Of a DNA stretch of 64,000 bases, positions 1 to 64,000 are shown piece by piece; the first letter of the stretch is position 1, and every line of letters starts with the position of its first letter. The DNA is taken from positions 116,257-180,256 of the forward strand of contig NW_008705573.1 in the NCBI RefSeq assembly GCF_000186865.1, written 5' to 3'. This stretch comes from Aureococcus anophagefferens (Eukaryota > Sar > Pelagophyceae > Pelagomonadales > Pelagomonadaceae). The notes beneath the pieces were generated by a model. It saw only the letters and a program-made list of their open reading frames with translations. It made no database searches and was not told the DNA's origin. The position numbers and the translations under genes were made by a program.

Positions 1-123
1 CAGCTCGAAATCGAGAGCCTTTACCAGCTCAAAGCGGAAGGCACTTGCGCAGGCGGCCCCGGTCCTTTTCAGTTCAAACCAGGCCTCGCCGACACTATCG
101 CGGCTGGCAACCTCCAAGCGTAA
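1..123 (+). CDS. 3' end of an unidentified protein (partial)
   Basis: Frame 1 is open from the first base of the window to a TAA at 121-123 and encodes the last 40 residues of a protein, ending PGLADTIAAGNLQA. The gene begins outside the window. The peptide has a balanced composition with little of the Arg/Ala/Pro bias typical of non-coding frames here, which is the main reason for calling it coding. It lies tandem to and upstream of the F-box-like gene. No family was recognised, and a chance open frame cannot be excluded. Confidence 0.45.
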   Translation, partial: QLEIESLYQLKAEGTCAGGPGPFQFKPGLADTIAAGNLQA

Positions 124-300
124 AAGTAAGATCCGCCGCAAATAACGACTCACCGGGAGCGGGACGTGGAGCGGCTTTAGGCCACGGTGACGTATAGGGT
201 GCCTTGACTCAGCCCCTGAGGCGTCCTTTGGCGACTCAAATTCGTCCACAGCCAAATCGGGTCGACCACTTTGAACACGGGCGGCCGCGGCCAACGAAGC

Positions 301-1188
301 ATGCAGCAGACGACGTTGACCACGCTCTTCAAGCGTGCCCGAGACGCTTCGCACGCCAAGAACTGTCGCCTCCTGGCTGAGCGAGGTGTTGGCAGCCTCG
401 GTCTACCGGAAGACGTGACGACTTCCGTGCTCAGCTATTCGGACCTACGGGGCGTGGCCGCGTGCGCCGCGGCGAGCTCTGAGCTCATGCGCTGCCTCGT
501 GCGCCTCAGCCCGGACCTCGAGCACCGCCTCGTGCTCCGGCGTTTCCCGCTGCTCGCGACAGTCGCGGAACACGTCGACGCGGAACCGCGCGAGCTGTTC
601 TACTCCCAGATGGACCTCTTCGAGGAGCATCCCCACCGCACTCTGGCTCCCGTCCGCGGACTCGACGAGTACACCTTTTCCCTGGAAATCGAATTTCAGC
701 AATTACCACCTATCAACGGCATCGCGCACCGTGAGTCCGTCTTCGTGGGTACGGGTTCGCCCATGGACTTCCGAGGGTCACCGATTCTCAGATTCTACCC
801 ACCAGCCGACCTTTATGAGCGAGCTATGGATACCGAATTCAATATATTCGTACGCGTCATGGCCACGAAGCGCTTCGAGAAAGGGCGGGCGCGACTTGGA
901 CTGGGCGATGTCGACGATTTCTACGACGGCCTGATCTTTTACAGCTTGGGACGCATGCGGCATGAAGTGGAGACTGGGCCGCGTCCGACGAGTTTCCTTG
1001 ATCAGAGTATCAGTGATGCTTGGGGAAGCGAATGGCCGGAGCTGAATGGGAGATGGGGCCCACCCCGGTCGGAGATTTCTGCCAGTGAATTTGATTTGCA
1101 TTTCGCATGGGAGAATCCGAACGACTCCCGTGAAATGCCCCTCGAGGACGTCTGCCTCGCGCTCGAGCACTACGTCACCTGGGTCTAG
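301..1188 (+). CDS. F-box-like protein of unknown target
   Basis: A 295-residue protein read from the first ATG; the open frame upstream of it has no ATG. Residues ~35-75 contain a motif resembling an F-box (LPEDVTTSVLSYSDLRGVAA), the segment that binds SKP1 in SCF ubiquitin ligases. No Kelch, LRR or WD repeat follows; the remaining ~220 residues are a mixed alpha/beta sequence I do not recognise. Base composition is noticeably less GC-rich than most neighbours. The gene is convergent with the alpha/beta hydrolase, with 13 bp between stop codons. The function is inferred only from the F-box-like start. Confidence 0.6.
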   Translation: MQQTTLTTLFKRARDASHAKNCRLLAERGVGSLGLPEDVTTSVLSYSDLRGVAACAAASSELMRCLVRLSPDLEHRLVLRRFPLLATVAEHVDAEPRELFYSQMDLFEEHPHRTLAPVRGLDEYTFSLEIEFQQLPPINGIAHRESVFVGTGSPMDFRGSPILRFYPPADLYERAMDTEFNIFVRVMATKRFEKGRARLGLGDVDDFYDGLIFYSLGRMRHEVETGPRPTSFLDQSISDAWGSEWPELNGRWGPPRSEISASEFDLHFAWENPNDSREMPLEDVCLALEHYVTWV

Positions 1189-1201
1189 GAACGCCATAAT
1201 C

Positions 1202-2104
1202 TTAGCGACACCGATCCACGATCGCGCAGAGGTCCGCGACGAACTCGTCGGCGTTCGTGTTGTGGATGGAGTGGCTCGCGGTGGGGAACTCCCTGACCCG
1301 CGCCGCGGGCAGGCGCGCGGCCAGGTCGTCGATGCCGTCCGCGCCGTCCCACTGCGCGACGGTGCCGTCCCGGCCCGCGACCCAGAGGTGCACCTCGAAG
1401 GGCAGGTCCGCGGCGGCGAGCGCGGACCACGCCTTGGACCCGTCGGCGCTCGAGAGGACGTGCTTCTTCGCGAGCGCCTGGGCCCGCGGGTTGACGTCGG
1501 ACCACCAGGTTCCGTCCGGCTGCTCGCGGAGCCGCTTGCCGACCCAGGACTCGACGCGGCCCGCGTCGTCGTAGTGCGCCAGCAGCGCGGCCTTGGCCGC
1601 TTCCAGCGACGGGAACGACCGGTCGAAGGCCGGGAGCGGCCCCGGCGCGGCCCACTTGGCCCGCGGCACCGCGTCCATGTCCTCGACGACGACGGCGGCG
1701 AGCAGGCCGGGATCCTCTTGCGCGGCGATGCGCGCGACCTCCATGGCGACGCGTCCGCCCATGGAATGACCGACGAGCACCCAGGGCTTCGCGACGCCGC
1801 GAGCCTCGACGGCCGCGACGACGTCGCGCGCGAGCGCCTCGCTGGAGAACTCGTCGACGTCGCCGAGCGGCGACTCGCCGTGGCCGCGCAGGTCGAGCGC
1901 GAGGCACGGGTAATTTTTCGACTGGAGCGCGGCGAGCGTCGACGTCCAGGTCTCCTTGCTGCTGTCCAGGCCGTGGACGAGCACGCTGGTCGGCTTTTTC
2001 GCGTTTATTGATGATGCCAGAGGGATGCGCGCGTCTGATAACGCGTGCGAGGAGGTCGCAAACGCCGCGACGGCGACGCAGCGGCTAGCAAAGAGGTGCG
2101 CCAT
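1202..2104 (-). CDS. Alpha/beta hydrolase (ABHD11-like), secreted or organelle-targeted
   Basis: 300 residues with a complete alpha/beta-hydrolase plan. An N-terminal hydrophobic leader (MAHLFASRCVAVAAF) is followed by the oxyanion-hole segment VLVHGLDSSKETW, the strand LALDLRGHGES and the nucleophile elbow VGHSMGGRVA, whose Ser is the predicted nucleophile. The catalytic His is likely in FPTASHSIHNTN near the C terminus. The arrangement resembles ABHD11 and epoxide-hydrolase-like esterases; the substrate is unknown. The leader suggests a secretory, mitochondrial or plastid destination. It is divergent from the SND3-Hsp70 gene across 346 bp. Confidence 0.85.
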   Translation of the reverse strand: MAHLFASRCVAVAAFATSSHALSDARIPLASSINAKKPTSVLVHGLDSSKETWTSTLAALQSKNYPCLALDLRGHGESPLGDVDEFSSEALARDVVAAVEARGVAKPWVLVGHSMGGRVAMEVARIAAQEDPGLLAAVVVEDMDAVPRAKWAAPGPLPAFDRSFPSLEAAKAALLAHYDDAGRVESWVGKRLREQPDGTWWSDVNPRAQALAKKHVLSSADGSKAWSALAAADLPFEVHLWVAGRDGTVAQWDGADGIDDLAARLPAARVREFPTASHSIHNTNADEFVADLCAIVDRCR

Positions 2105-2450
2105 CGTTCTTGCCGCAGCAACTTGAACTTCTGAGACCAGCGAGCGAGGTGGTCGAGGTGTACGTTCGCGTCGGCCGCGCTGCCGGCCGCCGCCGATCTC
2201 TCGTCGTGTTTGCCAGCGTCCGCGAACGTGCCTCTAGCCGGCGCCTGCACGGCTCCGCAGCTCGACGAAGCTCCCTCCAGCGGCGGCGCCTGCGCGGTTT
2301 TGTAGCCTCCCAAAGCTGCAAGCGTCGCCGCCGCGGGCGCCTCAACGACGCGGCCGCGCGCCTACGCCGACACCGCCGCTCGTTCGCGCGCGCGCCGCGC
2401 CGAAGGTCTCCGACGCGCGCGCGCGCGCAGGTTCCGCCCGCGCATCCACC
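2105..2450. promoter_or_regulatory. Divergent intergenic region
   Basis: 346 bp between the start codons of the alpha/beta hydrolase (minus) and the SND3-Hsp70 fusion (plus). It must hold both 5' leaders and promoters. It is GC-rich with CG-alternating stretches near 2380-2430. No TATA box or other defined element is convincing. Confidence 0.5.
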
Positions 2451-4451
2451 ATGGCCGCCGACGCGCCGCCAGCCGCCGCGGACGCGAATGCCGCCGCGGA
2501 CGCGAAGGCCGCCGCCGACGCCAAGGCCGCGGCCCCCGACGCCAAAGCCGACGCCGACACTAAACCCGCCGCGGACGCCGACGCGGCCCGGGCCCAAGCC
2601 AAGGCCGCGAAGAAAGACGCCGCGAAGCGCGCGAAGGCCGACGCGAAGAAGAAGGCCGAGGCCCCGGAGCCGGAGATTTCGCCGAAGCAGTTCATCGTGC
2701 CGTGCCTCATGATGGCCGCCAAGTTCTTCAAGCTCGACTTTTCGCCCTACGTCGACCAGCTCCGCGCCGGCTTCGCGTGCGCGTGCGCTCTGACGCTCGG
2801 CGTCCACTTCCTCGTCAAGTCCATCGCCGCGGGCAAGAAGGACGCGACGGAGCTTACGGTCGCGACGAAGACCTGGACCGTCTGCGACTACGACCAGGCC
2901 GAGGCCCTCAAGAAGGTCAAGGGCGCGCTCGCGTCCGCGTGCATTCCACTCGCGATGCACTACAAGTGGGGCAGCCCCATGCCCCTCCTCTTCCAGTGCA
3001 TCACGCAGCCCATGAATCTGCTCGGCGACCCCCTCGTCCGGATCCACCTCCTCGGCAGGAAGCCCGAGGGCGAGCTCGCGCGGCCGTTCAAGGCGGCGCC
3101 GAACCCGCTCGCGGACCTCCTCGGCGGCGGCGACGACGCGGCCGGCGCTTCCAAGCCCAAGGAGAAGAAGAAGCCGCCGGCGGCCCTGGACTCGTCCATG
3201 CTCATCCTCTTCGTGTCGCTGCTCGTGAGCGCCTGCGCCGTCGCGAGCGCTTTGGGCTTCCGCGGGCGCGTTGAGGTCGTGGGCATCGACCTGGGCACGA
3301 CCTACAGCGTCGTCGCCGTCTCCGAGGGCCGCAAGGGCGTGCGCGTCTTCGACGACCCGGACCGAGGCAAGCTCACGGCGTCGACGGTCGCGTTCCTCAA
3401 GGGCGGCGCCGTCGCCGTCGGCGCGGCCGCGAAAGCGCACGCGGCCAAGGATCCGCGGCACGTCCTCTTCGACGCGAAGCGCTTCATCGGCCGCGACTTC
3501 GACGACGAGAGCGTGGCGCTGCAGGCGAAGAAGTACACCTTTGAGGTGGTGAAGGACGCGAACTCGACCGGCTGCGCGTTCGCGCTCGACGTGCCGGGCC
3601 ACCCGGCCGCGGCGACGCCCGTCGACGTCGGCGCCGAGGTCGTCAAGGCCCTCATGCGCACGGTCCACGACGACCTGGGCCACGAGAACGTGAAGCGCGC
3701 GGTCATCGCCGTGCCCGCGAGCTTCGGACCGGCGCAGATCGCGGCGACGGGCGACGCGTTTAAGGCCGCGGGCCTCAAAGTCGCGCGCGTCATGCCCGAG
3801 CCCGTCGCCGCCGCCGTCGCCTACGGCCTCCACAAAAAGAAGGACGTGAACCACGTGCTGGTCTACGACTTTGGCGGCGGCACGCTCGACGTGTCGATCC
3901 TCTACGTGCAGGACGGGTCCATCGAGGTCGTCGCGAACGGCGGCGACAACGACCTCGGCGGCACGGACTTCGACCAGTGCGTCGCCGAGGATCTCGCGGC
4001 GGACGTGGCGGCGCGGACGGGCGCGGGCGACAGCGTCGCCCGGGCTGCGGGCTGCGAGGCGCGCGAGCCGCTCTGCGCGCGGCACGTCCTCGCGTCCATG
4101 GGCGAGCGGCTCAAGATCGCCGTGTCCGACGCGGCGTCCGCCGACGCGGCGTGCCTCGCGCCGCGCGAAAGCTGCGACGACCTCGTGCGCGTCGAGTTCG
4201 CCTACACGCGGAAGCGCTTCGAGAAGGCGTGCGACCACCTCTTCGTGCGCGCGATCGACACCGTCGCGCGCACGCTCGACGAGGGCATGCTCACGCACCG
4301 CGACATCGACGAGGTCGTCATGGTCGGCGGCACGAGCCGCGTGCCCAGGGTCCGCGACACGCTCCGGGACCACCTCCGCGTCGACAAGCTCAACACGGAG
4401 ATCGACCCGGACGTCACCGTCGCCGTCGGCGCCGCGTCCATCCTCGACTAA
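2451..4451 (+). CDS. SND3/Pho88 domain fused to an HSPA13-like Hsp70 ATPase
   Basis: 666 residues in one uninterrupted frame, starting at an ATG in good context (ccaccATGG). Residues 1-75 are Ala/Asp/Lys-rich. Residues ~78-226 match Pho88/SND3, the membrane protein of the SRP-independent ER-targeting pathway; diagnostic segments are TVCDYDQAEALKKVKGAL, HYKW..PMPLLFQ and VRIHLLGRKPEGELARPFKA. A hydrophobic segment (249-270) follows. Residues 276-666 form an Hsp70 nucleotide-binding domain with VVGIDLGTTYSVVAV, DAKRFIG, YDFGGGTLDVS, LGGTDF and VVMVGGTSRVPRVRDTL. There is no substrate-binding domain, as in HSPA13/STCH, and GLHK....HVLVYDFGGG also resembles HSPA13. I infer a membrane-anchored ATPase at the ER that couples SND targeting to chaperone activity. 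Topology is uncertain. Confidence 0.88.
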   Translation: MAADAPPAAADANAAADAKAAADAKAAAPDAKADADTKPAADADAARAQAKAAKKDAAKRAKADAKKKAEAPEPEISPKQFIVPCLMMAAKFFKLDFSPYVDQLRAGFACACALTLGVHFLVKSIAAGKKDATELTVATKTWTVCDYDQAEALKKVKGALASACIPLAMHYKWGSPMPLLFQCITQPMNLLGDPLVRIHLLGRKPEGELARPFKAAPNPLADLLGGGDDAAGASKPKEKKKPPAALDSSMLILFVSLLVSACAVASALGFRGRVEVVGIDLGTTYSVVAVSEGRKGVRVFDDPDRGKLTASTVAFLKGGAVAVGAAAKAHAAKDPRHVLFDAKRFIGRDFDDESVALQAKKYTFEVVKDANSTGCAFALDVPGHPAAATPVDVGAEVVKALMRTVHDDLGHENVKRAVIAVPASFGPAQIAATGDAFKAAGLKVARVMPEPVAAAVAYGLHKKKDVNHVLVYDFGGGTLDVSILYVQDGSIEVVANGGDNDLGGTDFDQCVAEDLAADVAARTGAGDSVARAAGCEAREPLCARHVLASMGERLKIAVSDAASADAACLAPRESCDDLVRVEFAYTRKRFEKACDHLFVRAIDTVARTLDEGMLTHRDIDEVVMVGGTSRVPRVRDTLRDHLRVDKLNTEIDPDVTVAVGAASILD

Positions 4452-4465
4452 GACTGCCGCCTGTA

Positions 4466-5764
4466 TTACGCGTCCGACGCGGCGCGCGCGCGCTTCTTCT
4501 TCTTCTTCTTCGCGGGCGGCGCCTCCGCCTCGTCGGCGGCGTCGAAGATGCGGCCGAGGTGGGCGAGGTAGTGGCCGACGAACCCCACGCGCGGCTCTGC
4601 GTCGCCGTCCGGGTCCGTCCACACCTCCGGGTACGCGAGGCCCGCGCCGAAAATGGAGCCGCCGTAGAGCGCGCCGCGTCGGCCGGCCGTTTCCGGAAAG
4701 TCGACCTGCACGATATCCTCGGCGTAGTCGCGGGTGTTGGTGCCGGGGACGAAGACGTCCGGGGGCGCCGCAGGCGCGAAGCCCGCGGCGTAGATGATCG
4801 CCTCGGCGCCGTCGGCCGCGAGCCGCGCCGCGACGCTCTCCGGGTCCGCGGCCGCGTCGAGCGTCTCGTAGCCGATGCTCGTCCCGACGGCGGTGCGGGT
4901 CCAGGCCGCGACGGCGCCCTTGAGGCCCGTGCCGTCGCGCTTGATCCAGCCGTCGCGCTCCTCGGCGTAGCGCGGCTCGCCCGCGAGGTCGTAGACGCAG
5001 ACGTCGGCGCCGCGCGCCGCGCAGTTCTTCGCCGCGAGCATGCCCGAGTGGGCCCCGCCGATGACGGCGACGCGCACGCCCCGCACGGCGCCGGCGAGCG
5101 CGTCGATCGTCGCCTCGGCGCGCTTCGTCGCCTCGTCAGGCGCGAGCGCGAGCGCCAGGTCGATGACGAAGACGCCGCGCGCCTCCAGCGCGGCGCGCAG
5201 CTCCGGCGACGCCTCGCGGGGCGCGCCGCCCGTCGCCAGGAGCACGCGCGTCGCCCGGCAGACGACGTCGCCGACGCCGCACTCCGCGTCCCAGCCGTCG
5301 TCGCGGCGCACGAGCGAGTGCACGAGGACGCCGTCGCGCGCGAGCCCGAGGCGGCCGCCGGCCCGCATGGCCGCCGACGCGTCGAGGAGCGCGTCGAGCG
5401 ACAGCCGCAGGGGCGCCGTCGCCGCCGGCGGCGCCGCCGCGAGGCCCGCCGCGCCCCGACGCCGCTGCGCGGCCGCGAAGTCGAACGCGTCGACGCTCTC
5501 GAACGCGGCCACGAGGCGGTCGTTCCGCGTGTTCGTCGGCACCTCGCCAAAGTCGCCGAGCCAGCCCATGGCCTCCCAGGGCGTCTTCGACACCCAGCCC
5601 ACGGACGCGCCGCCGCGCTGGAGCAGGGCGCCGACGGCGCAGGTCCCGCAGGGCCCGCCGCCGACGACGAGCCAGTCCAGCTTCTTCGCGTCGGCGCTGC
5701 GCTGGAACGCCTGGGCGAGGTCCACGGGCTTCTCCACCAGCTTCTTCCACCACGGGCTCGCCAT
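4466..5764 (-). CDS. FAD/NAD(P)-dependent oxidoreductase (flavin monooxygenase-like)
   Basis: 432 residues. An N-terminal dinucleotide-binding motif VVGGGPCGTCAVGAL (residues ~33-47) is a GxGxxG-type FAD site. A second Rossmann motif, VAVIGGAHSGMLAAKN, near residue 230 is the likely NAD(P)H site. Two-site architecture fits the flavin monooxygenase / pyridine-nucleotide oxidoreductase superfamily. YAAGFAP near residue 325 matches the ATG motif that often precedes the C-terminal FAD contact. The C terminus is Lys-rich (PPAKKKKKKRARAASDA) and could be a nuclear or membrane-proximal signal. The substrate is unknown. It is convergent with the SND3-Hsp70 gene, with 14 bp between stops. Confidence 0.82.
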   Translation of the reverse strand: MASPWWKKLVEKPVDLAQAFQRSADAKKLDWLVVGGGPCGTCAVGALLQRGGASVGWVSKTPWEAMGWLGDFGEVPTNTRNDRLVAAFESVDAFDFAAAQRRRGAAGLAAAPPAATAPLRLSLDALLDASAAMRAGGRLGLARDGVLVHSLVRRDDGWDAECGVGDVVCRATRVLLATGGAPREASPELRAALEARGVFVIDLALALAPDEATKRAEATIDALAGAVRGVRVAVIGGAHSGMLAAKNCAARGADVCVYDLAGEPRYAEERDGWIKRDGTGLKGAVAAWTRTAVGTSIGYETLDAAADPESVAARLAADGAEAIIYAAGFAPAAPPDVFVPGTNTRDYAEDIVQVDFPETAGRRGALYGGSIFGAGLAYPEVWTDPDGDAEPRVGFVGHYLAHLGRIFDAADEAEAPPAKKKKKKRARAASDA

Positions 5765-5935
5765 TATACGCGCGCCTCACGCGAGCAAAGCTGCGCCCAT
5801 GCTGTGGTAATTTTACGGCGATCGTGACGGCTCCTTGATGCAAGCACTTGGTCGATGGGTGCTCCAATCCGCGTCCTGACAAGCGCACAATCCGCGTCAT
5901 GACACGCGCACACTGCTAGCACTCAACACCCAATC

Positions 5936-6601
5936 ATGGCCTGCATGGACTACATCAAAGACATCGTCGACGAGCGCCGCCACGAGCTGGCGTCGATGCC
6001 GCGCGAGACCAAAAGTTGCGGACACCAGTGCTACCCGTCGTCCGTCGCCAAGTGCTGCGCCTGCTCGGACCTGCGTCCCGTGCGCGAGGAGGGCACGTAC
6101 CCGTCGTACGCCGACGGCGCCGGCGCGACGAACGACGGCAGACGGTCCGACCATTATTGCCCTGTTTGCTGCCCGAACAACTTCCTGCGGTGGCAGCGGC
6201 GGCGCGACGAGGAGGCCGCGCGCGTCGCGGCGCGGCACGAGCGCCTGGACGCGGAGCGCGCGCTGGCGACGTCGGCGCTGGCCGAGGACCGGGACCGCGC
6301 GCGCGCCGGAGAGCAGCGCGGGCCGTTCGAGTACCAGAACGGCGATGTGTACGACGGCCAGTGGCTCGACGGCGAGCGCCACGGCCGCGGGACGATGACC
6401 TACGCGGAGGACGGGTCGACCTACGACGGCATCTGGCGCCGCGGCAAGGAGCACGGCCGCGGCCGGAAGGAGTTCCTCGACGGGATCTCGTACGTCGGCG
6501 ACTTCGAGCACGGCATGATGCACGGCCAGGGCCGCTTCACGATGGCCGACGGCGTCGTGCTCGACGGCGCGTTCCTCGAGGACGAGTGGCAGGGCGCGTA
6601 A
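5936..6601 (+). CDS. MORN-repeat protein with Cys-rich N terminus
   Basis: 221 residues. The N-terminal third is Cys-rich (CGHQCYPSSVAKCCACSDL and CPVCCPNN), suggesting a small zinc-binding module. A charged, probably helical linker (~85-125) leads to at least three MORN repeats at ~128-215 with the pattern YDGQWLDGERHGRGTMTY, YDGIWRRGKEHGRG and YVGDFEHGMMHGQGRF. MORN repeats often mediate lipid binding or scaffold assembly at membranes and cytoskeleton. It is convergent with the SLC10-like gene, with 9 bp between stops. The specific role is unknown. Confidence 0.85.
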   Translation: MACMDYIKDIVDERRHELASMPRETKSCGHQCYPSSVAKCCACSDLRPVREEGTYPSYADGAGATNDGRRSDHYCPVCCPNNFLRWQRRRDEEAARVAARHERLDAERALATSALAEDRDRARAGEQRGPFEYQNGDVYDGQWLDGERHGRGTMTYAEDGSTYDGIWRRGKEHGRGRKEFLDGISYVGDFEHGMMHGQGRFTMADGVVLDGAFLEDEWQGA

Positions 6602-6610
6602 GCAAGCGAG

Positions 6611-7744
6611 CTAGCGCGTCGTCGCGGGGTCCCCGTCGTCCGCGCGACTTCCCGCGCGGCTCCGGCCGCGCGCGCGGCGCGAAAAGGGGAAGCACCCGCG
6701 CTTCTTCGGCGGCGGCGGCGGCGACTCGGCGTCGGGGAGGAGCGACTGGTCGAGGTCGACGTTGATGGAGACCGTCGAGCCGAAGGACTCGGAGATGCGG
6801 AGCTGCGCGATGTCGTCCTCGGACGCGTCCGGCTGGTAGTCGTTGAGGAGGAACTTGAAGAGGTTCTCCGTCGGCGGCGCGTGGGACCAGCCCATCTGCC
6901 AGGCGAAGACGCCGAAGAGCCCGATGAAGACGATCTCCGCGAGGCCGTAGACGAGGGGCACGGCCGTCGCCGCGCCCGCGTCCGACCGGGGAAACGCGGA
7001 GAGCGCGATGGTCAGGGCCAGCGCCGTGTTCTGGTAGACGCACTCGATGGCCACCGTCGTCGCCTCCGGCGGCGGGAGCTTGAGCATGCGGGAGATGGTG
7101 ACGGTCGCGCCGAGGCCCATGGGCACGGGCAGGCACACGCCCAGGAACCAGCGCAGCGGCTTCCGATAGATGGGGTCGTGGCTCATCGTGTTCCTCGCGC
7201 CGCTCAGGCCCATGAGCGCGATGCCCGCGAGCGTCCCGAACTTGTTCACGATGGAACGGCCCCGGCGCTCGAGGTGCGCCGACGCGACCAGCCCCGCGGC
7301 GACGGCCGCGACGACGACCGAGCAGGAAACGAGGATTTGGTACCAGTCGAGCCCCACGTCGCGGCCGCTCACGGTCTGCACGTAGAGATACAGATTCAGC
7401 GGCAGCGCCGCACAACTAAAAACCGTCGACGCCGACGTGATGGCCACGGACAGCGCGAGGTCCGCGTTGCAGACGCTGCACCAAAAGCCGGAGAAGCCGC
7501 CGGACGGGCTCGTCGTGATGACCAGGAGCGTCGTCGCCGTGACGACGGGCTGGGGCAGCAGCCAATATACGCAGACGTAGCCCAGGAAGGGCATGACGAG
7601 GAAGTGGCAGCAGAGGCCGCAGATGATGCCCTTGGCCTTGCGGAACTGGAGCAGGCACAGCCGGGCGTCGCAGCTGCCGGCCATGGAGGCCAGGAGCACG
7701 AAGAGCAGCAGCTGGCTGCAGAACTCGAAGAGGGACACGCGCAT
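6611..7744 (-). CDS. SLC10/BASS-type sodium-coupled transporter (bile acid:Na+ symporter family)
   Basis: 377 residues with eight to nine hydrophobic segments between residues 5 and 290, then a hydrophilic Pro/Arg-rich tail. Family cues are PSGGFSGFWCSVCNADLALS (residues ~79-98) and ECVYQNTALALTIALSAF (residues ~233-250). These occupy the positions of the two crossover motifs, GG.FSN.....D.dLS and E...QN, that bind Na+ in SLC10/ASBT-like transporters. Plant and algal homologues move pyruvate, sterol conjugates or other organic anions. The substrate and membrane are not evident, and no clear plastid presequence is visible. It is divergent from the small membrane protein at 7961. Confidence 0.82.
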   Translation of the reverse strand: MRVSLFEFCSQLLLFVLLASMAGSCDARLCLLQFRKAKGIICGLCCHFLVMPFLGYVCVYWLLPQPVVTATTLLVITTSPSGGFSGFWCSVCNADLALSVAITSASTVFSCAALPLNLYLYVQTVSGRDVGLDWYQILVSCSVVVAAVAAGLVASAHLERRGRSIVNKFGTLAGIALMGLSGARNTMSHDPIYRKPLRWFLGVCLPVPMGLGATVTISRMLKLPPPEATTVAIECVYQNTALALTIALSAFPRSDAGAATAVPLVYGLAEIVFIGLFGVFAWQMGWSHAPPTENLFKFLLNDYQPDASEDDIAQLRISESFGSTVSINVDLDQSLLPDAESPPPPPKKRGCFPFSRRARGRSRAGSRADDGDPATTR

Positions 7745-7960
7745 GGCGGGGGGCTGCGCGGAGGCGTCTCAGGAAGGGGGTGGGCGTCGCCCGGGCAGTT
7801 TCCATCAGCTCCAATCAGGATGCGCCGCGAGCCCGTTGACAGATCGTTGACGACAAGGTTGATCCGGCCAACGTTCTTGCCGCAGGATCTCCGAGCACTC
7901 GCAAGCTCTTCTCGTCGCGCGCGCTCGCGCCGCAGCGCTTGCAAGCGAGACGCAGCAGCG

Positions 7961-8338
7961 ATGGTGCTCATCGGCGCGCCGTCGCCGGCGGTCGTGCAGT
8001 GCGCCAACGCCCTGTTCCTCGCCGCCGCGATCGTCCAGGACGTGCTCGTGATCCGGCTGCTGCTCAGCGGCGCCTTCATCTGCTTGATCGTCGACGCCTG
8101 CCGCCTCGCGCAGGAGACGGGCGTGCTCCAGCTCGACTTCCTGGCCTGGGGCGTGCTGACGGGCATGGTCCACTGGTTCTACGCCTACCGCCTCGCGGCG
8201 CGGCAACGGCGGCGCGGCGCGGAGCGCGCGCCGCTCGCGGCGCCGAAGCCCGACGGCGCGCCGCGGCCGCCGCGGCAGCAGAGCGCCGAGCGCGAGCCGC
8301 TCGCGGCGCCGAAACCCGACGACGGCGCGCCGGTCTAA
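7961..8338 (+). CDS. Small membrane protein resembling the Popeye membrane segment
   Basis: 125 residues. About 80 hydrophobic residues form three membrane spans (NALFLAAAIVQDVLVI, LLLSGAFICLIVDACR, DFLAWGVLTGMVHWFYAYRL). They are followed by a polar tail with a duplicated motif, RAPLAAPKPDGAP and REPLAAPKPDDGAP. The three-helix pattern ending in an aromatic stretch resembles the membrane region of Popeye-domain (POPDC) proteins, but no cyclic-nucleotide-binding domain follows, so the likeness is tentative. Its stop codon overlaps that of the convergent NHL-like gene by 4 nt. Confidence 0.6.
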   Translation: MVLIGAPSPAVVQCANALFLAAAIVQDVLVIRLLLSGAFICLIVDACRLAQETGVLQLDFLAWGVLTGMVHWFYAYRLAARQRRRGAERAPLAAPKPDGAPRPPRQQSAEREPLAAPKPDDGAPV

Positions 8339-9680
8339 TTTAGACTCGCGACGTACGCGCGCTGGCGCGGCGTGAGCGCGGCGACGCGCGGCGCGCACCA
8401 GGCCGCGTCGCGGTAAGCGTCGCAGGCGCACCACGTGCCCAGGGACGCGTTCATGCACGCGGCGCAGGGCGGCAGCTGCTGCGGGTAGGGCCCGTCGCCG
8501 AGGCCGCAGGCGTAGTGCTCGATGGTCCCCGCGTTGCACCGCGCGAATTTGTGGCGCGCGAGGTAGCACGGCACCGTCGTCGCCCGCGCGTCGCGGAACG
8601 CGTCCGCCGGGTCCAGCGCGAGCCGCCGGAGGAAGTTGCCGCCCGTGTCCGCGACGGCCAGCGAGCCGGGCCGGTAGGACAGGCTCATAGCCTTCCAGAA
8701 GCCCGAGCCCGGGCCGTCGACGGCGCCCGCGCCGTCCTTCCAGCAGTCGCGCTCCTCGCCGCCGCCGAAGATCGCGCGCGATCGGTCTGCGTCGACGTCG
8801 ACGGCGTAGACCGTGCCCGCCGCCTTGCGCTCCATGAGCAGGGCGACGGAGTCGTCGACCCACGCCGCGTCGCGGAACGCGAAGGACCCGTTCGTCGTCC
8901 AGGGCAGCGACCGGCAGGTCCCGCCGCGGAGGTCCGCGAGTTTGACGCCCGCGTCGTCGTCCGCGAGCAGGAGCCGGCCGTTGGCGCGGATCGCCACGCC
9001 GTGCGGCTTCGACAGCGTGCCGCAGCCCAGGTCCACGGTCGTAACTGTTGTATTCAGAAACGGCAGGGCCCAGGGCGGCGCGTCGACGCGCTTGTTCACT
9101 TTCTCGGCCGCGTCGAGATCCACGGCGACGACTGCTTTCCCGTACTTCAAACTCACGAAGGCGAGGCGCGTCGCAGCGTCGACGTCGACGGCGATGGGAA
9201 AGGGTGCGCCGTTCGAACCTACCAAGTGCGACGGGGTCGGATTTCTTCACATCTTCAGGCGAAATTCACGCGAAAAAACACTCCTGTCGCTCGACGCTGG
9301 TTCGAGCCCTGTTTGTTGCTGTCGACGGCGGACGCGTTGCCGAGCGCGGCGACAGTCTCGACGGAGCGCGCCTCGACGTCGAAGCGCTTCAGCTTCGAGT
9401 TGAACGTGTCGACGAAGTAGATGCTCTTGTTGCCGTCGAAGGCGAGGCCCTGGGGGCCGTGGAGCAGCGCGTCCGTCCCTGTCCCGTCGGCGTCGCCGGG
9501 CTGGCCGTCGGCGCTGCCCGCGACGATCTCGGTGCTGAAATTGTCGAATCTGATGAGGACGTTGCCGTCGTGGTGCGACGCGTAGTAGACGGCATCCTCC
9601 ACGCGCGTCACGGCCTTGAGGCCCTCGGAGAAAGCACGAGCGAGAGGAAATACGCCCAGGAAGACGAAAGCAGCCCTCAT
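8335..9680 (-). CDS. Secreted NHL-type beta-propeller protein, one intron
   Basis: Modelled as two exons, 9680-9308 and 9218-8335 (418 residues). Translation from ATG 9680 begins with a signal peptide, MRAAFVFLGVFPLARAFSEG; an ATG 14 codons upstream gives a poorer leader. Repeated blades such as HGPQGLAFDGNKSIYFVDT, KPHGVAIRANGRLLLADDD and PGSLAVADTGGNFLRRLA are NHL/SMP-30-like propeller signatures. The C-terminal ~60 residues are Cys-rich (CAACMNASLGTWCAC). The 89-bp intron has a GC donor and a GGTAG acceptor, flanked by gctcgaac/gttcgaac, so it looks like a short introner; a GT donor 12 nt downstream is the alternative. Ligand unknown, probably extracellular or vacuolar. Confidence 0.75.
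9219..9307 (-). mobile_element. Short introner-like intron (third family?)
   Basis: An 89-bp insertion in the NHL-like gene. Read on the minus strand, the left copy of an 8-bp target, gctcgaac (9307-9300), lies inside the intron, and the right copy, gttcgaac (9218-9211), begins exon 2. The 81-bp element starts CAGCGTCGAGCGACAGG and ends ..CCGTCGCACTTGGTAG. Its ends are weakly inverted, with GCGAC at the same offset from both tips. Removal as a GC-AG intron restores the frame exactly (..NKQ-G-SNGA..). It is shorter than and unlike the ~200 bp families. Confidence 0.55.
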
Positions 9681-9761
9681 TATGCATTGCTTCCGCTTCA
9701 AGGCAGCTTCAGTGACCTTCATATTGAACGGCGTTATGGGCGGCGCTTAATAAGAACCAAG

Positions 9762-10844
9762 ATGGGCGCCGCGCCGTCGTGCCTTGCCGACGATGCCGAG
9801 GAGCCCGCCGTCTTCGCGCTGCTCGTGGCGCTCGCCGGGTCGACGAGCGGCGCGCGGCTCCTGCGCTGCGCGTCGCTCGAGCGCTGGGGCTGGGGCGACC
9901 GCGCCGCCTGCGGCGAGGTCGTGGCGCGGGCGCGGGCGCGGGAGCAGCGGCGGAAATGGTCGACGCTCCGCAAGGGCTGCGACGCCGTCGTGCCCGTGAA
10001 GGCGAGCCTCGAGGAGCTCTTCGCCGGCGCGTCGAAGCGGTTCACGATCGCGCGCGACCTCCTCGAGGCCGGGCGGCCCTGCGCCGCGTGCCGCGCGTGC
10101 GGCGTCGTCGCCGCGCCGGGCCACGTCGCCGGCGCGGCGCGGCGCTGGGCCGCCTGCGCCGCCTGCGGCGGCGCGGGCCACGCGCACCGGACGCACCGCG
10201 AGTTCCTCAAGCTCGACGTCGCGATCGCGCCCGGGCAGCCCGAGGGCGCGCTGCTGCGCTTCCCCTTCGCCGGCGACGAGGCGCCGGGCCGCGCGCCGGG
10301 CGACGTCGTCTTCAAGATCGTCGCGAAGCGCCACGACACCTTCGAGCGCCTCGGGGACGACCTGCTCGTCGTCTGCCGGAAGCTGTCGCCGAGTCCCGAG
10401 CCCTTCTCGCTGCGCCACGTCGACGGCGCGTACCGGACCCTCGTGCCGCCGGCGCCGCTGCCGTTTGCGGATCCTCTCGTGCTCTGCGCCGACGGCGAGG
10501 GCATGCCCCTCCGCGCGGGCGCGCGGGCGCCGCGCGGCCGCCTCTTCGTCCGCGTCCACGTCGCGAACCCGGCCGGCGGCAAAAAGGCCGCGGGCGACCT
10601 CCTGCGCCGCGCGGTGTCCGACGCCCTCGCGGGGGACCGCGTCGAGCTGCGCGTCGCGGACCCGGCGGACGTGGCGTCGCTGCTGGCGCCCAGGCCCGCG
10701 GCGAAGGCGCCGCCGTCGAGGACGAGCGCCGCCGCCCTCCCGTCGACGGCGAAGCGGCGGGCCGCGCCGCCGGCCGTAGTCCCATTGGTGGGCGTCGCCA
10801 AGGAGGACGACGTCCTCGCGAAGCTCGCGACATTCCCGTTTTAA
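9762..10844 (+). CDS. DnaJ-type co-chaperone lacking a J domain
   Basis: 360 residues. The N terminus MGAAPSC has Gly2, Ser6 and Cys7, a good N-myristoylation plus palmitoylation signal. There is no J domain: no HPD tripeptide in the first 80 residues. From residue ~68 it resembles the type-I DNAJA client-binding region (CDAVVPVKASLEELFAGASK). A shortened zinc finger has only two CxxC motifs (CAACRACG, CAACGGAG) instead of four. Next come the beta-sandwich segments GDVVFKIVAKRHDTFERLGDD and GRLFVRVHV. I infer a membrane-tethered client-binding factor that cannot itself stimulate Hsp70. It is convergent with the patatin gene, 10 bp between stops. Confidence 0.8.
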   Translation: MGAAPSCLADDAEEPAVFALLVALAGSTSGARLLRCASLERWGWGDRAACGEVVARARAREQRRKWSTLRKGCDAVVPVKASLEELFAGASKRFTIARDLLEAGRPCAACRACGVVAAPGHVAGAARRWAACAACGGAGHAHRTHREFLKLDVAIAPGQPEGALLRFPFAGDEAPGRAPGDVVFKIVAKRHDTFERLGDDLLVVCRKLSPSPEPFSLRHVDGAYRTLVPPAPLPFADPLVLCADGEGMPLRAGARAPRGRLFVRVHVANPAGGKKAAGDLLRRAVSDALAGDRVELRVADPADVASLLAPRPAAKAPPSRTSAAALPSTAKRRAAPPAVVPLVGVAKEDDVLAKLATFPF

Positions 10845-10854
10845 AATGGACGGC

Positions 10855-13665
10855 CTAGTCGCCGCGGGCCGCGAGGAGGGCCCGGAGGGGCGCGTCCGCG
10901 AGGTCGTTCGCGAGGCGCGAGAGGTTCGCGAACTGGATGGGCGTGAGGAACTGGTTGCCGACGCCGAGGAAGGGGAACTGGCCGCAGGGCAGGCAGGCGC
11001 AGGCCGTGTGGCAGCTCTCCGCGCAGAGGCCGTTGATCTGGTCCAGCCGCAACTCCGGCGTGGGCTCGTCGAGGTCCAGCAGCTGCTTCGGGAGCACGGT
11101 GACGTCGCAGTCCTCGGCGGCGACCTCGCGCGGGTGGATCAGGGGCCGGCAGGGCCCCGCGCAGCCGTCCTGGGGCTTGCGCATCTTGACGACGAAGACG
11201 TCGACGGCCGCGCCGTCCGCGTACGTCGCGCTGAGGCGCGCGTAGTCCTTGTCCGCGATCTTCGGCGACAGCAGCTCCGCGACGGGCAGCCGCGGCTCCG
11301 GGCCCCGGTCCTCGAAGTCGTCGTTGACGAGCCCCGCGGCCGTCGCGACGCCGAGCGACTCCTTGAGGTAGTTGAGCGCCAAACCGGGATCCTCCGTCGT
11401 GTCCACCACGACGATCCAGCGGCAGCGGCGCCGGAAGAGCTCGACGATGCCGATGCACTCCACCAACCCCCCGTCCGTCAGCGTCAGGAACGGCGGCGGC
11501 CGCGTGCCGAAGGACGTCACCTGCATCAAAAGGTGCGCCTGCTGGATGATCGGCGACGCGAGCAAAAACCGCGCGGACTCGCCGTGCGTGAAGACGGAGA
11601 AGCAGATGGCCAGGAACATGATCAGGAAGCCGACGCCCGCGTAGATGGGCGACGCCGTCTCGTAGATGGACCGCTTGTCGTCGGACTTGCTGTAGGACGC
11701 GGCGCTGAGCATGAAGAGCACGTAGACGGACGCGAAGAGCACCATCTCCTTCGTCCGTAAGTTCAGCGTCGCCGCGAGCTCGTGGTCCGCGAGGGTCATG
11801 TCCGCCGTCGCCTTGCTCCCGGGCCGGTGCTTCTCCAGCACCTCGTCCGCGTCCGTGCCGCACGCCGCGTCCGTCGGGCACTCCGCGACGTTCGCGCAGA
11901 ACGCGAGCCCCGGGGAGATCTTCTTCGCCGCGTCGTCGTCGTCGGACCGCACGGAGAAGCGGATCGTGTCGCCCATGGTCAGGTTCAGCACCTGGAGCGC
12001 CAGCCGCAGCGCCTTGGACTTGAACTGCGTGAGCACGAAGCCGTCGATCGCCGCGCCGGAGATCGCCATCGCGCGCGACAGCGACAGCCAGCGCGGCGGC
12101 CGCGCGTAGCCCGTGTGCTTGCCGCCCCAGGCCCGGGGCGTCAGCACGAAGGGCTGCCCCCGCTGGTGCGCCGTCTCCGGCCGGCGGAACTCGTTGACCG
12201 TCGCGCCTAAAATCAGATTCGGCGGCGGCACGCCGCCCGCGAGGTCGCAGGTCGTGGCGCAGAGCGGCGCGTCGGCGCCGAGCGCGAAGAAGGCGCGCCG
12301 CAGGCTCCGGGCGTAGAAGCGGTGGAGCGTGCGCGGCAGCTCGTGCTGCATCGGCAGGTGCCAGATCGCGGCACCGCAGCTCACGAAAAACACGACGGAC
12401 CACCACGTCGCGTCGTACGGCAGGCCGTTTTCGACGAACTGCTGCTCCGTGACGGGCCCGAAGACGCGGTACTGGGCCACGTAAGAAATGGCAAAAATAC
12501 CGAGCAGCGGGCCCACGACGCGCGCGACGACGCCGAGGAGCAGCGGCGACACGACCATCGCGAACAGCGCGGCCACCGCGAACAAGATGCCGAAGAAGAC
12601 GAGGCACCCCACGGCGAAGGACCGCTTCGCGACGATGGGCGTCGACCGGTCGTCGCAGATGTCGAGGTAGGAGTCGTAGGTCCAGTCGTAGTCGCTCCAG
12701 TCGAAGAACTTGGCGCACGCGCACTTCACGTCGTTCGACTCCGTCGCGTAGCCAAAGTCGTAGACCTCCATGCCCATGGTCGCGATGATCAAAACACTAT
12801 AGACCACGGCCGAGAGCGCCAGGCGGCTGCAGAGCGTGAGGCAGGCCCGCGTGCGGAGCCAGCCCAGGTGCTTCGGCGCGCGCTTGAGAGCGTAGGGCTG
12901 GGCCAGCTTCAGGAAGCACCAGAGACCCGTCGCCACGCAGGCGGTCACCAGGGAAAAGGTCGGGATCCAGGAGTAGTGGGACCCCTTGCTGCAGAGCTTC
13001 GCGCGCATCGAGTGGCCGTGGTTCAAATTGACCCAGACCGTCGCCGGGAGCGCCCAGAAGGCGACGAAGGTCAGCACGTTGGCCGCCGGCATGCCCAGCA
13101 ACAAAGCCACGAAGGCCGGCACGTCGCAGCAGCGCGCGTAGGGCGAGCCGCGCTCCCTGCCCGGCGCCGCGTTGAACGAGTGCGCGCACGTGATCAAGTA
13201 GCCGATGTTGTCCTGCATGCGCGCGACGAGCTCCGCCGTGCGCAGGCGGAACCAGTCGTCGGCGGCCTTGCCGCCCTTGGGGCAGGGGGCCTCGCAGTAC
13301 TGGAGGTGCGTGAGGTAGGCCGACGCCGTGTAGCCGCCGCCGCTCACGGCCGAGAGGTGGTCGACCTCCTTGAGGAGGCCGAGCTCGCCCATCTTCATGA
13401 GCACGCCGCAGTCGAAGGACGCCGCGCGGACGCCGCCGCCGCTGAAGCAGAGGCCCAGGCCGTGGGTCGAAGCCGGCTTCAGCCCGAGCGCGCCGCGGCG
13501 CTTCTCGACGCTCGCGTCCTCCTCGGCCAGAAGCGCCGCCTCACTGAGCGTGTCCTTGGGCGTCGGCGCGTCGACGCCGTCGTCCTCGCAACATCCAGCC
13601 TCGGCGTCGGGCTGCGCGTCCACGAGGGCGACGCCCGCGCCGTGCAAGGGCGACGGCTGCTCCAT
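10855..13665 (-). CDS. Integral-membrane patatin-like phospholipase
   Basis: 936 residues from ATG 13665, chosen because the ~45 codons upstream look like leader sequence. The split patatin core is visible: oxyanion-hole segment LGLCFSGGGVRAASFD (residues ~70-85), nucleophile segment HLSAVSGGGYTASAYLTHL with Ser ~108, and catalytic Asp in LTDGGLVECIGIVELFRRR at ~730. Between Ser and Asp lie several membrane spans (for example PAFVALLLGMPAANVLTFVA, LVFFGILFAVAALFAMVV). This large form with an inserted membrane domain is known in bacteria and fungi. It probably hydrolyses phospholipid or neutral-lipid acyl esters at an internal membrane. Confidence 0.87.
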   Translation of the reverse strand: MEQPSPLHGAGVALVDAQPDAEAGCCEDDGVDAPTPKDTLSEAALLAEEDASVEKRRGALGLKPASTHGLGLCFSGGGVRAASFDCGVLMKMGELGLLKEVDHLSAVSGGGYTASAYLTHLQYCEAPCPKGGKAADDWFRLRTAELVARMQDNIGYLITCAHSFNAAPGRERGSPYARCCDVPAFVALLLGMPAANVLTFVAFWALPATVWVNLNHGHSMRAKLCSKGSHYSWIPTFSLVTACVATGLWCFLKLAQPYALKRAPKHLGWLRTRACLTLCSRLALSAVVYSVLIIATMGMEVYDFGYATESNDVKCACAKFFDWSDYDWTYDSYLDICDDRSTPIVAKRSFAVGCLVFFGILFAVAALFAMVVSPLLLGVVARVVGPLLGIFAISYVAQYRVFGPVTEQQFVENGLPYDATWWSVVFFVSCGAAIWHLPMQHELPRTLHRFYARSLRRAFFALGADAPLCATTCDLAGGVPPPNLILGATVNEFRRPETAHQRGQPFVLTPRAWGGKHTGYARPPRWLSLSRAMAISGAAIDGFVLTQFKSKALRLALQVLNLTMGDTIRFSVRSDDDDAAKKISPGLAFCANVAECPTDAACGTDADEVLEKHRPGSKATADMTLADHELAATLNLRTKEMVLFASVYVLFMLSAASYSKSDDKRSIYETASPIYAGVGFLIMFLAICFSVFTHGESARFLLASPIIQQAHLLMQVTSFGTRPPPFLTLTDGGLVECIGIVELFRRRCRWIVVVDTTEDPGLALNYLKESLGVATAAGLVNDDFEDRGPEPRLPVAELLSPKIADKDYARLSATYADGAAVDVFVVKMRKPQDGCAGPCRPLIHPREVAAEDCDVTVLPKQLLDLDEPTPELRLDQINGLCAESCHTACACLPCGQFPFLGVGNQFLTPIQFANLSRLANDLADAPLRALLAARGD

Positions 13666-13813
13666 GTTTGCGGACGCGATTGGATGCGGACCCTTGCCTG
13701 CCACAACTCGCCAAACGTGCCGTGCCGGGCAAAAAAAATGGCGTTGCCGTGTAGCAATGTGCGCAGCTCGCCGCGAGTTTCGCCGGCTTTGCGGCAACAC
13801 TCAACTGTTGTCG

Positions 13814-15127
13814 TTACGCGTGGTGCCTCGCGTAGTGGTCCTGGAGCTCGTCGGGCGAGTGGGCCTGGAACGCGCATTCGGGGCACAGGAAGCCCTCGCG
13901 GCTCCCCGGCGGCCTCGCGGCCCCGCCGCCCTTGCACGGCAGGAGCACCTGGTCCGCGAAGTCCGGATTTTTGTACGCGTCATCCAGGAACAGGACCTCG
14001 AACTTCGCCGACCGGTTCGCGGCCGCGTGGTCGTCGACGGGCTCGCCGACGAGGAGCCGCCCGTCCTTCGGGTGGACGCGGCAGAACGACCCGCCGCCCC
14101 AGTTCGCGCCCAGGCACACGAGCGGCGAGCCCTTGACGCCGCGCGGCGACAGGTCCAGGTCCCACTCGGCCCAGCCGCCGAAGCGCGACGACGCGCACTC
14201 GATGGCGCCGGAGAAGGTGATGGCCAAGTACTTGCCCGACACGGGCGACCGCAGGCCCAGAAGGTGCGCCCGCTTCTCGTAGAGCGCGAAGCGGCAGGTC
14301 GCCCGCAGCACGTCGACCTCCTCGCTCAGGCCGACGTCCTGCCCCCGCGCGCGCAGGTAGCGCTTCGTCGCGAGCTCGCGGAGCGCGACGTGGCCGAGGA
14401 GCTTCGGCGTGGATCCGGCGGACGCGTGCGTGAGCCGGCCCGCGGCGCGCGTGACCTGGCGCGTCGTCGACCAGAGCCGGTCCATCTTGTCCTGCAGCCG
14501 GGGCACGCGGTCGTCGTGGTCCGCGAGCTCGTCGCCCAGGGCCTCGCCGACGCCCCGGAGGTCCTCGAGGCCCTCGGACAGCGCGTTGACGTACGCGTCC
14601 TGCTCCGCGAGCGCCGCCTCGCCCTTGGACCGGGGCGCCGGCGCCGCGGCGCCGCGCGCGCCGGCGAACAGCGCGCTGCGCTCCGCCGCGTCCGCGCCGT
14701 GGCCCCGCCACGCGGCCGCGGCGGCGTCGCGCCGGTCGCCGGGCGCGGCGCCGGCCGGCGCCGGCGGCGGCGCCGCGGGCTTGGGCAGCGCCGTGAACTT
14801 GTTGCGCAGCCAGCCCGACCAGGTCATGTTCGCCACGACGCGCCGCGACTTGTCGATGACGTACTGGTTGCTGTCGGCCACGACCTCGGCGCGGTGCAGG
14901 GCCTCGCCCTGCTCGCCCAGGCGCGTCAGCGCCGAACGTCCGTGCTCGTAGGCCTCGTCGAGCGCCGCCGTGCCCGAGCGATCCTTGACGATGACGCCAT
15001 GCGGCTGTTGTTGTTCCGCGGCGCGCGGCGGCGCGATGGACAGCACGACGCGGTCCTCCTCCGTCATGAGTCGAGAAACATGCTCCCCAGCTCGATCGAT
15101 GCCTCTCGCGCCCTGCCCCGCGCGCAT
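13814..15127 (-). CDS. SNAP-25-like Qbc-SNARE fused to a beta-trefoil-like domain and a C2H2 finger
   Basis: 437 residues from ATG 15127; an in-frame ATG at 15067 would give 417. Residues ~52-112 resemble the first SNAP-25/29 SNARE helix (RSALTRLGEQGEALHRAEVV...NMTWSGWL). A Pro/Ala linker follows, and ~172-232 form a second SNARE-like helix (YVNALSEGLEDLRGVGEAL...LQDKMDRL). Residues ~285-385 (LGLRSPVSGKYLAITFSG..) look like a fascin-type beta-trefoil. The C terminus carries a C2H2 finger, CPECAFQAHSPDELQDHYARHH. By eye, the positions of the SNAP-25 zero-layer Gln residues are Ala and Arg. Likely a membrane-fusion or tethering factor; the fusion is unusual. Confidence 0.68.
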   Translation of the reverse strand: MRAGQGARGIDRAGEHVSRLMTEEDRVVLSIAPPRAAEQQQPHGVIVKDRSGTAALDEAYEHGRSALTRLGEQGEALHRAEVVADSNQYVIDKSRRVVANMTWSGWLRNKFTALPKPAAPPPAPAGAAPGDRRDAAAAAWRGHGADAAERSALFAGARGAAAPAPRSKGEAALAEQDAYVNALSEGLEDLRGVGEALGDELADHDDRVPRLQDKMDRLWSTTRQVTRAAGRLTHASAGSTPKLLGHVALRELATKRYLRARGQDVGLSEEVDVLRATCRFALYEKRAHLLGLRSPVSGKYLAITFSGAIECASSRFGGWAEWDLDLSPRGVKGSPLVCLGANWGGGSFCRVHPKDGRLLVGEPVDDHAAANRSAKFEVLFLDDAYKNPDFADQVLLPCKGGGAARPPGSREGFLCPECAFQAHSPDELQDHYARHHA

Positions 15128-15169
15128 GAGTCGGAGAACATGCTCGAGTCCTCGATCGATGCTTCTCGC
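15065..15169. repeat. Tandem duplication carrying two start codons
   Basis: Two imperfect 45-bp copies, 15065-15109 and 15125-15169, repeat every 60 bp. Each contains the reverse complement of an ATG that is in frame with the SNARE-like protein (minus-strand ATG at 15067 and 15127). The duplication is in frame, so the second ATG adds 20 residues. Confidence 0.75.
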
Positions 15170-15761
15170 AAGCGAGCCTCAGCGGCGCTCACCGCGCCGC
15201 GCGCGCAGACGGCATGATCGGAGGGAGGGGGTCGTTTACTATTTTGTGCGTTTTGGTCGTGTGGAATGGGGGGAGGAGGAGGCTCGCGTGGCGAGGCCGC
15301 GGGCGCGGTCGACGGAGCGCGCGCGGCTCGCGCGGCGCTCGCGGAGCCGCGGCTCGCGGGCGGACCTCGGCGCGGCGAAGGGGAGAGACGCCGCGCGCGT
15401 CTGGCCGCCGGTCGGCGAGAAGGGCCGGTGGTGGTCCGGACGCGGCCGGTCGGGCCGAGCGTCGCGCGTTTGTTTTCGGTTCGTGGTTCGAGCTCCGGGC
15501 GCCGGTTCGCGGCGCCGCGGCCCGTGTCTCGGTGGTCGTCCGCCTCGCGGCGGGCGCGCGCCGACGACGACCCGGGGCGGTCGTCTTGGTTCGTCTCTCG
15601 GCGCGCGGCCCGGCGACTTCCGGGCGCGGCGCGACGGCCGCGGAGCCCGCGGGAACGGGCTCCCGGCGGCGCCGAGGCGGTGCGAGGGCCTCCGCGCGGG
15701 AGGCGCTCGGCGTTCTTCTTTGCGAAGCAGCCCGAGGACTTGGGGTGGCTGCGTCGCGACT
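15170..15761. other. Intergenic region between STRAP and the SNARE-like gene
   Basis: About 590 bp of very GC-rich DNA, 3' of STRAP and 5' of the SNARE-like gene, both on the minus strand. Open frames run through it on both strands, but their products are Arg/Gly/Ala-rich without recognisable domains. I see no supported gene here; it should hold the STRAP 3' UTR and the SNARE gene promoter. Confidence 0.5.
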
Positions 15762-16877
15762 TCAGTCCGCGCCCGGCGGCGCGACGTCCCAGAGGCGGAT
15801 CGTGCCGTCCTCGGAGCCCGTCGCGAATCTTGTGCCGTCGGGGTGGTAGCGGAGGCAGCGCACGGGGCCGCAGTGGCCCTTGCGCTCGTGCGTGATCGCG
15901 CCGCTGTCGACGTCGACGGAGAAGACCGTGAGGTCCGAGCCGATGTCGCCGACCATGGTCGCGCCCTTCTCGACGCCTAAAGCGCCCTGGCGCGAGCCGC
16001 CGTGGCGGCCGCCCCCGAGCACGAGCTCGCGGCCGTCGGGGCGCAGGGACGCGCCGCCCTCCTCGCGGAAGTGGACGGGGCAGTCGATGGGCGCGCGCCT
16101 GACCCGGCCCCAGTCCGCGGCGTCGAAGAGGTGCACGCGGTCGCCCGCGGCGACGGTGAGCGTCGGCCCGAGCGTGCCGTCCGTGAGCTCGAGGTCCATG
16201 ACGTTCTCCAGGACGCCCGCCTTGGACCGGCATTCTAAAGTGGCGACGGGCGCCGCGGACGCGTCGCGCGCGTCGAACGCGAGGACCCGGCCGTCCGCGG
16301 CGCCGCAGACGAGGAGCGGCGCCCCGCCGGGCGTCCAGCAGACCTTGTTGATGGCCGCGGGGCGGCCGCCGCCGTCGCCGGCCTTGGTGGAGAACGACGC
16401 GAGCGGCGCGGCCCCCAACCCGCGCTCGACGTCGTAGACGCGCGCCAGACCCTCGTGGCCGCCCGTCGCGAGGCACGCGCGGTCCCCGCGGAAGTCCACG
16501 CTCTTGACGATGTGCTTGTGCTCGAGCGTGGCGAGGCACGCGCCCGTGACCGCGTCCCAGACCTTCGCGCTGAAGTCGCCGCTGCCCGTCGCCGCGAGCC
16601 GCGCCTCGGAGCAGAGCTGCGCGGACCAGACCGCGCCCTTGTGGCCCGCGAAGGTCCCGATCCAGTCGCCCGACGACGCGTCGCGGAGCATGGGCGACCC
16701 GTCGAGGCAGCCGCTGATCAAAAAGTAGCCGTCGGGCGTATGCGGCGAGAAGGCGACCTCCGCCAGCGGGCGCGTGTGGCCGGGGCAGACGATGGGCGGC
16801 GGCGTGTTCCCCGCGCCGCCGCCCGCGGCGCTCAGCACCTCCCGCAGGGCGTCGGCGCCGGCGACGGCGGCCGCCAT
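15762..16877 (-). CDS. STRAP: STRAP, WD40 scaffold of the SMN / TGF-beta-receptor-associated type
   Basis: 371 residues, a seven-bladed WD40 propeller. The blades follow STRAP closely: CPGHTRPLAEVAFSPHTPDG, GYFLISGCLDGSPMLRD, SGDWIGTFAGHKGAVWSAQL, DFSAKVWDAVTGACLATLEH, HKHIVKSVDF, TGGHEGLARVYD and a last blade KGHCGPVRCLRYHPDGT followed by GSEDGTIRLWD. STRAP (also called UNRIP) joins the SMN complex in snRNP assembly and binds unr. Length is slightly above the animal protein (~350). There is an N-terminal extension of ~25 residues. No TGF-beta pathway is expected in an alga, so snRNP/translation roles are likelier. Confidence 0.93.
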   Translation of the reverse strand: MAAAVAGADALREVLSAAGGGAGNTPPPIVCPGHTRPLAEVAFSPHTPDGYFLISGCLDGSPMLRDASSGDWIGTFAGHKGAVWSAQLCSEARLAATGSGDFSAKVWDAVTGACLATLEHKHIVKSVDFRGDRACLATGGHEGLARVYDVERGLGAAPLASFSTKAGDGGGRPAAINKVCWTPGGAPLLVCGAADGRVLAFDARDASAAPVATLECRSKAGVLENVMDLELTDGTLGPTLTVAAGDRVHLFDAADWGRVRRAPIDCPVHFREEGGASLRPDGRELVLGGGRHGGSRQGALGVEKGATMVGDIGSDLTVFSVDVDSGAITHERKGHCGPVRCLRYHPDGTRFATGSEDGTIRLWDVAPPGAD

Positions 16878-17048
16878 GGTCGCGACGGTCGGCCTGCGGC
16901 GAGCACCTCTCCTTGGCTCGCGAGGTCGACCTCGGCGTGCGCCGCCGGGGTCCCGACGCCGTCACAGAGGCCGTGCGCGCCCGACGTCGTCGCCGCGTTG
17001 GCGGACGTCCCGGACCCAGGAAATGACCCCCTCGGCCTACGTGGGTCG

Positions 17049-18164
17049 TTAAACTTCGCCTGATTTGATGTGCGCGAGAGCAGCTTTGGCTGGCTCGTGA
17101 CCAGTGTCGGCCGCGCTTTTGAACCAGCGCATGGCTTCGTCGCGGTCGCGTTCGACGCCATGACCGTTGTACAAGCAGGCGCCGACGTCGTACTGCGCCG
17201 TCGTGTAGCCCTGATCAGCGCTTAGCTTGAAGTATTGGTAAGCTGCCTCAAAATTTGATGCTCCCCGATCATAAAGCGTATGCGCGACAATGGCCTGTGA
17301 AATCGCACATCCCCGATCCGCTGCCATCCGAGACAGCTGCTCCGCCTTCTTCCGATCCTGCTTAACACCGTTTGCTCCCTGCTCATATAAGGTAGCAAGA
17401 AGGCGCATCGCGTCTACATTCCCGAGTTCCACGCCACGCTTGAAAATCTTCGCGGCTTTCTTCTCATTCTTCACGAGGCCGTGCAAGCCATTCTCGTATG
17501 CGTGCCCCAACTGTGCGATCGCTTCTGGCACCTCGTTTTCAACGTGGCGACGAAGGGTTGCCAGGGCCTCCTTCGCCGTATGTAGGCACGGGGTCTGGCA
17601 GAGCGGGCACGGCTTGGAGCCGTGCTTGGGACCGAACTTGTTGTGGCACGAGGCACAGACCTTCCGGCAGCAGCAGAGAAAAAGCCCCCCTGGACTATTC
17701 ACGTCCCATTCATCCAAACAGAGCGGGCATCGCGAGCCCCACCGTGCCGACATCGGCTCCCGCTCCGGGTTCGCCTCGCGCCGCAAACGCGCGGCCTCGT
17801 GTTCCGCCGCGATGCGTGCGCGGACCTCGTCGGCGTGCGACCGCGGCGCGGGGCCGTAGAAGACCTCCTTTGGGGGCGACGGCGGGGGCGTTGGCGCCTC
17901 CGCCCGCGCCGCCTCCGCCGCGCGCTCGCTCCGGATCTTCTTGCACGCCTTCCGGTGGCCGCGGTCGCGCCAGTCGATTCTTTGGCACTCAGTCGAGCAA
18001 TACTGGGTGGTTCCACAGGGGCAATTAAGTTTCGCCGTCTCCCCGCAGATGGTGCAGGTTAGGCGGAGCTTCAGTGCTTTCGCCCGGGCCTTCTTGGCCT
18101 CGTACTCTCGCTGCTTGACCTGCCAGGTCATCTCAGGCTCCCCCGGCGTTTTGGGGGGGTCCAT
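17049..18164 (-). CDS. MYND zinc finger - RING-like - Sel1 repeat protein
   Basis: 371 residues from ATG 18164; the open frame further upstream is leader-like. A MYND finger lies at ~35-75 (CTICGETAKLNCPCG, QYCSTECQRIDWRDRGH, RKAC). A Pro-rich charged linker precedes a second Cys cluster at ~140-190 with RING-like spacing (CPLCLDEWDV, CCCRKVCASCHNKF, CPLCQTP). The C-terminal ~160 residues are four or five Sel1/TPR-like repeats (AIAQLGHAYENGLHG, AMRLLATLYEQGANG, AQYDVGACLYNGHGV). Such MYND-Sel1 proteins are abundant in heterokont algae and are thought to be protein-interaction adapters. The target is unknown. GC content is lower than in most neighbours. Confidence 0.85.
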   Translation of the reverse strand: MDPPKTPGEPEMTWQVKQREYEAKKARAKALKLRLTCTICGETAKLNCPCGTTQYCSTECQRIDWRDRGHRKACKKIRSERAAEAARAEAPTPPPSPPKEVFYGPAPRSHADEVRARIAAEHEAARLRREANPEREPMSARWGSRCPLCLDEWDVNSPGGLFLCCCRKVCASCHNKFGPKHGSKPCPLCQTPCLHTAKEALATLRRHVENEVPEAIAQLGHAYENGLHGLVKNEKKAAKIFKRGVELGNVDAMRLLATLYEQGANGVKQDRKKAEQLSRMAADRGCAISQAIVAHTLYDRGASNFEAAYQYFKLSADQGYTTAQYDVGACLYNGHGVERDRDEAMRWFKSAADTGHEPAKAALAHIKSGEV

Positions 18165-18455
18165 CGTGTGCCTCGCGCGTCTCCTGAGTTGTTCCGGGTC
18201 ACCAGAGGTCCACTGTGTGCGTTTGTGTCGCGTGTCGCGCGGCGCGCCGCCCTCCCTGAGCGAGCAAAAGCCTGTGGCGAAAAAAAGACTCGATCGAGGA
18301 GACGAGCGGCCCCGCACGCCGCCCCGCCGCCACCATGCGTGAGATCCTAGACCAGGACAACGCGTACCTGTTCTGGAAAACCTTCGACTGTCTCCTGCGC
18401 GCCGCCGCGTCGAGACGCCCCCCCTCGCCTGGTGTTTCGACATCGTTTCTTTCAG

Positions 18456-21400
18456 ATGGAAAACCCCAGGTATGTCGTCGTGCTCTTACTCCTCGCCGCG
18501 TCGTTCCGGCTCCTCATCAAGATGTCGCGCACGGAGCTGCTGCTCCCCCGGCCGAAGCGCGTCCCCCCGGCGCGAAGCGAATCGCGCGCGGCGCGGCTCG
18601 ATCGAAGCGCCGACCGCAGGTACGTGCACCGCGACGCCAAGTTCACGAGCTACGACCTGGGCCAGAACTGGTCCTGGGACTGGTGCCTGTGCTTCCGCGT
18701 GCGGCCGGAGACGGAGGCCCTGGCCTACGACGCGCGGACGGCGCGGTTCACGCTCCGCTACGTCGTCGAGCGCCTGGAGCTCGCGGGTCTGGAGACGAAG
18801 CTCTTCCGGTCCGTGGACCGGGGCCTCATCTTCGTCAAGATCCGCGCGACGGCGCTCCGGCTCAAGGAGGAGGCGGCGCGCACGGAGTACGGGCTGAAGC
18901 TCGAGCCGCGCGAGGTGGTGAGGCGCGTCGAGCGCGGCTACCGCGACGCGCTCGGCCAGTACGTCTGGTACCCGCGGCGCGACGGCTGGACGCTGCCCGA
19001 CGTGCCGGGCAGGGTCTTCAACACGGCCATCGTCGACAGCGAGGGCCAGTCGCCCTTCGCCTACGAGGCCTACGCGTTCGGCCGCTACGACCGCCGCGCG
19101 GACGTCCAGTCGGCGTACGCGACGTACCTGCCGTCGAACTCCATCTTCCGCGGCGTCGACCGGCTCAAGCTCATCAAGAGCATCATGGAGGCCGACGGCA
19201 AGAACCGCGGCGCCCAGATCAAGCTCGGCGAGCTGCTGGCGAAGGACGCGCTGCGGGCCGCGTACCCGCTCCACAACGCGGGCGAGGTCGCGGCGCTCAC
19301 GGACCGCTGGCTCACCTACGCCACGCCGCCCTGGCGCATGCCCGTCGACGCCATCAAGGACTACTATGGCGAGAAGATCGGCACCTACTTCCACTTCCTC
19401 GGCCACTACACGACGTGGCTCGCCATCGCCGCGGGCCGCGCGGAACTCGACCGCCGGTTCGGGGGATCCCCCCCAAACTTCAGAACTCTCCATCTCGGTC
19501 ACATCGACGTCGATTCGGCTGATTTTTGGACGCATCGAGTGCTCTCGTCGAGTTCTCGAAGCAGAGCAGAAAGCGTCGAACGGTCGCATACGCGCACATT
19601 GAAGTCGGGTTGGAGATTCGAGTTCCGCGCAGGCCGCGGGCGTCGGCATCGCGACGTACCTCGCGCTCCTCTTCGGGCGGGGCTCCGGAGGCGTGCTCCT
19701 GCCGCTCTACGCGCTCTTCGTGAACCTCTGGGTCACGGGCTTCCTCGAGTCGTGGAAGTCCGCGGAGGCGACGATGGCCATGCGGTGGGGCATGTCCGAC
19801 TTCAAGACGTACGAGCAGAACCGGCCGCAGTTCGTCGGCCGCGAGATCCACTCGCCGGTGACGGGCATGCCCGAGGTCTACTTCCCGCGGCGCGAGCAGC
19901 TCGTCCTGCGCGCCAAGTCCTACCTCGTCGTCGCCGCGGCGCTCGTGGCGCTCGTCGGCGCCTTTGCGTGCGTCTTCGCGTTCCAGGGGTACATGACCGC
20001 GCGGCCCTGGTCCTTCCAGATGGACGCGGACCAGGAGCTCTACGAGGCGACGGGCCGCCAGCCCGGCGCCGTCATGTCGGAGGTCGTGCTCGCCGTCGTC
20101 GTCATCGCCGCGTGCGACGGCTTCATCCCCGTCGCGGAGCGGCTGACGGAGTACGAGAACCACCGGACGGACTCCCTCTTCGAGAACCACCTCATCGGCA
20201 AGGTCTTCGTCTTCCACTTCATCGCGTCCTACGCGCCCTTCTTCTACCTCGCGCTCGGCCGCGACTTCATGCCCGGCGCGACGCGCGACCGCAAGTGGGG
20301 CTGCTCGCCGGGCTCCGACGGCTGCTTCCGCGACGTGTCGAGCCAGCTCGCGTGCATCTACCTCGTGCGCGTCGTCGCCCACGCCTGGGCCGAGGTCTGG
20401 GCGCCCTGGTTCCGCAAGAAGCTGTCGTTGGAGGGGTTGGCGCGCGAGACCGGTGGCCGCGACGCGGACGAGTACGTCGACCCCACGGGCCCGCGGCCGC
20501 GGAAGCGGCAGCTGTCGCCGGTCGAGGAGCAGTTCCGCAAGGCGGAGTACCACCACCTCCTGGGCTCCTTCGGCGACTACGCGGAGCTCGTGATCCAGTT
20601 CGGCTACACGACGCTCTTCGTGACGGCGTTTCCCGTCTGCGTGGAACTCAAACAGTGCGCTGGGTGATCCCAACCAAACTTCAGAACTCTCTAGCTCGGC
20701 TGATTTTTGAACGAATCGATTGCTCTCGTCGAGTTCTCGAAGCACGACAGAAGATCTCGCGTCGAACCGTTCGATTACGCGCACATTGAAGTCGGGTTGA
20801 AGATTTGATTTCCACACAGGTTCCCGTTAGCGCCCTTGTTCGCGTTCGTGAACAACTTCATCGAGATCCGCACGGACGGCTTCACGCTGCTGCACCACAC
20901 GCGGCGGCCCTGGCCGACGGGCGCGTCGGACATCGGCATCTGGATGAGCTTCCTCGAGTTCATGTCGAACGCGTCCGCGGTGGCGAACCGCGCGCGAATC
21001 GAAGACCGGTTCGGGAGCCGAACTTCACAATTCTCTCGCTCGACCAAAGTCGATGCGGCGGATGCTTGGGCGAATCGAGTGCTCTCATCAAATTCTCGAA
21101 ATACGGTCGACGTGGTCGCGTCGATGACGCGCACATCGAAGTCGGGTCGAAGATGCGAGTCGCGCGCAGGTGACGAACGCGGTGCTCGTCGCGTACACGC
21201 ACGACTCGTTCGAAAACCTGACGACCGTGACCCGGCTGCTCCTCTTCGCCTGCTACGAGTACGCTTTAATCGGCCTCAAGCTCACGTACCAGATCACCGT
21301 CGACGACGTGCCCGACCACGTCGTCCTCCAGGTCGCGCGGTCCGACTTCCTGTCGCGGAAGATCGTCTCCAACGAGCGCGACGAGCAGAAGGGCGCCGTC

Positions 21401-21481
21401 GACGTCGACGCCGTCGTCGAGACGACCGTCGTCCACCAGTCCGACCCGGAGATGGCCGGCGACGGCGCGAACCTCGCGTAG
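18456..21481 (+). CDS. Anoctamin (TMEM16) channel/scramblase-like protein, four exons
   Basis: Exons 18456-19427, 19633-20627, 20820-20979 and 21170-21481 give 812 residues. Anoctamin hallmarks run through all exons: IKDYYGEKIGTYFHFLGHYT, ALFVNLWVTGFLESWKSAEA, a SLFENHLIGKVFVFHF-type helix, VTAFPLAPLFAFVNNFIEIR, the RRPWP segment and NASAVTNAVLVAYTH. Eight to ten membrane spans are expected. Family members are Ca2+-activated chloride channels or lipid scramblases. All three introns are introners, and each splice restores conserved sequence. The start is uncertain: ATG 18335 has an excellent context (gccgccaccATGC) and CAG|GTATGT at 18470 is a perfect donor, so an alternative first exon 18335-18469 joined at 18522 is possible. 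Confidence 0.85.
19428..19632 (+). mobile_element. Introner, family B copy 1 (anoctamin intron 1, GC-AG)
   Basis: The left target copy gccgcggg (19428-19435) and the right copy gccgcggg (19633-19640) are identical. The 197-bp element (19436-19632) begins CCGCGCGGAACTCGA and ends TCGAGTTCCGCGCAG, an inverted pair. The core contains TCGGCTGATTTTTGGACG. The target has no GT, so the only splice that restores the frame is GC-AG, joining LAI to AAGVGIA. Confidence 0.88.
20628..20819 (+). mobile_element. Introner, family B copy 2 (anoctamin intron 2, GT-AG)
   Basis: The element (about 20637-20819) begins CTGCGTGGAACTCAAACAG and ends TTTGATTTCCACACAG. The right target copy is gttcccgt (20820-20827); the left copy reads gtttcccgt, with one extra T. 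The donor GT at 20628 comes from the target copy. Splicing gives VTA-FPLAPLF, the expected anoctamin sequence. The core is shared with the other family B copies but shorter. Confidence 0.88.
20980..21169 (+). mobile_element. Introner, family B copy 3 (anoctamin intron 3, GT-AG, most diverged)
   Basis: Target copies are gtggcgaa (20980-20987) and gtgacgaa (21170-21177), with one mismatch. The 182-bp element begins CCGCGCGCGAATCGAAG and ends CGAGTCGCGCGCAG. The donor GT is the first two bases of the target. The core has many substitutions (cggcggatgcttgggcgaatcg instead of the usual ctgatttttggacg), so this is probably the oldest of the family B copies here. Confidence 0.85.
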
Positions 21482-21484
21482 GCT

Positions 21485-22918
21485 TTACTTGCGAAAGCGC
21501 GGGAGCGCGTCACGCGCGAGCATGCGGAGGAGGTCCGCGCGGAGCCGCGCGAAGAGCGCCGCGGGGAGCGCCCCCCCGCCGTCGATGGCCCCGAGCGCCG
21601 CTCGGCGCGGCCGCGCGCCCACGTTGACGGGCGTCGGCGCGTCGTCGCGGAGGAAGTCCCGCGCGACGGCGGCCGCCGCGTCGCGGACCGCGGCGTCGTC
21701 GATGGCCGCCGCGTCGAAGAGCGCCGCGTAGGCCGACACGGCGTCGAAGAACGCGGCGCTCTCGCCGCAGAAGGACGTCTCGAGGTGCGCGCGGAAGGCG
21801 GGGTCCTCGCCCTCCAGAAGCTTTCGGACCTCCGTCGCGCCCGCGTCCGTCCGGAGCAGCTCCGCCTCGAGGTCGCGCCGTCTTTCCTCCACGAGGAACG
21901 GCCCCAAGTTCGTCCGCGAGAGCTCGTCGGCCGTGTGGTGGAGCAGCGCGTCAAAGAGGTCCGCGGGGAGCGGCGCCTCGCCGTCGAGCGCCGCGAGGCA
22001 CGCCGCGACGTCCCTCGGCGGCAGCGACACGAGGTCCGGCGCGGCCTCGCCAACATAAAGAACGCGGATCTCCTCGGCGACGCGCCGCGCGTCCGCCGCC
22101 GGCGCGCCGCCCTCGACGAGGGCCTTGTAGTCGCGGCAGCGCAGCACGAAGGACAGGTTCTCGCGCGCGAAGGCCTTCTCGAGGTGCGACCCGAAGCGCT
22201 CGACGTCGAGGCCGCCGACCTCGACGAGCGAGAGCAGCCTCGACTTCTTCCGCCCGCGAAACGCGGCCGGCGCCGCGGTCTCCGGCGCGGGCGCGGTCTC
22301 CGGCGGCGTTTCCGACGCGGTCTCCGGGGCGGGCGCCGCCTTTGCCGCGGCGGTCTCCGGCGCGGGCGCGGTCTCCGGCGGCGTTTCCGACGCGGTCTCC
22401 GGGACCGGCGCCGCCTCCGCCGCCGCGGGCGCGGTCTCCGGCGGCGTTTCCGACGCGGTCTCCGGGACCGGCGCCGGCGCCGCCGCGATCTCCTCCGCCG
22501 CGCTCGCGGGAGCCGCGGTCGTTCCGGAGACGGCGCGCTCGAGGGCGCCGGCGACGAGCTCGTCGACGACGGCCGCGACGGGCAGCGGAGACGCGAACGT
22601 CGGCGCGGACTTGGACGTCGCCAGGATCGACGTCGGCGACGGCGCGTCCTTGGGCGCGATGTAGGCCGTCGGCAGCGCCGGCGCGCGCGCCGGGTCGCGC
22701 GCCGGGTCGCGCTCGGGCAGCTGGGCCTGCCACTTGTTCCAGCGCTCGGCCTTGGCCAGGACGCGCTGGGCGGCTTTCCGGTTCACGGTGCCCGTCTTCG
22801 CGTCGGCGCTGTACATGAACCGCGTCTCCATGGCCTCGTCCCACTCGCCGCCGAGTTTTGACATTGCGGACATGGCCTCGGTCTTCGACAGTGCGTCAGA
22901 GCTAGCGCCGGCGCCCAT
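21485..22918 (-). CDS. Tandem RGS-domain protein, predicted N-myristoylated
   Basis: 477 residues from ATG 22918, the first ATG; it begins MGAGASSD, a strong N-myristoylation signal (Gly2, Ser6). Residues ~150-220 contain four imperfect copies of a Pro/Glu/Thr repeat (PETASETPPETAPAPETAA). Two RGS-like domains follow. The first is at ~237-343 (FGSHLEKAFARENLSFVLRC ... LFDALLHHTADELSRTNLGP). The second, more degenerate, is at ~367-477 (FRAHLETSFCGESAAFFDAV ... LRMLARDALPRF). RGS domains accelerate GTP hydrolysis on G-alpha subunits, so this is likely a membrane-tethered regulator of heterotrimeric G signalling. It is convergent with the anoctamin gene, 3 bp between stops. Confidence 0.82.
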   Translation of the reverse strand: MGAGASSDALSKTEAMSAMSKLGGEWDEAMETRFMYSADAKTGTVNRKAAQRVLAKAERWNKWQAQLPERDPARDPARAPALPTAYIAPKDAPSPTSILATSKSAPTFASPLPVAAVVDELVAGALERAVSGTTAAPASAAEEIAAAPAPVPETASETPPETAPAAAEAAPVPETASETPPETAPAPETAAAKAAPAPETASETPPETAPAPETAAPAAFRGRKKSRLLSLVEVGGLDVERFGSHLEKAFARENLSFVLRCRDYKALVEGGAPAADARRVAEEIRVLYVGEAAPDLVSLPPRDVAACLAALDGEAPLPADLFDALLHHTADELSRTNLGPFLVEERRRDLEAELLRTDAGATEVRKLLEGEDPAFRAHLETSFCGESAAFFDAVSAYAALFDAAAIDDAAVRDAAAAVARDFLRDDAPTPVNVGARPRRAALGAIDGGGALPAALFARLRADLLRMLARDALPRFRK

Positions 22919-22990
22919 CGTGCTCAAACCGTATTATTCTTCAAGTTTGACTTGGCTGAAACTGTCGCGGCCCAAGAGCAAGAGCCTACC

Positions 22991-23882
22991 CTAGTGCTCC
23001 TGCTTAAACGCCGGATTTCGACACGTGTGTTGCACGCTGCCCTGCATCCTCGCGCCGTCGAGCTTGAACTTCGCCGGGTCGAGCGGGACCACCCTCCTCT
23101 CGAGCGGCGTGCCCGGCCAGCGCCGCGCGACGTCGGCGTAGAGGTCGGCGTCCTGCGTCAGCACGCCCAGCTGCCACTCGCCGAGGACGTACTTGAAGCC
23201 GTCGAGGGAGAGGAAGAGGCTCTTGCCGGGATTCGCGTCGACGTCGTGGAACAGCACGACCCCGGTCCTCCGCACGAGGCTCGACCACTCGTCGTAGTCG
23301 TAGCGCACCTGCGCGGGAGCACTCGGACATCGCACCCCATGAATCGCGGACGCCGCGCACGACGTCGGGCAGCCGGTGCGTGCCGTCGACGTGGAGGACG
23401 TCGACCGGCGCGTCGAAGGTCTCGCGCGCGACGTGGAAGAGCCGCGGGACCACCTCGACGGTGGCGTTGAGCCCGAGCCGCGCGGCCGCCCGGAGCACCG
23501 TCGCGTCCTGCGTGCACTGCTCCTTCAAGAAGATGTCGACGGCGAACACGGTGTGGCCGAGGTCGCGCGGCAGCGCGAACGCGAACGAGCTGTAGCCCCA
23601 GTCGACGCCGAGGTCGACGACGGTCTTCGCTTTCACGCGGGAGACGATCCACGCGCCGAACTCGCAGTTGCTCTTCCAGCTCGTGCGCAGCGGCGGGACC
23701 TTGAATGCCTGGTTGATCTGCACGCAGCCCACCGGCCCGGCGAAGCGCGTACCGTCCCTCGGCAAGATGGTCCCGCGCGTCATCGTGCTGTTCATGCGTT
23801 TCCGCGCCACGGGTCCGCGCGCCATGCGCGCGGCGACCGCGTGCAGGCACGCGCAGGCTACAGCTATCCTGGTACGAGGCAT
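22991..23882 (-). CDS. Class I SAM methyltransferase-like protein (Methyltransf_24 type), one intron
   Basis: Two exons, 23882-23361 and 23308-22991 (279 residues). Motif I is VVDLGVDWGYSSFAFAL with the acidic end of strand 2 in FAVDIF. Post-motif signature PVDVLHVDGTHRLPDVV leads, after the intron, to DYDEWSSLVRRTGVVLFHDV. That order (VD..H...V...W....GG...FHD) is typical of the Methyltransf_24 group. An N-terminal hydrophobic leader is followed by a basic stretch, so the protein may be a Golgi or secreted enzyme. The 52-nt intron (23309-23360) has GT-AG borders; a donor 9 nt downstream would give a 43-nt intron. The acceptor substrate is unknown. Confidence 0.72.
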
Positions 23883-23921
23883 CGCATCAAAGCAGCGCCT
23901 TCATATCGCCTTCATCCATCG
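23883..23921. promoter_or_regulatory. 39-bp divergent spacer
   Basis: The ATGs of the methyltransferase (minus, 23882) and the YHYH gene (plus, 23922) are 39 bp apart. Either transcription starts inside the coding regions or the true starts lie further in. Confidence 0.5.
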
Positions 23922-25130
23922 ATGATGCACAAGACGATGCAGCCCATCATCTCAGCGGCCCATCTCAGCCCTTCCATCCGCTCCTCCTCCTCCTTCGGCG
24001 CGATGCTGGCCCTCGTCGCGGCCTGCTGGGTCGCGGCCGTGCAAGCCCAGCAGAGCGGGTCCTGCAACTCGGCCCCGAGCGACGCCTGCTCGACGACGGG
24101 CCAGTCGTCGACCTACGCCGAGACCATCAACGGGGACACGCGGGAGATCCGCGCCATGGGCTGCCCCAACTCCAACCCCCTGACGAACTGCCTCGGCGAC
24201 AACCCGAGCATGGCCGCGGAGCAGGACTGGGAGTTCGACATCCCCGCGACGCCCCGGTTCAAGGCGTCGACCTACTCCGCGTCGCTCTCGTCCGCGACCT
24301 CGCTCGGCGCCGTCGGCGGCCTCATCGGCATGACGCTCAACGGCGTCGAGGTGCGGTCCTGCTACGGCGGCACGGCCTACGGCGAGTGCAGCGACTGGTC
24401 GTCGTCCGCCGTGCTCTTCGAGTCCGACACGTTCGAGTATTGCGGCGGACACGGGAACCCGCACCACTACCACAACGCGCCGGTGTGCCTATTGGAGCAG
24501 ATGGGCCTGGAATCCGACGGGTCGTCGCCCCAGGTCGGCTGGGCCGCCGACGGCTTCCCCCTCATGGGCCCCCGGGGCCCCGGCGGCGTCTTCGTCAAGC
24601 GCTGCGGCGAGTCGGGCGCGGACGCGACGTACTGCGTCGACGAGTGCGGCGGCTACTACGGCGCCTGGAACGGCAACGACGACTTCCTCTATCGCTACTT
24701 CCTCATGGGCGACGACGCCGTCGTCATGGACAACCCGCTGTCGCCGACGCCGACGTCGGACTTCTTCCCCCACGCGCCGCTCTGCCTCGTGGGCTGCGGC
24801 GACGTCTACGCGGACGGCAACGACCGCAACCCGGGCATCGGGCGGGAGATCGACTCCTGCGGGAACTCCGCCTCCGACGGCACGGCCGCGGGCTACTCGC
24901 CCGTGGCCCTCGGCGGCGTCACGACGGCCTTCGCGACGTACGCGACGTCGTCGGACGACGCCTCGTCGTCGTCCTCGAACGACGACGGCCCGTCGTCGTC
25001 GTCGTCGTCCAACGACGACTTCGTCGGCCCCGTCGTCGACGACTACGCGGACGAGGAGGCGGACGGCGCGCCCCGCGCGGCGCCGCTCGCGTCCGCGCTC
25101 GCCGCCGCGGTGCTCTTCGCGTTCTATTAG
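23922..25130 (+). CDS. Secreted YHYH-domain protein, probably GPI-anchored
   Basis: 402 residues. A signal peptide (FGAMLALVAACWVAAVQAQ, residues ~25-43) precedes a YHYH domain. Its signature is CGGHGNPHHYHNAPVCLLEQ near residues 171-190, followed by SPQVGWAADGFPLMGPRGP. The domain is found in secreted bacterial and algal proteins and is thought to be metal-binding through its His residues; its role is not established. A Ser/Asp-rich stalk (~345-380) leads to a short hydrophobic C terminus (APLASALAAAVLFAFY), which looks like a GPI-anchor signal. Only 39 bp separate its ATG from that of the divergent methyltransferase. Confidence 0.85.
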   Translation: MMHKTMQPIISAAHLSPSIRSSSSFGAMLALVAACWVAAVQAQQSGSCNSAPSDACSTTGQSSTYAETINGDTREIRAMGCPNSNPLTNCLGDNPSMAAEQDWEFDIPATPRFKASTYSASLSSATSLGAVGGLIGMTLNGVEVRSCYGGTAYGECSDWSSSAVLFESDTFEYCGGHGNPHHYHNAPVCLLEQMGLESDGSSPQVGWAADGFPLMGPRGPGGVFVKRCGESGADATYCVDECGGYYGAWNGNDDFLYRYFLMGDDAVVMDNPLSPTPTSDFFPHAPLCLVGCGDVYADGNDRNPGIGREIDSCGNSASDGTAAGYSPVALGGVTTAFATYATSSDDASSSSSNDDGPSSSSSSNDDFVGPVVDDYADEEADGAPRAAPLASALAAAVLFAFY

Positions 25131-25145
25131 CGCCCGCCTCTAACG

Positions 25146-26435
25146 TTACTTCGTGCCCGTCTTCAGCTCCGCGGTCCTGCGCTCGTAGAGCTCCGTCCTC
25201 GCATTCCCCTTCGCCTCGTCGTAGTAGCCCGTCTTCTGGAGCCGGTCGAGCGTCGCCTGCTTGTAGCCCACGGAGAGCGCGTCGACGCGCCTCGCGGTCT
25301 TCGTCTTCGCGTCCCACTCGCAGAGCGTGTCGAGGCTCGAGAACGCGCCGTGCGCGGGGCTCGCGGGGTCCACGGCCCAGCCGACGTCGCACCTATAGGA
25401 GCGCGTTTCTTCTCCACCGGGCTCCCAGAGACGCGGATCGCACCAGGTCCAGTTGAAGCTCGCGAGCCACAGCTGGAAGGCGGCGCCGAAGACGACGAAC
25501 CAGTAGGGCCCGGACACCGCCGGCGGCGCGAGGAAGGGGTTGACGGCCTTGAGCTGGCGCGGCTCCGCGAACGCCGCGAGCACGTCGGCGCCGAAGTCGG
25601 ACGCCGGCGGCGGCGCGCCGGCGGCCCGCTCCGGCGCGGGCGCCGCGGCGAGGCCCGCGCGCAGCTCCGCCTCCCCCGTCTCCTGCCCCGGCCCCGTCGT
25701 CGCGTCGGCGCAGAAGGACGACGGCGCGTCGAGCGCGAGGCTCGCGAGGCCCGCGAGGGGGACCCGCGACCCGCCGAAGCCCGGCTGCGACCGCTGCGCC
25801 GACGGCGCGCGCACCGCGACGGCCCGCTCGTCGTCGACGACGCGCGCCGTCTGCGCCCGCAGCGTGTCGACGTCCAGGGCGTAGTAGGGCCCGCCGAGCA
25901 TGGCGCCCGTGCGCAGCACCTTGACGCTCGCGCCGCCGGACGCGGACACGACGGCCGCCTCGTAGCGCGCCCACGCCGCGGCGTCGCCGCCGAGCGCCTC
26001 GAGCGCCGCCGCCGCGCCGCCGGCCGCGGCGCCGAGGCGCGAGTAGGCCACGACCGTGCTCGCGCCGCGCGCCACGGCGTCGGCGACGAGCTGCGCCGCG
26101 GCCTTTGCGTCCGGCGGCTCGTCCGTCGCGACGACGAGCGCGTCGATCGCCGACGCGCAGTCGTAGCGGCTGCAGTCCGCGCCGAGCTGGCGGCCGTCGT
26201 CGTCCGCGGCCTGCAGGTAGCTCTCCGAGCCCACGAGCGCCTTGACGCGCAGGTCCGCCTTGCCGAGCTCCCGCGCGACGCTGCGGCCCGTGAGGCTCAG
26301 CACGCCGGCGACGAGCACGACGCGGTCCTCGACGGTCGCCTTGAGCGGCGCGCTGCGGCGCAGCGATGCAACGCGTTTCGGCGCTTGCAGCGCGCCGGCG
26401 AGGCCGAGCAGCGAGAGCAATGCAATCGACGCCAT
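25146..26435 (-). CDS. Plastid-targeted NmrA/SDR-like Rossmann protein
   Basis: 429 residues from ATG 26435 (an ATG 33 nt upstream adds 11 residues). The N terminus MASIALLSLLGLAGALQAPK is a signal peptide with a potential ASAFAP-like cleavage site (GA|LQAP), followed by a basic transit-like stretch; this is how heterokont plastid proteins of complex plastids begin. A Rossmann beta-alpha-beta unit follows, VVLVAGVLSLTGRSVARELG, then LRVKALVG, with atypical-SDR/NmrA-like spacing. The last third has hydrophobic GPYWFVVFGAAFQLWL and a Trp/Cys-rich segment. It may act in thylakoid assembly or redox sensing; the substrate is unknown. Confidence 0.7.
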   Translation of the reverse strand: MASIALLSLLGLAGALQAPKRVASLRRSAPLKATVEDRVVLVAGVLSLTGRSVARELGKADLRVKALVGSESYLQAADDDGRQLGADCSRYDCASAIDALVVATDEPPDAKAAAQLVADAVARGASTVVAYSRLGAAAGGAAAALEALGGDAAAWARYEAAVVSASGGASVKVLRTGAMLGGPYYALDVDTLRAQTARVVDDERAVAVRAPSAQRSQPGFGGSRVPLAGLASLALDAPSSFCADATTGPGQETGEAELRAGLAAAPAPERAAGAPPPASDFGADVLAAFAEPRQLKAVNPFLAPPAVSGPYWFVVFGAAFQLWLASFNWTWCDPRLWEPGGEETRSYRCDVGWAVDPASPAHGAFSSLDTLCEWDAKTKTARRVDALSVGYKQATLDRLQKTGYYDEAKGNARTELYERRTAELKTGTK

Positions 26436-26743
26436 GCGCATGCGTCGATGCAGATCTTTGGCGCACATGCCTCGATCTCTGATTCCACGCGCCGCACCAT
26501 CACTTCACCATCTCATCAACATGCTCCCTGACGGACGCAGTCGGGCGCGCATCCAAGTGCGCATCCCCTTCAATAACTTGGTCAACATGCGCTGGTGACG
26601 CGCCCGCGACCGACTTTCAAGTCGGCTCTCGCCGAGCCCTAGAGCCGAGCCCGACGCACACCACACCGACCCAGGGATAGCGGTGCTTACCGGCCTCGTC
26701 GGTACGTGGAGGGCGGCGCGGGGGGGCGTTTTCCGGCGGCGCG
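26436..26743. other. Spacer between SEC31 3' end and the plastid Rossmann gene
   Basis: 308 bp. It carries the SEC31 3' UTR and the promoter of the downstream minus-strand gene. A GC-rich imperfect palindrome around ggctctcgccgagcc (26634-26660) was seen. It was checked for a tRNA cloverleaf and does not fold as one by eye. Nothing else is supported. Confidence 0.45.
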
Positions 26744-27086
26744 TCACATCTTCTTCTGCGCGAGCTGGATGAGGAACTTGAGGCCCTTGAGCCAGTCCTT
26801 GTGCTCGCCCCAGTGCGAATTGACGAGGGCGACCTGGACGTTGGACGCCGTCGCGTAGTCGCGCGCGAGCATGGAGCCGACGAGCGTGTGGACGGAGCCG
26901 ACGACGTCGCCGTCGAGCGCGCCGTAGGTCATCTTCTCCTTGAGCTTCGACACAGATTTGTCGACCTCGGCGAGCTGCCGCTTCTCGGAGCCGTTGAGGG
27001 GCAGGCTCCCGAGGTGGGCGACGACGGCCGTGAGGTTCTCGGCGATGGCCACGGCCTCGGGCGACTGGGCCACGGGCTGCGGCTTG

Positions 27087-27117
<31 letters not shown>

Positions 27118-30100
27118 GCGCGGCCGCCGGCTGCGGCGCGGGCTGCCGCTGCGCGAACTGCGCCGGCTGCTGCGGCTGCGCGAACTGCGCCGGCTGCGGC
27201 ACCGCCGCGGGCTGGGGCGCGCGCGGCGCCGGCACGTTGGGCATGGGCACGGGCGCGGGCTGGGGCTGGGGCGCGCGCGCCGCGGGCGCGGCCGCGACGG
27301 GCGCCGCGGCGACGGGCTGCGTCCGCGCGGGCATGGGCACGGGCACCGGCGCGGGCGCGGGCGCGGGCTTCGGCTTGGGCGCCGGCGCCGGCGCCGCCGG
27401 CGGGTCCCACTGCGTCGCGCCCGTCGCCGTGTTCGCGTAGTAGGTCCGGCCCGAGGACGGATCCTGGATCGCCGTCCAGGGGTGCGGTAAAGCCGCGCCG
27501 TTCGCCGCCGGCGCCGCCGCCGCGGGCTGCGCGAAGGGCTGCTGGGCGGGCTGCTGCGCCGCGAAGCCCTGCTGGGGCTGCGCCGCGAAGCCCGGCTGCT
27601 GCTGCGCCGCGAAGGCCGACTGGGGCTGCGGTGGCGCGACGCCCGTGATCACCGAGCTCGGCTGGACCGCCGCGACGGCGAACGCGGGCGGGTGGCCGTC
27701 GTAGGCCGGCCCCGCGGACCGGTGGAGCCGGTCCAGCAGCAGGCTCGAGTCGTCGTCGCGGGACGCGCAGTACTTGGCCGCGACGAGCGCCTCGCCCTGG
27801 GAGGCGAGCAGCGCCGCGTAGTTCGTGAACAGCCCGACGACCTCGGGCCCGAGCGCCCCGAGCTGGGCCGCCGGGTCGCAGGCGCCGCTCTCGTCGCGCG
27901 CGAAGATCGTCACCTTCTCCACCAAATCCTGGAGCGCGAGCGTGTCGACCTTTCCGAGCGACCGGCTCGCCGCGTTGAAGTCGTCGATCCAGAACTTGAC
28001 GGTCTTGGGCACGTTCACCGCGCACATGTAGCAGAGCGCCGCGGCCTTGTCGTCGCGCGCCTCGTGCTCGAGGCGGCCGCCCAAAGCCTCGCACAGCGCC
28101 GGGAACTCGTCGCTCTTGCCGTAGGTCGACAGGATCGCGAGCGTCTCCTCCCACTTGCGCAGGTCGGACGCCGCGACGAGCGCGCCGAGCTCGTTCGTGA
28201 TGATGGCCCGCACGACGCCGAGGAAGGGCTTCGCCTTCGACGAGATGTCGAAGTAGCGCGCGCGCGTGCGCTCCCAGAGCTCCGCGCCGCCGCAGGACGC
28301 GAGCAGGAGCGCGTCCGCGAGCGCGCCCGTCGCGAAGCACGACTCGACGGCCGCGTCGAAGTTGCCCACGAGCAGCGCCTGCTTCACGTCCGCCTCGGCG
28401 GCGGCGTCGAGGGGCGCGCCGGGGTCCACGACCGTCGCCGCGTCGTCGGGCTCGTCCGCCGGCGGCGGCGCCGCGGACGCCGCCGCGAAGACGTCCTCGG
28501 CCGACGTCTCGTCCTTCGGCGGCGACGGCGGCGGCGCGGCGGGCGCGTCGGGCTGCGGCGGCGGCGGCAGCGTCGCGGCGACGGCGGCGGCGTCGTAGCC
28601 GAGGCACTCCAGCAGCTTCTCGCGCGCGTTCGGCTCGAAGATGAGCTGCATGAACGTCCAAACGCGCTTGTCGCCGTCGGACGCCGCGGCCCTGACCTTG
28701 TTCTCGCAGAAGTCCTTGAAGTCCGACGCGCCCAGCGCCGCCTCGAAGGTCCGCGACGCCGCCACCAGGCCGTCGTCCTCGACGAGCGTCGCGATCGTCG
28801 CCGTCGTCGGCGCCTGGGCAGGACAAGAGTGCGAAATTCCCAACTTCAAAGGCTCCTCTCTCGGCCGGTTTCCACTCGTTTCGGCTGACTTTTGGACGAG
28901 CGATCATCTCTCGGAACGGTCTCGAAGCGTGGATGCTTTTTCCAGAACGCGCGCGCGCGGAACACTCACGTTGAAGCGACGTTGAATCACCCTTGTCCTG
29001 CCCTGGTCGGCGCCTTCTTCGCGCCGAACATGGCCAGTTTCCCCCCGAAGCCGAACGCCGCGCCGCAGGACCGCTTGAGCCACTTGGGCGCCTTGCCGGA
29101 CGTCGTCGCCGCGCCGCCCATGGCGTGGACCTGCACGGTCCGGTCGAAGGAGCACGTGCCGAGCACCGCGGGCCGCGTCGGGCACCAGCTACAATGGTAG
29201 CGGCGGCCCGCGGCCGCGCCGCCGAAGCCGCCGCCGCCCGGCGGGCCGCCGCCGAAGGCCGACGTCGCGTCGCCAAAGGCCGGCGCCGCGGCGCCGAAGC
29301 CGGCGGGCTGGGCGGCGGCCTGCGGGTCCGCGCCGCCCTCGAGCTCGTGGACGCATTGGGTGGTAAAGACGTCCCACAACAACGTCCGGTTGTCGCGGCC
29401 GCAGGACGCGAGGAGCGCCGTGTCGTCCGGGCACCACGACAGACTGAGGATGCCCTGCGTGTGGCCCTTGAGCGTGCCCAGGGGCATCGTCGTCGACGAC
29501 CGCAGGTCCCAGAGCTTGATGACCGGGTTCGCGTCGTCTCCCGACGCCGTCGCCAGATGTAGACCCTCCGCCGGGTTCCAGGCCACGGCGGACACGGGGC
29601 TCCGGAAGGACGCGTCGCGCAGCTCGCACCAGGGCTTCTTCTGGCGCAGGTCCCAGACGATGGTCGACCCGTTCTGCGACGCCGTCGCGAGGATGTGCGA
29701 CACCTGGCTGTTCCACGCGACCCTGGTGACCTCGGCCGCGTGCTTCGCCGCGTTCGGCGGCGGCGCGGGCACGAAGACCGACGGCGCCTCGGGCCGCTCC
29801 AGCGACGCGACGAAGACCTCGCAGTCCGCGCCGCCGGACGCGACCAAATGCGCGGACGTCGGGTGCGGGTTGAACTCGAGGCCGTTCACCGCGCCCGTGT
29901 GGCGCTGCACGCGGCTCACGTGGGCCTGCGGGTGGCCCGCGAGGAGCTTCGCCGGGTCCCAGACGTCGACGGCGCCGTCGGACATGCCGCCGGCGACGAG
30001 GCCGAGCTGGAGGCCGTCCGCGCCGCCCGCGCCGCCCTTCATGCCGCTCCACGCGAGGCTCACGAAGCGGCTGCTCGTCTTCGCGACGCCCGCGGGCTTC

Positions 30101-30279
30101 GACGACAGCGACCCGTCGCAGAGGTCCAGGGCGTGCAGCTGGAGCGACGCGCCGTAGTCGTCGAAGCCCGCGCCGCTCGCCTCCGTGGTGCCCAGCGCGA
30201 CGTAGCACGCGTCGAGGCCCGTGCGCGGGCACCACGCGAGCGTCGCGCCGACGTCGTCGATGGATTTGATGAGCGACAT
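26744..30279 (-). CDS. SEC31: SEC31, COPII outer-coat subunit with an embedded WW domain, one introner intron
   Basis: Exons 30279-29014 and 28813-26744 give 1111 residues, close to animal and yeast Sec31 (~1220-1270). The first ~340 residues are seven WD40 repeats in SEC31 style (VSRVQRHTGAVNGLEFNPHP, LATASQNGSTIVWDLRQKKP, IKLWDLRSSTTMPL, GHTQGILSLSWCP). The middle is the helical ACE1 fold (WEETLAILSTYGKSDEFPAL) and the C-terminal part is Pro/Gln-rich with a terminal helical block. Residues ~863-893 form a WW domain (PWTAIQDPSSGRTYYANTAT plus TQWDPP), not usual in SEC31. Role: COPII vesicle cage at ER exit sites. Confidence 0.9.
28814..29013 (-). mobile_element. Introner, family A copy 1 (SEC31 intron, GC-AG, antisense insertion)
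   Basis: The 192-bp element (28814-29005) is flanked by perfect 8-bp duplications gtcggcgc (28806-28813 and 29006-29013). On the plus strand it begins CTGGGCAGGACAAGAGTG and ends CACCCTTGTCCTGCCCTG. Relative to SEC31 its core is antisense. Removal as a GC-AG intron joins ..GAKK to APTTATI, restoring the frame. Confidence 0.9.
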
Positions 30280-30794
30280 GGTCTGCGCTCTTCGCGACGC
30301 GCGATGCGCGGCCGACGTGCGGGTCGCTGGCGCGCACGGCGGCGCGTCGCGTCGGCTGCGGCGGCGACGCGAGCGCGGCGGCAGATCTGCGCCGGGGTTG
30401 ATTTTTGTGGCGCCGGGCCGACGCCTCTCGCAGAGCGCCGCCATGTGTCTCAGTCGCAGCAATCAGCAACTCCCGGTCGCCACACCCACGTCGCGCCTGG
30501 AAGGGACTGGCGTATCCGAGTCCCACAGAGGGCGATGTGCGCGAATCGGCTGCCATTCGCCCAAAACGGAGCCGAGCGCCTGCGTTCGTTACGTCTAGTT
30601 CCCGGACGTCTCTAGCCGCAAGTCGACCTAGAGCGCCGGTCGTCGCGCGCGCGTATTTGGCGGCGACGGCATTTTTGAAGGGCATCCTTGAAGTCATCTC
30701 GCCTTCATCTTGAAGGGCAAAAGGCAAAGCTCTGCGGCAAAAAGCTGCCAGTTTGCGTCGGCGCCGCGTTCACGCGCTCGCACGCCCCACCCAT
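30280..30794. promoter_or_regulatory. Divergent region between SEC31 and the LRR gene
   Basis: 515 bp with both promoters and 5' leaders. GC content falls toward 30650-30760. No repeat, tRNA or clear TATA box is visible; no gene is supported inside it. Confidence 0.5.
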
Positions 30795-32977
30795 ATGGCG
30801 CGCCAGTGGCCCGACAAGCGCTCCGGCCGGCCGCCGCAGCCCTGGCGGACGAAGCGCGACGAGCAGCAGTTCCGCAGTGCCCTCGCCCAGGAGCGGTGGC
30901 GCTCGGAGAACCCGGCGACGCTCAACGACGCCTGGGCGACGCTGGCGGCGACGAGCCGCAAGCTGCTGGCGGCGGCGTCGCGGGACCGGTCGCTGAGCGC
31001 CGAGCCCGCGCCGGCGGAGCGGCCCCGCGCGCCCTTCGGGTCCAGCGCCGCGCGCTTCGCGTCGCTCGTGCCCGACTGGTCGGCGGCGTCGAGCCGCTGC
31101 TCGTCGCGGAGCTCGTCGCTCGCGCCGTCGGAGCCGCTCTCCGAGGCGAACAGCCTGCCGGCGCCCGCGTCGCCGCGGAAGCGGCGGTCGCCGTCGCCCG
31201 CGCGGCAGCGGCGGGCCGCGGCGCTCCTGTCGTCCGGCGGCACCGCGGCGCGCCTGCCGCCCGAGCTGCCCGCGCCGCCGCCGCCGCCGCCGACGACGCC
31301 CGACGAGCCGCCGTCGCCCGTGAAAGCCATGCCGCCGCCGCCGCCGCCGCGCGCGCCGGCGACGACGCCGGCGACGACGCCGAGCCCGCAGCTCGTCCGC
31401 GCGGACCGCGGCGTCCTGAGCGTGTCGCTGCCGGCCGGCGCGACGTCCTACGGCGCGTCGAGCCCGGAGAAGCTCGCGGCGGCGGCCTACCCGCCCAAGG
31501 GCGGGCCCGACGACGCGTCGAGCGACCTCACGACGGAGACGCCGCTCCCGCGGCGCCGCGAGCCGGCGCCGTCCGCCGCCGTCGTCGTCCGCGGCGGCAG
31601 GCCCGGCGAGACCGTCGAGGTGAGCGTCAAGCTCCGCGTGCGCGACACGCCCAAGAAGCCGTCGCCGGAGTCCAAGAGGCCGTCGCCGGAGCAGTGGCGG
31701 CCCGCGGGCGTCGGGGGCACGTGCCGCGCGGGCGCGTCTTCCCGCGCGGGCCGCGCGGCGTGGGTCCGCGAGGAGCCCGCGCGGCCCGCGCGCCGGGCCG
31801 CGTCGGCCCTCGCGCCGCGGACGCCGCGCACGGGGGCCAAGGCGCCGGCGCCCGAGGACGCGAAGCGCGCGACCGCGCGCCGCGACGCGGCCGGGCTCGA
31901 CGCGGCGGCCGGCCTCTTCGGCGACTGGTTCTGGCGCGCGCGCGCCGCCGGGGGCGCGGCGCCCACGGTCTTCGACGACGAGCCGGCGCGGCGGGGCTGG
32001 CGCGTTTTAGGCGAGGGCGCGGCCGACGACGGCGCGTGGCGCGCGGCGTGGCGGTGCGTCCGCGCCGCGCCCGCCACCGCGCGCGACCGGCGCCTCAAGC
32101 GCCGCGGCGACTGCGTCGACGTCGCCCTGCTCGCCGGCGCGTCGACGGCGCCGCGCGACGACGACGACGACGGCGGCCACTGGGCCCACGCGGCGGCCGA
32201 CGCCGCGCGCGCGGCGGCCGACGCGGCCGAGCGCGTCAAGACGGACGAGCCGCGCGCGCTCGTCGCGGTGCGCGCCGCGGGCGCCGTAGAGCCGGGCGAC
32301 GACGACGACGGCGTGCCCGCGGACGTCGGGCTCCACGTGCTCTTCCGGGGCCTCGACGACGGCGGCTACGTCGCGTGGCGCGTGACGGTCAGGGCAGCAA
32401 AAGAGAGCGAAATTCCCAACTTCAAAGGCTCCTTTCTCGGCCGTTTTCCACTCGTTTTGGCTGATTTTTGGACGAGCGATCATCTTTTGGAACGGCTTCG
32501 AAGCGTGGGCGCTTTTCCCGGAACGCGCGCGCGCGGAACACTCAAGTTGAAGTGACGTTGAATCACTCTTTTGCTGCCCAGGTGACGGTGCGCGCGCTCT
32601 CGCTCGTGGGCCTCGACCTCGGCCGCGGCGACGCGGCGGAGCAGGAGCTCGGCGCGGCCCTGCGCGAGCTCGCGAACCTGCGGAGCCTCGACCTCGCGCG
32701 CAACGGCCTCCGCCACGCGCCGCGGCGCCTGCCGCGCGCGCTCCGGACGCTCGGCCTCGCGGAGAACCGGCTCCGGTCCGCGTCCTACCTCGAGCACCTC
32801 GCGGAGCTCGAGGTGCTGGACGTCGCCGACAACGAGATCGCCTCGACGCGCGCCTTCCACCACCTCGTCCTCGCGCGGTCGTCGCTGCGCCAGATCGTCA
32901 TCCGCGACCTCACGCGCCTCGAGCCCGCGTGGCGCCAGAAGCTCCGCGACCTCTTTCCCAACGCGGTGATTTCTTAA
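30795..32977 (+). CDS. LRR protein with long disordered N terminus, one introner intron
   Basis: Exons 30795-32381 and 32582-32977 give 660 residues. The first ~370 residues are low-complexity Pro/Ala/Ser/Arg-rich with poly-Pro runs. A middle region (~375-525) with FGDWFWRARAAGG and GLHVLFRGLDDGGYVAWRV looks like a folded domain I do not recognise. The C terminus, after the introner, has four LRR units (LRSLDLARNGLRHAPRRLP, LRTLGLAENRLRSASYL, LEVLDVADNEIASTRAF) with a cap ending FPNAVIS, the SDS22-like ending seen in axonemal and centrosomal LRR proteins. The intron uses a GT from the duplicated target. Confidence 0.78.
32382..32581 (+). mobile_element. Introner, family A copy 2 (LRR gene intron, GT-AG, sense insertion)
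   Basis: Perfect 8-bp duplications gtgacggt (32382-32389 and 32582-32589) flank a 192-bp element beginning CAGGGCAGCAAAAGAGAG and ending CTCTTTTGCTGCCCAG. The core is in the same orientation as the gene. The GT donor is the first two bases of the target, and splicing gives ..AWR-VTVRALSLVGLDL. Confidence 0.92.
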
Positions 32978-32991
32978 GCTTGCGTTTTGAT

Positions 32992-33771
32992 CTAGTCATC
33001 CCGGCTCGTGCGCCAGTAGGAGAGCACGTGCCAGAAAACCTCCTTCGGGAGCGGGCGCGCGACGCGCGCGGCTTTGCTTTTCGTCGGTAAAGACGGGCAA
33101 TCAAAGAGGCGGTCGAGCTCCGGCGGAGGCGATGCGCGGCCGCGCGCGCAAAGCGAGCGGAGTCGCACGAGCTCGATTCGCGGCGCGCGCGCGTAGGGCT
33201 TCCAGCCGCCCGCGGCCTTGACGTCGCGAAGGAAGGCTGCGACTTCGAGATTGCCCCTCCACCTATTGATTTCCTCCGCGTCTACACCATCAGCTCCTTT
33301 CGCAGACAAGTCGGCGCCCCGGCGCACGAGGACTTTGGCTAGAGCGAGTGGGTCGCTACGAAAGCCGACGTAATGAAGCAGTTGGTTCCCGTGTCCGTCA
33401 CGAGCGTTGACGTTTGCGCCGCCATCGATCAGTACGTTCGTCTCGAGCGGGAACTCGCACTGAATTATGGGCAGGGAAGGTTGAGAGTTGCCGTCGTCTA
33501 CCTCAAGGTTCGGATCGGCGCCGTAAGAAAGCAAAAGGCGTATCGCGTCCGACCGGTCACCTCGGTGCTGACCCTGTGAGCATAGTGTGCAAACCAAGAG
33601 GCTACCATGAAGGTGAACCTCTTGGCTAAAATGTTCGTCAGAAAATTCGGGTTGCCATGCCATATGAAAGCGAAACAACTCATTCGGATCGCCACCTTGG
33701 TCGAGCCAGCTCCGTAGTACGTCGATATTCCCGCCCAGAGCAGCTTTGATCACATCATCGGGTACTACCAT
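32992..33771 (-). CDS. Ankyrin-repeat protein with conserved algal C-terminal box
   Basis: 259 residues. Three or four ankyrin repeats occupy residues ~5-170 (VIKAALGGNIDVLRSWLDQG, IRLLLSYGADPNLEV, LIDGGANVNARDGHGNQLLH, KVLVRRGADLSAKGADG). The C-terminal ~75 residues have the pattern GGWKPYARAPRIELVRLRSL ... LPKEVFWHVLSYWRTSRD. I recall this box at the end of many ankyrin proteins in pelagophytes and other heterokonts; it resembles an F-box/SOCS-like adapter tail. Codon use is less GC-biased than in neighbours, consistent with an expanded family. It is convergent with the LRR gene, 14 bp between stops. Confidence 0.8.
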   Translation of the reverse strand: MVVPDDVIKAALGGNIDVLRSWLDQGGDPNELFRFHMAWQPEFSDEHFSQEVHLHGSLLVCTLCSQGQHRGDRSDAIRLLLSYGADPNLEVDDGNSQPSLPIIQCEFPLETNVLIDGGANVNARDGHGNQLLHYVGFRSDPLALAKVLVRRGADLSAKGADGVDAEEINRWRGNLEVAAFLRDVKAAGGWKPYARAPRIELVRLRSLCARGRASPPPELDRLFDCPSLPTKSKAARVARPLPKEVFWHVLSYWRTSRDD

Positions 33772-33984
33772 CGCTCAGCCCCGAGGCCGGACTCGCCTCG
33801 CGCGGTGTGGGTCTGTTCACGCCCCGCGTCTAAAGCGCCTCTGGCCTCGGTTCTCCACAAAAGACTCGCTCAAAAGTTTACTCAAACCTGCCACAACACC
33901 CGCCGCCGCCCAGCGCCCACTCATCCAAACCCTACACAAGTCCGGAGCGAAAGAACCCTTCAAAACACCCCCACCACCACCATC

Positions 33985-35268
33985 ATGCGCCGCGCCACGA
34001 TCGCCATCCTCGCGATCGCCGCCCTCGTGCTCCTGCCGCTCCTCCACAAGCTCGTCGTCGTCGCGAACCTCGGGGGCTCGGTCGCGCGGGCGAACCTCGA
34101 GTCGCGCGTCGCGGCGACGGAGGCCTTCGTGAGCCGCCTCGCGGGCGAGGTCGAGGCGTCGGTACGCGACGACCGGGGATCGACGCGCGCGGGGGATCAG
34201 CAGATCTCGCGCGACGTCGCCGATCTCAAGGCCGCGGTCGCGGACGCGCGGCGCGAGGCGGCCGCGGCGCGCCGGGTCGCCGAGGCCGCCGAGGCCGCCG
34301 CGCGCGACGCCGCGACGCTCCGCGGGAGCGCGGCCCGCGCCGCCGCCGCAACTACGGCCTCGTCACCTCGTCACCTCGTCATGTCCTGCGCCGCGGGCAA
34401 CTACGGCCTCGGCTCGTTCAGGAACTTCGTCCTGCCCCTGCGGAAGCTCGGCGCCTACGCGGGCGACGTCGCGCTCTTCGTGCTCAACGTCGACGCGAAG
34501 TCGCGCGCGTGGCTCGCGGGCGAGAAGGTCGACCTCGTCTACGTGGAGCTCGCCAAGTGCGTCAAGCTCCAGGGCAACTGCGCGACGGACGAGAAATGGG
34601 GCGACGGCATCCCCGTGGGGCTCCAGCGGTTCCGCTACTACCTCGACTACGTCCGGGCCCACCCGGGCTACGACCTCGTGCTCTGGAGCGACTTCCGCGA
34701 CGCGTTCTTCCAGCGGAACCCCTTCGACGACTTCCGCGGCGACGCGCAGGGCAAGGACCTGCTGTTCTTCGGCGAGCACACCGTGCGCCCGCTGAGCGCG
34801 ACGTCGGGCAAGGGGCTCTTCACGCGCGCGTGGGTCGAGGGCTGCTACGGCAAGGTCCTCACGCCCGACGTGACGCCCGAGGGCGCGCCCGTGCTCTGCA
34901 GCGGCAACGTCATGGGCACGGGCGCCGCGGTGCTCGCCTACCTCGAGGCCTACCTCGCGAACGTCGACGCGCAGGACGGCAACGCGAACTGGCACTGCTG
35001 GAGGGACTACGGCATCGACCAGGGGCACCACAACTACATGGCGTATGTCAAATACCCAAAGACCGAATTCGCGGTCGCGCCCTACGACGCGGGGCCGGCC
35101 TACACTGCGGGCCAGGTCATGCACGTTCCCGAGGACCTGAAGCGCGACGCGGCCGGCTACGTCCTCCGGGCCGACGGCCGCCGCGCGGCGCTCGTCCACC
35201 AGTACGACCGCCACCCCGTGCTCTCCCGCTTCTACGCCACCGTCGTCCGGGACCTCCAGAAGGCCTAA
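33985..35268 (+). CDS. Type II membrane glycosyltransferase-like protein
   Basis: 427 residues from ATG 33985. An N-terminal signal anchor (ATIAILAIAALVLLPLL) is followed by a ~100-residue Ala/Arg/Glu-rich helical stem, then a lumenal domain from residue ~130 (LVMSCAAGNYGLGSFRNFVL). LVLWSDFRDAFFQRNPF contains a DxD-like acidic motif and the ..FF..NPF pattern of GT families that act in the Golgi. It may be a nucleotide-sugar-dependent transferase; donor and acceptor are unknown. A short direct repeat (gcaactacggcctc) occurs at the stem-domain junction near 34348 and 34397. This is one of the few genes whose 3' neighbour is not tightly packed (506 bp). Confidence 0.72.
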   Translation: MRRATIAILAIAALVLLPLLHKLVVVANLGGSVARANLESRVAATEAFVSRLAGEVEASVRDDRGSTRAGDQQISRDVADLKAAVADARREAAAARRVAEAAEAAARDAATLRGSAARAAAATTASSPRHLVMSCAAGNYGLGSFRNFVLPLRKLGAYAGDVALFVLNVDAKSRAWLAGEKVDLVYVELAKCVKLQGNCATDEKWGDGIPVGLQRFRYYLDYVRAHPGYDLVLWSDFRDAFFQRNPFDDFRGDAQGKDLLFFGEHTVRPLSATSGKGLFTRAWVEGCYGKVLTPDVTPEGAPVLCSGNVMGTGAAVLAYLEAYLANVDAQDGNANWHCWRDYGIDQGHHNYMAYVKYPKTEFAVAPYDAGPAYTAGQVMHVPEDLKRDAAGYVLRADGRRAALVHQYDRHPVLSRFYATVVRDLQKA

Positions 35269-35774
35269 GCCCCTGTTAGGCACGAGGAGGAATCGAAGGG
35301 GGGGAGGACGGCGAGGCCTGACGGGGCGGACCGGCGCCGGCGGCGCGTGGCTCGAGGAGGAGGGGCCCCTAGGCAACGTTGCGTCTTGCAGACGCGGCCG
35401 AGACGCGGGAGACGCGAGTTCCGGGACGCGGCAGGACGCGGCCAAGACGCCCCGGGACGCGGCCGAGACGCGACGCGGGACGCGGCGACCACCCCAGGAC
35501 CGAACCCACGACCACGAAAGACGACCCCGGGACCGAACCCAGACCCGCGGGACGCGAGAGACGCGCGAGAGACGCAGCCCAAACGCGTCTACGTCGTCCG
35601 CAAGCGCCGCGTCGGCGCCGCGACGCACCGCGAACAGAGCATGCCGAAGCTGGATGTCGAGGTCTCGCAGGCCTAAGCCAAGCCGCGCGCCGAGCGCGCC
35701 CCCTCGAGACTCCCCCGCCCCCGATCCCTCCCCGCGAGTCAAAGAAAAGAGGCCTGTATGTCCACATCTTACGC
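35269..35774. other. Intergenic region with degenerate GACGCGG repeats
   Basis: 506 bp between convergent stops. 35385-35560 is a run of imperfect gggacgcgg/agacgcg units on the plus strand, a degenerate minisatellite. A following stretch (35580-35676) is open, reads ..RVYVVRKRRVGAATHREQ.. and ends gcaggcctaagcc, similar to the gaaggcctaagcc stop region of the preceding glycosyltransferase. It may be a decayed or alternative terminal exon. No gene is called. Confidence 0.45.
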
Positions 35775-37652
35775 TCACTCGTCGTCCTCCCCCGTGAGGT
35801 CGACGGGCTCGAAGTCGTCGTCGCCGTCGTCGTCGTCGCCGCCGCGGCGCGCGGCCGTCGCCGCGGTGAGGAGGAGGGGCGCGTCCTTGTCGTCGTGGAG
35901 CTCGCTCTCGATCTCGTGGAGGACGCCGTCCTTCGTGTCGCTCTTGGGCGCGAAGCCGTGCGCCGCGCAGAGGCAGCGGAGCTCGTCGAGCGAGAGGCTC
36001 GCGTAGTTCGAGGGCAGGCTCTCCGCGGTGAGCCTGCGGCGCTTCGCGCCGCGCGCGCCGCCGCCGTCGCCGTCCGTGAGCAGGAGCACGCCGTCGCAGG
36101 TCGCCGCGGCGCGCGCGATGAGGTCCGCGCGCGAGAGGCCCTCGGCGACGCCGCCGCACATGTCCGCGAGCGCGGCGTCGGGCAGCATCCAGAGCTGCGA
36201 CACCTGCTTGCCCGCGGCCTCCCAGACGGCCTTGGCCTGCGCGGCCTCGGCGGCCGCGTCCGCGTCGTCGCGCTTCGCGGCCGCGGCGTCGTCGTCGGCG
36301 TCGCGGCGCCGCTTCCGCGCGATGGCCGCCTTGTCCGCGCAGCACGCGAGGTGGTCGCGCTTGTCCTGTTTGGACGTGCCCTCGCCGAAGAACTCGCCGC
36401 AGCGCGGGCACTCGTCGAGCAGGCCCAGCAGGAAGGACCGCTCCTTGTCGAGCCCCCCGCCGCCCTTGGCGTCGCGGCGCGCGGCGCGGCGCTGCTTCGC
36501 CGCGCGCTGCTTCGCGTTGCGCTCGTGCTCCGCGCGCGCGTCGCGGATCGCGTCGTTCATGGCCCGGTCGGAGACGTGGAACGAGAAGAAGCCGAAGGTC
36601 TTGCCGCAGTCGCCGCAGGCGATCTTCCGGTGCCAGTCCGCGGGGCTGTAGTCGAAGTCGGCGCCGCAGGACTTGCACGCGTGCTTCGCGGACACGCAGC
36701 CGAAGGTACACAGGCACGTCGAGCACGTGTAGGATCGCAGCCCCGTCATGAGCAGGTTGTACGCGTAGTCCGGTAGACCCTCGTTCTTCGACGCGCCCCA
36801 GGCCTCGCCGCAGCGCGGGCAGGACACGGCCGTCCGCACGCAGCCGTCGTTGCTCCGCTCGATGCGCGTCGCCTTCTGCTTCTTGCCGCCCTCGTCGACG
36901 GCCGCCGTCGGCTCCGGATTCGTGAGCCGGTCCAGGGCCGTCACCAGGGCCTGGAACGCGCGCGTCGCGCCGTCGAAGCCCCGGAGCTTGTCCGGGTGGA
37001 TGACGCGCGACAGCTTGCGGTAGGCCTTCTTGAGGTCGTTCAGCGGCGACAGCGCGCCGAGCTTCGAACCCGGCGCGCCGAGCGAGAGGATGGACTCCCA
37101 GTCGTCGCTCTCCGCGAGCTCGAGCACCCGCGTCGCCACCTCCCGCGCGTCCGCGCCGTCGCCCCCGCCGCCGCCGGCGGCGTCCGCGGGCGCCGCCGCC
37201 GCGGACGCGCCGGGGTTCGCTTTGAGCAGCGCGTCCACTAAACCCTCGAGCATCTCGTCGTTCGTGCCCATGGGGCTGACGCCGACCTTCGCGGCCTGCT
37301 TCTTGAGCTCGCCGACCTTGAGCGCGAAGGGCGACCGGCCGTCGGCGAGCGTCGCGGCGCCGCCTCGGTCCTGGAGCTTGAGCCGCCAGATGAGCGTGCC
37401 CTTCTCGCCGGTCTGCGACAGGCCCCGCTCCTTGAGCGCGGCCTTGAGCCTCGCGACGGACAGGCCCTCGTAGCCCTCCTTCTCGGCCTTGGCCTTGGCC
37501 TTCTTCTTGGGGGGCGCCTGCTTCTTCTTCTTGGGCGGCGGCGCCGGCGCCGCCGCCGCGTTGATCTCGGCGAGCTTCTCCTCGTACTCGTCCTCGTCCA
37601 GGATGCCGTCGTCGAACAAGGACTTGAGGTCGCGGAGCTCCTGGGTCGCCAT
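35775..37652 (-). CDS. SHOCT-SAP-J-domain-zinc ribbon nuclear protein
   Basis: 625 residues from ATG 37652. Order of parts: a SHOCT-like helix pair (LRDLKSLFDDGILDEDEYEE); Lys-rich linker; a SAP motif (EGLSVARLKAALKERGLSQT, ~60-95) that usually binds AT-rich DNA; a possible second SAP; a J domain (~180-245) with HPD in KLSRVIHPDKLRGFDGA; several CxxC zinc ribbons (CPRCGEAWGA, CSTCLCTFGCVSAKHACKSC, CGDCGKTFGFF, CPRCGEFF); and an acidic tail ending DFEPVDLTGEDDE. A combined SAP-J protein suggests an Hsp70 recruiter acting on chromatin. The order of domains is unusual; the function is inferred only from them. Confidence 0.78.
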   Translation of the reverse strand: MATQELRDLKSLFDDGILDEDEYEEKLAEINAAAAPAPPPKKKKQAPPKKKAKAKAEKEGYEGLSVARLKAALKERGLSQTGEKGTLIWRLKLQDRGGAATLADGRSPFALKVGELKKQAAKVGVSPMGTNDEMLEGLVDALLKANPGASAAAAPADAAGGGGGDGADAREVATRVLELAESDDWESILSLGAPGSKLGALSPLNDLKKAYRKLSRVIHPDKLRGFDGATRAFQALVTALDRLTNPEPTAAVDEGGKKQKATRIERSNDGCVRTAVSCPRCGEAWGASKNEGLPDYAYNLLMTGLRSYTCSTCLCTFGCVSAKHACKSCGADFDYSPADWHRKIACGDCGKTFGFFSFHVSDRAMNDAIRDARAEHERNAKQRAAKQRRAARRDAKGGGGLDKERSFLLGLLDECPRCGEFFGEGTSKQDKRDHLACCADKAAIARKRRRDADDDAAAAKRDDADAAAEAAQAKAVWEAAGKQVSQLWMLPDAALADMCGGVAEGLSRADLIARAAATCDGVLLLTDGDGGGARGAKRRRLTAESLPSNYASLSLDELRCLCAAHGFAPKSDTKDGVLHEIESELHDDKDAPLLLTAATAARRGGDDDDGDDDFEPVDLTGEDDE

Positions 37653-37849
37653 GAATGCGGCGACGGCGCGCGGCCGTGAATGTGCGACGGCGCGCGGCCG
37701 TTTACGGGGGCGACTTTCGCGCGCGACACAGAGCAAGACAGGGCGCGCCACCTCGAGCTCGAACTCGAGTTAGCCGCAAGGTGGCGGCAACATGGCCAAG
37801 TTGCAGTCCCTGGAGGAGTCCCGGTGGTCACTCGAGAGCGCACCTACCC

Positions 37850-38581
37850 TTACTTGCGGGGCTTCCGGGCCGCCGGTTTCTTTTGGACCGTCGGCTTCTT
37901 CGCGGGCTTCTTCTTCGCGGCAGGCTTCTTCTTCTTCTTCTTCTCCTCGGCCGCGTTGCGTAGGAGCTCGGCCATTCGGCGGTCCCCCTCTGCCATGTAC
38001 TCACGCGTCAAACGCTGGCACGCGGCGCAGAGGGCTTGAGAGAGCGCGCCATATTCGGCGTTGTGGATCAGCCAGAGGGCGTAGAGCACCGTCGTGCGCA
38101 CGTGCGCCTTTTCCTCCTCGGTCTCGCACGCGGAGAGAAGAACGGCGAGGCCCCGCGTCGGGTGCGCGTCCGCCTCGAGCTCGCCGAGCGTCACCGAGGC
38201 GGCGGCGGACGTGCAGAACGACTCGCTCATCTCCCGGCGCGGCATGTTCCTGAAGAGGCGGGCCGGATTGTCGCGCGACGTATCAGCGAGCTCGAGAAGC
38301 GTGAGCGCGCGCGTCACGGTGGGCGCGCGATGGCGGAACATGCCCCAGATCGATTCTTCTTGAGGGTTCTCGCTACCGTCTCGTCCGCAGATGCGGCGCC
38401 GCACCTCTGCCTGGAACTCATGGGAGGTGCGGCTGGCCGCGGCGGCGGCGGCGGCCATGTCATGAATCGACAGCGACGCCAGGGCGACATGGCCGGGCGG
38501 CGCAGCGGTCTGCGCCGCTGCTTGCCGCGACAGTTCCGCCGCGACCGGAGGCGCTGGCGCGCGGCTCTGGCCGAGACCCAT
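37850..38581 (-). CDS. Unknown protein with Lys-rich tail
   Basis: 243 residues. The N terminus MGLGQSRAPAP has Gly2 and Ser6 and could be N-myristoylated. The middle is mostly helical (TRALTLLELADTSRDNPARL, HVRTTVLYALWLIHNAEYGA), possibly ARM/HEAT-like, but too short to assign. The C terminus is a Lys/Ala/Pro-rich run (KKKPAAKKKPAKKPTVQKK) resembling histone-H1 or ribosomal-type basic tails, so nucleic-acid or membrane binding is possible. No domain was recognised. It lies tandem between the SAP-J gene and the S28 peptidase, all on the minus strand. Confidence 0.6.
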   Translation of the reverse strand: MGLGQSRAPAPPVAAELSRQAAAQTAAPPGHVALASLSIHDMAAAAAAASRTSHEFQAEVRRRICGRDGSENPQEESIWGMFRHRAPTVTRALTLLELADTSRDNPARLFRNMPRREMSESFCTSAAASVTLGELEADAHPTRGLAVLLSACETEEEKAHVRTTVLYALWLIHNAEYGALSQALCAACQRLTREYMAEGDRRMAELLRNAAEEKKKKKKPAAKKKPAKKPTVQKKPAARKPRK

Positions 38582-38935
38582 CGAGACCTACCCTCGGAGG
38601 CCGCCCTGAGATGCCGCCCTGCCGCCGGACTCGCCTCAATGTCGGCTGCACCATCCAAGTTGCAGTATGCGGACGGCCCGGAGAGGGTACTCGACGCGCG
38701 CCCGCCGCGGCTCTCCTAACCCAAAAGGCCAGGCGGCGGCGTGGATACGCCTTAGGCTTTCGTGGGCGCGCGCGCGGCGCGGGGTTCGGCGCTCGCGGCG
38801 TTTCGAAGCGCGTGTTCGCGCGGGGAAGGTTTCGGTGCTAACACGTGCCGGCCTGGTGGGCGTTTTGTGAACGACTGTCCCTGGATATTTCTCGGGAGCT
38901 GCCACAAGTTTCTTTCAGCGAACACAAAAGCGCCA
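38582..38935. promoter_or_regulatory. Spacer upstream of the Lys-tail gene
   Basis: 354 bp between the S28 peptidase stop and the start of the downstream minus-strand gene. It must hold the peptidase 3' UTR and a promoter. Nothing specific is seen. Confidence 0.45.
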
Positions 38936-40375
38936 TTACGCCCGGGCGACCCAGCGCGAGACGTGCTCGAACTCCAGAACGCGCGCCGCGACGACGCCCG
39001 GCGAATCCGCCGGGTCCGAGGCGAAGAGGTCCTGGTGGTGCGCGGCGTCGGCGATGAGGACGTGGACGACGGAGCCGTCCCGCGAGAGCGCGCGCGCGTC
39101 GCCGGGGACGCCGCCGACGCGCCAGGGGTCCTTGTCGCCGTCCGTGAAGACGACGTTGCGGAGGCTCGCCGCGAGCTGGGCCCCGTCGCCGAAGGACTGG
39201 CGGAGCCAGTCGGGCCGGGGCGCGACGCCGAAGCGGTCGCGGCACGCGGCCTCGACCTCCGCGAGCGCCTTCGGGCTCTGGGGGACGAAGAAGCCGAAGC
39301 CGTCGGACGTCAGGGGCTCGAGCGGCAGCTCCGTGCAGGCCTGGTAGTTCCAGGGCCGGTCGATGGCGCCGAGCGCGCGGAGCGGCGGCGCGCCGGGCGC
39401 CGCGAGCAGCTCGCGGCGCGCGTCGTAGCACGCGGTTTCGCCCGTGTGGTTCAGGAAGACGTCGACGGCGCCTTTGAGCTTCGACGCCGCCGACGGCGCC
39501 GCGGCGACGCGGCCGCAGGCGACGCGCACGGGGTTCGCGGGCATCGGGGCCACGAACGCCGACGCGTAGGGGTAGTCGAGCATGGCCAGCGTGCTCAGCG
39601 CGCCGTTGACGTAGGACGCGAGCCGGTCGCCGTCGACGGGGTCCGGCAGCGGCTCGCAGGTGCGGAAGGAGCGCGCCAGCGCGTCGCGGCCCGCCGCGGT
39701 CTTCGCCGCGGCCGCCAGCGCGGCGAGCGCGGCGCGCAGGTCCGCTTCGCACGCCGCGGAGCCGTAGGTCCCGTAGACCTCGAGCCCGGCGTCGAAGAAC
39801 GGTCGCTCCTTGCCCTCGCCGGGGTACAGGTCCACGGGCGCCGACGCGGCGACCGCGCCGGCGGCGAGGTGCGGGTACTTGAGCATGAACCACGCGGCGA
39901 GCATGCCGCCGTAGGAACCGCCGAAGAGCACCGCGGGCCCGTCCGCGGCGCCCAGGATCTCGGACGACGTCGCGAGCACCAGGGCCATGTCGGCCAGCGC
40001 CTGTTCGACGGTCAGGAACGCGAGCTCGTCGCTGCCGTAGCTCGCGTTGCCGAACGGAAGCGAGCTCCCGTAGTAGCGGTGCTCGAGGAAGGCGACGGAC
40101 GCGTTGAGCTTCGGCGCGAGCTCGAACATGAGGCCACCGGAGTTGCCGTAAAAGTCCTCGATGGCGCCCTCGTTGCCAAAGTACATGAGCAGCGGGCCGC
40201 CGGGGCGGTGCCAGGCATCGTGGACCAGCAGCTTCTGGGAGAACGTGCGCGTCTCGTCGAAGCGGAAGTGGTCGAGTTGCTGCGTCACATAGGCGACCGT
40301 CGGCTCCGGCGGCGACTTCAGCGCCTGCGCCAGGGGTAGCAGAGCGGCGACCATGGGCAGCATCGCGGAGACCAT
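38936..40375 (-). CDS. S28 serine carboxypeptidase (PRCP/DPP7 family), secreted or lysosomal
   Basis: 479 residues. A signal peptide (MVSAMLPMVAALLPLAQAL) is followed by the family opening YVTQQLDHFRFDETRTFSQK. LLMYFGNEGAIEDFYGNSG forms the oxyanion strand and LEHRYYGSSLPFG follows, as in PRCP. The nucleophile is Ser in FGGSYGGMLAAWFMLKYP; the Asp is in FTDGDKDPWRVGG and the His in DAAHHQDLFASDP. All three catalytic residues are present, so it is probably active. Family members remove Pro-X residues at the C terminus (PRCP) or X-Pro dipeptides (DPP7) in lysosomes or outside the cell. Length is normal for the family. Confidence 0.92.
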   Translation of the reverse strand: MVSAMLPMVAALLPLAQALKSPPEPTVAYVTQQLDHFRFDETRTFSQKLLVHDAWHRPGGPLLMYFGNEGAIEDFYGNSGGLMFELAPKLNASVAFLEHRYYGSSLPFGNASYGSDELAFLTVEQALADMALVLATSSEILGAADGPAVLFGGSYGGMLAAWFMLKYPHLAAGAVAASAPVDLYPGEGKERPFFDAGLEVYGTYGSAACEADLRAALAALAAAAKTAAGRDALARSFRTCEPLPDPVDGDRLASYVNGALSTLAMLDYPYASAFVAPMPANPVRVACGRVAAAPSAASKLKGAVDVFLNHTGETACYDARRELLAAPGAPPLRALGAIDRPWNYQACTELPLEPLTSDGFGFFVPQSPKALAEVEAACRDRFGVAPRPDWLRQSFGDGAQLAASLRNVVFTDGDKDPWRVGGVPGDARALSRDGSVVHVLIADAAHHQDLFASDPADSPGVVAARVLEFEHVSRWVARA

Positions 40376-40455
40376 AAGGCACTCAAAAGTTCAAGGTGCG
40401 GGCGTTTCTTCGCCTCTGTGAATAATGATGGCCATGGGGCTGCCATAAAAAAAGG

Positions 40456-41889
40456 ATGGACGCGGCGCTCGCGGCGCTGGGCGACGACCTGCCCGCGCTG
40501 AGGGCCTTGCGCGAGACGCTGGACCGGCGCATCGCCGTGCTCGAGGCCCGGGCCGCGAAGCCGCCGGCGCGGCGCGCGTCGTCGCGCAAGTGCGCCCTGT
40601 CCGTGGCCTGCGCCGTCGAGTACTGCGCCGCCGACGAGGCGCCGGCCTTTGGCGCGCGCGACTTGATCACGGTCGCGGCGACGTGCCGCGCGCTGCGCGA
40701 GACCGTCGCGGCGGCGACGGCGCGGCTGCCCGATCGCCTCGAGGCCGCCGCGGTCCTCGAGACGGGCGGCGGCGCGAGCGTCGCGTCGACGTTCCCGCGG
40801 CTCCGCGAGCTCGAGGCCGAGGGCCTGCTGCCCTTCGGCTTCGAGGGCCTGCTGCGCGCGTTGCCGCGCTTCGCGAAGCTCGAGCTGCTGAGCCTCGACT
40901 TCTCCGCGACGGCCTACGAGCGCGCGCTGTGGACGGCGTCGAGCGCGCTCGAGACCGCGGACGCCGCGCCGGCCGACGAGCGGGGGCGGCTCATGCTTTC
41001 GCTCCGGCGGGCGGCGCGGCGCGCGACGGAGCCGCGCGTGGACGGGACCATCCGGCGCCTCGCGGACGCGTGCGGGAGCGGCGCGCTGCCGTCGCTCAGG
41101 GCGCTCCAGCTCTGGCACGAGGGGTCGACGAGCAGCGACGCGGCCTGGAACCGGCCGGGCGAGCTGCGCGACTACCTCGGCGCGCGGCTGCCCCCGACGG
41201 CGGCGCTCTGGCTCGTGCTGGAGCTCGAGGACCCGGACCCGGCGCGCGTCGAGCGGCTCCTCGACGGCGGCGCGGACGTGCACTGGCGCCACCCGGGCGT
41301 CTGCACGCACCACGGCCTCCCGGCGACGCCCCTCGAGTATCTGTGCGAGGGCGAGAACTTCGGGTGGCGGCTCGACGGCGACGGCTGGCGCCAGGACTGC
41401 CCGGAGAAGTGGGAGACGTGGGTCGGCGTCGCGAAGCTGCTGTTGGACCGCGGCGCGTCGACGGAGGGCTTCTCGCGGCTCGCGCGGGGCCGGCCCTTCG
41501 CCCTGCCGGCGCTCGACCTCGCGCCCCTGGCGCGCGTCGACGAGGTCGAGGTCGAGCACTGCCTCGACGAGGTCGAGCTTTCCCAGCCGGGCGAGTCGGA
41601 CGCGGCGCGCGACGAGCATTTGCTGCGACTCGGGGCGACGCGCGAGGACATCCAGATCCTGCGCGTGTCGCGGGGCATCCCGCGGACGCCGTCGCACGAG
41701 CGCCGCGCGCCCCACGCGCCGTCGGAGGTCGAGGTCGTCCGGGCTTTGGACGGGCCCGTCGTCCGCGCGCGCGTGTCGCCGCGGCGGCGGCTCTCCGCGC
41801 ACCTCGGGGCCCTCGCGGCCCGCGGCGCCGAGGCGACGCGCGCGGGGGTCGCGGGCGCGTCGCGGTACGTCGCGCCTAGTACCTCTTAA
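40456..41889 (+). CDS. Ankyrin-like protein with Ala-rich N terminus
   Basis: 477 residues. The N-terminal helical segment (LRALRETLDRRIAVLEARAA) is followed by an F-box-like stretch (FGARDLITVAATCRALRETV). Residues ~250-360 contain two degenerate ankyrin-type turns (RVERLLDGGADVHWRHPG and VAKLLLDRGASTEGFSRL) separated by an unusual insertion. The remainder is Arg/Val-rich and unclear. Its stop codon overlaps that of the convergent Pro/Thr-rich gene by 4 nt at a shared ttaa. Probably an adapter of the expanded algal ankyrin/F-box class; the function is unknown. Confidence 0.65.
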   Translation: MDAALAALGDDLPALRALRETLDRRIAVLEARAAKPPARRASSRKCALSVACAVEYCAADEAPAFGARDLITVAATCRALRETVAAATARLPDRLEAAAVLETGGGASVASTFPRLRELEAEGLLPFGFEGLLRALPRFAKLELLSLDFSATAYERALWTASSALETADAAPADERGRLMLSLRRAARRATEPRVDGTIRRLADACGSGALPSLRALQLWHEGSTSSDAAWNRPGELRDYLGARLPPTAALWLVLELEDPDPARVERLLDGGADVHWRHPGVCTHHGLPATPLEYLCEGENFGWRLDGDGWRQDCPEKWETWVGVAKLLLDRGASTEGFSRLARGRPFALPALDLAPLARVDEVEVEHCLDEVELSQPGESDAARDEHLLRLGATREDIQILRVSRGIPRTPSHERRAPHAPSEVEVVRALDGPVVRARVSPRRRLSAHLGALAARGAEATRAGVAGASRYVAPSTS

Positions 41890-43824
41890 TCGTCGTCGTC
41901 GTCGTGGTAGTACGAGTAGGACCACGACGTCGGCCGCACGGTGTGGTACGTCGGCCGCGGGCTCGGCAGCCCCGACGGCGCGGCCGTCGGGTCCTTTCGA
42001 TGCGTCGGCCGCGGGCTCGGCACCTCCGTGGAGGGCGCGCTCGTGGGATGCGTCGGCCGCGGCGACGGCGCGATCGACGGCGCGTCCGTCGGATGCGTCG
42101 GCCGCGGGCTCGGGGGGGGCCCGGTCGGCGGCGGCGTCGGCTTATCCGTGTGGTGCGTGGGCCTCGGGCTCGGCATCGCGCTCGTTGGTCGAGTGCTCGG
42201 TTTCGGAGTCGTCGGTTGCGGCGACGGGCCGTACGAGGGCGCTCCGGACGGCGCCGCGGTCGTCGGCGTCGCGGAAGGCGCGTAGCTCGGCGTCGCCGTC
42301 GACGGGACCGCCGTGCTCGGGACGGGCGAGGGCAGACCCGTGGGCCCGGCCGTCGACGGAATCGGCGACGGCCCCGGCGACGGGATATACGAAGGCGCGG
42401 ACGTCGTCGGCGCCGGACTCGGGCAACTCGTCGGCGCGTACGACGGCGCCGACGTCGTCGGCAGCGGCGACGGATACGGCGTCGGACACATCGTCGGCGC
42501 GTGCGTCGTGGGCACGTGCGTCGGTTCGACGCTCAACGTCGGGAAGAGCGACGGCGGGAAGGAGACGTTGTTGAACGAGATCGTCGGGCAGCTCTTGCCG
42601 CCCTTGAGATAGCTCGCGGACTTGATGGCCGCGTACATCTCCATGACCGACTTCCGCGACGAGTCCTCGCCGAAGGTGCCGACCTTGACGGTCCGCTGGA
42701 TCGCGCAGTCGCCGACGCCCGTCTCGATCTCCGAGCAGTTCGCCGCCGTCGCGTCCGTGATGTGCTCGTGGAGCACGGACGTCGCGTTCGCGGACGCGTA
42801 GGGGCAGATGCACATGCTGTCGTAGTTGGCGTCGAACGCCGCGGTGCCGCCGGCCTGGGCGATGTCGCAGGGCGCGCCGTCGCAGTAGGCGAAGTTGTAC
42901 TCGACGTCCGACGTCGGGCAGTCGAGGTCGACCATGGCCCAGTACCCGCCGTAGTCCGCGTCCGACCTGTGTGGAAATCAACCACTGGTTTGGGGGGTCC
43001 CCACCAAACTTCAGAACTCTCTATCTCGGTCAAATCGAAGTCGATTCGGCTGATTTTTGGACGGATCGATAGCTCTCGTCGAGTTCTCGAAGCACGGCAG
43101 AAAGCTTTGCGTCGAAACGGTCGCATACGCGCACATTGAAGTCGGGTTGAAGATTTGATTTCCACACAGCGTCCGACATGGAGCCGAAGTCGCTGTCGAA
43201 GCCCGCCTCGTGCCAGAACCGCTTGTTCTTGATCGCGCCGCAGACCGTGTTCACGAAATAACTAGTCTCGTTGAGCACGGTGATCTCGTAGAGCGCCCGC
43301 CGCACGAGCGCGGACCGGATGAGGTACGCGTTGCGGCTGTTGAAGCCGATGGAGCCCGCGCCGTTGACGATCTTCTTGCAGCCGCACGTCGACGACTCCT
43401 TCGCGCCGTCGATGTGGCACGTCGACCGGCCGCAGTACCCAAAGGTCACGTTCGCGCAGTGGGCCCGGAAGTCGGCCACGGACAAGGCCTCCCAGGCCTC
43501 GGCCTCCGTCAGCACCTCGTCGAAGACGGCGTCCGTCTCCGTCGCGACTTCCCGGTCGAGGAGCCGCCCCGTCATGGAGAAGTACTCCTCGCCGCCGGCG
43601 AGCGCGAACCGGTCGTCGAGGGGCGCGACGACCACCGTCGCGGGATCGGGCAGCGCGAAGCGCTCGGCGCCGGCCGCCGCGCCGACCGCCAGCGACAGCG
43701 TCGCGCCGCCGTCGCGGGCGCCGGCGCCGACGTAGGCCAGGGCGGCGCAGGCCGCGCCCAGCGCCAGGAGGCAGCCCGCGCGGGGCCGCGGCCGCGCGGC
43801 GTCGTCGAGGAGGGCCATCGGCAT
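41886..43824 (-). CDS. Membrane-anchored protein with Pro/Thr/Ser mucin-like stalk, one introner intron
   Basis: Exons 43824-43178 and 42966-41886 give 575 residues. A signal anchor (CLLALGAACAALAYVG) near the N terminus makes this a secreted or type II membrane protein. The N-terminal ~330 residues are a Cys-rich domain I do not recognise (FGYCGRSTCHIDGAKESSTC, CGCKKIVNG, NFAYCDGAPCD). Then ~200 residues consist of PT/SP repeats (APTSCPSPAPTTSAPSY, SPRPTHPTDAPSIAPSPRPT), a heavily O-glycosylatable stalk common in heterokont wall and extracellular-matrix proteins. The tail ends YYHDDDDD. Spliced junction SDFGSMSDADYGGYWAM is contiguous. Likely cell-surface or wall-associated. Confidence 0.78.
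42967..43177 (-). mobile_element. Introner, family B copy 4 (GT-AG, antisense insertion)
   Basis: The 203-bp element (42967-43169) is flanked by perfect 8-bp duplications cgtccgac (42959-42966, 43170-43177). Its ends are a perfect 15-bp inverted pair, CTGTGTGGAAATCAA and TTGATTTCCACACAG. The core is antisense to the gene. The minus-strand donor GT lies in the target copy (at|GTCGGACG), and the splice restores ..GSMSDADYGG... Confidence 0.93.
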
Positions 43825-43900
43825 CTACGCTAGGGTTGGGGGGGGGCGCCATCGCATCCTCGACCCCATCGCGTCACCCATCGTAAAGCTCGCTGCCCAG

Positions 43901-45586
43901 ATGCTGCCCTTCAATATAGACTCCGTGCTGGCAAAGCCCCTCGGCGAGCTGCCTCTCGCGCGCGCGCCGCAGCCGCCTCGCACGATGGCGGCGAACCTCG
44001 AGACCCGTGCCGCCACGGCCATCGACGCGCTCAACGCGGGCCGCTGGGGCGACGACGACGACGGCGCCGCGGCGCCGGCGCCCGCGGCCCCGACGACCGG
44101 CGACGTCGACGCCGTCGCGGCGTCGCTGGCGTCGCAGAAGGTCAGCGCCGTGGAGACGATGAAGACGGCGGAGGGCGAGACGATCCAGGTCGAGCGCGCG
44201 TCGGGCGACACGAGCGAGCTCGTCGCCGCGCGGTCCTGGGAGGATCTGCATTTGGACCCGAGCCTGCTCAAGGGCGTGTACCTCGCGAACTTTGCAAAGC
44301 CCTTCAAGATCCAGGAGGCGGCGCTGCCGCTCATCCTCAGCGGGTTCCGCAAGGCGCCCGTGCGCGAGAACCTGCTCGCCCAGGCGAAGAGCGGCAGTGG
44401 CAAGACGGCCGCGTTCGTGCTCGGCATGCTCGAGAACGTCGACCTCCGGTCGCCGGCGACGCAGGCGCTCTGCGTCTGCCCGACGCGCGAGCTCGCGCAG
44501 CAGAACGCCGCCGTGACGCGCAACATCGGCAAGGTCCTCATCGAGGAGAAGGGCCTCGTCGTGGCCCTGGCCCTGAGCGACAACGCGGGCAAGGGCGCCG
44601 GCGGCCGCGGCCGGGGCCGCGCGCCCAAGGAGCCCGTCGTCGGCCACATCGTCGTCGGCACGCCCGGCCGCACGCTCCAGCTCATCAAGACGCGCCAGCT
44701 CAAGACCCAGGGCATCACCATGCTCGTCCTCGACGAGGCCGACGAGATGGACATGCGCGGCCACCGCGACGACACGCGGTCGCTCCGCAAGGCGCTGCCC
44801 GACCCCTGCCAGGTGCTCTGCTTCTCGGCGACCTACACGGACGAGGTCTGCCGCGACATCGAGGCCTCCGTCTTCAAGCGCCACCCGTCCTCGAAAGTGC
44901 TCATCGCGAACGCCAAGGACGACGACCGGTCCGAGCTGATGGTGCGGGAGATCGCGCACGTCTGGTGCGACGCCAAGGAGCACCCGGGCGGCAAGCTGGG
45001 CATCGTCGAGGACATCTACGACCTGCTGAGCGCCCAGCAGTCCATCATCTTCGTGAACACGCGCAAGGACGTGCACCACATCGCGTCCGTGCTCACCGCG
45101 AAGAACTTCTCCGTCGAGGATCTGACGGGCGGCCGCGGCGCGGGCGGCATGGACAGCGCCGAGCGCGACCGCGTCATGGCCGCCTTCCGCGACGGCAAGG
45201 TCAAGGTGCTCATCACGACGAACGTCATCGCGCGCGGCATCGACGTGCCCGGCGTCAACATCGTCATCAACTACGACCTGCCGACGATCATCGACTACAG
45301 CGTGCCCCGCGGCGCGTCGTCCAAGCCGCCCGAGGCCGACTTCGACACCTACATCCACCGCGTCGGCCGCACGGGCCGCGCGGGCGCCAAGGGCGTCGCG
45401 ATCAACCTCGTCGACCAGGACGCGTCCGGCGGCCTCGACCTGAAAATCCTCGCGTCCCTCGAGACGCTCTGCTTCGGCAAGCAGCCCGCGCCCTGGACCA
45501 TGATCGCCAAGGTGCCCGACGCGTCCGACGTCGAGGAGATCAAGAACATCGCGAACCGCCACATGAACGGGAAAGCCTCGGTCTAG
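43901..45586 (+). CDS. DDX19: DBP5/DDX19 DEAD-box helicase (mRNA export)
   Basis: 561 residues from ATG 43901; ATG 43985 (533 residues) is an alternative and fits the local composition better. All DEAD-box motifs are present: Q-motif region AKPFKIQEAALPLILSG, I AQAKSGSGKTAAF, Ia PTRELAQQ, II VLDEADEMD, III FSATYTDEV, IV IIFVNTRKDVHHIA, V TNVIARGIDVPGVNIVINYD, VI HRVGRTGRAG. SWEDLHLDPSLLKGVY and the YDLPTIIDYSVPRG segment point to DBP5/DDX19, which remodels mRNPs at the nuclear pore with Gle1 and InsP6. It is divergent from the mucin-like gene with 76 bp between ATGs. Confidence 0.92.
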   Translation: MLPFNIDSVLAKPLGELPLARAPQPPRTMAANLETRAATAIDALNAGRWGDDDDGAAAPAPAAPTTGDVDAVAASLASQKVSAVETMKTAEGETIQVERASGDTSELVAARSWEDLHLDPSLLKGVYLANFAKPFKIQEAALPLILSGFRKAPVRENLLAQAKSGSGKTAAFVLGMLENVDLRSPATQALCVCPTRELAQQNAAVTRNIGKVLIEEKGLVVALALSDNAGKGAGGRGRGRAPKEPVVGHIVVGTPGRTLQLIKTRQLKTQGITMLVLDEADEMDMRGHRDDTRSLRKALPDPCQVLCFSATYTDEVCRDIEASVFKRHPSSKVLIANAKDDDRSELMVREIAHVWCDAKEHPGGKLGIVEDIYDLLSAQQSIIFVNTRKDVHHIASVLTAKNFSVEDLTGGRGAGGMDSAERDRVMAAFRDGKVKVLITTNVIARGIDVPGVNIVINYDLPTIIDYSVPRGASSKPPEADFDTYIHRVGRTGRAGAKGVAINLVDQDASGGLDLKILASLETLCFGKQPAPWTMIAKVPDASDVEEIKNIANRHMNGKASV

Positions 45587-45600
45587 GGTCGTACGCGCGT

Positions 45601-46665
45601 CTAACCTCCCTCGAAGAGCTCGAGGATGATGCCGCCGGGGAGCTCGACGAGGACCGCGCCGGGGCCGCGGTCGAGGTAGGGCAGCGCCGCGGCGGCGAGC
45701 GCCGCGCGGTACGCGGCGACGTCCGCGACGCGGAAGCCCACGCGGTTGTTCATGAAGGCGTCGTAGGCCGCCATGTCGCCGTGCGCGGCCTCGAGGAGCG
45801 CCTCGACGTCCGCGACGGATCTGCCCGCGCCCTCGTACTTGCGGAACTGGTCGACGAAGTGGATCTGGAAGTCGGGCAGCTGCAGCCACTCGAGCAAAGC
45901 GCACGTGCCGTCGCCGTAGCGATGCGTCGACGCGAAGACGCCCGACGTGTTGTAGAGGTCCGCGCCGAGCGCGAGCAGCGCGTCCCTCCCGAGCGTCGGT
46001 GTCGTCGAGAAGAAGGAGTGGTGGCCCGGCCGGACCTCGGGCATCGGCGGCAGGGGATCCGGCGGCGGCATCAGCGCCATGTCCTGCGGCGCCGACGCGA
46101 GGGACGCGGCGCCCGTGGTCCGGCAGAAGTTGAAGGCCTCGGTCCAGACGTACTCGCCGCCCGCGCCGGACGAGAGAAATTGCACGGTGATCCCGTCGGG
46201 CACTTCGACGTAGAACGACGAGCTCCGCGTGACGATGGGCACGCCGTCGGCGACGAGGCGGTGCGACGCGAGGTCCATGTCGTCGACGTTGAAACAGAGA
46301 TGCCAGTCCATGAACCAGTCCCAGTGCTCCTGGAGGTCGAAACGGTGCGTCTCGTGGAAATAGCGCAGGAGGGCCGCGGCGCCGTCGGTGTCGTCGACGA
46401 AGTAGACGTCGTGCGACGCGTTCGCGTTCGTCGTGAAGCGCACGCCCGTCGCGGTCACATTATTATTCTCGCCGCCGTGTCTCGTGATGAACTCGCTCGG
46501 TTTGAGCTGCGTGGCACCAAAGTAGTGCGCCATGAACTCGGCGGCGCGTTGCGGCGCCGGCGTCGCGAAGGACGTGTAGGCGTACTCCATCGATGGTAAC
46601 GCGCCAGCTGCGACGCCAGCGACCACGAACGCGCACGCGACCCGCATCGTGCGGGACATCACCAT
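45601..46665 (-). CDS. Secreted VOC/glyoxalase-superfamily protein
   Basis: 354 residues from ATG 46665. An N-terminal signal (TMRVACAFVVAGVAAGALP) is followed by beta-alpha-beta-beta-beta units of the vicinal-oxygen-chelate fold: MEYAYTSFATPAPQRAAEFM, HYFGATQL, VYFVDDTDGAAALLRYFHET and HLCFNVDDMDLASHRLVADG, each with His or Glu candidates for metal. A second half (FNFCRTTGAASLASAP .. DFQIHFVDQFRKYEGAG) repeats the plan, then ends ELPGGIILELFEGG. Family enzymes include glyoxalase I and dioxygenases. Substrate unknown; a secreted or vacuolar location is inferred from the leader. It is convergent with DBP5, 14 bp between stops. Confidence 0.72.
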   Translation of the reverse strand: MVMSRTMRVACAFVVAGVAAGALPSMEYAYTSFATPAPQRAAEFMAHYFGATQLKPSEFITRHGGENNNVTATGVRFTTNANASHDVYFVDDTDGAAALLRYFHETHRFDLQEHWDWFMDWHLCFNVDDMDLASHRLVADGVPIVTRSSSFYVEVPDGITVQFLSSGAGGEYVWTEAFNFCRTTGAASLASAPQDMALMPPPDPLPPMPEVRPGHHSFFSTTPTLGRDALLALGADLYNTSGVFASTHRYGDGTCALLEWLQLPDFQIHFVDQFRKYEGAGRSVADVEALLEAAHGDMAAYDAFMNNRVGFRVADVAAYRAALAAAALPYLDRGPGAVLVELPGGIILELFEGG

Positions 46666-46775
46666 CACTGAGGAGTTTCAAGCGCGCCAAAGGTGAAGCG
46701 GCACATCACGATGGAGAGCATGTGAATGAGCTGTAGCACACGGATCGACGCGCCGTAGTCTAAAACAAACCGCAG

Positions 46776-47618
46776 ATGGGCGCCGGCGCCCAAAGCCGCG
46801 AGGCCGGCGCGGACGACGACGACCCCATGAGCTTGTGCCTGGACCCCATGGAGCCGCTGATGATCGCGCGGCTCGCCTGCGTCTGCCGCGGCCTCAACGA
46901 GGCGGCGAGCGGCTGCGCGGCGCTGGTCCCCGTGCGCGACGCCCTCCGGCGCGTCGACCCCGTCGCCAAGTACTGGAACCTCAGCCGGCCGCGCGAGCGC
47001 GCGCTGAAGCGGGCCGCCGGCCGCGCCGTGGGACTCGCGGCGGCCAGCGCGTACGCGCGCGAGCGCGACGAGCTCCTGTCCGTCGTCCAGTCGGCGGCGC
47101 GCATCGCGTCGCTGTTCCCCGATCGATTGGACGGCGTCGTCGCCTTCCGCGACGCCGCGGGCGCGCCCGCGTTCCGCCCCGGGCCGCTCGCGTTCTGCTT
47201 CCTCCAGCACCTCGGCCTGCTCCACGGCGCGACGGACGCGGGCTTCAGCTTCGCCTGCGCGGGCGGCGCGGTCGCCTGGGACGCGCTCGACTTCGAGGAC
47301 CCGGAGGCCGGCCTCGAGGCGAAGACCCGCGACGCCGCGCGCCGCCTCTTCGCCATGCTCGGCGACCAAGGCGACAGCCGGACGCTCTTCGCGTGCGACG
47401 ACGACGGCGTGCTCGTGCTCGCGTCGCCCATCGGCGGCTTCGCGCCCACGCGGCTGCCCCTCGGCGCGTGGCTCGAGCGCTTCGCGCAGCGGCTCGAGGC
47501 GGGCGGCTGCGCGGACTCCTTCCGCGACTGCGCGACGCGCGACTTCCCGAAGCGCGCCGCGGCCTACGCCCTCGCCCACGCCGCGGACTGGGACTTGGAG
47601 GGCGACGCGTATTTGTGA
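46776..47618 (+). CDS. F-box-like protein, possibly N-myristoylated
   Basis: 280 residues. The start MGAGAQSREAG has Gly2, so N-myristoylation is possible though residue 6 is Gln rather than Ser/Thr. PMEPLMIARLACVCRGLNEA resembles the second half of an F-box. The remaining sequence (LAFCFLQHLGLLHGATDAGF, LFAMLGDQGDSRTLFACDDD, GFAPTRLPLGAWLERFAQRL) has the feel of a SMI1/KNR4-like fold, but I cannot be sure. Function unknown. It is divergent from the VOC gene across 110 bp and tandem to the propeller-like gene. Confidence 0.6.
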   Translation: MGAGAQSREAGADDDDPMSLCLDPMEPLMIARLACVCRGLNEAASGCAALVPVRDALRRVDPVAKYWNLSRPRERALKRAAGRAVGLAAASAYARERDELLSVVQSAARIASLFPDRLDGVVAFRDAAGAPAFRPGPLAFCFLQHLGLLHGATDAGFSFACAGGAVAWDALDFEDPEAGLEAKTRDAARRLFAMLGDQGDSRTLFACDDDGVLVLASPIGGFAPTRLPLGAWLERFAQRLEAGGCADSFRDCATRDFPKRAAAYALAHAADWDLEGDAYL

Positions 47619-47752
47619 AAGCGTGAACTCAATGTCAGCTTCATCGGAAGCCATGTTGACATGCTCTCCAGATCGAAGCGCGCGGCTCTGGCTTCACGGT
47701 TCGGTGCGCGTCGCGTTGTCCACCCGCCTCGAGCCGTCCAAGAGTAAGCATC

Positions 47753-49018
47753 ATGGAAGCCTCATCAGACAACGCCGAGAGCCGGCGCCGCGTCATGATC
47801 TCCCTGGCTGTGTCGGCGGTGGCGCTGGTCGCCGCCCTCATCGCCTGGGGCGTCTCGTCGGAGGCCTGGCACGGCATGTCCTGGGACCCCGACTACATCG
47901 ACCAGGCCTTCAAGGAGAAGCACGTCGGCGACGGCCTCGGCTACTGCAGCGCGGACCGGCGGCCGCGGTACCGGGATGCCACGCTGAAGACGATCCACGA
48001 CGCGCCCGTGGCGTCGTTGCTCACGTACGACGAGCTCAAGGGCGAGCGCAAGTTCGAGGCGAGCGACGTCATCCATCTGGGCGACTACTTCTACGCGATC
48101 TGCGACTCGTCCTGGGCCGTGCTGCGCATCCACGAGTCGCAGCCCCTGCGGTCGGAGCTGAACCAGCACGTGGGCTCGCCGACGATGGGCTACGCCGAGG
48201 GCGAGTCGGGCTTCGAGGGCATCCTCTACGACCCGACGGCGTCGGGGCTCTACGTCGTGCGCGAGTCCGTCGACATCTCCGGCGACCTCGTCGACGACGC
48301 CCGGCGGCTCCAGGGGCTGCCCGCGGTCACCGACGATCCGTCGTACCACGCCGTCGTCATGGAGATCGTGCTCCCGCCCCCCGACGAGGACGGCGCCGAC
48401 TACGCCGTCGTCGAGGCCTGCCCCTCTGAGTTCCTCTTCGACGGCGACTCCAAGGGCTTCGAGGGCGCCGCGTCGCTCCGCGGCGCCGACGGCGTGTTCT
48501 ACCTCCTCGCCCTCTGCGAGGGCAACGACTGCGTGAGCGGCGACCGCGGCAAGCAGCCGGGCCGGGGCAAGGTCGTGGTCATGCGGCACCGGTCGTCGGG
48601 CGGCCCGACGGGCGGCTGCGTGTGGCAGACGGTGCGCGTGTTGGAGCTGCCCATCGAGGGCTTCGTCGACTACTCGGCGCTCGCGCTCCACAAGGCGACG
48701 AAGACTGTCGCCATCACGTCCCAGGAAAATTCCCAGGTCTGGATTGGCACGCTGTCGGGCGGCGACGACGACGCCTTCGACCCGTTGACGGCGGAGTTCG
48801 CGGACCTGGACGACGGTCAAAAGGTCCTCGACTTCCCGCGCGACCCCACGTGCGGCGTCTCCTACTGCAACGTCGAAGGCCTGGCCTGGGTCGAGGGCGG
48901 CGGCGACAACGGCACGCTGCCCCAGGTCCTCGTCGCCGTGAGCGACAAGATGAAGAAGGCCCAGCCGTTCCGCTGCCTCGAGAAGGACCAGTCCTTCCAC
49001 CTCTTCGGCATCCCGTGA
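47753..49018 (+). CDS. Type II membrane protein with SdiA-regulated/phytase-like propeller
   Basis: 421 residues. A signal anchor (VMISLAVSAVALVAALIAWG, ~14-33) leaves the rest outside the cytosol. The lumenal part has repeated blade-like strands: VIHLGDYFYAICDSSWAVLR, GFEGILYDPTASGLYVVRES, GFEGAASLRGADGVFYLLAL, YSALALHKATKTVAITSQEN and VEGLAWVEGGGDN. The pattern ..GFEGI..D....LYVV.E and VEGLA is that of the SdiA-regulated / esterase-like phytase propellers that bind Ca2+. Catalysis is not demonstrated. Ends DQSFHLFGIP. It is convergent with the cyclophilin gene, 27 bp between stops. Confidence 0.65.
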   Translation: MEASSDNAESRRRVMISLAVSAVALVAALIAWGVSSEAWHGMSWDPDYIDQAFKEKHVGDGLGYCSADRRPRYRDATLKTIHDAPVASLLTYDELKGERKFEASDVIHLGDYFYAICDSSWAVLRIHESQPLRSELNQHVGSPTMGYAEGESGFEGILYDPTASGLYVVRESVDISGDLVDDARRLQGLPAVTDDPSYHAVVMEIVLPPPDEDGADYAVVEACPSEFLFDGDSKGFEGAASLRGADGVFYLLALCEGNDCVSGDRGKQPGRGKVVVMRHRSSGGPTGGCVWQTVRVLELPIEGFVDYSALALHKATKTVAITSQENSQVWIGTLSGGDDDAFDPLTAEFADLDDGQKVLDFPRDPTCGVSYCNVEGLAWVEGGGDNGTLPQVLVAVSDKMKKAQPFRCLEKDQSFHLFGIP

Positions 49019-49045
49019 GATCAGGATCCTGTGTGTAAGTATGTG

Positions 49046-50130
49046 TCACCGTCGGAGCGGCGGAGGGTTCTCGAGGGCCGCGCGGCAGGCGTCGGCGGCG
49101 GCGGCGGGCTTCGCGGCGACGAGCGGCCAGCGCTTGCGGTCCGCGAGGTCTCGGGCCGCCGCGGCGTCCGCCGCCGGCGTCAGGAACAGCACCGCGTGGT
49201 CGTCGGCACAGGCCTCGGCCTCCTCGAGGGTCGGCGACGCCACGACGTCGCCCTCGAGGCGGCCCGCCTTCAGCGCCGCCGCGACCTTCGCCGCCGCCGC
49301 GGGCGGCCGACGACGAACACGCGGACGTGCGGCGCCACAAACACGTGCGGCGCGTTCGGGTGCGCGGCCACGGACGGCGGCGCCCAGTGGCCCCGGGGCG
49401 CCGTGACGCCGTCCTCGAAGAGCCCGCAGGCCGCCACGCGCAGGGGCACCGTCGGCGTCTCGCCCGTCGGCGGCGCCGTCGCCTCGACGGCGTCGAGCAC
49501 GTCGAAGCCGGCGATCACCCGCCCGAAGACGACGTGCTTGCCGTCGAGCTGCGGGCACGGCGCGAACGTGAAAAAGAACTGGGACGAGTTCGCGTTTTTG
49601 CCCGAGTTGCCCATGGACAGCGCGCCGCGGCCGTGCTTCAGCTTGAGGCCCTTCGCCTCGTCCTTGAACTTCTTCCCGAAGACGGACGCGCCGCCGGAGC
49701 CATTACCCTTGACGATGTCGCCGCCCTGGACGACGAAGCCCTTGATGTTGCGGTGGAAGGGGCATCCCTCGTAGGACAGCGGCACGCCGGAGCCCTTGTC
49801 GGCGCCGCGGTCGCCGCGGACGAGCGCGAGAAAGTTCTCGGCGGCCAGCGGCGCGACGTCGTCGAAGATTTCGACGACGACGCGGCAGTTGGGCTGCGGC
49901 TTCGCGCGGCAGCGGCCCTTCGACGACCACTCGTAGTCGTTGGCGTAGTGCTCGGGCACGGCCAAGATCTCCCGGCCACCCAGTTCGCTGAGCTTCTTGG
50001 ATGTGAGCGCGTACTTCAGGTCGTTGCACTCGACGAATTGGCACGCGCGCGCGTAGTCCGCGCGCGCGTCGTCGATGTCGACGTCGACGTAGGCCAGCGG
50101 ACGCGACGATGATGTTGTCTGGGCGGCCAT
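49046..50130 (-). CDS. Cyclophilin-type peptidyl-prolyl isomerase, C-terminal frameshift near 49300
   Basis: From ATG 50130, ~75 residues of extension precede a cyclophilin domain (VVVEIFDDVAPLAAENFLAL, CPFHRNIKGFVVQGGDIVKG, GALSMGNSGKNANSSQFFFT, CPQLDGKHVVFGRVIAGFDV). The catalytic Arg equivalent is in FHRNIKGFVVQGG and Phe in QFFFTFAP. The frame of the isomerase domain runs on into Arg-rich RRRRRSRRR and stops at 49270. The sensible continuation is in another frame (AAALKAGRLEGDVVASPTLE ... LENPPPLRR, stop 49046). One base appears to be missing near 49285-49310, or a short intron is used. The C-terminal domain is unknown. Confidence 0.75.
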
Positions 50131-50243
50131 AATAATAGCTCTTTTTAGCGAAGAGCTTCATTAACCTTACGTTGAACTTGTGGACGATGATGATGGCAGC
50201 CCTCGTCCGGCTGCTGATCCACCGTGATTGACGCCCGCGGACG

Positions 50244-51125
50244 ATGCGATGCACCCTCTGGATCGCGCTGCTGATCCACCGTGCGCTCGCGGACGATGCG
50301 GCCTACTCCGATGCGACGGTGGCGCGGTTCCGGAGCGACGCGGCCTGCGCCGTCGTCGCCGGCGACCCGTCGCCGTCGCGCTGCTGCCCGTCCTACGCGC
50401 TGGCGGCGTCGGACGTGCGCGGCGGCGTCGCGAACTTCGACGCGCTGTGGATCGAGGCGATCCCCAAGGCGGCCTGGACGACGGTGCGCGAGGGCCTCGT
50501 TCCCGCGCTGGCGCCGGTCGCGAAGGTCGCGACGCCGCGGGCCGAGGACCGCCTCGCGGGCTCGGAGGTCTGCCCGGCGCGCAACGCGACGGCCGCGGCG
50601 CGCTTCGTGCTCGTGCGCGACCCGCTCGCGCGCGCGATGTCCGCGTTCCACGAGCTCCGGCGGACGCGCCTCGGCCACTGGGACCGGTCCCGGGGGCGGC
50701 GGCACCTGCCGTCGCTCACGGCGAGCCGCGACGACTTTTCCAACGAGTCGCAGGTCCTGGCCGCGTTCTTCGCGGACCTCGGCAACGGCGTCCTCGACTT
50801 CGACGCGCACACGTGGCCCCAGTCGCGCTGCGTCGCGCCGTCGGCGGCGTCCGCGGCCGCGTCCGTCGTCGGCCGCCTCCACCGCGCCGACGCGGCCTGG
50901 CGCGTTTTTCGGAGCATCGCGGGCGTCGCCGTCGATTTCCCGGAGGCGCGGCGCAACGAGCGCCACCGCGGCACCGCGGACCACCGGCGGCGCCGCGCGC
51001 CGACGGCCTCGCTCCTCGACGGCGCCATGTGGGACGCGTTCTGCCGCCACTACCGGCGCGACTACCGCTGCCTCGGCTTCGACCCGCCGCCGGCCTGCGC
51101 GTCGCGCTGGGGCGGCCCCGCGTGA
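50244..51125 (+). CDS. Golgi sulfotransferase-like protein (carbohydrate sulfotransferase, HNK-1 type)
   Basis: 293 residues. A short N-terminal hydrophobic signal (CTLWIALLIHRALAD) is followed by a sulfotransferase_2-like plan. IPKAAWTTVREGL matches the 5'-phosphosulfate-binding loop (PK.G.T..). FVLVRDPLARAMSAFHELRR matches the 3'-phosphate site (.RdP..R..Sa). FDAHTWPQSRCV resembles the conserved H..pq..C segment. It would use PAPS to sulfate glycans in the Golgi; the acceptor is unknown. The Lys of the 5'-PSB loop is present. Ends ACASRWGGPA. It is divergent from the cyclophilin across 113 bp. Confidence 0.72.
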   Translation: MRCTLWIALLIHRALADDAAYSDATVARFRSDAACAVVAGDPSPSRCCPSYALAASDVRGGVANFDALWIEAIPKAAWTTVREGLVPALAPVAKVATPRAEDRLAGSEVCPARNATAAARFVLVRDPLARAMSAFHELRRTRLGHWDRSRGRRHLPSLTASRDDFSNESQVLAAFFADLGNGVLDFDAHTWPQSRCVAPSAASAAASVVGRLHRADAAWRVFRSIAGVAVDFPEARRNERHRGTADHRRRRAPTASLLDGAMWDAFCRHYRRDYRCLGFDPPPACASRWGGPA

Positions 51126-51256
51126 GTCGCCGGCAACTTAATTCGCAGCTCGTTGCACTTCTCCTTGAACATCTCGTTGACTCTTGGCCGCGGCGTATCA
51201 TCGGTGGGCTGCCACAGCGGCATTCGCATGGTGGTCGCGTCCTAACGGCCCTCGCC

Positions 51257-51916
51257 ATGTGGACGCGCCCGCAGGACGACGAGCTCGACGCCGAGGGCGT
51301 GCCCAAGTCCTTCCGGGAGACGATGAAGCAGGTCGCCCTCATGCTTGACGACGACGAGCTCTTGAACAACGCCAAGTCGAGCATCCACGACGGCCAGCAC
51401 TCGACGAGCTTCTCCGACATCCACGCCAAGTTCTTCGCGCACCCGGCCGCGCGGCAGAGCCTCGCCCACCAGCCCCTGCGCGCCCCGCAGAGCCGGCGGC
51501 TCGCGCCCCCGGAGCCGCGCGACGACTTCTTCGCCCGGCCCGCGACGGGCCACGTCGGCCGCCACCGGCCGCCGCCGCCGTCGGCCTTCGACCCGCCGAG
51601 CGGCGGCTACTTCCCCAAGGCGCGGGCCTGGCACCGGCAGCAGGAGGAGGCGCGCACCAACGGCTGGCTCCGGCCGCGGCCGACGACGGCGCAGCAGCTC
51701 AATTCGGCGCCGCCCTTCCAGTCGCAGCTCGCGCCCGCGGCGTCGCGCGACTACTTCCGCTCCCAGTTCGACGCCAACTTCGAGCCGCGCTTCGAGGCCG
51801 CGCCCGCGCGCCGCCACTCCGACGAGGTCGGCCGGCCGCGCGGCCCGCCGCCGCAGTCGGACCGCGACCGCGAGTTCCTGCGCGCGGCGCGCGAGCGGAG
51901 CCGGATGCGCCGATAG
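51257..51916 (+). CDS. Disordered protein of unknown function
   Basis: 219 residues from ATG 51257. It is strongly polar, Pro/Arg/Gln-rich, with short motifs only: DDELDAEGVPKSFRETMKQV, HSTSFSDIHAKFFAHPAARQ and DYFRSQFDANFEPRFEAAPA. No domain or membrane segment is seen. The first ~50 residues look helical; the rest is disordered. It could be a linker or cytoskeletal adapter, but this is a guess. It lies tandem after the sulfotransferase with 131 bp between them and 151 bp before the next gene. Confidence 0.55.
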   Translation: MWTRPQDDELDAEGVPKSFRETMKQVALMLDDDELLNNAKSSIHDGQHSTSFSDIHAKFFAHPAARQSLAHQPLRAPQSRRLAPPEPRDDFFARPATGHVGRHRPPPPSAFDPPSGGYFPKARAWHRQQEEARTNGWLRPRPTTAQQLNSAPPFQSQLAPAASRDYFRSQFDANFEPRFEAAPARRHSDEVGRPRGPPPQSDRDREFLRAARERSRMRR

Positions 51917-52067
51917 GGCGGGACGACCGTAAGCAAGAGCCGAGGTGATATCGTGTCTGGAAATCCGCTTCAACGCTGCAACTTTACCTGAAGTTACCCT
52001 TTTGCGCAAAGCATGGGTTACACATTTTGATCAAAGATGAGTGCCTGACAACGCGCTAGGCGGTCAC

Positions 52068-53600
52068 ATGCGTGGGACGAAGCCGCGCGCAAGATTAAAC
52101 TTGCGATCGATCGTTGTCACGGTGCTGCTGTACGCGGTCTGCGCCGCCTTGGTAGTGTTCCACTATGGCGCTGCGCCCGCTGCCGCGCCAGCTCCAGAAC
52201 GATGCCAGCACTCGCCGCGAAGCCGCCAGAGCCACCAGCAGTCGCCGCGAAGCCGCCGCCGCCGCCACTCGCCGCGAAGCCGCCAGAGCCACCAGCAGTC
52301 GCCGCGAAGCCGCCGCCGCCGCCACTCGCCGCGAAGCCGCCAGAGCCACCAGCAGTCGCCGCGAAGCCGGCGGCCGCGGACAACGACCGGGCCGTGCACG
52401 TCGTCTTCAGCACGGACTGCAGCGGCTACCAGCATTGGCAGGGCATCGCGCTCTGGTACGCGTCGCGCGCCGCGGGCCACGTCGGCCCGATCACGCGCAT
52501 CGCGTCGGGCTGCGACGAGGCGCAACAAGATGGCCGTATCGCGCGAGTGGCGCGCCGTCGACGCCACGGGCGACTTCCGCGCGCACTTCGCGCCGACGGG
52601 CGCGCTCAAGGGCGGCTACAAGTATTCGAACAAGCCGAGCGGCCTGTACCACTGGCTCACGCACGCGACGTTCGGCGAAACGTACGTCATCTTGATCGAC
52701 CCGGACATGCTCATGCTCAAGCCGCTCACCGTCGACGTCGCGGCGGGCCTGACGCGCGGACCGCGAAACGCCAAGAAGCAGTACGAGTTCGTCGACGGGA
52801 ACGGCGTCGCCCAGCTCCTGAGCGTCTTCGACAGGCCCGCGGACCGCGTCCGCAAAGGGCGGCCCGCGGGGCAGCACTTCGGCATCGGCGGCGTCTGGGC
52901 GCGCGCCGGCACGCCCGCGGCGCGGCCCTCCTGGGTCTCCTTCTCCAAGGCGAAGGTCTGCGGCGAGCGTGGCCCCTGCGTGACGACGAGCGCGAAGGAC
53001 GCCGACGACAAGTACGGCGTCGGACCCGTCTACGCGGCGCACGTCGACGACTGGCGCGTGATCGCGTCGCGATGGGTCGACGCGATGCCGCGCGTCCACG
53101 CGCAGTACCCCCAGCTCCTCGCAGAGATGTACGCGCTGACCATGGCCGCGGCGAACACGACGATTCCCTGGAGTCTGGTGTCGAGCTACATGGTCAGCGA
53201 CCCGAAGACGCAATCGCCGACGGAGGCCTGGACCTGGGTCGACGACCTCGCGAAGGGCGACCCGGGCGCCGTGTGCCGCGGCGCGACGGCGACGGAGTTC
53301 CCCGCCGCGACGCGCGACCGGAAGGCCGTCGCGCTGCCGAAAACGCTCCACTACTGCCAGCGCTACGAGCTCGCGGGCGTCTTCTGGGCGAAGCGAAAGA
53401 CGCCCCACGACCTCTTCCGCTGCGACCGCGCCCACCTCGACTTCGACGTCGGCGCGCTCATGGCCGCTTTGACGGCGACGGCGCCGCCGCCGTCGCGCGT
53501 CGACGCGCGGACCGCGTTCATGCTCTGCCACCTCATCCCCCTCGCCAACTCGTTCATCGACGCCTACAAGCGGGACGCGTGTCCTCCGCCGATCACCTAA
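52068..53600 (+). CDS. HPAT/SERGT-like glycosyltransferase with a compensated frameshift
   Basis: ATG 52068 starts a type II signal anchor (SIVVTVLLYAVCAALVVFHY). The family match then moves to another frame: from about 52200 it reads LAAKPPEPPAVAAKPPPPP repeats, then VHVVFSTDCSGYQHWQGIAL and ITRIASGCDEAQQ. Near 52530 it returns to the first frame with KMAVSREWRAV, GYKYSNKPSGLYHWL and ETYVILIDPDMLMLKPL. These match hydroxyproline O-arabinosyltransferase / peptidyl-serine galactosyltransferase (HPAT/SERGT): the GYKY.NKP...HWL and ILIDPDM segments hold the DxD-like metal site. The first frame stays open throughout, so an ORF of 510 residues exists, but its middle 110 residues are Arg-rich nonsense. 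Either sequencing errors, introns or a real compensated mutation. Confidence 0.75.
   Translation: MRGTKPRARLNLRSIVVTVLLYAVCAALVVFHYGAAPAAAPAPERCQHSPRSRQSHQQSPRSRRRRHSPRSRQSHQQSPRSRRRRHSPRSRQSHQQSPRSRRPRTTTGPCTSSSARTAAATSIGRASRSGTRRAPRATSARSRASRRAATRRNKMAVSREWRAVDATGDFRAHFAPTGALKGGYKYSNKPSGLYHWLTHATFGETYVILIDPDMLMLKPLTVDVAAGLTRGPRNAKKQYEFVDGNGVAQLLSVFDRPADRVRKGRPAGQHFGIGGVWARAGTPAARPSWVSFSKAKVCGERGPCVTTSAKDADDKYGVGPVYAAHVDDWRVIASRWVDAMPRVHAQYPQLLAEMYALTMAAANTTIPWSLVSSYMVSDPKTQSPTEAWTWVDDLAKGDPGAVCRGATATEFPAATRDRKAVALPKTLHYCQRYELAGVFWAKRKTPHDLFRCDRAHLDFDVGALMAALTATAPPPSRVDARTAFMLCHLIPLANSFIDAYKRDACPPPIT
52209..52370 (+). repeat. 57-bp tandem repeat (2.8 copies)
   Basis: Period 57 bp (19 codons) starting at 52209, 52266 and 52323, the last partial. 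It encodes LAAKPPEPPAVAAKPPPPP in the frame that matches the HPAT-like protein. A multiple of three, so copy-number changes keep the frame. It forms a Pro-rich stem between membrane anchor and catalytic domain. Confidence 0.85.
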
Positions 53601-53603
53601 AAC

Positions 53604-54611
53604 TTACTTCGCGTCGTAGTCGCCGGCGGCGAGGTCCGCGGCGAGCTTGCGGTCCGCCTCGAGCATGCGCTGCGTCCGCGCGCGGTCCGCGTCCGCGTCG
53701 TCGGCCCTCAACTTCGCGGCGACCTCGCGGTCGCAGCGCTCGCGCTCGGCGGCCGTCGCCTTGGCGCCGGCGAGCTCGCCGTCGCGCAGCGCGCGCGCGA
53801 GCGCCGCGTCGCCGGCTTCCAAAGTTTCCCGCTTCTCCTTCTCGAGCCGCGACACCTCGGCCTCGTGCGCTTCTCGAACCGCGCGGCTCCGCAGGCTCTC
53901 GAACATGGGGTCGACGTCGTTGCCCTTCGTCGCGCGGCCGAGGCGCGACGCGTATTTGAGCAGCGCGACGGCGCCGGCCGCCTCCGGGTCGGACGGGACG
54001 AAGACGCAGAAGCACGGGTCGGAGAGTCGGCCCTTGAAGAGCCGGGTTAATTTCGAGTCCTGGTACGGCTTCCGCTCGTCGTCGGTCTCCGTCGAGGTGA
54101 GCACGTTTAACAGAGCCGCCAGGCCCTGCTGCGTCCGCGTGTCGTCCGCGTGGGAGAGCGCGGCGACGCAGAGCGCGGGGCGTTCCAGCAGCAGGACGCG
54201 GTGCGCGTCGTCGATCGGGTCGCACTTGTCGCGCGCGTCCCGCGCGGGCGCCGTCGACCGGGCGCCGAAGGTCTTCGCGCGGCCGTCGAAGGGCACGTCC
54301 TTGCCCGTCAAGGCGTCGCTCACTTCCTCGCGGCGGACGTCGACGAGCTCGCAGCGCCGCGCGTCCGCGGCCTCGGCGAAGGCCCGCAGCGTGCCGCCCG
54401 TGGACCCGCTGCACAAAAAGGCGCCGCCGGCCGCGAGGAGCGGCGCGCAGGCCTCGGCGAAGAAGGCCGCGTCGCTGACGGCCGGGCCGTAGACGGCGTC
54501 GAACTTGAACTTCTTGACGCCGGTCCCCCAGCAGTCGACCTCCAGATGCTTGTCGCCGAAGCTCACGGCGGGCGACGGCGGCCCCACGAGCCGCGCGATG
54601 ACGCGCACCAT
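53604..54611 (-). CDS. Degenerate kinesin-motor-like protein
   Basis: 335 residues from ATG 54611, whose MVRVIARLVGP resembles the kinesin start (VRV..R.RP). FKFDAVYGPAVSDAAFFAEA is the beta3 region (FdfVFg...). The P-loop position reads GGAFLCSGSTGGTLRAF, without the GKT/S. Residues ~195-235 match the kinesin tail of the motor: KPYQDSKLTRLFKGRLSDPC and LLKYASRLGRA. Switch I (NxxSSR) and switch II (DLAGSE) are absent. The C-terminal third is a charged coiled coil (EAEVSRLEKEKRETLEAGDA). It is probably a non-motile kinesin-derived protein. It is convergent with the HPAT-like gene, 3 bp between stops. Confidence 0.72.
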   Translation of the reverse strand: MVRVIARLVGPPSPAVSFGDKHLEVDCWGTGVKKFKFDAVYGPAVSDAAFFAEACAPLLAAGGAFLCSGSTGGTLRAFAEAADARRCELVDVRREEVSDALTGKDVPFDGRAKTFGARSTAPARDARDKCDPIDDAHRVLLLERPALCVAALSHADDTRTQQGLAALLNVLTSTETDDERKPYQDSKLTRLFKGRLSDPCFCVFVPSDPEAAGAVALLKYASRLGRATKGNDVDPMFESLRSRAVREAHEAEVSRLEKEKRETLEAGDAALARALRDGELAGAKATAAERERCDREVAAKLRADDADADRARTQRMLEADRKLAADLAAGDYDAK

Positions 54612-54896
54612 TGCGAAATGGGTGTGGTCGCGCGCGTCGCGGACGTCGCGGCGAGGCTGCCCAGTGGGCTTCCAATCGCGATGCAAGTTTGCGTCAATGG
54701 TGAATCCAATGGATGTTGAGATCTTGTTGAGGCCGATAGATCACCAATTGCCACAAGCCGGCGCCCTCCCTCTCTCCGTCTTCGTCGCAGCGGTTGACGC
54801 CGAGAGCGACGCGCGCGCGCGGTTGGCGCGGGAGCGGTCGTCGTACGCACGAGTCCCACGAAGGCCGTCGCACCTCAGAGTCAGACGGCGGATCCG

Positions 54897-55778
54897 ATGG
54901 CGTCCGCACTAGAAATGCCCATCCACGAGGAGGACGAGTCGGACGCGCGCTACGCGCGCCTCTCCGACCCCGGCGAGCCGAGCGGCCTCGCGGCGCTGCT
55001 CTGCCCCTGCCTGCGGCGCGCGCCCGCGTACGAGCGCGTCGAGGAGGAGACGCCGAACCCGCTCGCCGCCCAAGCCGGCGACGCGGCGCGCGACGACGAC
55101 CCCCACCGCGGGTCCTGGCTCGACGAGGCCGACGAGCTCGCGGCGAGCTGCTTCGCGTGCTCCTCCGCGTTCCACCCGGTGAAGAACCGGCGCCACCACT
55201 GCCGCCGCTGCGGCGACACGTACTGCATCGGCTGTTCCTCCCGCTACCAGCCGTTGCTGCTGAGTGGATTGGAGACGCCCCAACGCGTCTGCGACGCCTG
55301 CTACGACGCCGCGGCGCGCGACAACGACTTTGCGCGCGTGCACGCGCCCGTGCTCGAGCGGGGCGCGATCCTGACGCTGAAAGGCGGCTTGTTCTCCGCG
55401 AAGCGCGCCGTGGTCCTGCGAGTCACCGGCGACACGCTCCTCTTCCTCGACCAGGCGTCCGTCGAGGCCGCGCCGCGGCTCGGTATCGAGCTAGCGTCCG
55501 TCACGGCGGTGGAGGACAAGCCCGACGGCTTCGCGATCAAATACGACGCCGCGGCCGCGCACCTGACGTCGCCCGCGCCGCGGCCGGACCTCACGGCGGC
55601 GCTGCGCGCCGCAGCGAAGCGGGCGAGCACGAAGTCCGTCCGCGACTGCGTCGACGAGCGGCGGTGGAAAAAGCGGCAGGCCGCGCGCGACGCCGAGGCG
55701 CGGACCGCGTCGCGGCAGCAGCGAGACAGTCGCGCCGCGGACCGCCAGAGCATCCGCGACAAGTACGGGCTCCGGTAA
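54897..55778 (+). CDS. FYVE-domain protein
   Basis: 293 residues. The first ~75 residues are acidic and disordered, with a Cys cluster (LCPCLRRAP) that might be palmitoylated. A FYVE zinc finger occupies ~75-140: WLDEADELAASCFACSSAF, then NRRHHCRRCGDTYCIGCSSR and PQRVCDACY. The W..D, RHHCR and RVC motifs that bind PI3P are all present. Residues ~155-225 (LERGAILTLKGGLFSAKRAV .. LGIELASVTAV) resemble a PH-like fold. The C terminus is a basic helical stretch. Likely an endosomal PI3P-binding adapter. It is divergent from the kinesin-like gene across 285 bp. Confidence 0.87.
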   Translation: MASALEMPIHEEDESDARYARLSDPGEPSGLAALLCPCLRRAPAYERVEEETPNPLAAQAGDAARDDDPHRGSWLDEADELAASCFACSSAFHPVKNRRHHCRRCGDTYCIGCSSRYQPLLLSGLETPQRVCDACYDAAARDNDFARVHAPVLERGAILTLKGGLFSAKRAVVLRVTGDTLLFLDQASVEAAPRLGIELASVTAVEDKPDGFAIKYDAAAAHLTSPAPRPDLTAALRAAAKRASTKSVRDCVDERRWKKRQAARDAEARTASRQQRDSRAADRQSIRDKYGLR

Positions 55779-55792
55779 TTTTCTGTATGTTC

Positions 55793-58113
55793 CTACCCGT
55801 CGGAGGCCCAGAACTCGGACGCGCCGTGCATGAAGGGCGCCTCCTCGTAGACGGCGGCGACGCGGGCGACGTCGACGGCGACGGGCGCCTCCCAGTTCGC
55901 GGCGGCGCGCGCGAACGCGGCCCGCGCGGCGGCGCGGTCCTGAGGCTCGGCGGACCAGCGCAAGATCGTCGAGTGGCAGATGTCGGGGATGTGCGGCGCG
56001 GGGTCCGTCGTCGGAGCTCCTCGGGGCGGCCGGCCGATGTCGCGGGCCTCGCCGCCGACGACGGCGCGGCCGCCGCGGTCGGCGACGGCCGCGCCGAGCG
56101 CTTCGCGCATCGCCGCGATCGCGCCGGACGCATCGGACACCCGCAGCGTCGCGCAGTTGCCGCGGAACGTCGGGGCGTCGAAGCCGAGGCGGAAGGGCCC
56201 GCGCGGCCACGCCGGGTGCGCCCGCGCGCGGTCCAGGACCGCGACCCAGGCCGCCGTCGCCGACGCGCGTTCCGGCGAGCCCGCGGGCAGGTCCGCCGCG
56301 GTGTAGTTGCGGAGCGTCGCCACGGTCACGTGCAGGTGCGCCGCCGGCATGGCGTACGCGGCGGGGTCGACGCCGTCGAACGCCCGCGGCAAGCCCAGCG
56401 GCCAGCAGACGAGCAAGACACCGCAGCACGGGTTCGTCGGGTCGCCGGCCGCGAGGCGGGCGACGTCGGCGTTCGCCCAGGGGTCCGTCGCTGCTAGGAT
56501 CCGCCGCGCCGCGTCCGCGCGCTCGCCGCCGCCGGCGACGACGGCCTCGAGGCGGGACGCCGGCGAAAGCGCCGGTCCGTCCTCCGTGTTCGCGAGGGGC
56601 AGCGCCAGCGCGCGCCTCAGCCGGGGCCCCGCGACCGCCGCGAGGCCCGCGAGCGCCTCGCCGGCCAGCGCGTCGGAGAAGAGGCAGAAGGCGGCGACGC
56701 GGACCGCGACGAAGTCGGCGCCGGCGCCGGTCGCGAGCGCCGCGCACGCCGAGCGCGACGCCTCGACGCGCACAAAGGGGTGGAGCTTCTCGTCGAACTT
56801 GTCCGCGTCGGCGTCGTAGACGACGGCCGCGAGGGCCGCCGCCGCGGCGACGCCGCCGCCGAGCCGCAGGGCCGCCGCGCAGGCCTGGGCAGGAAAAGGG
56901 TGCGAAATTCCCAACTTCAAAGGCTCCGATCTCGGCCGTTTTCCGCTCGTTTCGGCTGATTTTTGGACGAGCGATCATCTCTCGGAGCGCTCTCGAAGCG
57001 TGGGTGCTGTTTCCGAAACGCGCGCGCGCGGAACACTCACGTTGAAGCGACGTTGAATCACCCTTTTCCTGCCCTGGCGCACGCGACGGCCGCGTCCGCC
57101 GGGCCGGAAGCGACGGCGTCGAGGAGCGCGCCGACGTGCGGCGCGACGGCGTCGGGCTTCGCGAGCGCGACGTTCCGCACGGCGGCGGCGGCGCGCGGCG
57201 CCTCGGCCGTGTGCAGGCCCGCGACGACGGCGTCGAGCGCGCCGGCGAGCGCCGCGGCGCCGTCGCGCGACGCCGACAGCGCCGCGAGGAACCCGTAGTA
57301 GGGCGCGCGGTCCGGCGCCGCCGCGCGCGCCGCGCGCCGCGCGATGGCCGTCGCGAGCGGCGCGTCGCGCGCCGCGGCCTCGAGGGCCGGCTCCCGCGCC
57401 GCGCAGGCGACCCAGAGCAGCTTCGCGCACGGCACGAGGAGGCGTCGCGGGCTCGAGTCCGGGGACGAGTCCGAATCCGAGGAGTCGTCCGTCTCGTCTT
57501 CGCCCGCTTCATCCTCGTCGCCGGCGTCGGCGGCGACGAAGGCGCGCCGGAGCGCGGCGACGGCGCCGTCGTCGACGGCGTCCGCGACGGCGTCGCCGCG
57601 GCCCGCCGCTATCTCCCGGAGCGCCCAGCGGCACGCGGCCGCCGCGAGCGGTCGGAGATTGGCATCGTCTGCGGCGGCGAGCGCGGCGACGGCCGCGCGC
57701 GCGTCGTCATCGACGCCGTCGCTGGCCTCGAGGAGCGCGTCGAGGAGCGCCCGCGCGACGGGCGGGCCCAGCGCTCGTCTCGCGGCGCCGGCGCGCTTCG
57801 CCGCGAGGACGTACCGCGCGTCGTCGCCAGACGCGAAGTTGCGCAGCGCGACCGTCGCGAGCGGGCTCGCGCAGGCGACGACGGCGTCGAGGATCGCTTC
57901 GGCGCGGCGCCGGTTGTCGTCGCTGTCGTGCACGAGGTTGGTGACGGCGCGGCAGGCTTGGGTTTGTATGTCGGCGTCGCTGCTGCGCAGGGCGCTGGCG
58001 AGCGATTCCCAGAGGCCGACGCGAGCGCCGAGTTGTGCGCGCGCTGTTTCGTCGCGCGCGTCGTCCGCTATGAGTTTTAGAGCTGCTGCGGAGGCGTCAA
58101 AATGCGCGGCCAT
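55793..58113 (-). CDS. ARM-repeat protein fused to a 2H phosphoesterase-like domain, one introner intron
   Basis: Exons 58113-57085 and 56884-55793 give 706 residues; the start is the first ATG (MAAHFDASAAALKLI). The first ~460 residues are ARM/HEAT-like helices (IQTQACRAVTNLVHDSDD, VALRNFASGDDARYVLA, AAAVRNVALAKPDAVAPHVG) with an acidic loop (GDEDEAGEDETDDSSDSDSS). The C-terminal ~210 residues have two H-x-T/S signatures, HLHVTVATLRNY and CHSTILRW, about 140 residues apart, as in 2H phosphoesterases (LigT, AKAP7, CPDase). So it may hydrolyse cyclic or 2',5'-phosphodiesters. The junction is created by the introner splice, ..AV-ACAAALRLG.. Confidence 0.75.
56885..57084 (-). mobile_element. Introner, family A copy 3 (ARM-2H intron, GC-AG, antisense insertion)
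   Basis: The 192-bp element (56885-57076) begins CTGGGCAGGAAAAGGGTG and ends CACCCTTTTCCTGCCCTG. The target copies are gcgcaggc (56877-56884) and gcgcacgc (57077-57084), with one mismatch. The core is near-identical to the other two A copies and antisense to the gene. Only a GC donor restores the frame. Confidence 0.88.
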
Positions 58114-58267
58114 TGCGACCTGTGGCAAAATGAGTTCAGCGAGCAGTAGATGAGCAGTTCATGAATTCACGGTCGGCTTGCGTGTCGGGGCATGCTGGCT
58201 CGCATGGTGAGCCAGCGCTGCAGGTCAAACGCGGTGCGGCGCTAGGACGAGGTCGCGCCGCTAAACA

Positions 58268-59206
58268 ATGGCCTGCCGCGTCGCCGCACGACGCCTCCTC
58301 GGCGTCGCCGACAACGCCACAGCGCAGGAGATCCGCGGCGCCTTCCGCCGGAAGGCGCTCCAGTGCCACCCCGACCGCAACCGCGCGCCCAACGCCGCCA
58401 CGGAGTTCCTCGAGGCGCGCGCCGCGCTGGACCTGCTCCTCGCGCCGGCGCCGGCCGTCGACGCGACCGCCGCCATGCACTCGGCGGCCTACGACGCGCG
58501 GCCGTCGGAGCACGCGGTCGTCTTCCGCGAGGTGAGGAGCCTCGACGAGGAGCTCGCCGCCGCGTTATCGCGCACGGTCACGGGCCCGGAGCTCGTCGTC
58601 GACCCCGTGACGCTGCGCGTCAGGGGAGCCGACGACTTCCCCGGCGCCTTCGAGATGGACGAGCGCAACGCGGACGCGGGCGGCCTCCCCGTGCTCCGGC
58701 TCCGCCACGGCGACGCGACCATCGGGTCCGCGGACGCCAGCGACGACGACGCGGTCGTCGTCGCGCTCTTCGGGCGCGTCGTCGCCGAGGCGACGCGCGA
58801 CGCGTCCGCGCTGCGGGTGCGGCGCGGCGGCCGCGAGGTCGCCGTCGCGAACCGCGACGGCGAGTCCTGGGCCACGGAGTGCGGCTTCGCCTGCGCCACC
58901 GCGCGCACGCCGGGCGTCGAGACGACGACGTGGCGCCGCGTGCGCCGCGGCTACCGCACGGAGTGCCGCGTGACGCGCGCCTACGTGCCGCCGCTCGCGC
59001 TCTGGCGGCCCTTCTTCTTCTGGGGCGACGCGGACCTCTACGCGGACTACGCGTCCGACGGATCCTCGGCGTCGCACTACGTCGAGCGCCGCGTCGCCGA
59101 CGAGCGAGCGTTGGACGACGCGTCCCGCGGCCGCCTCGACCCGGCGCTCGTCGTCGCCGCGGCGGCCTTCTCGGCGCTCGACCGCGAGCGCAGGCGGCTT
59201 AGCTAA
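58268..59206 (+). CDS. J-domain protein with unknown C-terminal domain
   Basis: 312 residues. The J domain is at residues ~8-62 (LLGVADNATAQEIRGAFRRK, ALQCHPDRNRAPNAATEFLE) with an intact HPD in helix II-III loop. The rest (HAVVFREVRSLDEELAAALS, PFFFWGDADLYADYASDGSS) is not recognised. It lacks a zinc finger and Gly/Phe region, so it is a type III J protein. It would stimulate an Hsp70; the location is unknown. It is divergent from the ARM-2H gene (155 bp) and convergent with MPDU1 (64 bp between stops). Confidence 0.8.
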   Translation: MACRVAARRLLGVADNATAQEIRGAFRRKALQCHPDRNRAPNAATEFLEARAALDLLLAPAPAVDATAAMHSAAYDARPSEHAVVFREVRSLDEELAAALSRTVTGPELVVDPVTLRVRGADDFPGAFEMDERNADAGGLPVLRLRHGDATIGSADASDDDAVVVALFGRVVAEATRDASALRVRRGGREVAVANRDGESWATECGFACATARTPGVETTTWRRVRRGYRTECRVTRAYVPPLALWRPFFFWGDADLYADYASDGSSASHYVERRVADERALDDASRGRLDPALVVAAAAFSALDRERRRLS

Positions 59207-59270
59207 CAGCATCTTGTTTGAGTATGCGGCGGGGCTAGCATGTCCTCCAAGCGCACCGTGACTGGCAAAC

Positions 59271-60032
59271 CTAGTCCTTCTTACCGACGACCTCCGCGGT
59301 CTTCGCGCGGTAGGCGCGGAGCTGGACGAGGAGCGCGACGTTGAGCGCCGTCGACGCGCCGAAGCCGAAGAGGAGCACGGGGTCGGCGGTCTCGAGCGCC
59401 GTCGTGAGGAAGCGCACGAAGGCGCCGAGCGCGTTCAGCTTCACCGTCGCGCCCGAGAGCTGGCCCGTGTGGCCCTGGCGCCGGTTCGCCAGGATCTGGG
59501 GCACGCGCGACCCCATGTTCGCCGCGATGGAGCCCGACGACAGGAGCCAGAGCAGGCGGTCGGGCACGGCAGCGCAGGCGGCGACGGCCGCGGCGCCCGC
59601 GGCGACGCCCGCGGCCGCGCGCCGCGCGCCGACGCCCGCGGAGAACGCGTAGGCGAGCGCCACGAGCACGACGTTCTGCGCGAGGACGATGACCTGCTCG
59701 CCGTAGGTGCTAAAGGCGTAGCCGAGCTTGGAGCTGTAGGCGACGGACGCGACGAAGACGAGCGCGTCGAGCTCGAAGGACAGCGTCGACAGGCCCGCCG
59801 CGGACCGCGACGCCAGGATCGCGGCGATCTGCGGCAGCTTGAGCATGGCCGACCCGGCGATGATGCCGTGGGACGCGACCTTGGAGACGATCTCGAGGGC
59901 GCAGGGCAGGTAGTAGTCGACCTTTTTCACGCAGCCCACGGGGTCGAGCTCGACGAAGAGCTGGTGCAAGCCCTCGACCATCGTGGCCCAGCACGTCTCG
60001 CTGAAGATGCCCAGCCATAAGGTTTCGGCCAT
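59271..60032 (-). CDS. MPDU1: MPDU1, mannose-P-dolichol utilization protein (PQ-loop)
   Basis: 253 residues from ATG 60032; human MPDU1 is ~247. Two PQ-loop repeats are visible: the first in IAGSAMLKLPQIAAILASRS and GLSTLSFELDALVFVASVAY; the second in ANMGSRVPQILANRRQGHTG with LSGATVKLNALGAFVRFLTT. Around seven membrane spans are expected. KLGYAFSTYGEQVIVLAQNV is diagnostic of MPDU1. The protein (Lec35) is needed in the ER for use of dolichol-P-mannose and dolichol-P-glucose in N-glycan and GPI synthesis. It ends VVGKKD, a possible ER-retention dilysine-like signal. Divergent from the VWA gene across 374 bp. Confidence 0.93.
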   Translation of the reverse strand: MAETLWLGIFSETCWATMVEGLHQLFVELDPVGCVKKVDYYLPCALEIVSKVASHGIIAGSAMLKLPQIAAILASRSAAGLSTLSFELDALVFVASVAYSSKLGYAFSTYGEQVIVLAQNVVLVALAYAFSAGVGARRAAAGVAAGAAAVAACAAVPDRLLWLLSSGSIAANMGSRVPQILANRRQGHTGQLSGATVKLNALGAFVRFLTTALETADPVLLFGFGASTALNVALLVQLRAYRAKTAEVVGKKD

Positions 60033-60406
60033 GGCTGCGGATTGGTGCGCCTGTGGCAGCGTGCAGCGGCTGCGGCGGCTCGAGAGCGGCTGTGGCAGCG
60101 GCGACGGCGGCGGCGGATTGGTGCGGCTGCGATAGCTGCGGCGACGACGTCGGCCGACGTCGAGCGCTTCGGTGCGCATCTGGAGAGCGGATCTTTTGGT
60201 AGATTTTTGGTCGGGAGAGCTTTTCCCGGCGCCCACCACTCAGCCATCTACGCCGTCGACGCCGCGCCGGACCCGCGCGCGACACCGCCAGACGCAACCA
60301 CCACCGCCGCAACAGCACACCACCCCGCCGATAACCACCCAAGCACCGCCGCCACAGCACACCACCCCGCCGATAACCACCCAAGCACCAACCCCAAGCA
60401 CCAACA
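60033..60406. promoter_or_regulatory. Divergent region with a 36-bp tandem repeat in the VWA leader
   Basis: 374 bp between MPDU1 and the VWA gene. Two identical 36-bp copies, 60312-60347 and 60354-60389 (start acagcacaccaccccgccga), repeat every 42 bp and end 17 bp before the VWA ATG. A CTG/GCGG-rich stretch lies at 60050-60150. No TATA box is obvious. Confidence 0.6.
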
Positions 60407-61309
60407 ATGGACGGCAAGGGCCAGCCGCCCATCGCCCAGGCGACGGTGGTCAGTTCCGCGCCGCCGCCGGCCTACGCCCCGGCGCCGGGCGGCGCGGCGG
60501 GCTACGATCCTACCGGCATCGTCACGGGCATCGTCGCGCCGGACCAGGTCTACGTCAACCCGCAGCTGTCCATCTCCGAGCGCGTCGCGATCATGCAGCG
60601 CGAGCTCGATTTGGAAAAGGACATCGTCGAGGACCTGCTGAGCGTCGCCGGCGCGGACATCGTCGTCGTCGCCGACGACTCCGGGTCCATGAGCTGCGTG
60701 GCGAACCCGGGCAACTACCAGAACCCGATGACGCGGTGGGACGAGCTCCGCGAGACGCTCGTCAAGCTCGCGCACATGCTCCTCGTCGTGGACCACGCCG
60801 ACGGCTTCAACGTCCAGTTCCTCAACGACCCGACGTGGCACGAGGTCCACTCCAAGGATCAGGTCGAGTCGCTCTTCGTCGGGCGGTCGCCGCGGGGCAC
60901 GACGCCGCTCGGCGCGCGGCTCGCTCCGCTCCTCGACGGCTCGTGGCACCCCAAGGGCCACGGCGCGGAGACGGACCTGATTCTCATCGTCATGACGGAC
61001 GGCTCGCCGAGCGACGTCGACTTCGGGGGCCTGACGCGCCTCGTCGCGGGCAAGAAGGCCAACGTCTACGTGACGTTCATGATGTGCACGGAGGACGACG
61101 ACGTCGTCGGCGCCTACAACCGCCACCTCGACCGCATCCCCGGCGTCGACATCACCGACGACTACGCGTCGGAGAAGAAGGAGGTCGAGGCCCACGGCCG
61201 CAAGCTCTCCTACTACAAGTGGCTCGCGAAGGCGACGCTCGGCGGCAAGCTCGTCAAGTACGACAAGATGGACGAGAGTCACGCCGGCGGCTGCTGCGTC
61301 GTCGCGTAG
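60407..61309 (+). CDS. VWA-domain (copine/integrin-like MIDAS) protein with a CaaX tail
   Basis: 300 residues. A Pro/Ala-rich N terminus (~1-45) precedes a helical segment (ISERVAIMQRELDLEKDIVE) and a von Willebrand factor A fold (~80-250). MIDAS motif IVVVADDSGSMS (DxSxS) is intact. RGTTPLGARL supplies the Thr and LILIVMTDGSPSD the distal Asp, so Mg2+ binding is expected. The C terminus ends GGCCVVA, a CaaX box (CVVA) with an extra Cys that could be palmitoylated. That suggests anchoring on the cytoplasmic side of a membrane. Function is probably adhesion-like or assembly; the ligand is unknown. It is convergent with the sulfatase, 137 bp between stops. Confidence 0.8.
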   Translation: MDGKGQPPIAQATVVSSAPPPAYAPAPGGAAGYDPTGIVTGIVAPDQVYVNPQLSISERVAIMQRELDLEKDIVEDLLSVAGADIVVVADDSGSMSCVANPGNYQNPMTRWDELRETLVKLAHMLLVVDHADGFNVQFLNDPTWHEVHSKDQVESLFVGRSPRGTTPLGARLAPLLDGSWHPKGHGAETDLILIVMTDGSPSDVDFGGLTRLVAGKKANVYVTFMMCTEDDDVVGAYNRHLDRIPGVDITDDYASEKKEVEAHGRKLSYYKWLAKATLGGKLVKYDKMDESHAGGCCVVA

Positions 61310-61446
61310 TACCGGAGTAAAAAGCATGTGAAGGACGGTGGGTGTTTCAGAAGCGCGCCTCGCACGCCGGCGGCTGCCGCAAGAAGAACAGCGGCTGTTT
61401 CGCGGCGGGCGCCGCGTCGTCGCGTATAAGAAGGAACAGCGAATTT
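61310..61446 (+). other. Downstream region with a partial duplicate of the VWA 3' end
   Basis: Between the VWA and sulfatase stops. 61353-61375 (gcctcgcacgccggcggctgc) repeats the VWA C-terminal codons, encoding SHAGGC, but continues RKKNSGCFAAGAASSRI instead of CVVA. It could be a decayed tail duplication or an alternative last exon. No gene is called. Confidence 0.4.
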
Positions 61447-63240
61447 TTAGTGGTAGGCCTCGCAGCCCCAGGGGACGAGCGTGTTGCCGTAGGCCTCGAA
61501 GGCGACCTCGATGTCGCCGTGGACGTAGTCCATCAGCGGCGGGGAGAACGGCGGGCTCGGGTGGTTCGCCTCGTCCGCGTAGACCTCGGCGGCCGTCTTC
61601 AACACGACCTCGTGGAGCGCCGGCGAGTCCGTGAACGTGTTGTTCTCCTCGTAGGGGTCCCGCTTCAGGTTGAAGTACTGCTTCTCGATCTCCGCGACGT
61701 TGTGGAACGCGTCGCACGAGTCCGCGTCGACGCCGTCGGGCGCGACCGCCGCGGACTTGCGCGCGCGGTAGAGCACCTTGTAGCCGTCGTCGACGACGAC
61801 CGTCGGGTTCGCCCGCAGCGTCAGGTAGAGGGGCCGGTAGCGGTCCGCGCGCTCGCCGGTGAGGAGCGCGGCGTACTGGTCGACGGAGTCGTAGTCCGCG
61901 TCGATGAAGTCGTGGTCCGCGCGGCCCGCGACGGACGACAGCGTCGCGACCCAGTCGACGTGGTGCATGAGCCCGGCGAACGACGACCCGCGGACGCCCT
62001 GGAGCGTCTTTGTCCGCGCGCCGGGCGCCGCCATCAAGCCCGACGCGTCGTTCGCCCACACGAAGGCCGGCAGGTGGACGCCGCCCTCGTAGAACGTCTT
62101 CTTGCCGCCCATGTAGGGGTAGTTGGACCCGGAGAACTGGGCCGCGCAGGGGTCCGCGCCGTTGTCGGACGACACGGCTACGAAGAGCGGGCCGTCGGCG
62201 CTCAGCGCGTCGACGATGGCGCCGATCGAGCCGTCCGTCGCCGAGAGCGCGAGGGCGAAGCCGAGCCGCTCGCGGCTCAGCGATTTTTTCAGGTCGCCGA
62301 GCAGCGACCACGTGTCGTCGTCGACGAGCTCCCTCGGCGGCCACGACGCCTTGTCGCTGTGGGGCCCGTGGGGCGCGTACCAGAGGAACATGGGCGTGTC
62401 CGGCTGCGTCCGCCGGTGCTCCGCGCGCGCGCGCAGCGCCTCGTCCCGAAAGAGCAGATCCGTGTAGTAGTTGGGCAGGCCGTCGCGCGTCTCCGGCGGC
62501 GTCGCGGCCTCGTACGTCGACGCGCCGTCGCCTGCGGCCGTCATGTTGAGCATGTCGACGGCCGCGACGCCGCCCATGTCCTGGCTGTAGGCGCCGATCC
62601 AGAGCGCGGGCACGGTCCACGCGTAGTAGTCGACGCCGCTTGAGTGGTACCCGAGAAACCGGTCGAAGCCGCGCGACGTCGGCAGGTAGGCGTCGTTGCA
62701 GAAGCCCACGTTCCACTTGCCGACGCCGTAGGTCGCGTAGCCCGCGTCCTTGAGGTGCGCGGGCAGCAGCTTGTGCCGCAGCGGCACGGAGAAGTTCGAG
62801 TTGAACGCGAGCTCGAACGCGAGCGCGTCCTCGACGCCCGTCCGGTGGCCGAACTTGCCCGACATGAGCGCCGTGCGCGCCGGCGTGCAGAGCGACTGGC
62901 CGTAGTAGTTCGTGAGCCGGATGCCCTGCGACGCCATCGCGTCCATGCGCGGCGTCACGCCCTTCAGGTCGGTCGACATGAAGCCGAGGTCGTTGAGGCC
63001 GACGTCGTCGAGCGTGATGAGCACGATGTTCGGCGGCCGGCTCTCCGCGCTCGCGTCCATCGTCAGGTCGACCTCGGCGTCGAGGGCGACGGCGGCCGTC
63101 GCGGCCGCCGGCGCCTTGAGCCGTCCCTCGACGAGGAACATGCTGAGCACGCCGGCGACGCTCAGGCCGAAGAAGCCCAGCATGCGCAGGAGCGGCCGGT
63201 GCGCCGCGCCGCGCGGCGCCTCCACGGCGCCGTACGCCAT
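61447..63240 (-). CDS. Type II membrane arylsulfatase (ARSB/ARSI-like)
   Basis: 597 residues from ATG 63240. A signal anchor (MLGFFGLSVAGVLSMFLVEG, ~19-38) is followed by the sulfatase domain: NIVLITLDDVGLNDLGF with the metal-binding Asp pair, and the signature QSLCTPARTALMSGKFGHRT, in which the Cys of CxPxR should be converted to formylglycine. KWNVGFCNDAYLPTSRGFDR follows ARSB (GKWHLG....PT.RGFD), but the usual His is Asn-Val here. SSDNGADPCAAQFSGSNYPY and GGKKTFYEGGVHLPAFVW complete the site. It would hydrolyse sulfate esters of cell-wall or environmental polysaccharides. Compare the sulfotransferase at 50244. Confidence 0.9.
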   Translation of the reverse strand: MAYGAVEAPRGAAHRPLLRMLGFFGLSVAGVLSMFLVEGRLKAPAAATAAVALDAEVDLTMDASAESRPPNIVLITLDDVGLNDLGFMSTDLKGVTPRMDAMASQGIRLTNYYGQSLCTPARTALMSGKFGHRTGVEDALAFELAFNSNFSVPLRHKLLPAHLKDAGYATYGVGKWNVGFCNDAYLPTSRGFDRFLGYHSSGVDYYAWTVPALWIGAYSQDMGGVAAVDMLNMTAAGDGASTYEAATPPETRDGLPNYYTDLLFRDEALRARAEHRRTQPDTPMFLWYAPHGPHSDKASWPPRELVDDDTWSLLGDLKKSLSRERLGFALALSATDGSIGAIVDALSADGPLFVAVSSDNGADPCAAQFSGSNYPYMGGKKTFYEGGVHLPAFVWANDASGLMAAPGARTKTLQGVRGSSFAGLMHHVDWVATLSSVAGRADHDFIDADYDSVDQYAALLTGERADRYRPLYLTLRANPTVVVDDGYKVLYRARKSAAVAPDGVDADSCDAFHNVAEIEKQYFNLKRDPYEENNTFTDSPALHEVVLKTAAEVYADEANHPSPPFSPPLMDYVHGDIEVAFEAYGNTLVPWGCEAYH

Positions 63241-63385
63241 GGTCGGCTGTGCGACCGCGCGCGACCGGCCGCGGACGACAAAGGGCTGCCTCGACTGTCT
63301 CGACGGGAGGAATACAATCGAAGCTACGGAAACCGGATACCGATGCCGGCACGGAGCACGGCAAGAGCAGGGCAGCCCGAGCACG

Positions 63386-63976
63386 ATGGACGACGAGTCG
63401 GGCTGCCCGCCGCCGCCCGACTGGGTCGCGCTGGACTGGAGCCAGCACCGGCTCAAGGAGACGCCCGTCGCCGAGGACCGGCCCGAGCCGCCGGACCTCG
63501 ACGATGACGAGCTCGACGCCGACATGGACGCCTTGGATCTCGAACCGGACCTCACGGGGTCCTGGACGGCGGCGCCGCGGCAGCCGGTGGCGCCGCCGCC
63601 GCTGCCGCCGCAGTCCGACGAGCCGCGCGTCCGGGTCGGCTCGGCCGCCGCGGCCCGCGCCTTCCTCGCGCGCGTCGAGGGCCGGTCGAGGCCGGCCGAG
63701 GAAGGCCCGCCGGCGCCGGCGCCGCGCGACGCCTCCTGGGCCGAATCGACGACGCCGTCGCCGCGGCTCACGCCGCGCGACAAGGACGTCATCGCGACCA
63801 TCGAGGCGCGGCTCCGCGCCGCCGACGAGGGCATGCTCCGGAGCTGCGCCGTCGACGACGACGTCGGCGACGAGGGCGAGTGGGCGCCCCTCAGCGCTTC
63901 GGACCTTCCGAGCGAGCCCCCGGCGGCACCCGCGCCGACCGAAACCCCACCCGCCCCGCCGCGAGCGGCGTCGTAG
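63386..63976 (+). CDS. Acidic Pro-rich protein of unknown function
   Basis: 196 residues from ATG 63386, which has a fair context (cacgATGG). It is acidic at the start (PPDLDDDELDADMDALDLEP) and Pro-rich in the middle and end. A short conserved-looking stretch is PSPRLTPRDKDVIATIEARL. There is no membrane segment or domain. Probably disordered and regulatory or scaffold-like; this is a guess. It is divergent from the sulfatase across 145 bp, and the window ends 24 bp after its stop. Confidence 0.55.
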   Translation: MDDESGCPPPPDWVALDWSQHRLKETPVAEDRPEPPDLDDDELDADMDALDLEPDLTGSWTAAPRQPVAPPPLPPQSDEPRVRVGSAAAARAFLARVEGRSRPAEEGPPAPAPRDASWAESTTPSPRLTPRDKDVIATIEARLRAADEGMLRSCAVDDDVGDEGEWAPLSASDLPSEPPAAPAPTETPPAPPRAAS

Positions 63977-64000
63977 AAGCTCGTCTTTAGTCGTCGGCGG

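Follow-up and report, generated by a model that had tools for sequence, protein, structure and literature searches.

A derived gene fusion of SND3 with an HSPA13-type Hsp70 ATPase domain in Aureococcus anophagefferens

We analyzed a stretch of 64,000 nucleotides from Aureococcus anophagefferens (Pelagophyceae; contig NW_008705573.1, positions 116,257 to 180,256 of the forward strand), referred to here as the window. One uninterrupted open frame at positions 2451-4451 of its plus strand encodes 666 residues, with both a Pho88/SND3 domain and an Hsp70 domain inside it (ORF list and translation), and opens with an ATG in strong context (CCACCATGG). We conclude that this region encodes a derived gene fusion, probably translated as one product. 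The features of the locus, with the evidence for each, are as follows.

1202-2104, minus strand: alpha/beta hydrolase, neighbour of the fusion (Pfam)
2212..2450, plus strand: upstream region in common with the unfused SND3 paralogue L001, probable promoter and 5' leader (blastn, alignment)
2451..4451, plus strand: whole fusion gene, 666 residues (ORF, Pfam, second copy P0002)
2451..2675, plus strand: N-terminal extension, residues 1-75, rich in Ala, Lys and Asp (alignment with the paralogue, comparison with P0002)
2676..3128, plus strand: SND3/Pho88 part, residues 76-226, Pfam match at 81-221 (Pfam, PDB profile match, AlphaFold2, structure match)
3129..3185, plus strand: linker, residues 227-245, with the Lys-rich SND3 tail KPKEKKK (blastn, alignment, AlphaFold2)
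3186..3188, plus strand: CTG codon for Leu246, aligned with the start Met of P0003, the nearest unfused relative (alignment A2, genome match of P0003)
3198..3263, plus strand: hydrophobic helix, residues 250-271, MLILFVSLLVSACAVASALGFR (Kyte-Doolittle peak 2.5, alignment, helix model)
3276..4448, plus strand: HSPA13-type Hsp70 ATPase domain, residues 276-666 (Pfam 276-662, PDB, Foldseek)
3561..3569, plus strand: NST sequon, residues 371-373 (sequence scan, loop of the relatives)
4466-5764, minus strand: frame of 432 residues with a GGGPCG motif like that of FAD-dependent oxidoreductases (by eye), no Pfam match
5936-6601, plus strand: MORN-repeat protein, neighbour of the fusion (Pfam)
6611-7744, minus strand: bile-acid-symporter-type protein, neighbour of the fusion (Pfam)

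No link to ER import is visible among the four neighbours (1202-7744).

An initial annotation had described one continuous frame joining a Pho88/SND3 domain at residues ~78-226, a hydrophobic segment and an Hsp70 nucleotide-binding domain without substrate-binding domain. The domain searches that it proposed bear out this description in every part. Pfam places PF10032 at residues 81-221 (92.1 bits, E 3.4e-26; curated cut-off, 25 bits) and PF00012 at residues 276-662 (303 bits, E 3.7e-90). The second match spans positions 1-369 of the 599 in the profile and the frame ends four residues later, leaving the ATPase domain only; the substrate-binding domain is absent. The hydrophobic segment lies at residues 250-271, and a stop between 3130 and 3280, which would have separated the halves, is not there: the frame is open across both and continues through 4451.

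The local GC content is about 70%, and an antisense frame of 845 residues overlaps the fusion frame. Since long frames are frequent by chance in GC-rich sequence, the length of the frame is in itself little evidence, and the case for the fusion rests on the two domains, the GC3 and the second copy, P0002. GC3 is 0.83-1.00 across all full 30-codon blocks of the fusion with no break at the junction, where each of the blocks in residues 211-300 has 0.97. A chance long frame was considered and is ruled out by the Pfam scores of both halves.

A search with residues 76-275 against 5.8 billion proteins (length ~366-1165, exact words shared) returned one match in 1522 candidates. This protein, P0002, stands for a cluster of 24 ENA sequences and is the only other fusion found: it has 664 residues and both domains, is 97% identical, and lies on another contig. 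Misassembly is unlikely, as P0002 has the same join on a separate contig and stays in frame despite a 2-residue in-frame deletion in the linker, and we discarded it on these grounds. The differences between the two fusions are unevenly spread: 8/75 in the N-terminal extension, 3/151 in the SND3 part, 4/23 in the linker, 0/22 in the hydrophobic helix 250-271 and 6/395 in the ATPase part. The SND3 part thus changes less than the N-terminus and linker taken together (3/151 vs 12/98, Fisher p 0.0016) and no differently from the ATPase part (p 0.71). Few changes in either domain, compared with the N-terminus and linker, suggest that both have been under constraint since the fusion.

The search with the ATPase part, which scored the 7994 candidates with most shared words, passed 7147 relatives; among the 120 of these listed, only P0002 has a Pho88 domain (precomputed Pfam column). 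Unfused Pho88 proteins were listed in 23 clusters of 108-279 residues, a search whose length limit (~107-341) could not show fusions; one of these clusters has an organism name, Chrysophaeum taylorii. No relative turned up in the viral and prokaryote contigs searched. As far as seen, the fusion appears confined to one lineage, outside which the homologues found are separate proteins. The initial annotation had held that homologues always encoded separately would speak against a fusion; this is indeed the pattern outside the lineage, and the fusion nonetheless stands, with the same join in P0002.

The first half of the protein has the SND3 fold. It matches the profile of Chaetomium thermophilum SND3 (ctSND3; PDB 9i78 chain 6, E 8.8e-23), and the AlphaFold2 model with its structure match agrees, with four helices of at least 15 residues predicted within residues 76-192 (78-92, 98-128, 144-173 and 176-192). 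Reading the alignment by eye, we find groove residue Q124 of ctSND3 kept as Q182 and S135 replaced by Asp193; the positions of S41, N42, S100 and Q101 differ. Relative to unfused SND3/Pho88 proteins (PF10032; 108-279 residues), the fusion adds the C-terminal ATPase and a fast-changing 75-residue N-terminal extension, nearly all of which is absent from the unfused paralogue. A charged helix is predicted within this extension, at residues 42-69.

The second half matches Hsp70 ATPase domains of the PDB (E about 1e-60; Foldseek E 2.9e-35) and shares its fold and motifs with BiP and the cytosolic Hsp70s. Among the other Hsp70s of the genome that were compared, identity to the fusion reaches 39% at most, and four align with almost the full 599-position profile as a single match. 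Over the ATPase part together with the anchor helix described below, the unfused relatives P0003-P0013 (400-439 residues) share 58-76% identity with the fusion; they lack the SND3 domain. In most, the sequence opens at the anchor helix or only a few residues away from it; P0004 and P0011 have 13 and 17 residues more. P0007 and P0013 carry MMETSP transcript names marked complete. Among the relatives listed, the nearest with a name is P0010 from Pelagophyceae sp. CCMP2097 (60% identical). More broadly, P0003-P0121 form a family of Hsp70s that have an anchor helix and, of the Hsp70 domains, the ATPase domain only; stramenopiles account for many of its named members, ranging from Nannochloropsis, Tribonema and Triparma to Phytophthora and Saprolegnia. 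One member, P0024, is labelled as a Bacteroidota MAG protein and is 51% identical to the algal family, probably reflecting algal DNA in a bacterial bin.

The likeness to HSPA13/STCH consists in an ATPase domain without substrate-binding domain and a hydrophobic segment directly before it. The fusion differs from HSPA13 in its N-terminal SND3, and in Cys542 and Cys568, which are found family-wide here, whereas the human sequence used for comparison has no Cys at those columns. A clade with human HSPA13 was recovered with support of 100/99 (with five other Hsp70s) and 98/94 (with eight), the putative orthology resting on one human sequence that is long-branched and of odd composition; by BLAST this sequence scores 272 bits against the best conventional Hsp70 of the genome and 175 against the fusion. 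HSPA13 has been described as highly conserved across Eumetazoa, and the ATPase residues K100 and T230 of the human protein (PMC9691929) are equivalent to K343 and T478 of the fusion, both invariant in the alignment of 20 of the 120 listed ATPase matches (A2).

Insight into the origin of the fusion came from the other SND3 genes. A profile search gave three Pho88 matches in the genome: the fusion, L001 and L003. The last is a divergent Pho88-family gene of 436 residues (on contig C74; L003 1342-2652, minus strand; Pfam 89.9 bits); it has an acidic tail and an N-terminal presequence that by eye resembles a signal followed by a transit-like stretch, and may possibly be an SND3-type protein of a plastid-surrounding membrane. 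L001, on contig C8, is a close, unfused paralogue of 195 residues that has 79% identity to the fusion where the two align. The similarity of its DNA to the fusion falls into two blocks in blastn. The first (window 2212-2478 against L001 1186-1488; 68.7%, E 4.5e-28) covers ~240 bases before the ATG, suggesting that the upstream region 2212-2450 was apparently carried along in the duplication. The second block, 2664-3162, ends 23 bases before the CTG at 3186.

This CTG coincides with the beginning of the closest unfused ATPase. In alignment A2, MDSSILILFVS at the start of P0003 stands opposite LDSSMLILFVS of the fusion; when P0003 is searched against the genome, its residue 1 falls on C13:119442, which is window position 3186. 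Seven of the 19 unfused rows have Met in this column (P0003, P0004, P0007, P0008, P0009, P0014 and P0016), six of them as first residue, and both of the nearest relatives in the tree, P0003 and P0007, are included. The simplest reading is that a start codon was lost here through a change from ATG to CTG; the ATG at 3198 could also be the old start, as P0005, P0012 and P0027 have their first residue in the Met250 column.

Phylogenies of the ATPase domain nest this half of the fusion among unfused proteins, as sister to P0003 (98/90 and 99/90 in two trees). They were built with 21 of the 119 unfused relatives and without L015, L016 and L017, whose match was too short; four more divergent Hsp70s were left out of the first tree, and three of them were restored in the second. 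On these comparisons the fusion is a derived, not an ancestral, state. Among the scored candidates of the genome, where at least 18 PF00012 matches were compared, we did not find a second close HSPA13-type gene: after the fusion, the next best match to P0003 by score is 40% identical, with 41% at most among the matches listed. SND3 keeps a twin, whereas this ATPase, with no other close gene among these candidates, seems to come from the fusion alone.

We thus propose that a copy of the SND3 gene, together with its upstream region, came to adjoin, on the 5' side, the only close HSPA13-type gene of the genome, and that the SND3 stop and the downstream start, most simply by the change at 3186, were then lost. 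With both lost, one message from an SND3-type promoter would encode the two halves. The history of this fusion is unusually clear: the SND3 duplicate brought upstream sequence with it, a start codon was probably lost, and the unfused twin persists in the genome.

The arrangement of the product in the membrane can be predicted from its parts. ctSND3 crosses the membrane four times, and its C-terminal tail is cytosolic (PMC12572126). In the fusion the region after the SND3 part is predicted with low confidence (pLDDT <50 at residues 225-247, AlphaFold2) and leads into the hydrophobic helix, which is the conserved membrane anchor of the ATPase-only family (predicted helix at 249-267). The 15 residues that precede this helix contain five Lys/Arg, and two follow it. 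Together with the cytosolic tail of ctSND3, this charge distribution predicts that the ATPase part is lumenal. A sequon-bearing loop and two conserved Cys lend this side of the membrane independent, if indirect, support. NST at 371-373 is the sole N-glycosylation sequon of the ATPase part. For 111 of the 119 relatives (those of length 380-580), the loop at 358-382 contains a sequon in 83, against 23.7 +/- 3.9 after shuffling each loop; this loop was chosen as the best sliding window (the median window has 7), and the exact N371 column has a sequon in 28/111. Cys542 and Cys568 are found in 111/111 of these relatives and in 0/5 other Hsp70s of the genome. Finally, 82 and 57 residues precede the anchor helix in P0120 and P0096; these, with the conservation of the helix, speak for an anchor rather than a signal that is cut off. 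The same two proteins suggest that cytosolic N-terminal extensions may have arisen more than once in the ATPase-only family.

Most likely, then, the product comprises an SND3 bundle with a cytosolic C-terminal tail, a fifth transmembrane helix and an ATPase in the ER lumen: the SND3 part would insert as a four-helix bundle, the former signal anchor would turn into the fifth transmembrane helix, and the Hsp70 ATPase domain would thereby reach the lumen. The alternative that fares best is a polyprotein, improbable as we judge it, in which residues 250-271 would be an internal signal peptide cut by signal peptidase, and SND3 and a soluble lumenal ATPase would separate, having only the promoter in common. 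The von Heijne matrix, whose usual threshold is 3.5, gives 9.3 to cleavage between ALG and FRGR in both fusions (the columns of the matrix sum to 161), above the same site in all 18 relatives scored. However, the best site exceeds 3.5 in 18/18 of these relatives, and two of them exceed the fusion at another site, so the score cannot tell anchors from signals. The helix and the residues that follow are also strongly conserved in the family and show 0/22 changes between the fusions, unlike a throw-away signal peptide, and the long stretches before the helix in P0120 and P0096 are as expected of a signal anchor.

The fused SND3 evolves fast. Its branch measures 0.23 against 0.039 for the unfused twin, about six times more, the short branch being weakly supported (89/57). 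In an alignment of 16 of the 23 Pho88 matches it departs at T185, G192 and E208 from columns invariant in the 16 other rows; with Q80 and A163, in conserved columns, the departures number five altogether. An 11-residue loop segment of L001 is also missing. Given the fast branch and the departures at conserved residues, its insertase activity may be reduced, and the intact, unfused SND3 retained in the genome also counts against the favoured reading. All these observations would suit a history of promoter or targeting capture, in which only the ATPase half matters and the SND3 half is a decaying passenger providing expression and ER insertion. We consider this even less probable than a polyprotein, since the changes between the fusions are as rare in SND3 as in the ATPase and far below those of the linkers. 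When codon frequencies are modelled, pairwise omega between the fused SND3 and its paralogue is 0.23 and differs from 1 at p 0.0006; without them it is 0.96-0.99, which makes the selection result model-dependent. On balance, the fused SND3 half looks fast-evolving but constrained.

That the fusion is illusory, and reflects two separately transcribed genes, an overlooked intron or an assembly error, as might be thought from the relatives outside the lineage being separate proteins, is very improbable given the recurrence of the join in P0002 with an in-frame indel, the lack of a stop between the halves, the mere 23 bases from the end of SND3 homology to the CTG, and the poor context of the internal ATG at 3198 (TCCATGC).

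What a fifth helix with a lumenal ATPase may do for SND3 is suggested by work on each partner. The fungal structure paper assigns SND3 the role of insertase in a SEC61-CCDC47-TRAP translocon and, by taxon, lists SND3 for stramenopiles and TMCO1 for alveolates (PMC12572126). In human cells, Hspa13 was purified together with Sec61 subunits, NCLN, Sec62, Sec63, signal peptidase and OST subunits; it has no substrate-binding domain, its ATPase mutants worsen import defects, and contacts with J-domain partners were suggested by the authors (PMC9691929). The co-purification of Hspa13 with the translocon and the place of fungal SND3 inside a Sec61 translocon make a functional link between SND3 and the ATPase plausible. 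The absence of TRAP from the human Hspa13 pull-down (PMC9691929) counts against it, TRAP being part of the fungal SND3 translocon, and the Hspa13 paper nowhere names SND. In the A. anophagefferens genome, a search for CCDC47 gave no match, with controls equally silent, and is thus no sign of its absence; the searches for EMC3/TMCO1 and SND2 gave one match each.

By analogy with these systems, the most economical function would be that of an HSPA13-type ATPase held at the SND3 translocon. Docking of SND3 on the Sec61 translocon would hold the ATPase at the lumenal mouth, where it would modulate the passage or folding of nascent chains by nucleotide-dependent contacts, for instance with J-domain partners; without a substrate-binding domain it would not grip the substrate. 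A derived, translated fusion with a lumenal ATPase tied to SND3 at the Sec61 translocon is, taken as a whole, the explanation we favour, with somewhat better than even confidence. The initial annotation had gone further, reading the fusion as a Rosetta stone for cooperation between the SND route and an HSPA13-like ATPase. Such cooperation is plausible through a common Sec61 translocon. For a general SND3-HSPA13 link, one fusion whose SND3 half evolves fast offers only modest evidence.

The domain architecture is real, built from known families and, as the initial annotation had supposed, apparently undescribed: the literature searched, by title and beginning of abstract and with most subscription papers outside it, contains no SND3-HSPA13 or Pho88-Hsp70 fusion. 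In the same literature only the structure paper (PMC12572126) brings SND3 together with stramenopiles, and PMC12692333 treats metazoan Hsp70-13.

A join of these two proteins across a membrane is surprising and testable. In one chain with one topology, the fusion would fix both how HSPA13 reaches and acts on the translocon and what occupies the lumenal face of the translocon that contains SND3. It yields the prediction that HSPA13-type ATPases adjoin SND3, and could itself serve as the construct for cross-linking and cryo-EM. It is a more tentative thought, and one we hold doubtful, that SND3 and an HSPA13-type ATPase form one machine across the ER membrane, coupling cytosolic insertion to lumenal, nucleotide-driven control. 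If so, HSPA13 proteins elsewhere, stramenopiles included, would partner the multipass or SND3-type translocon from the lumenal side.
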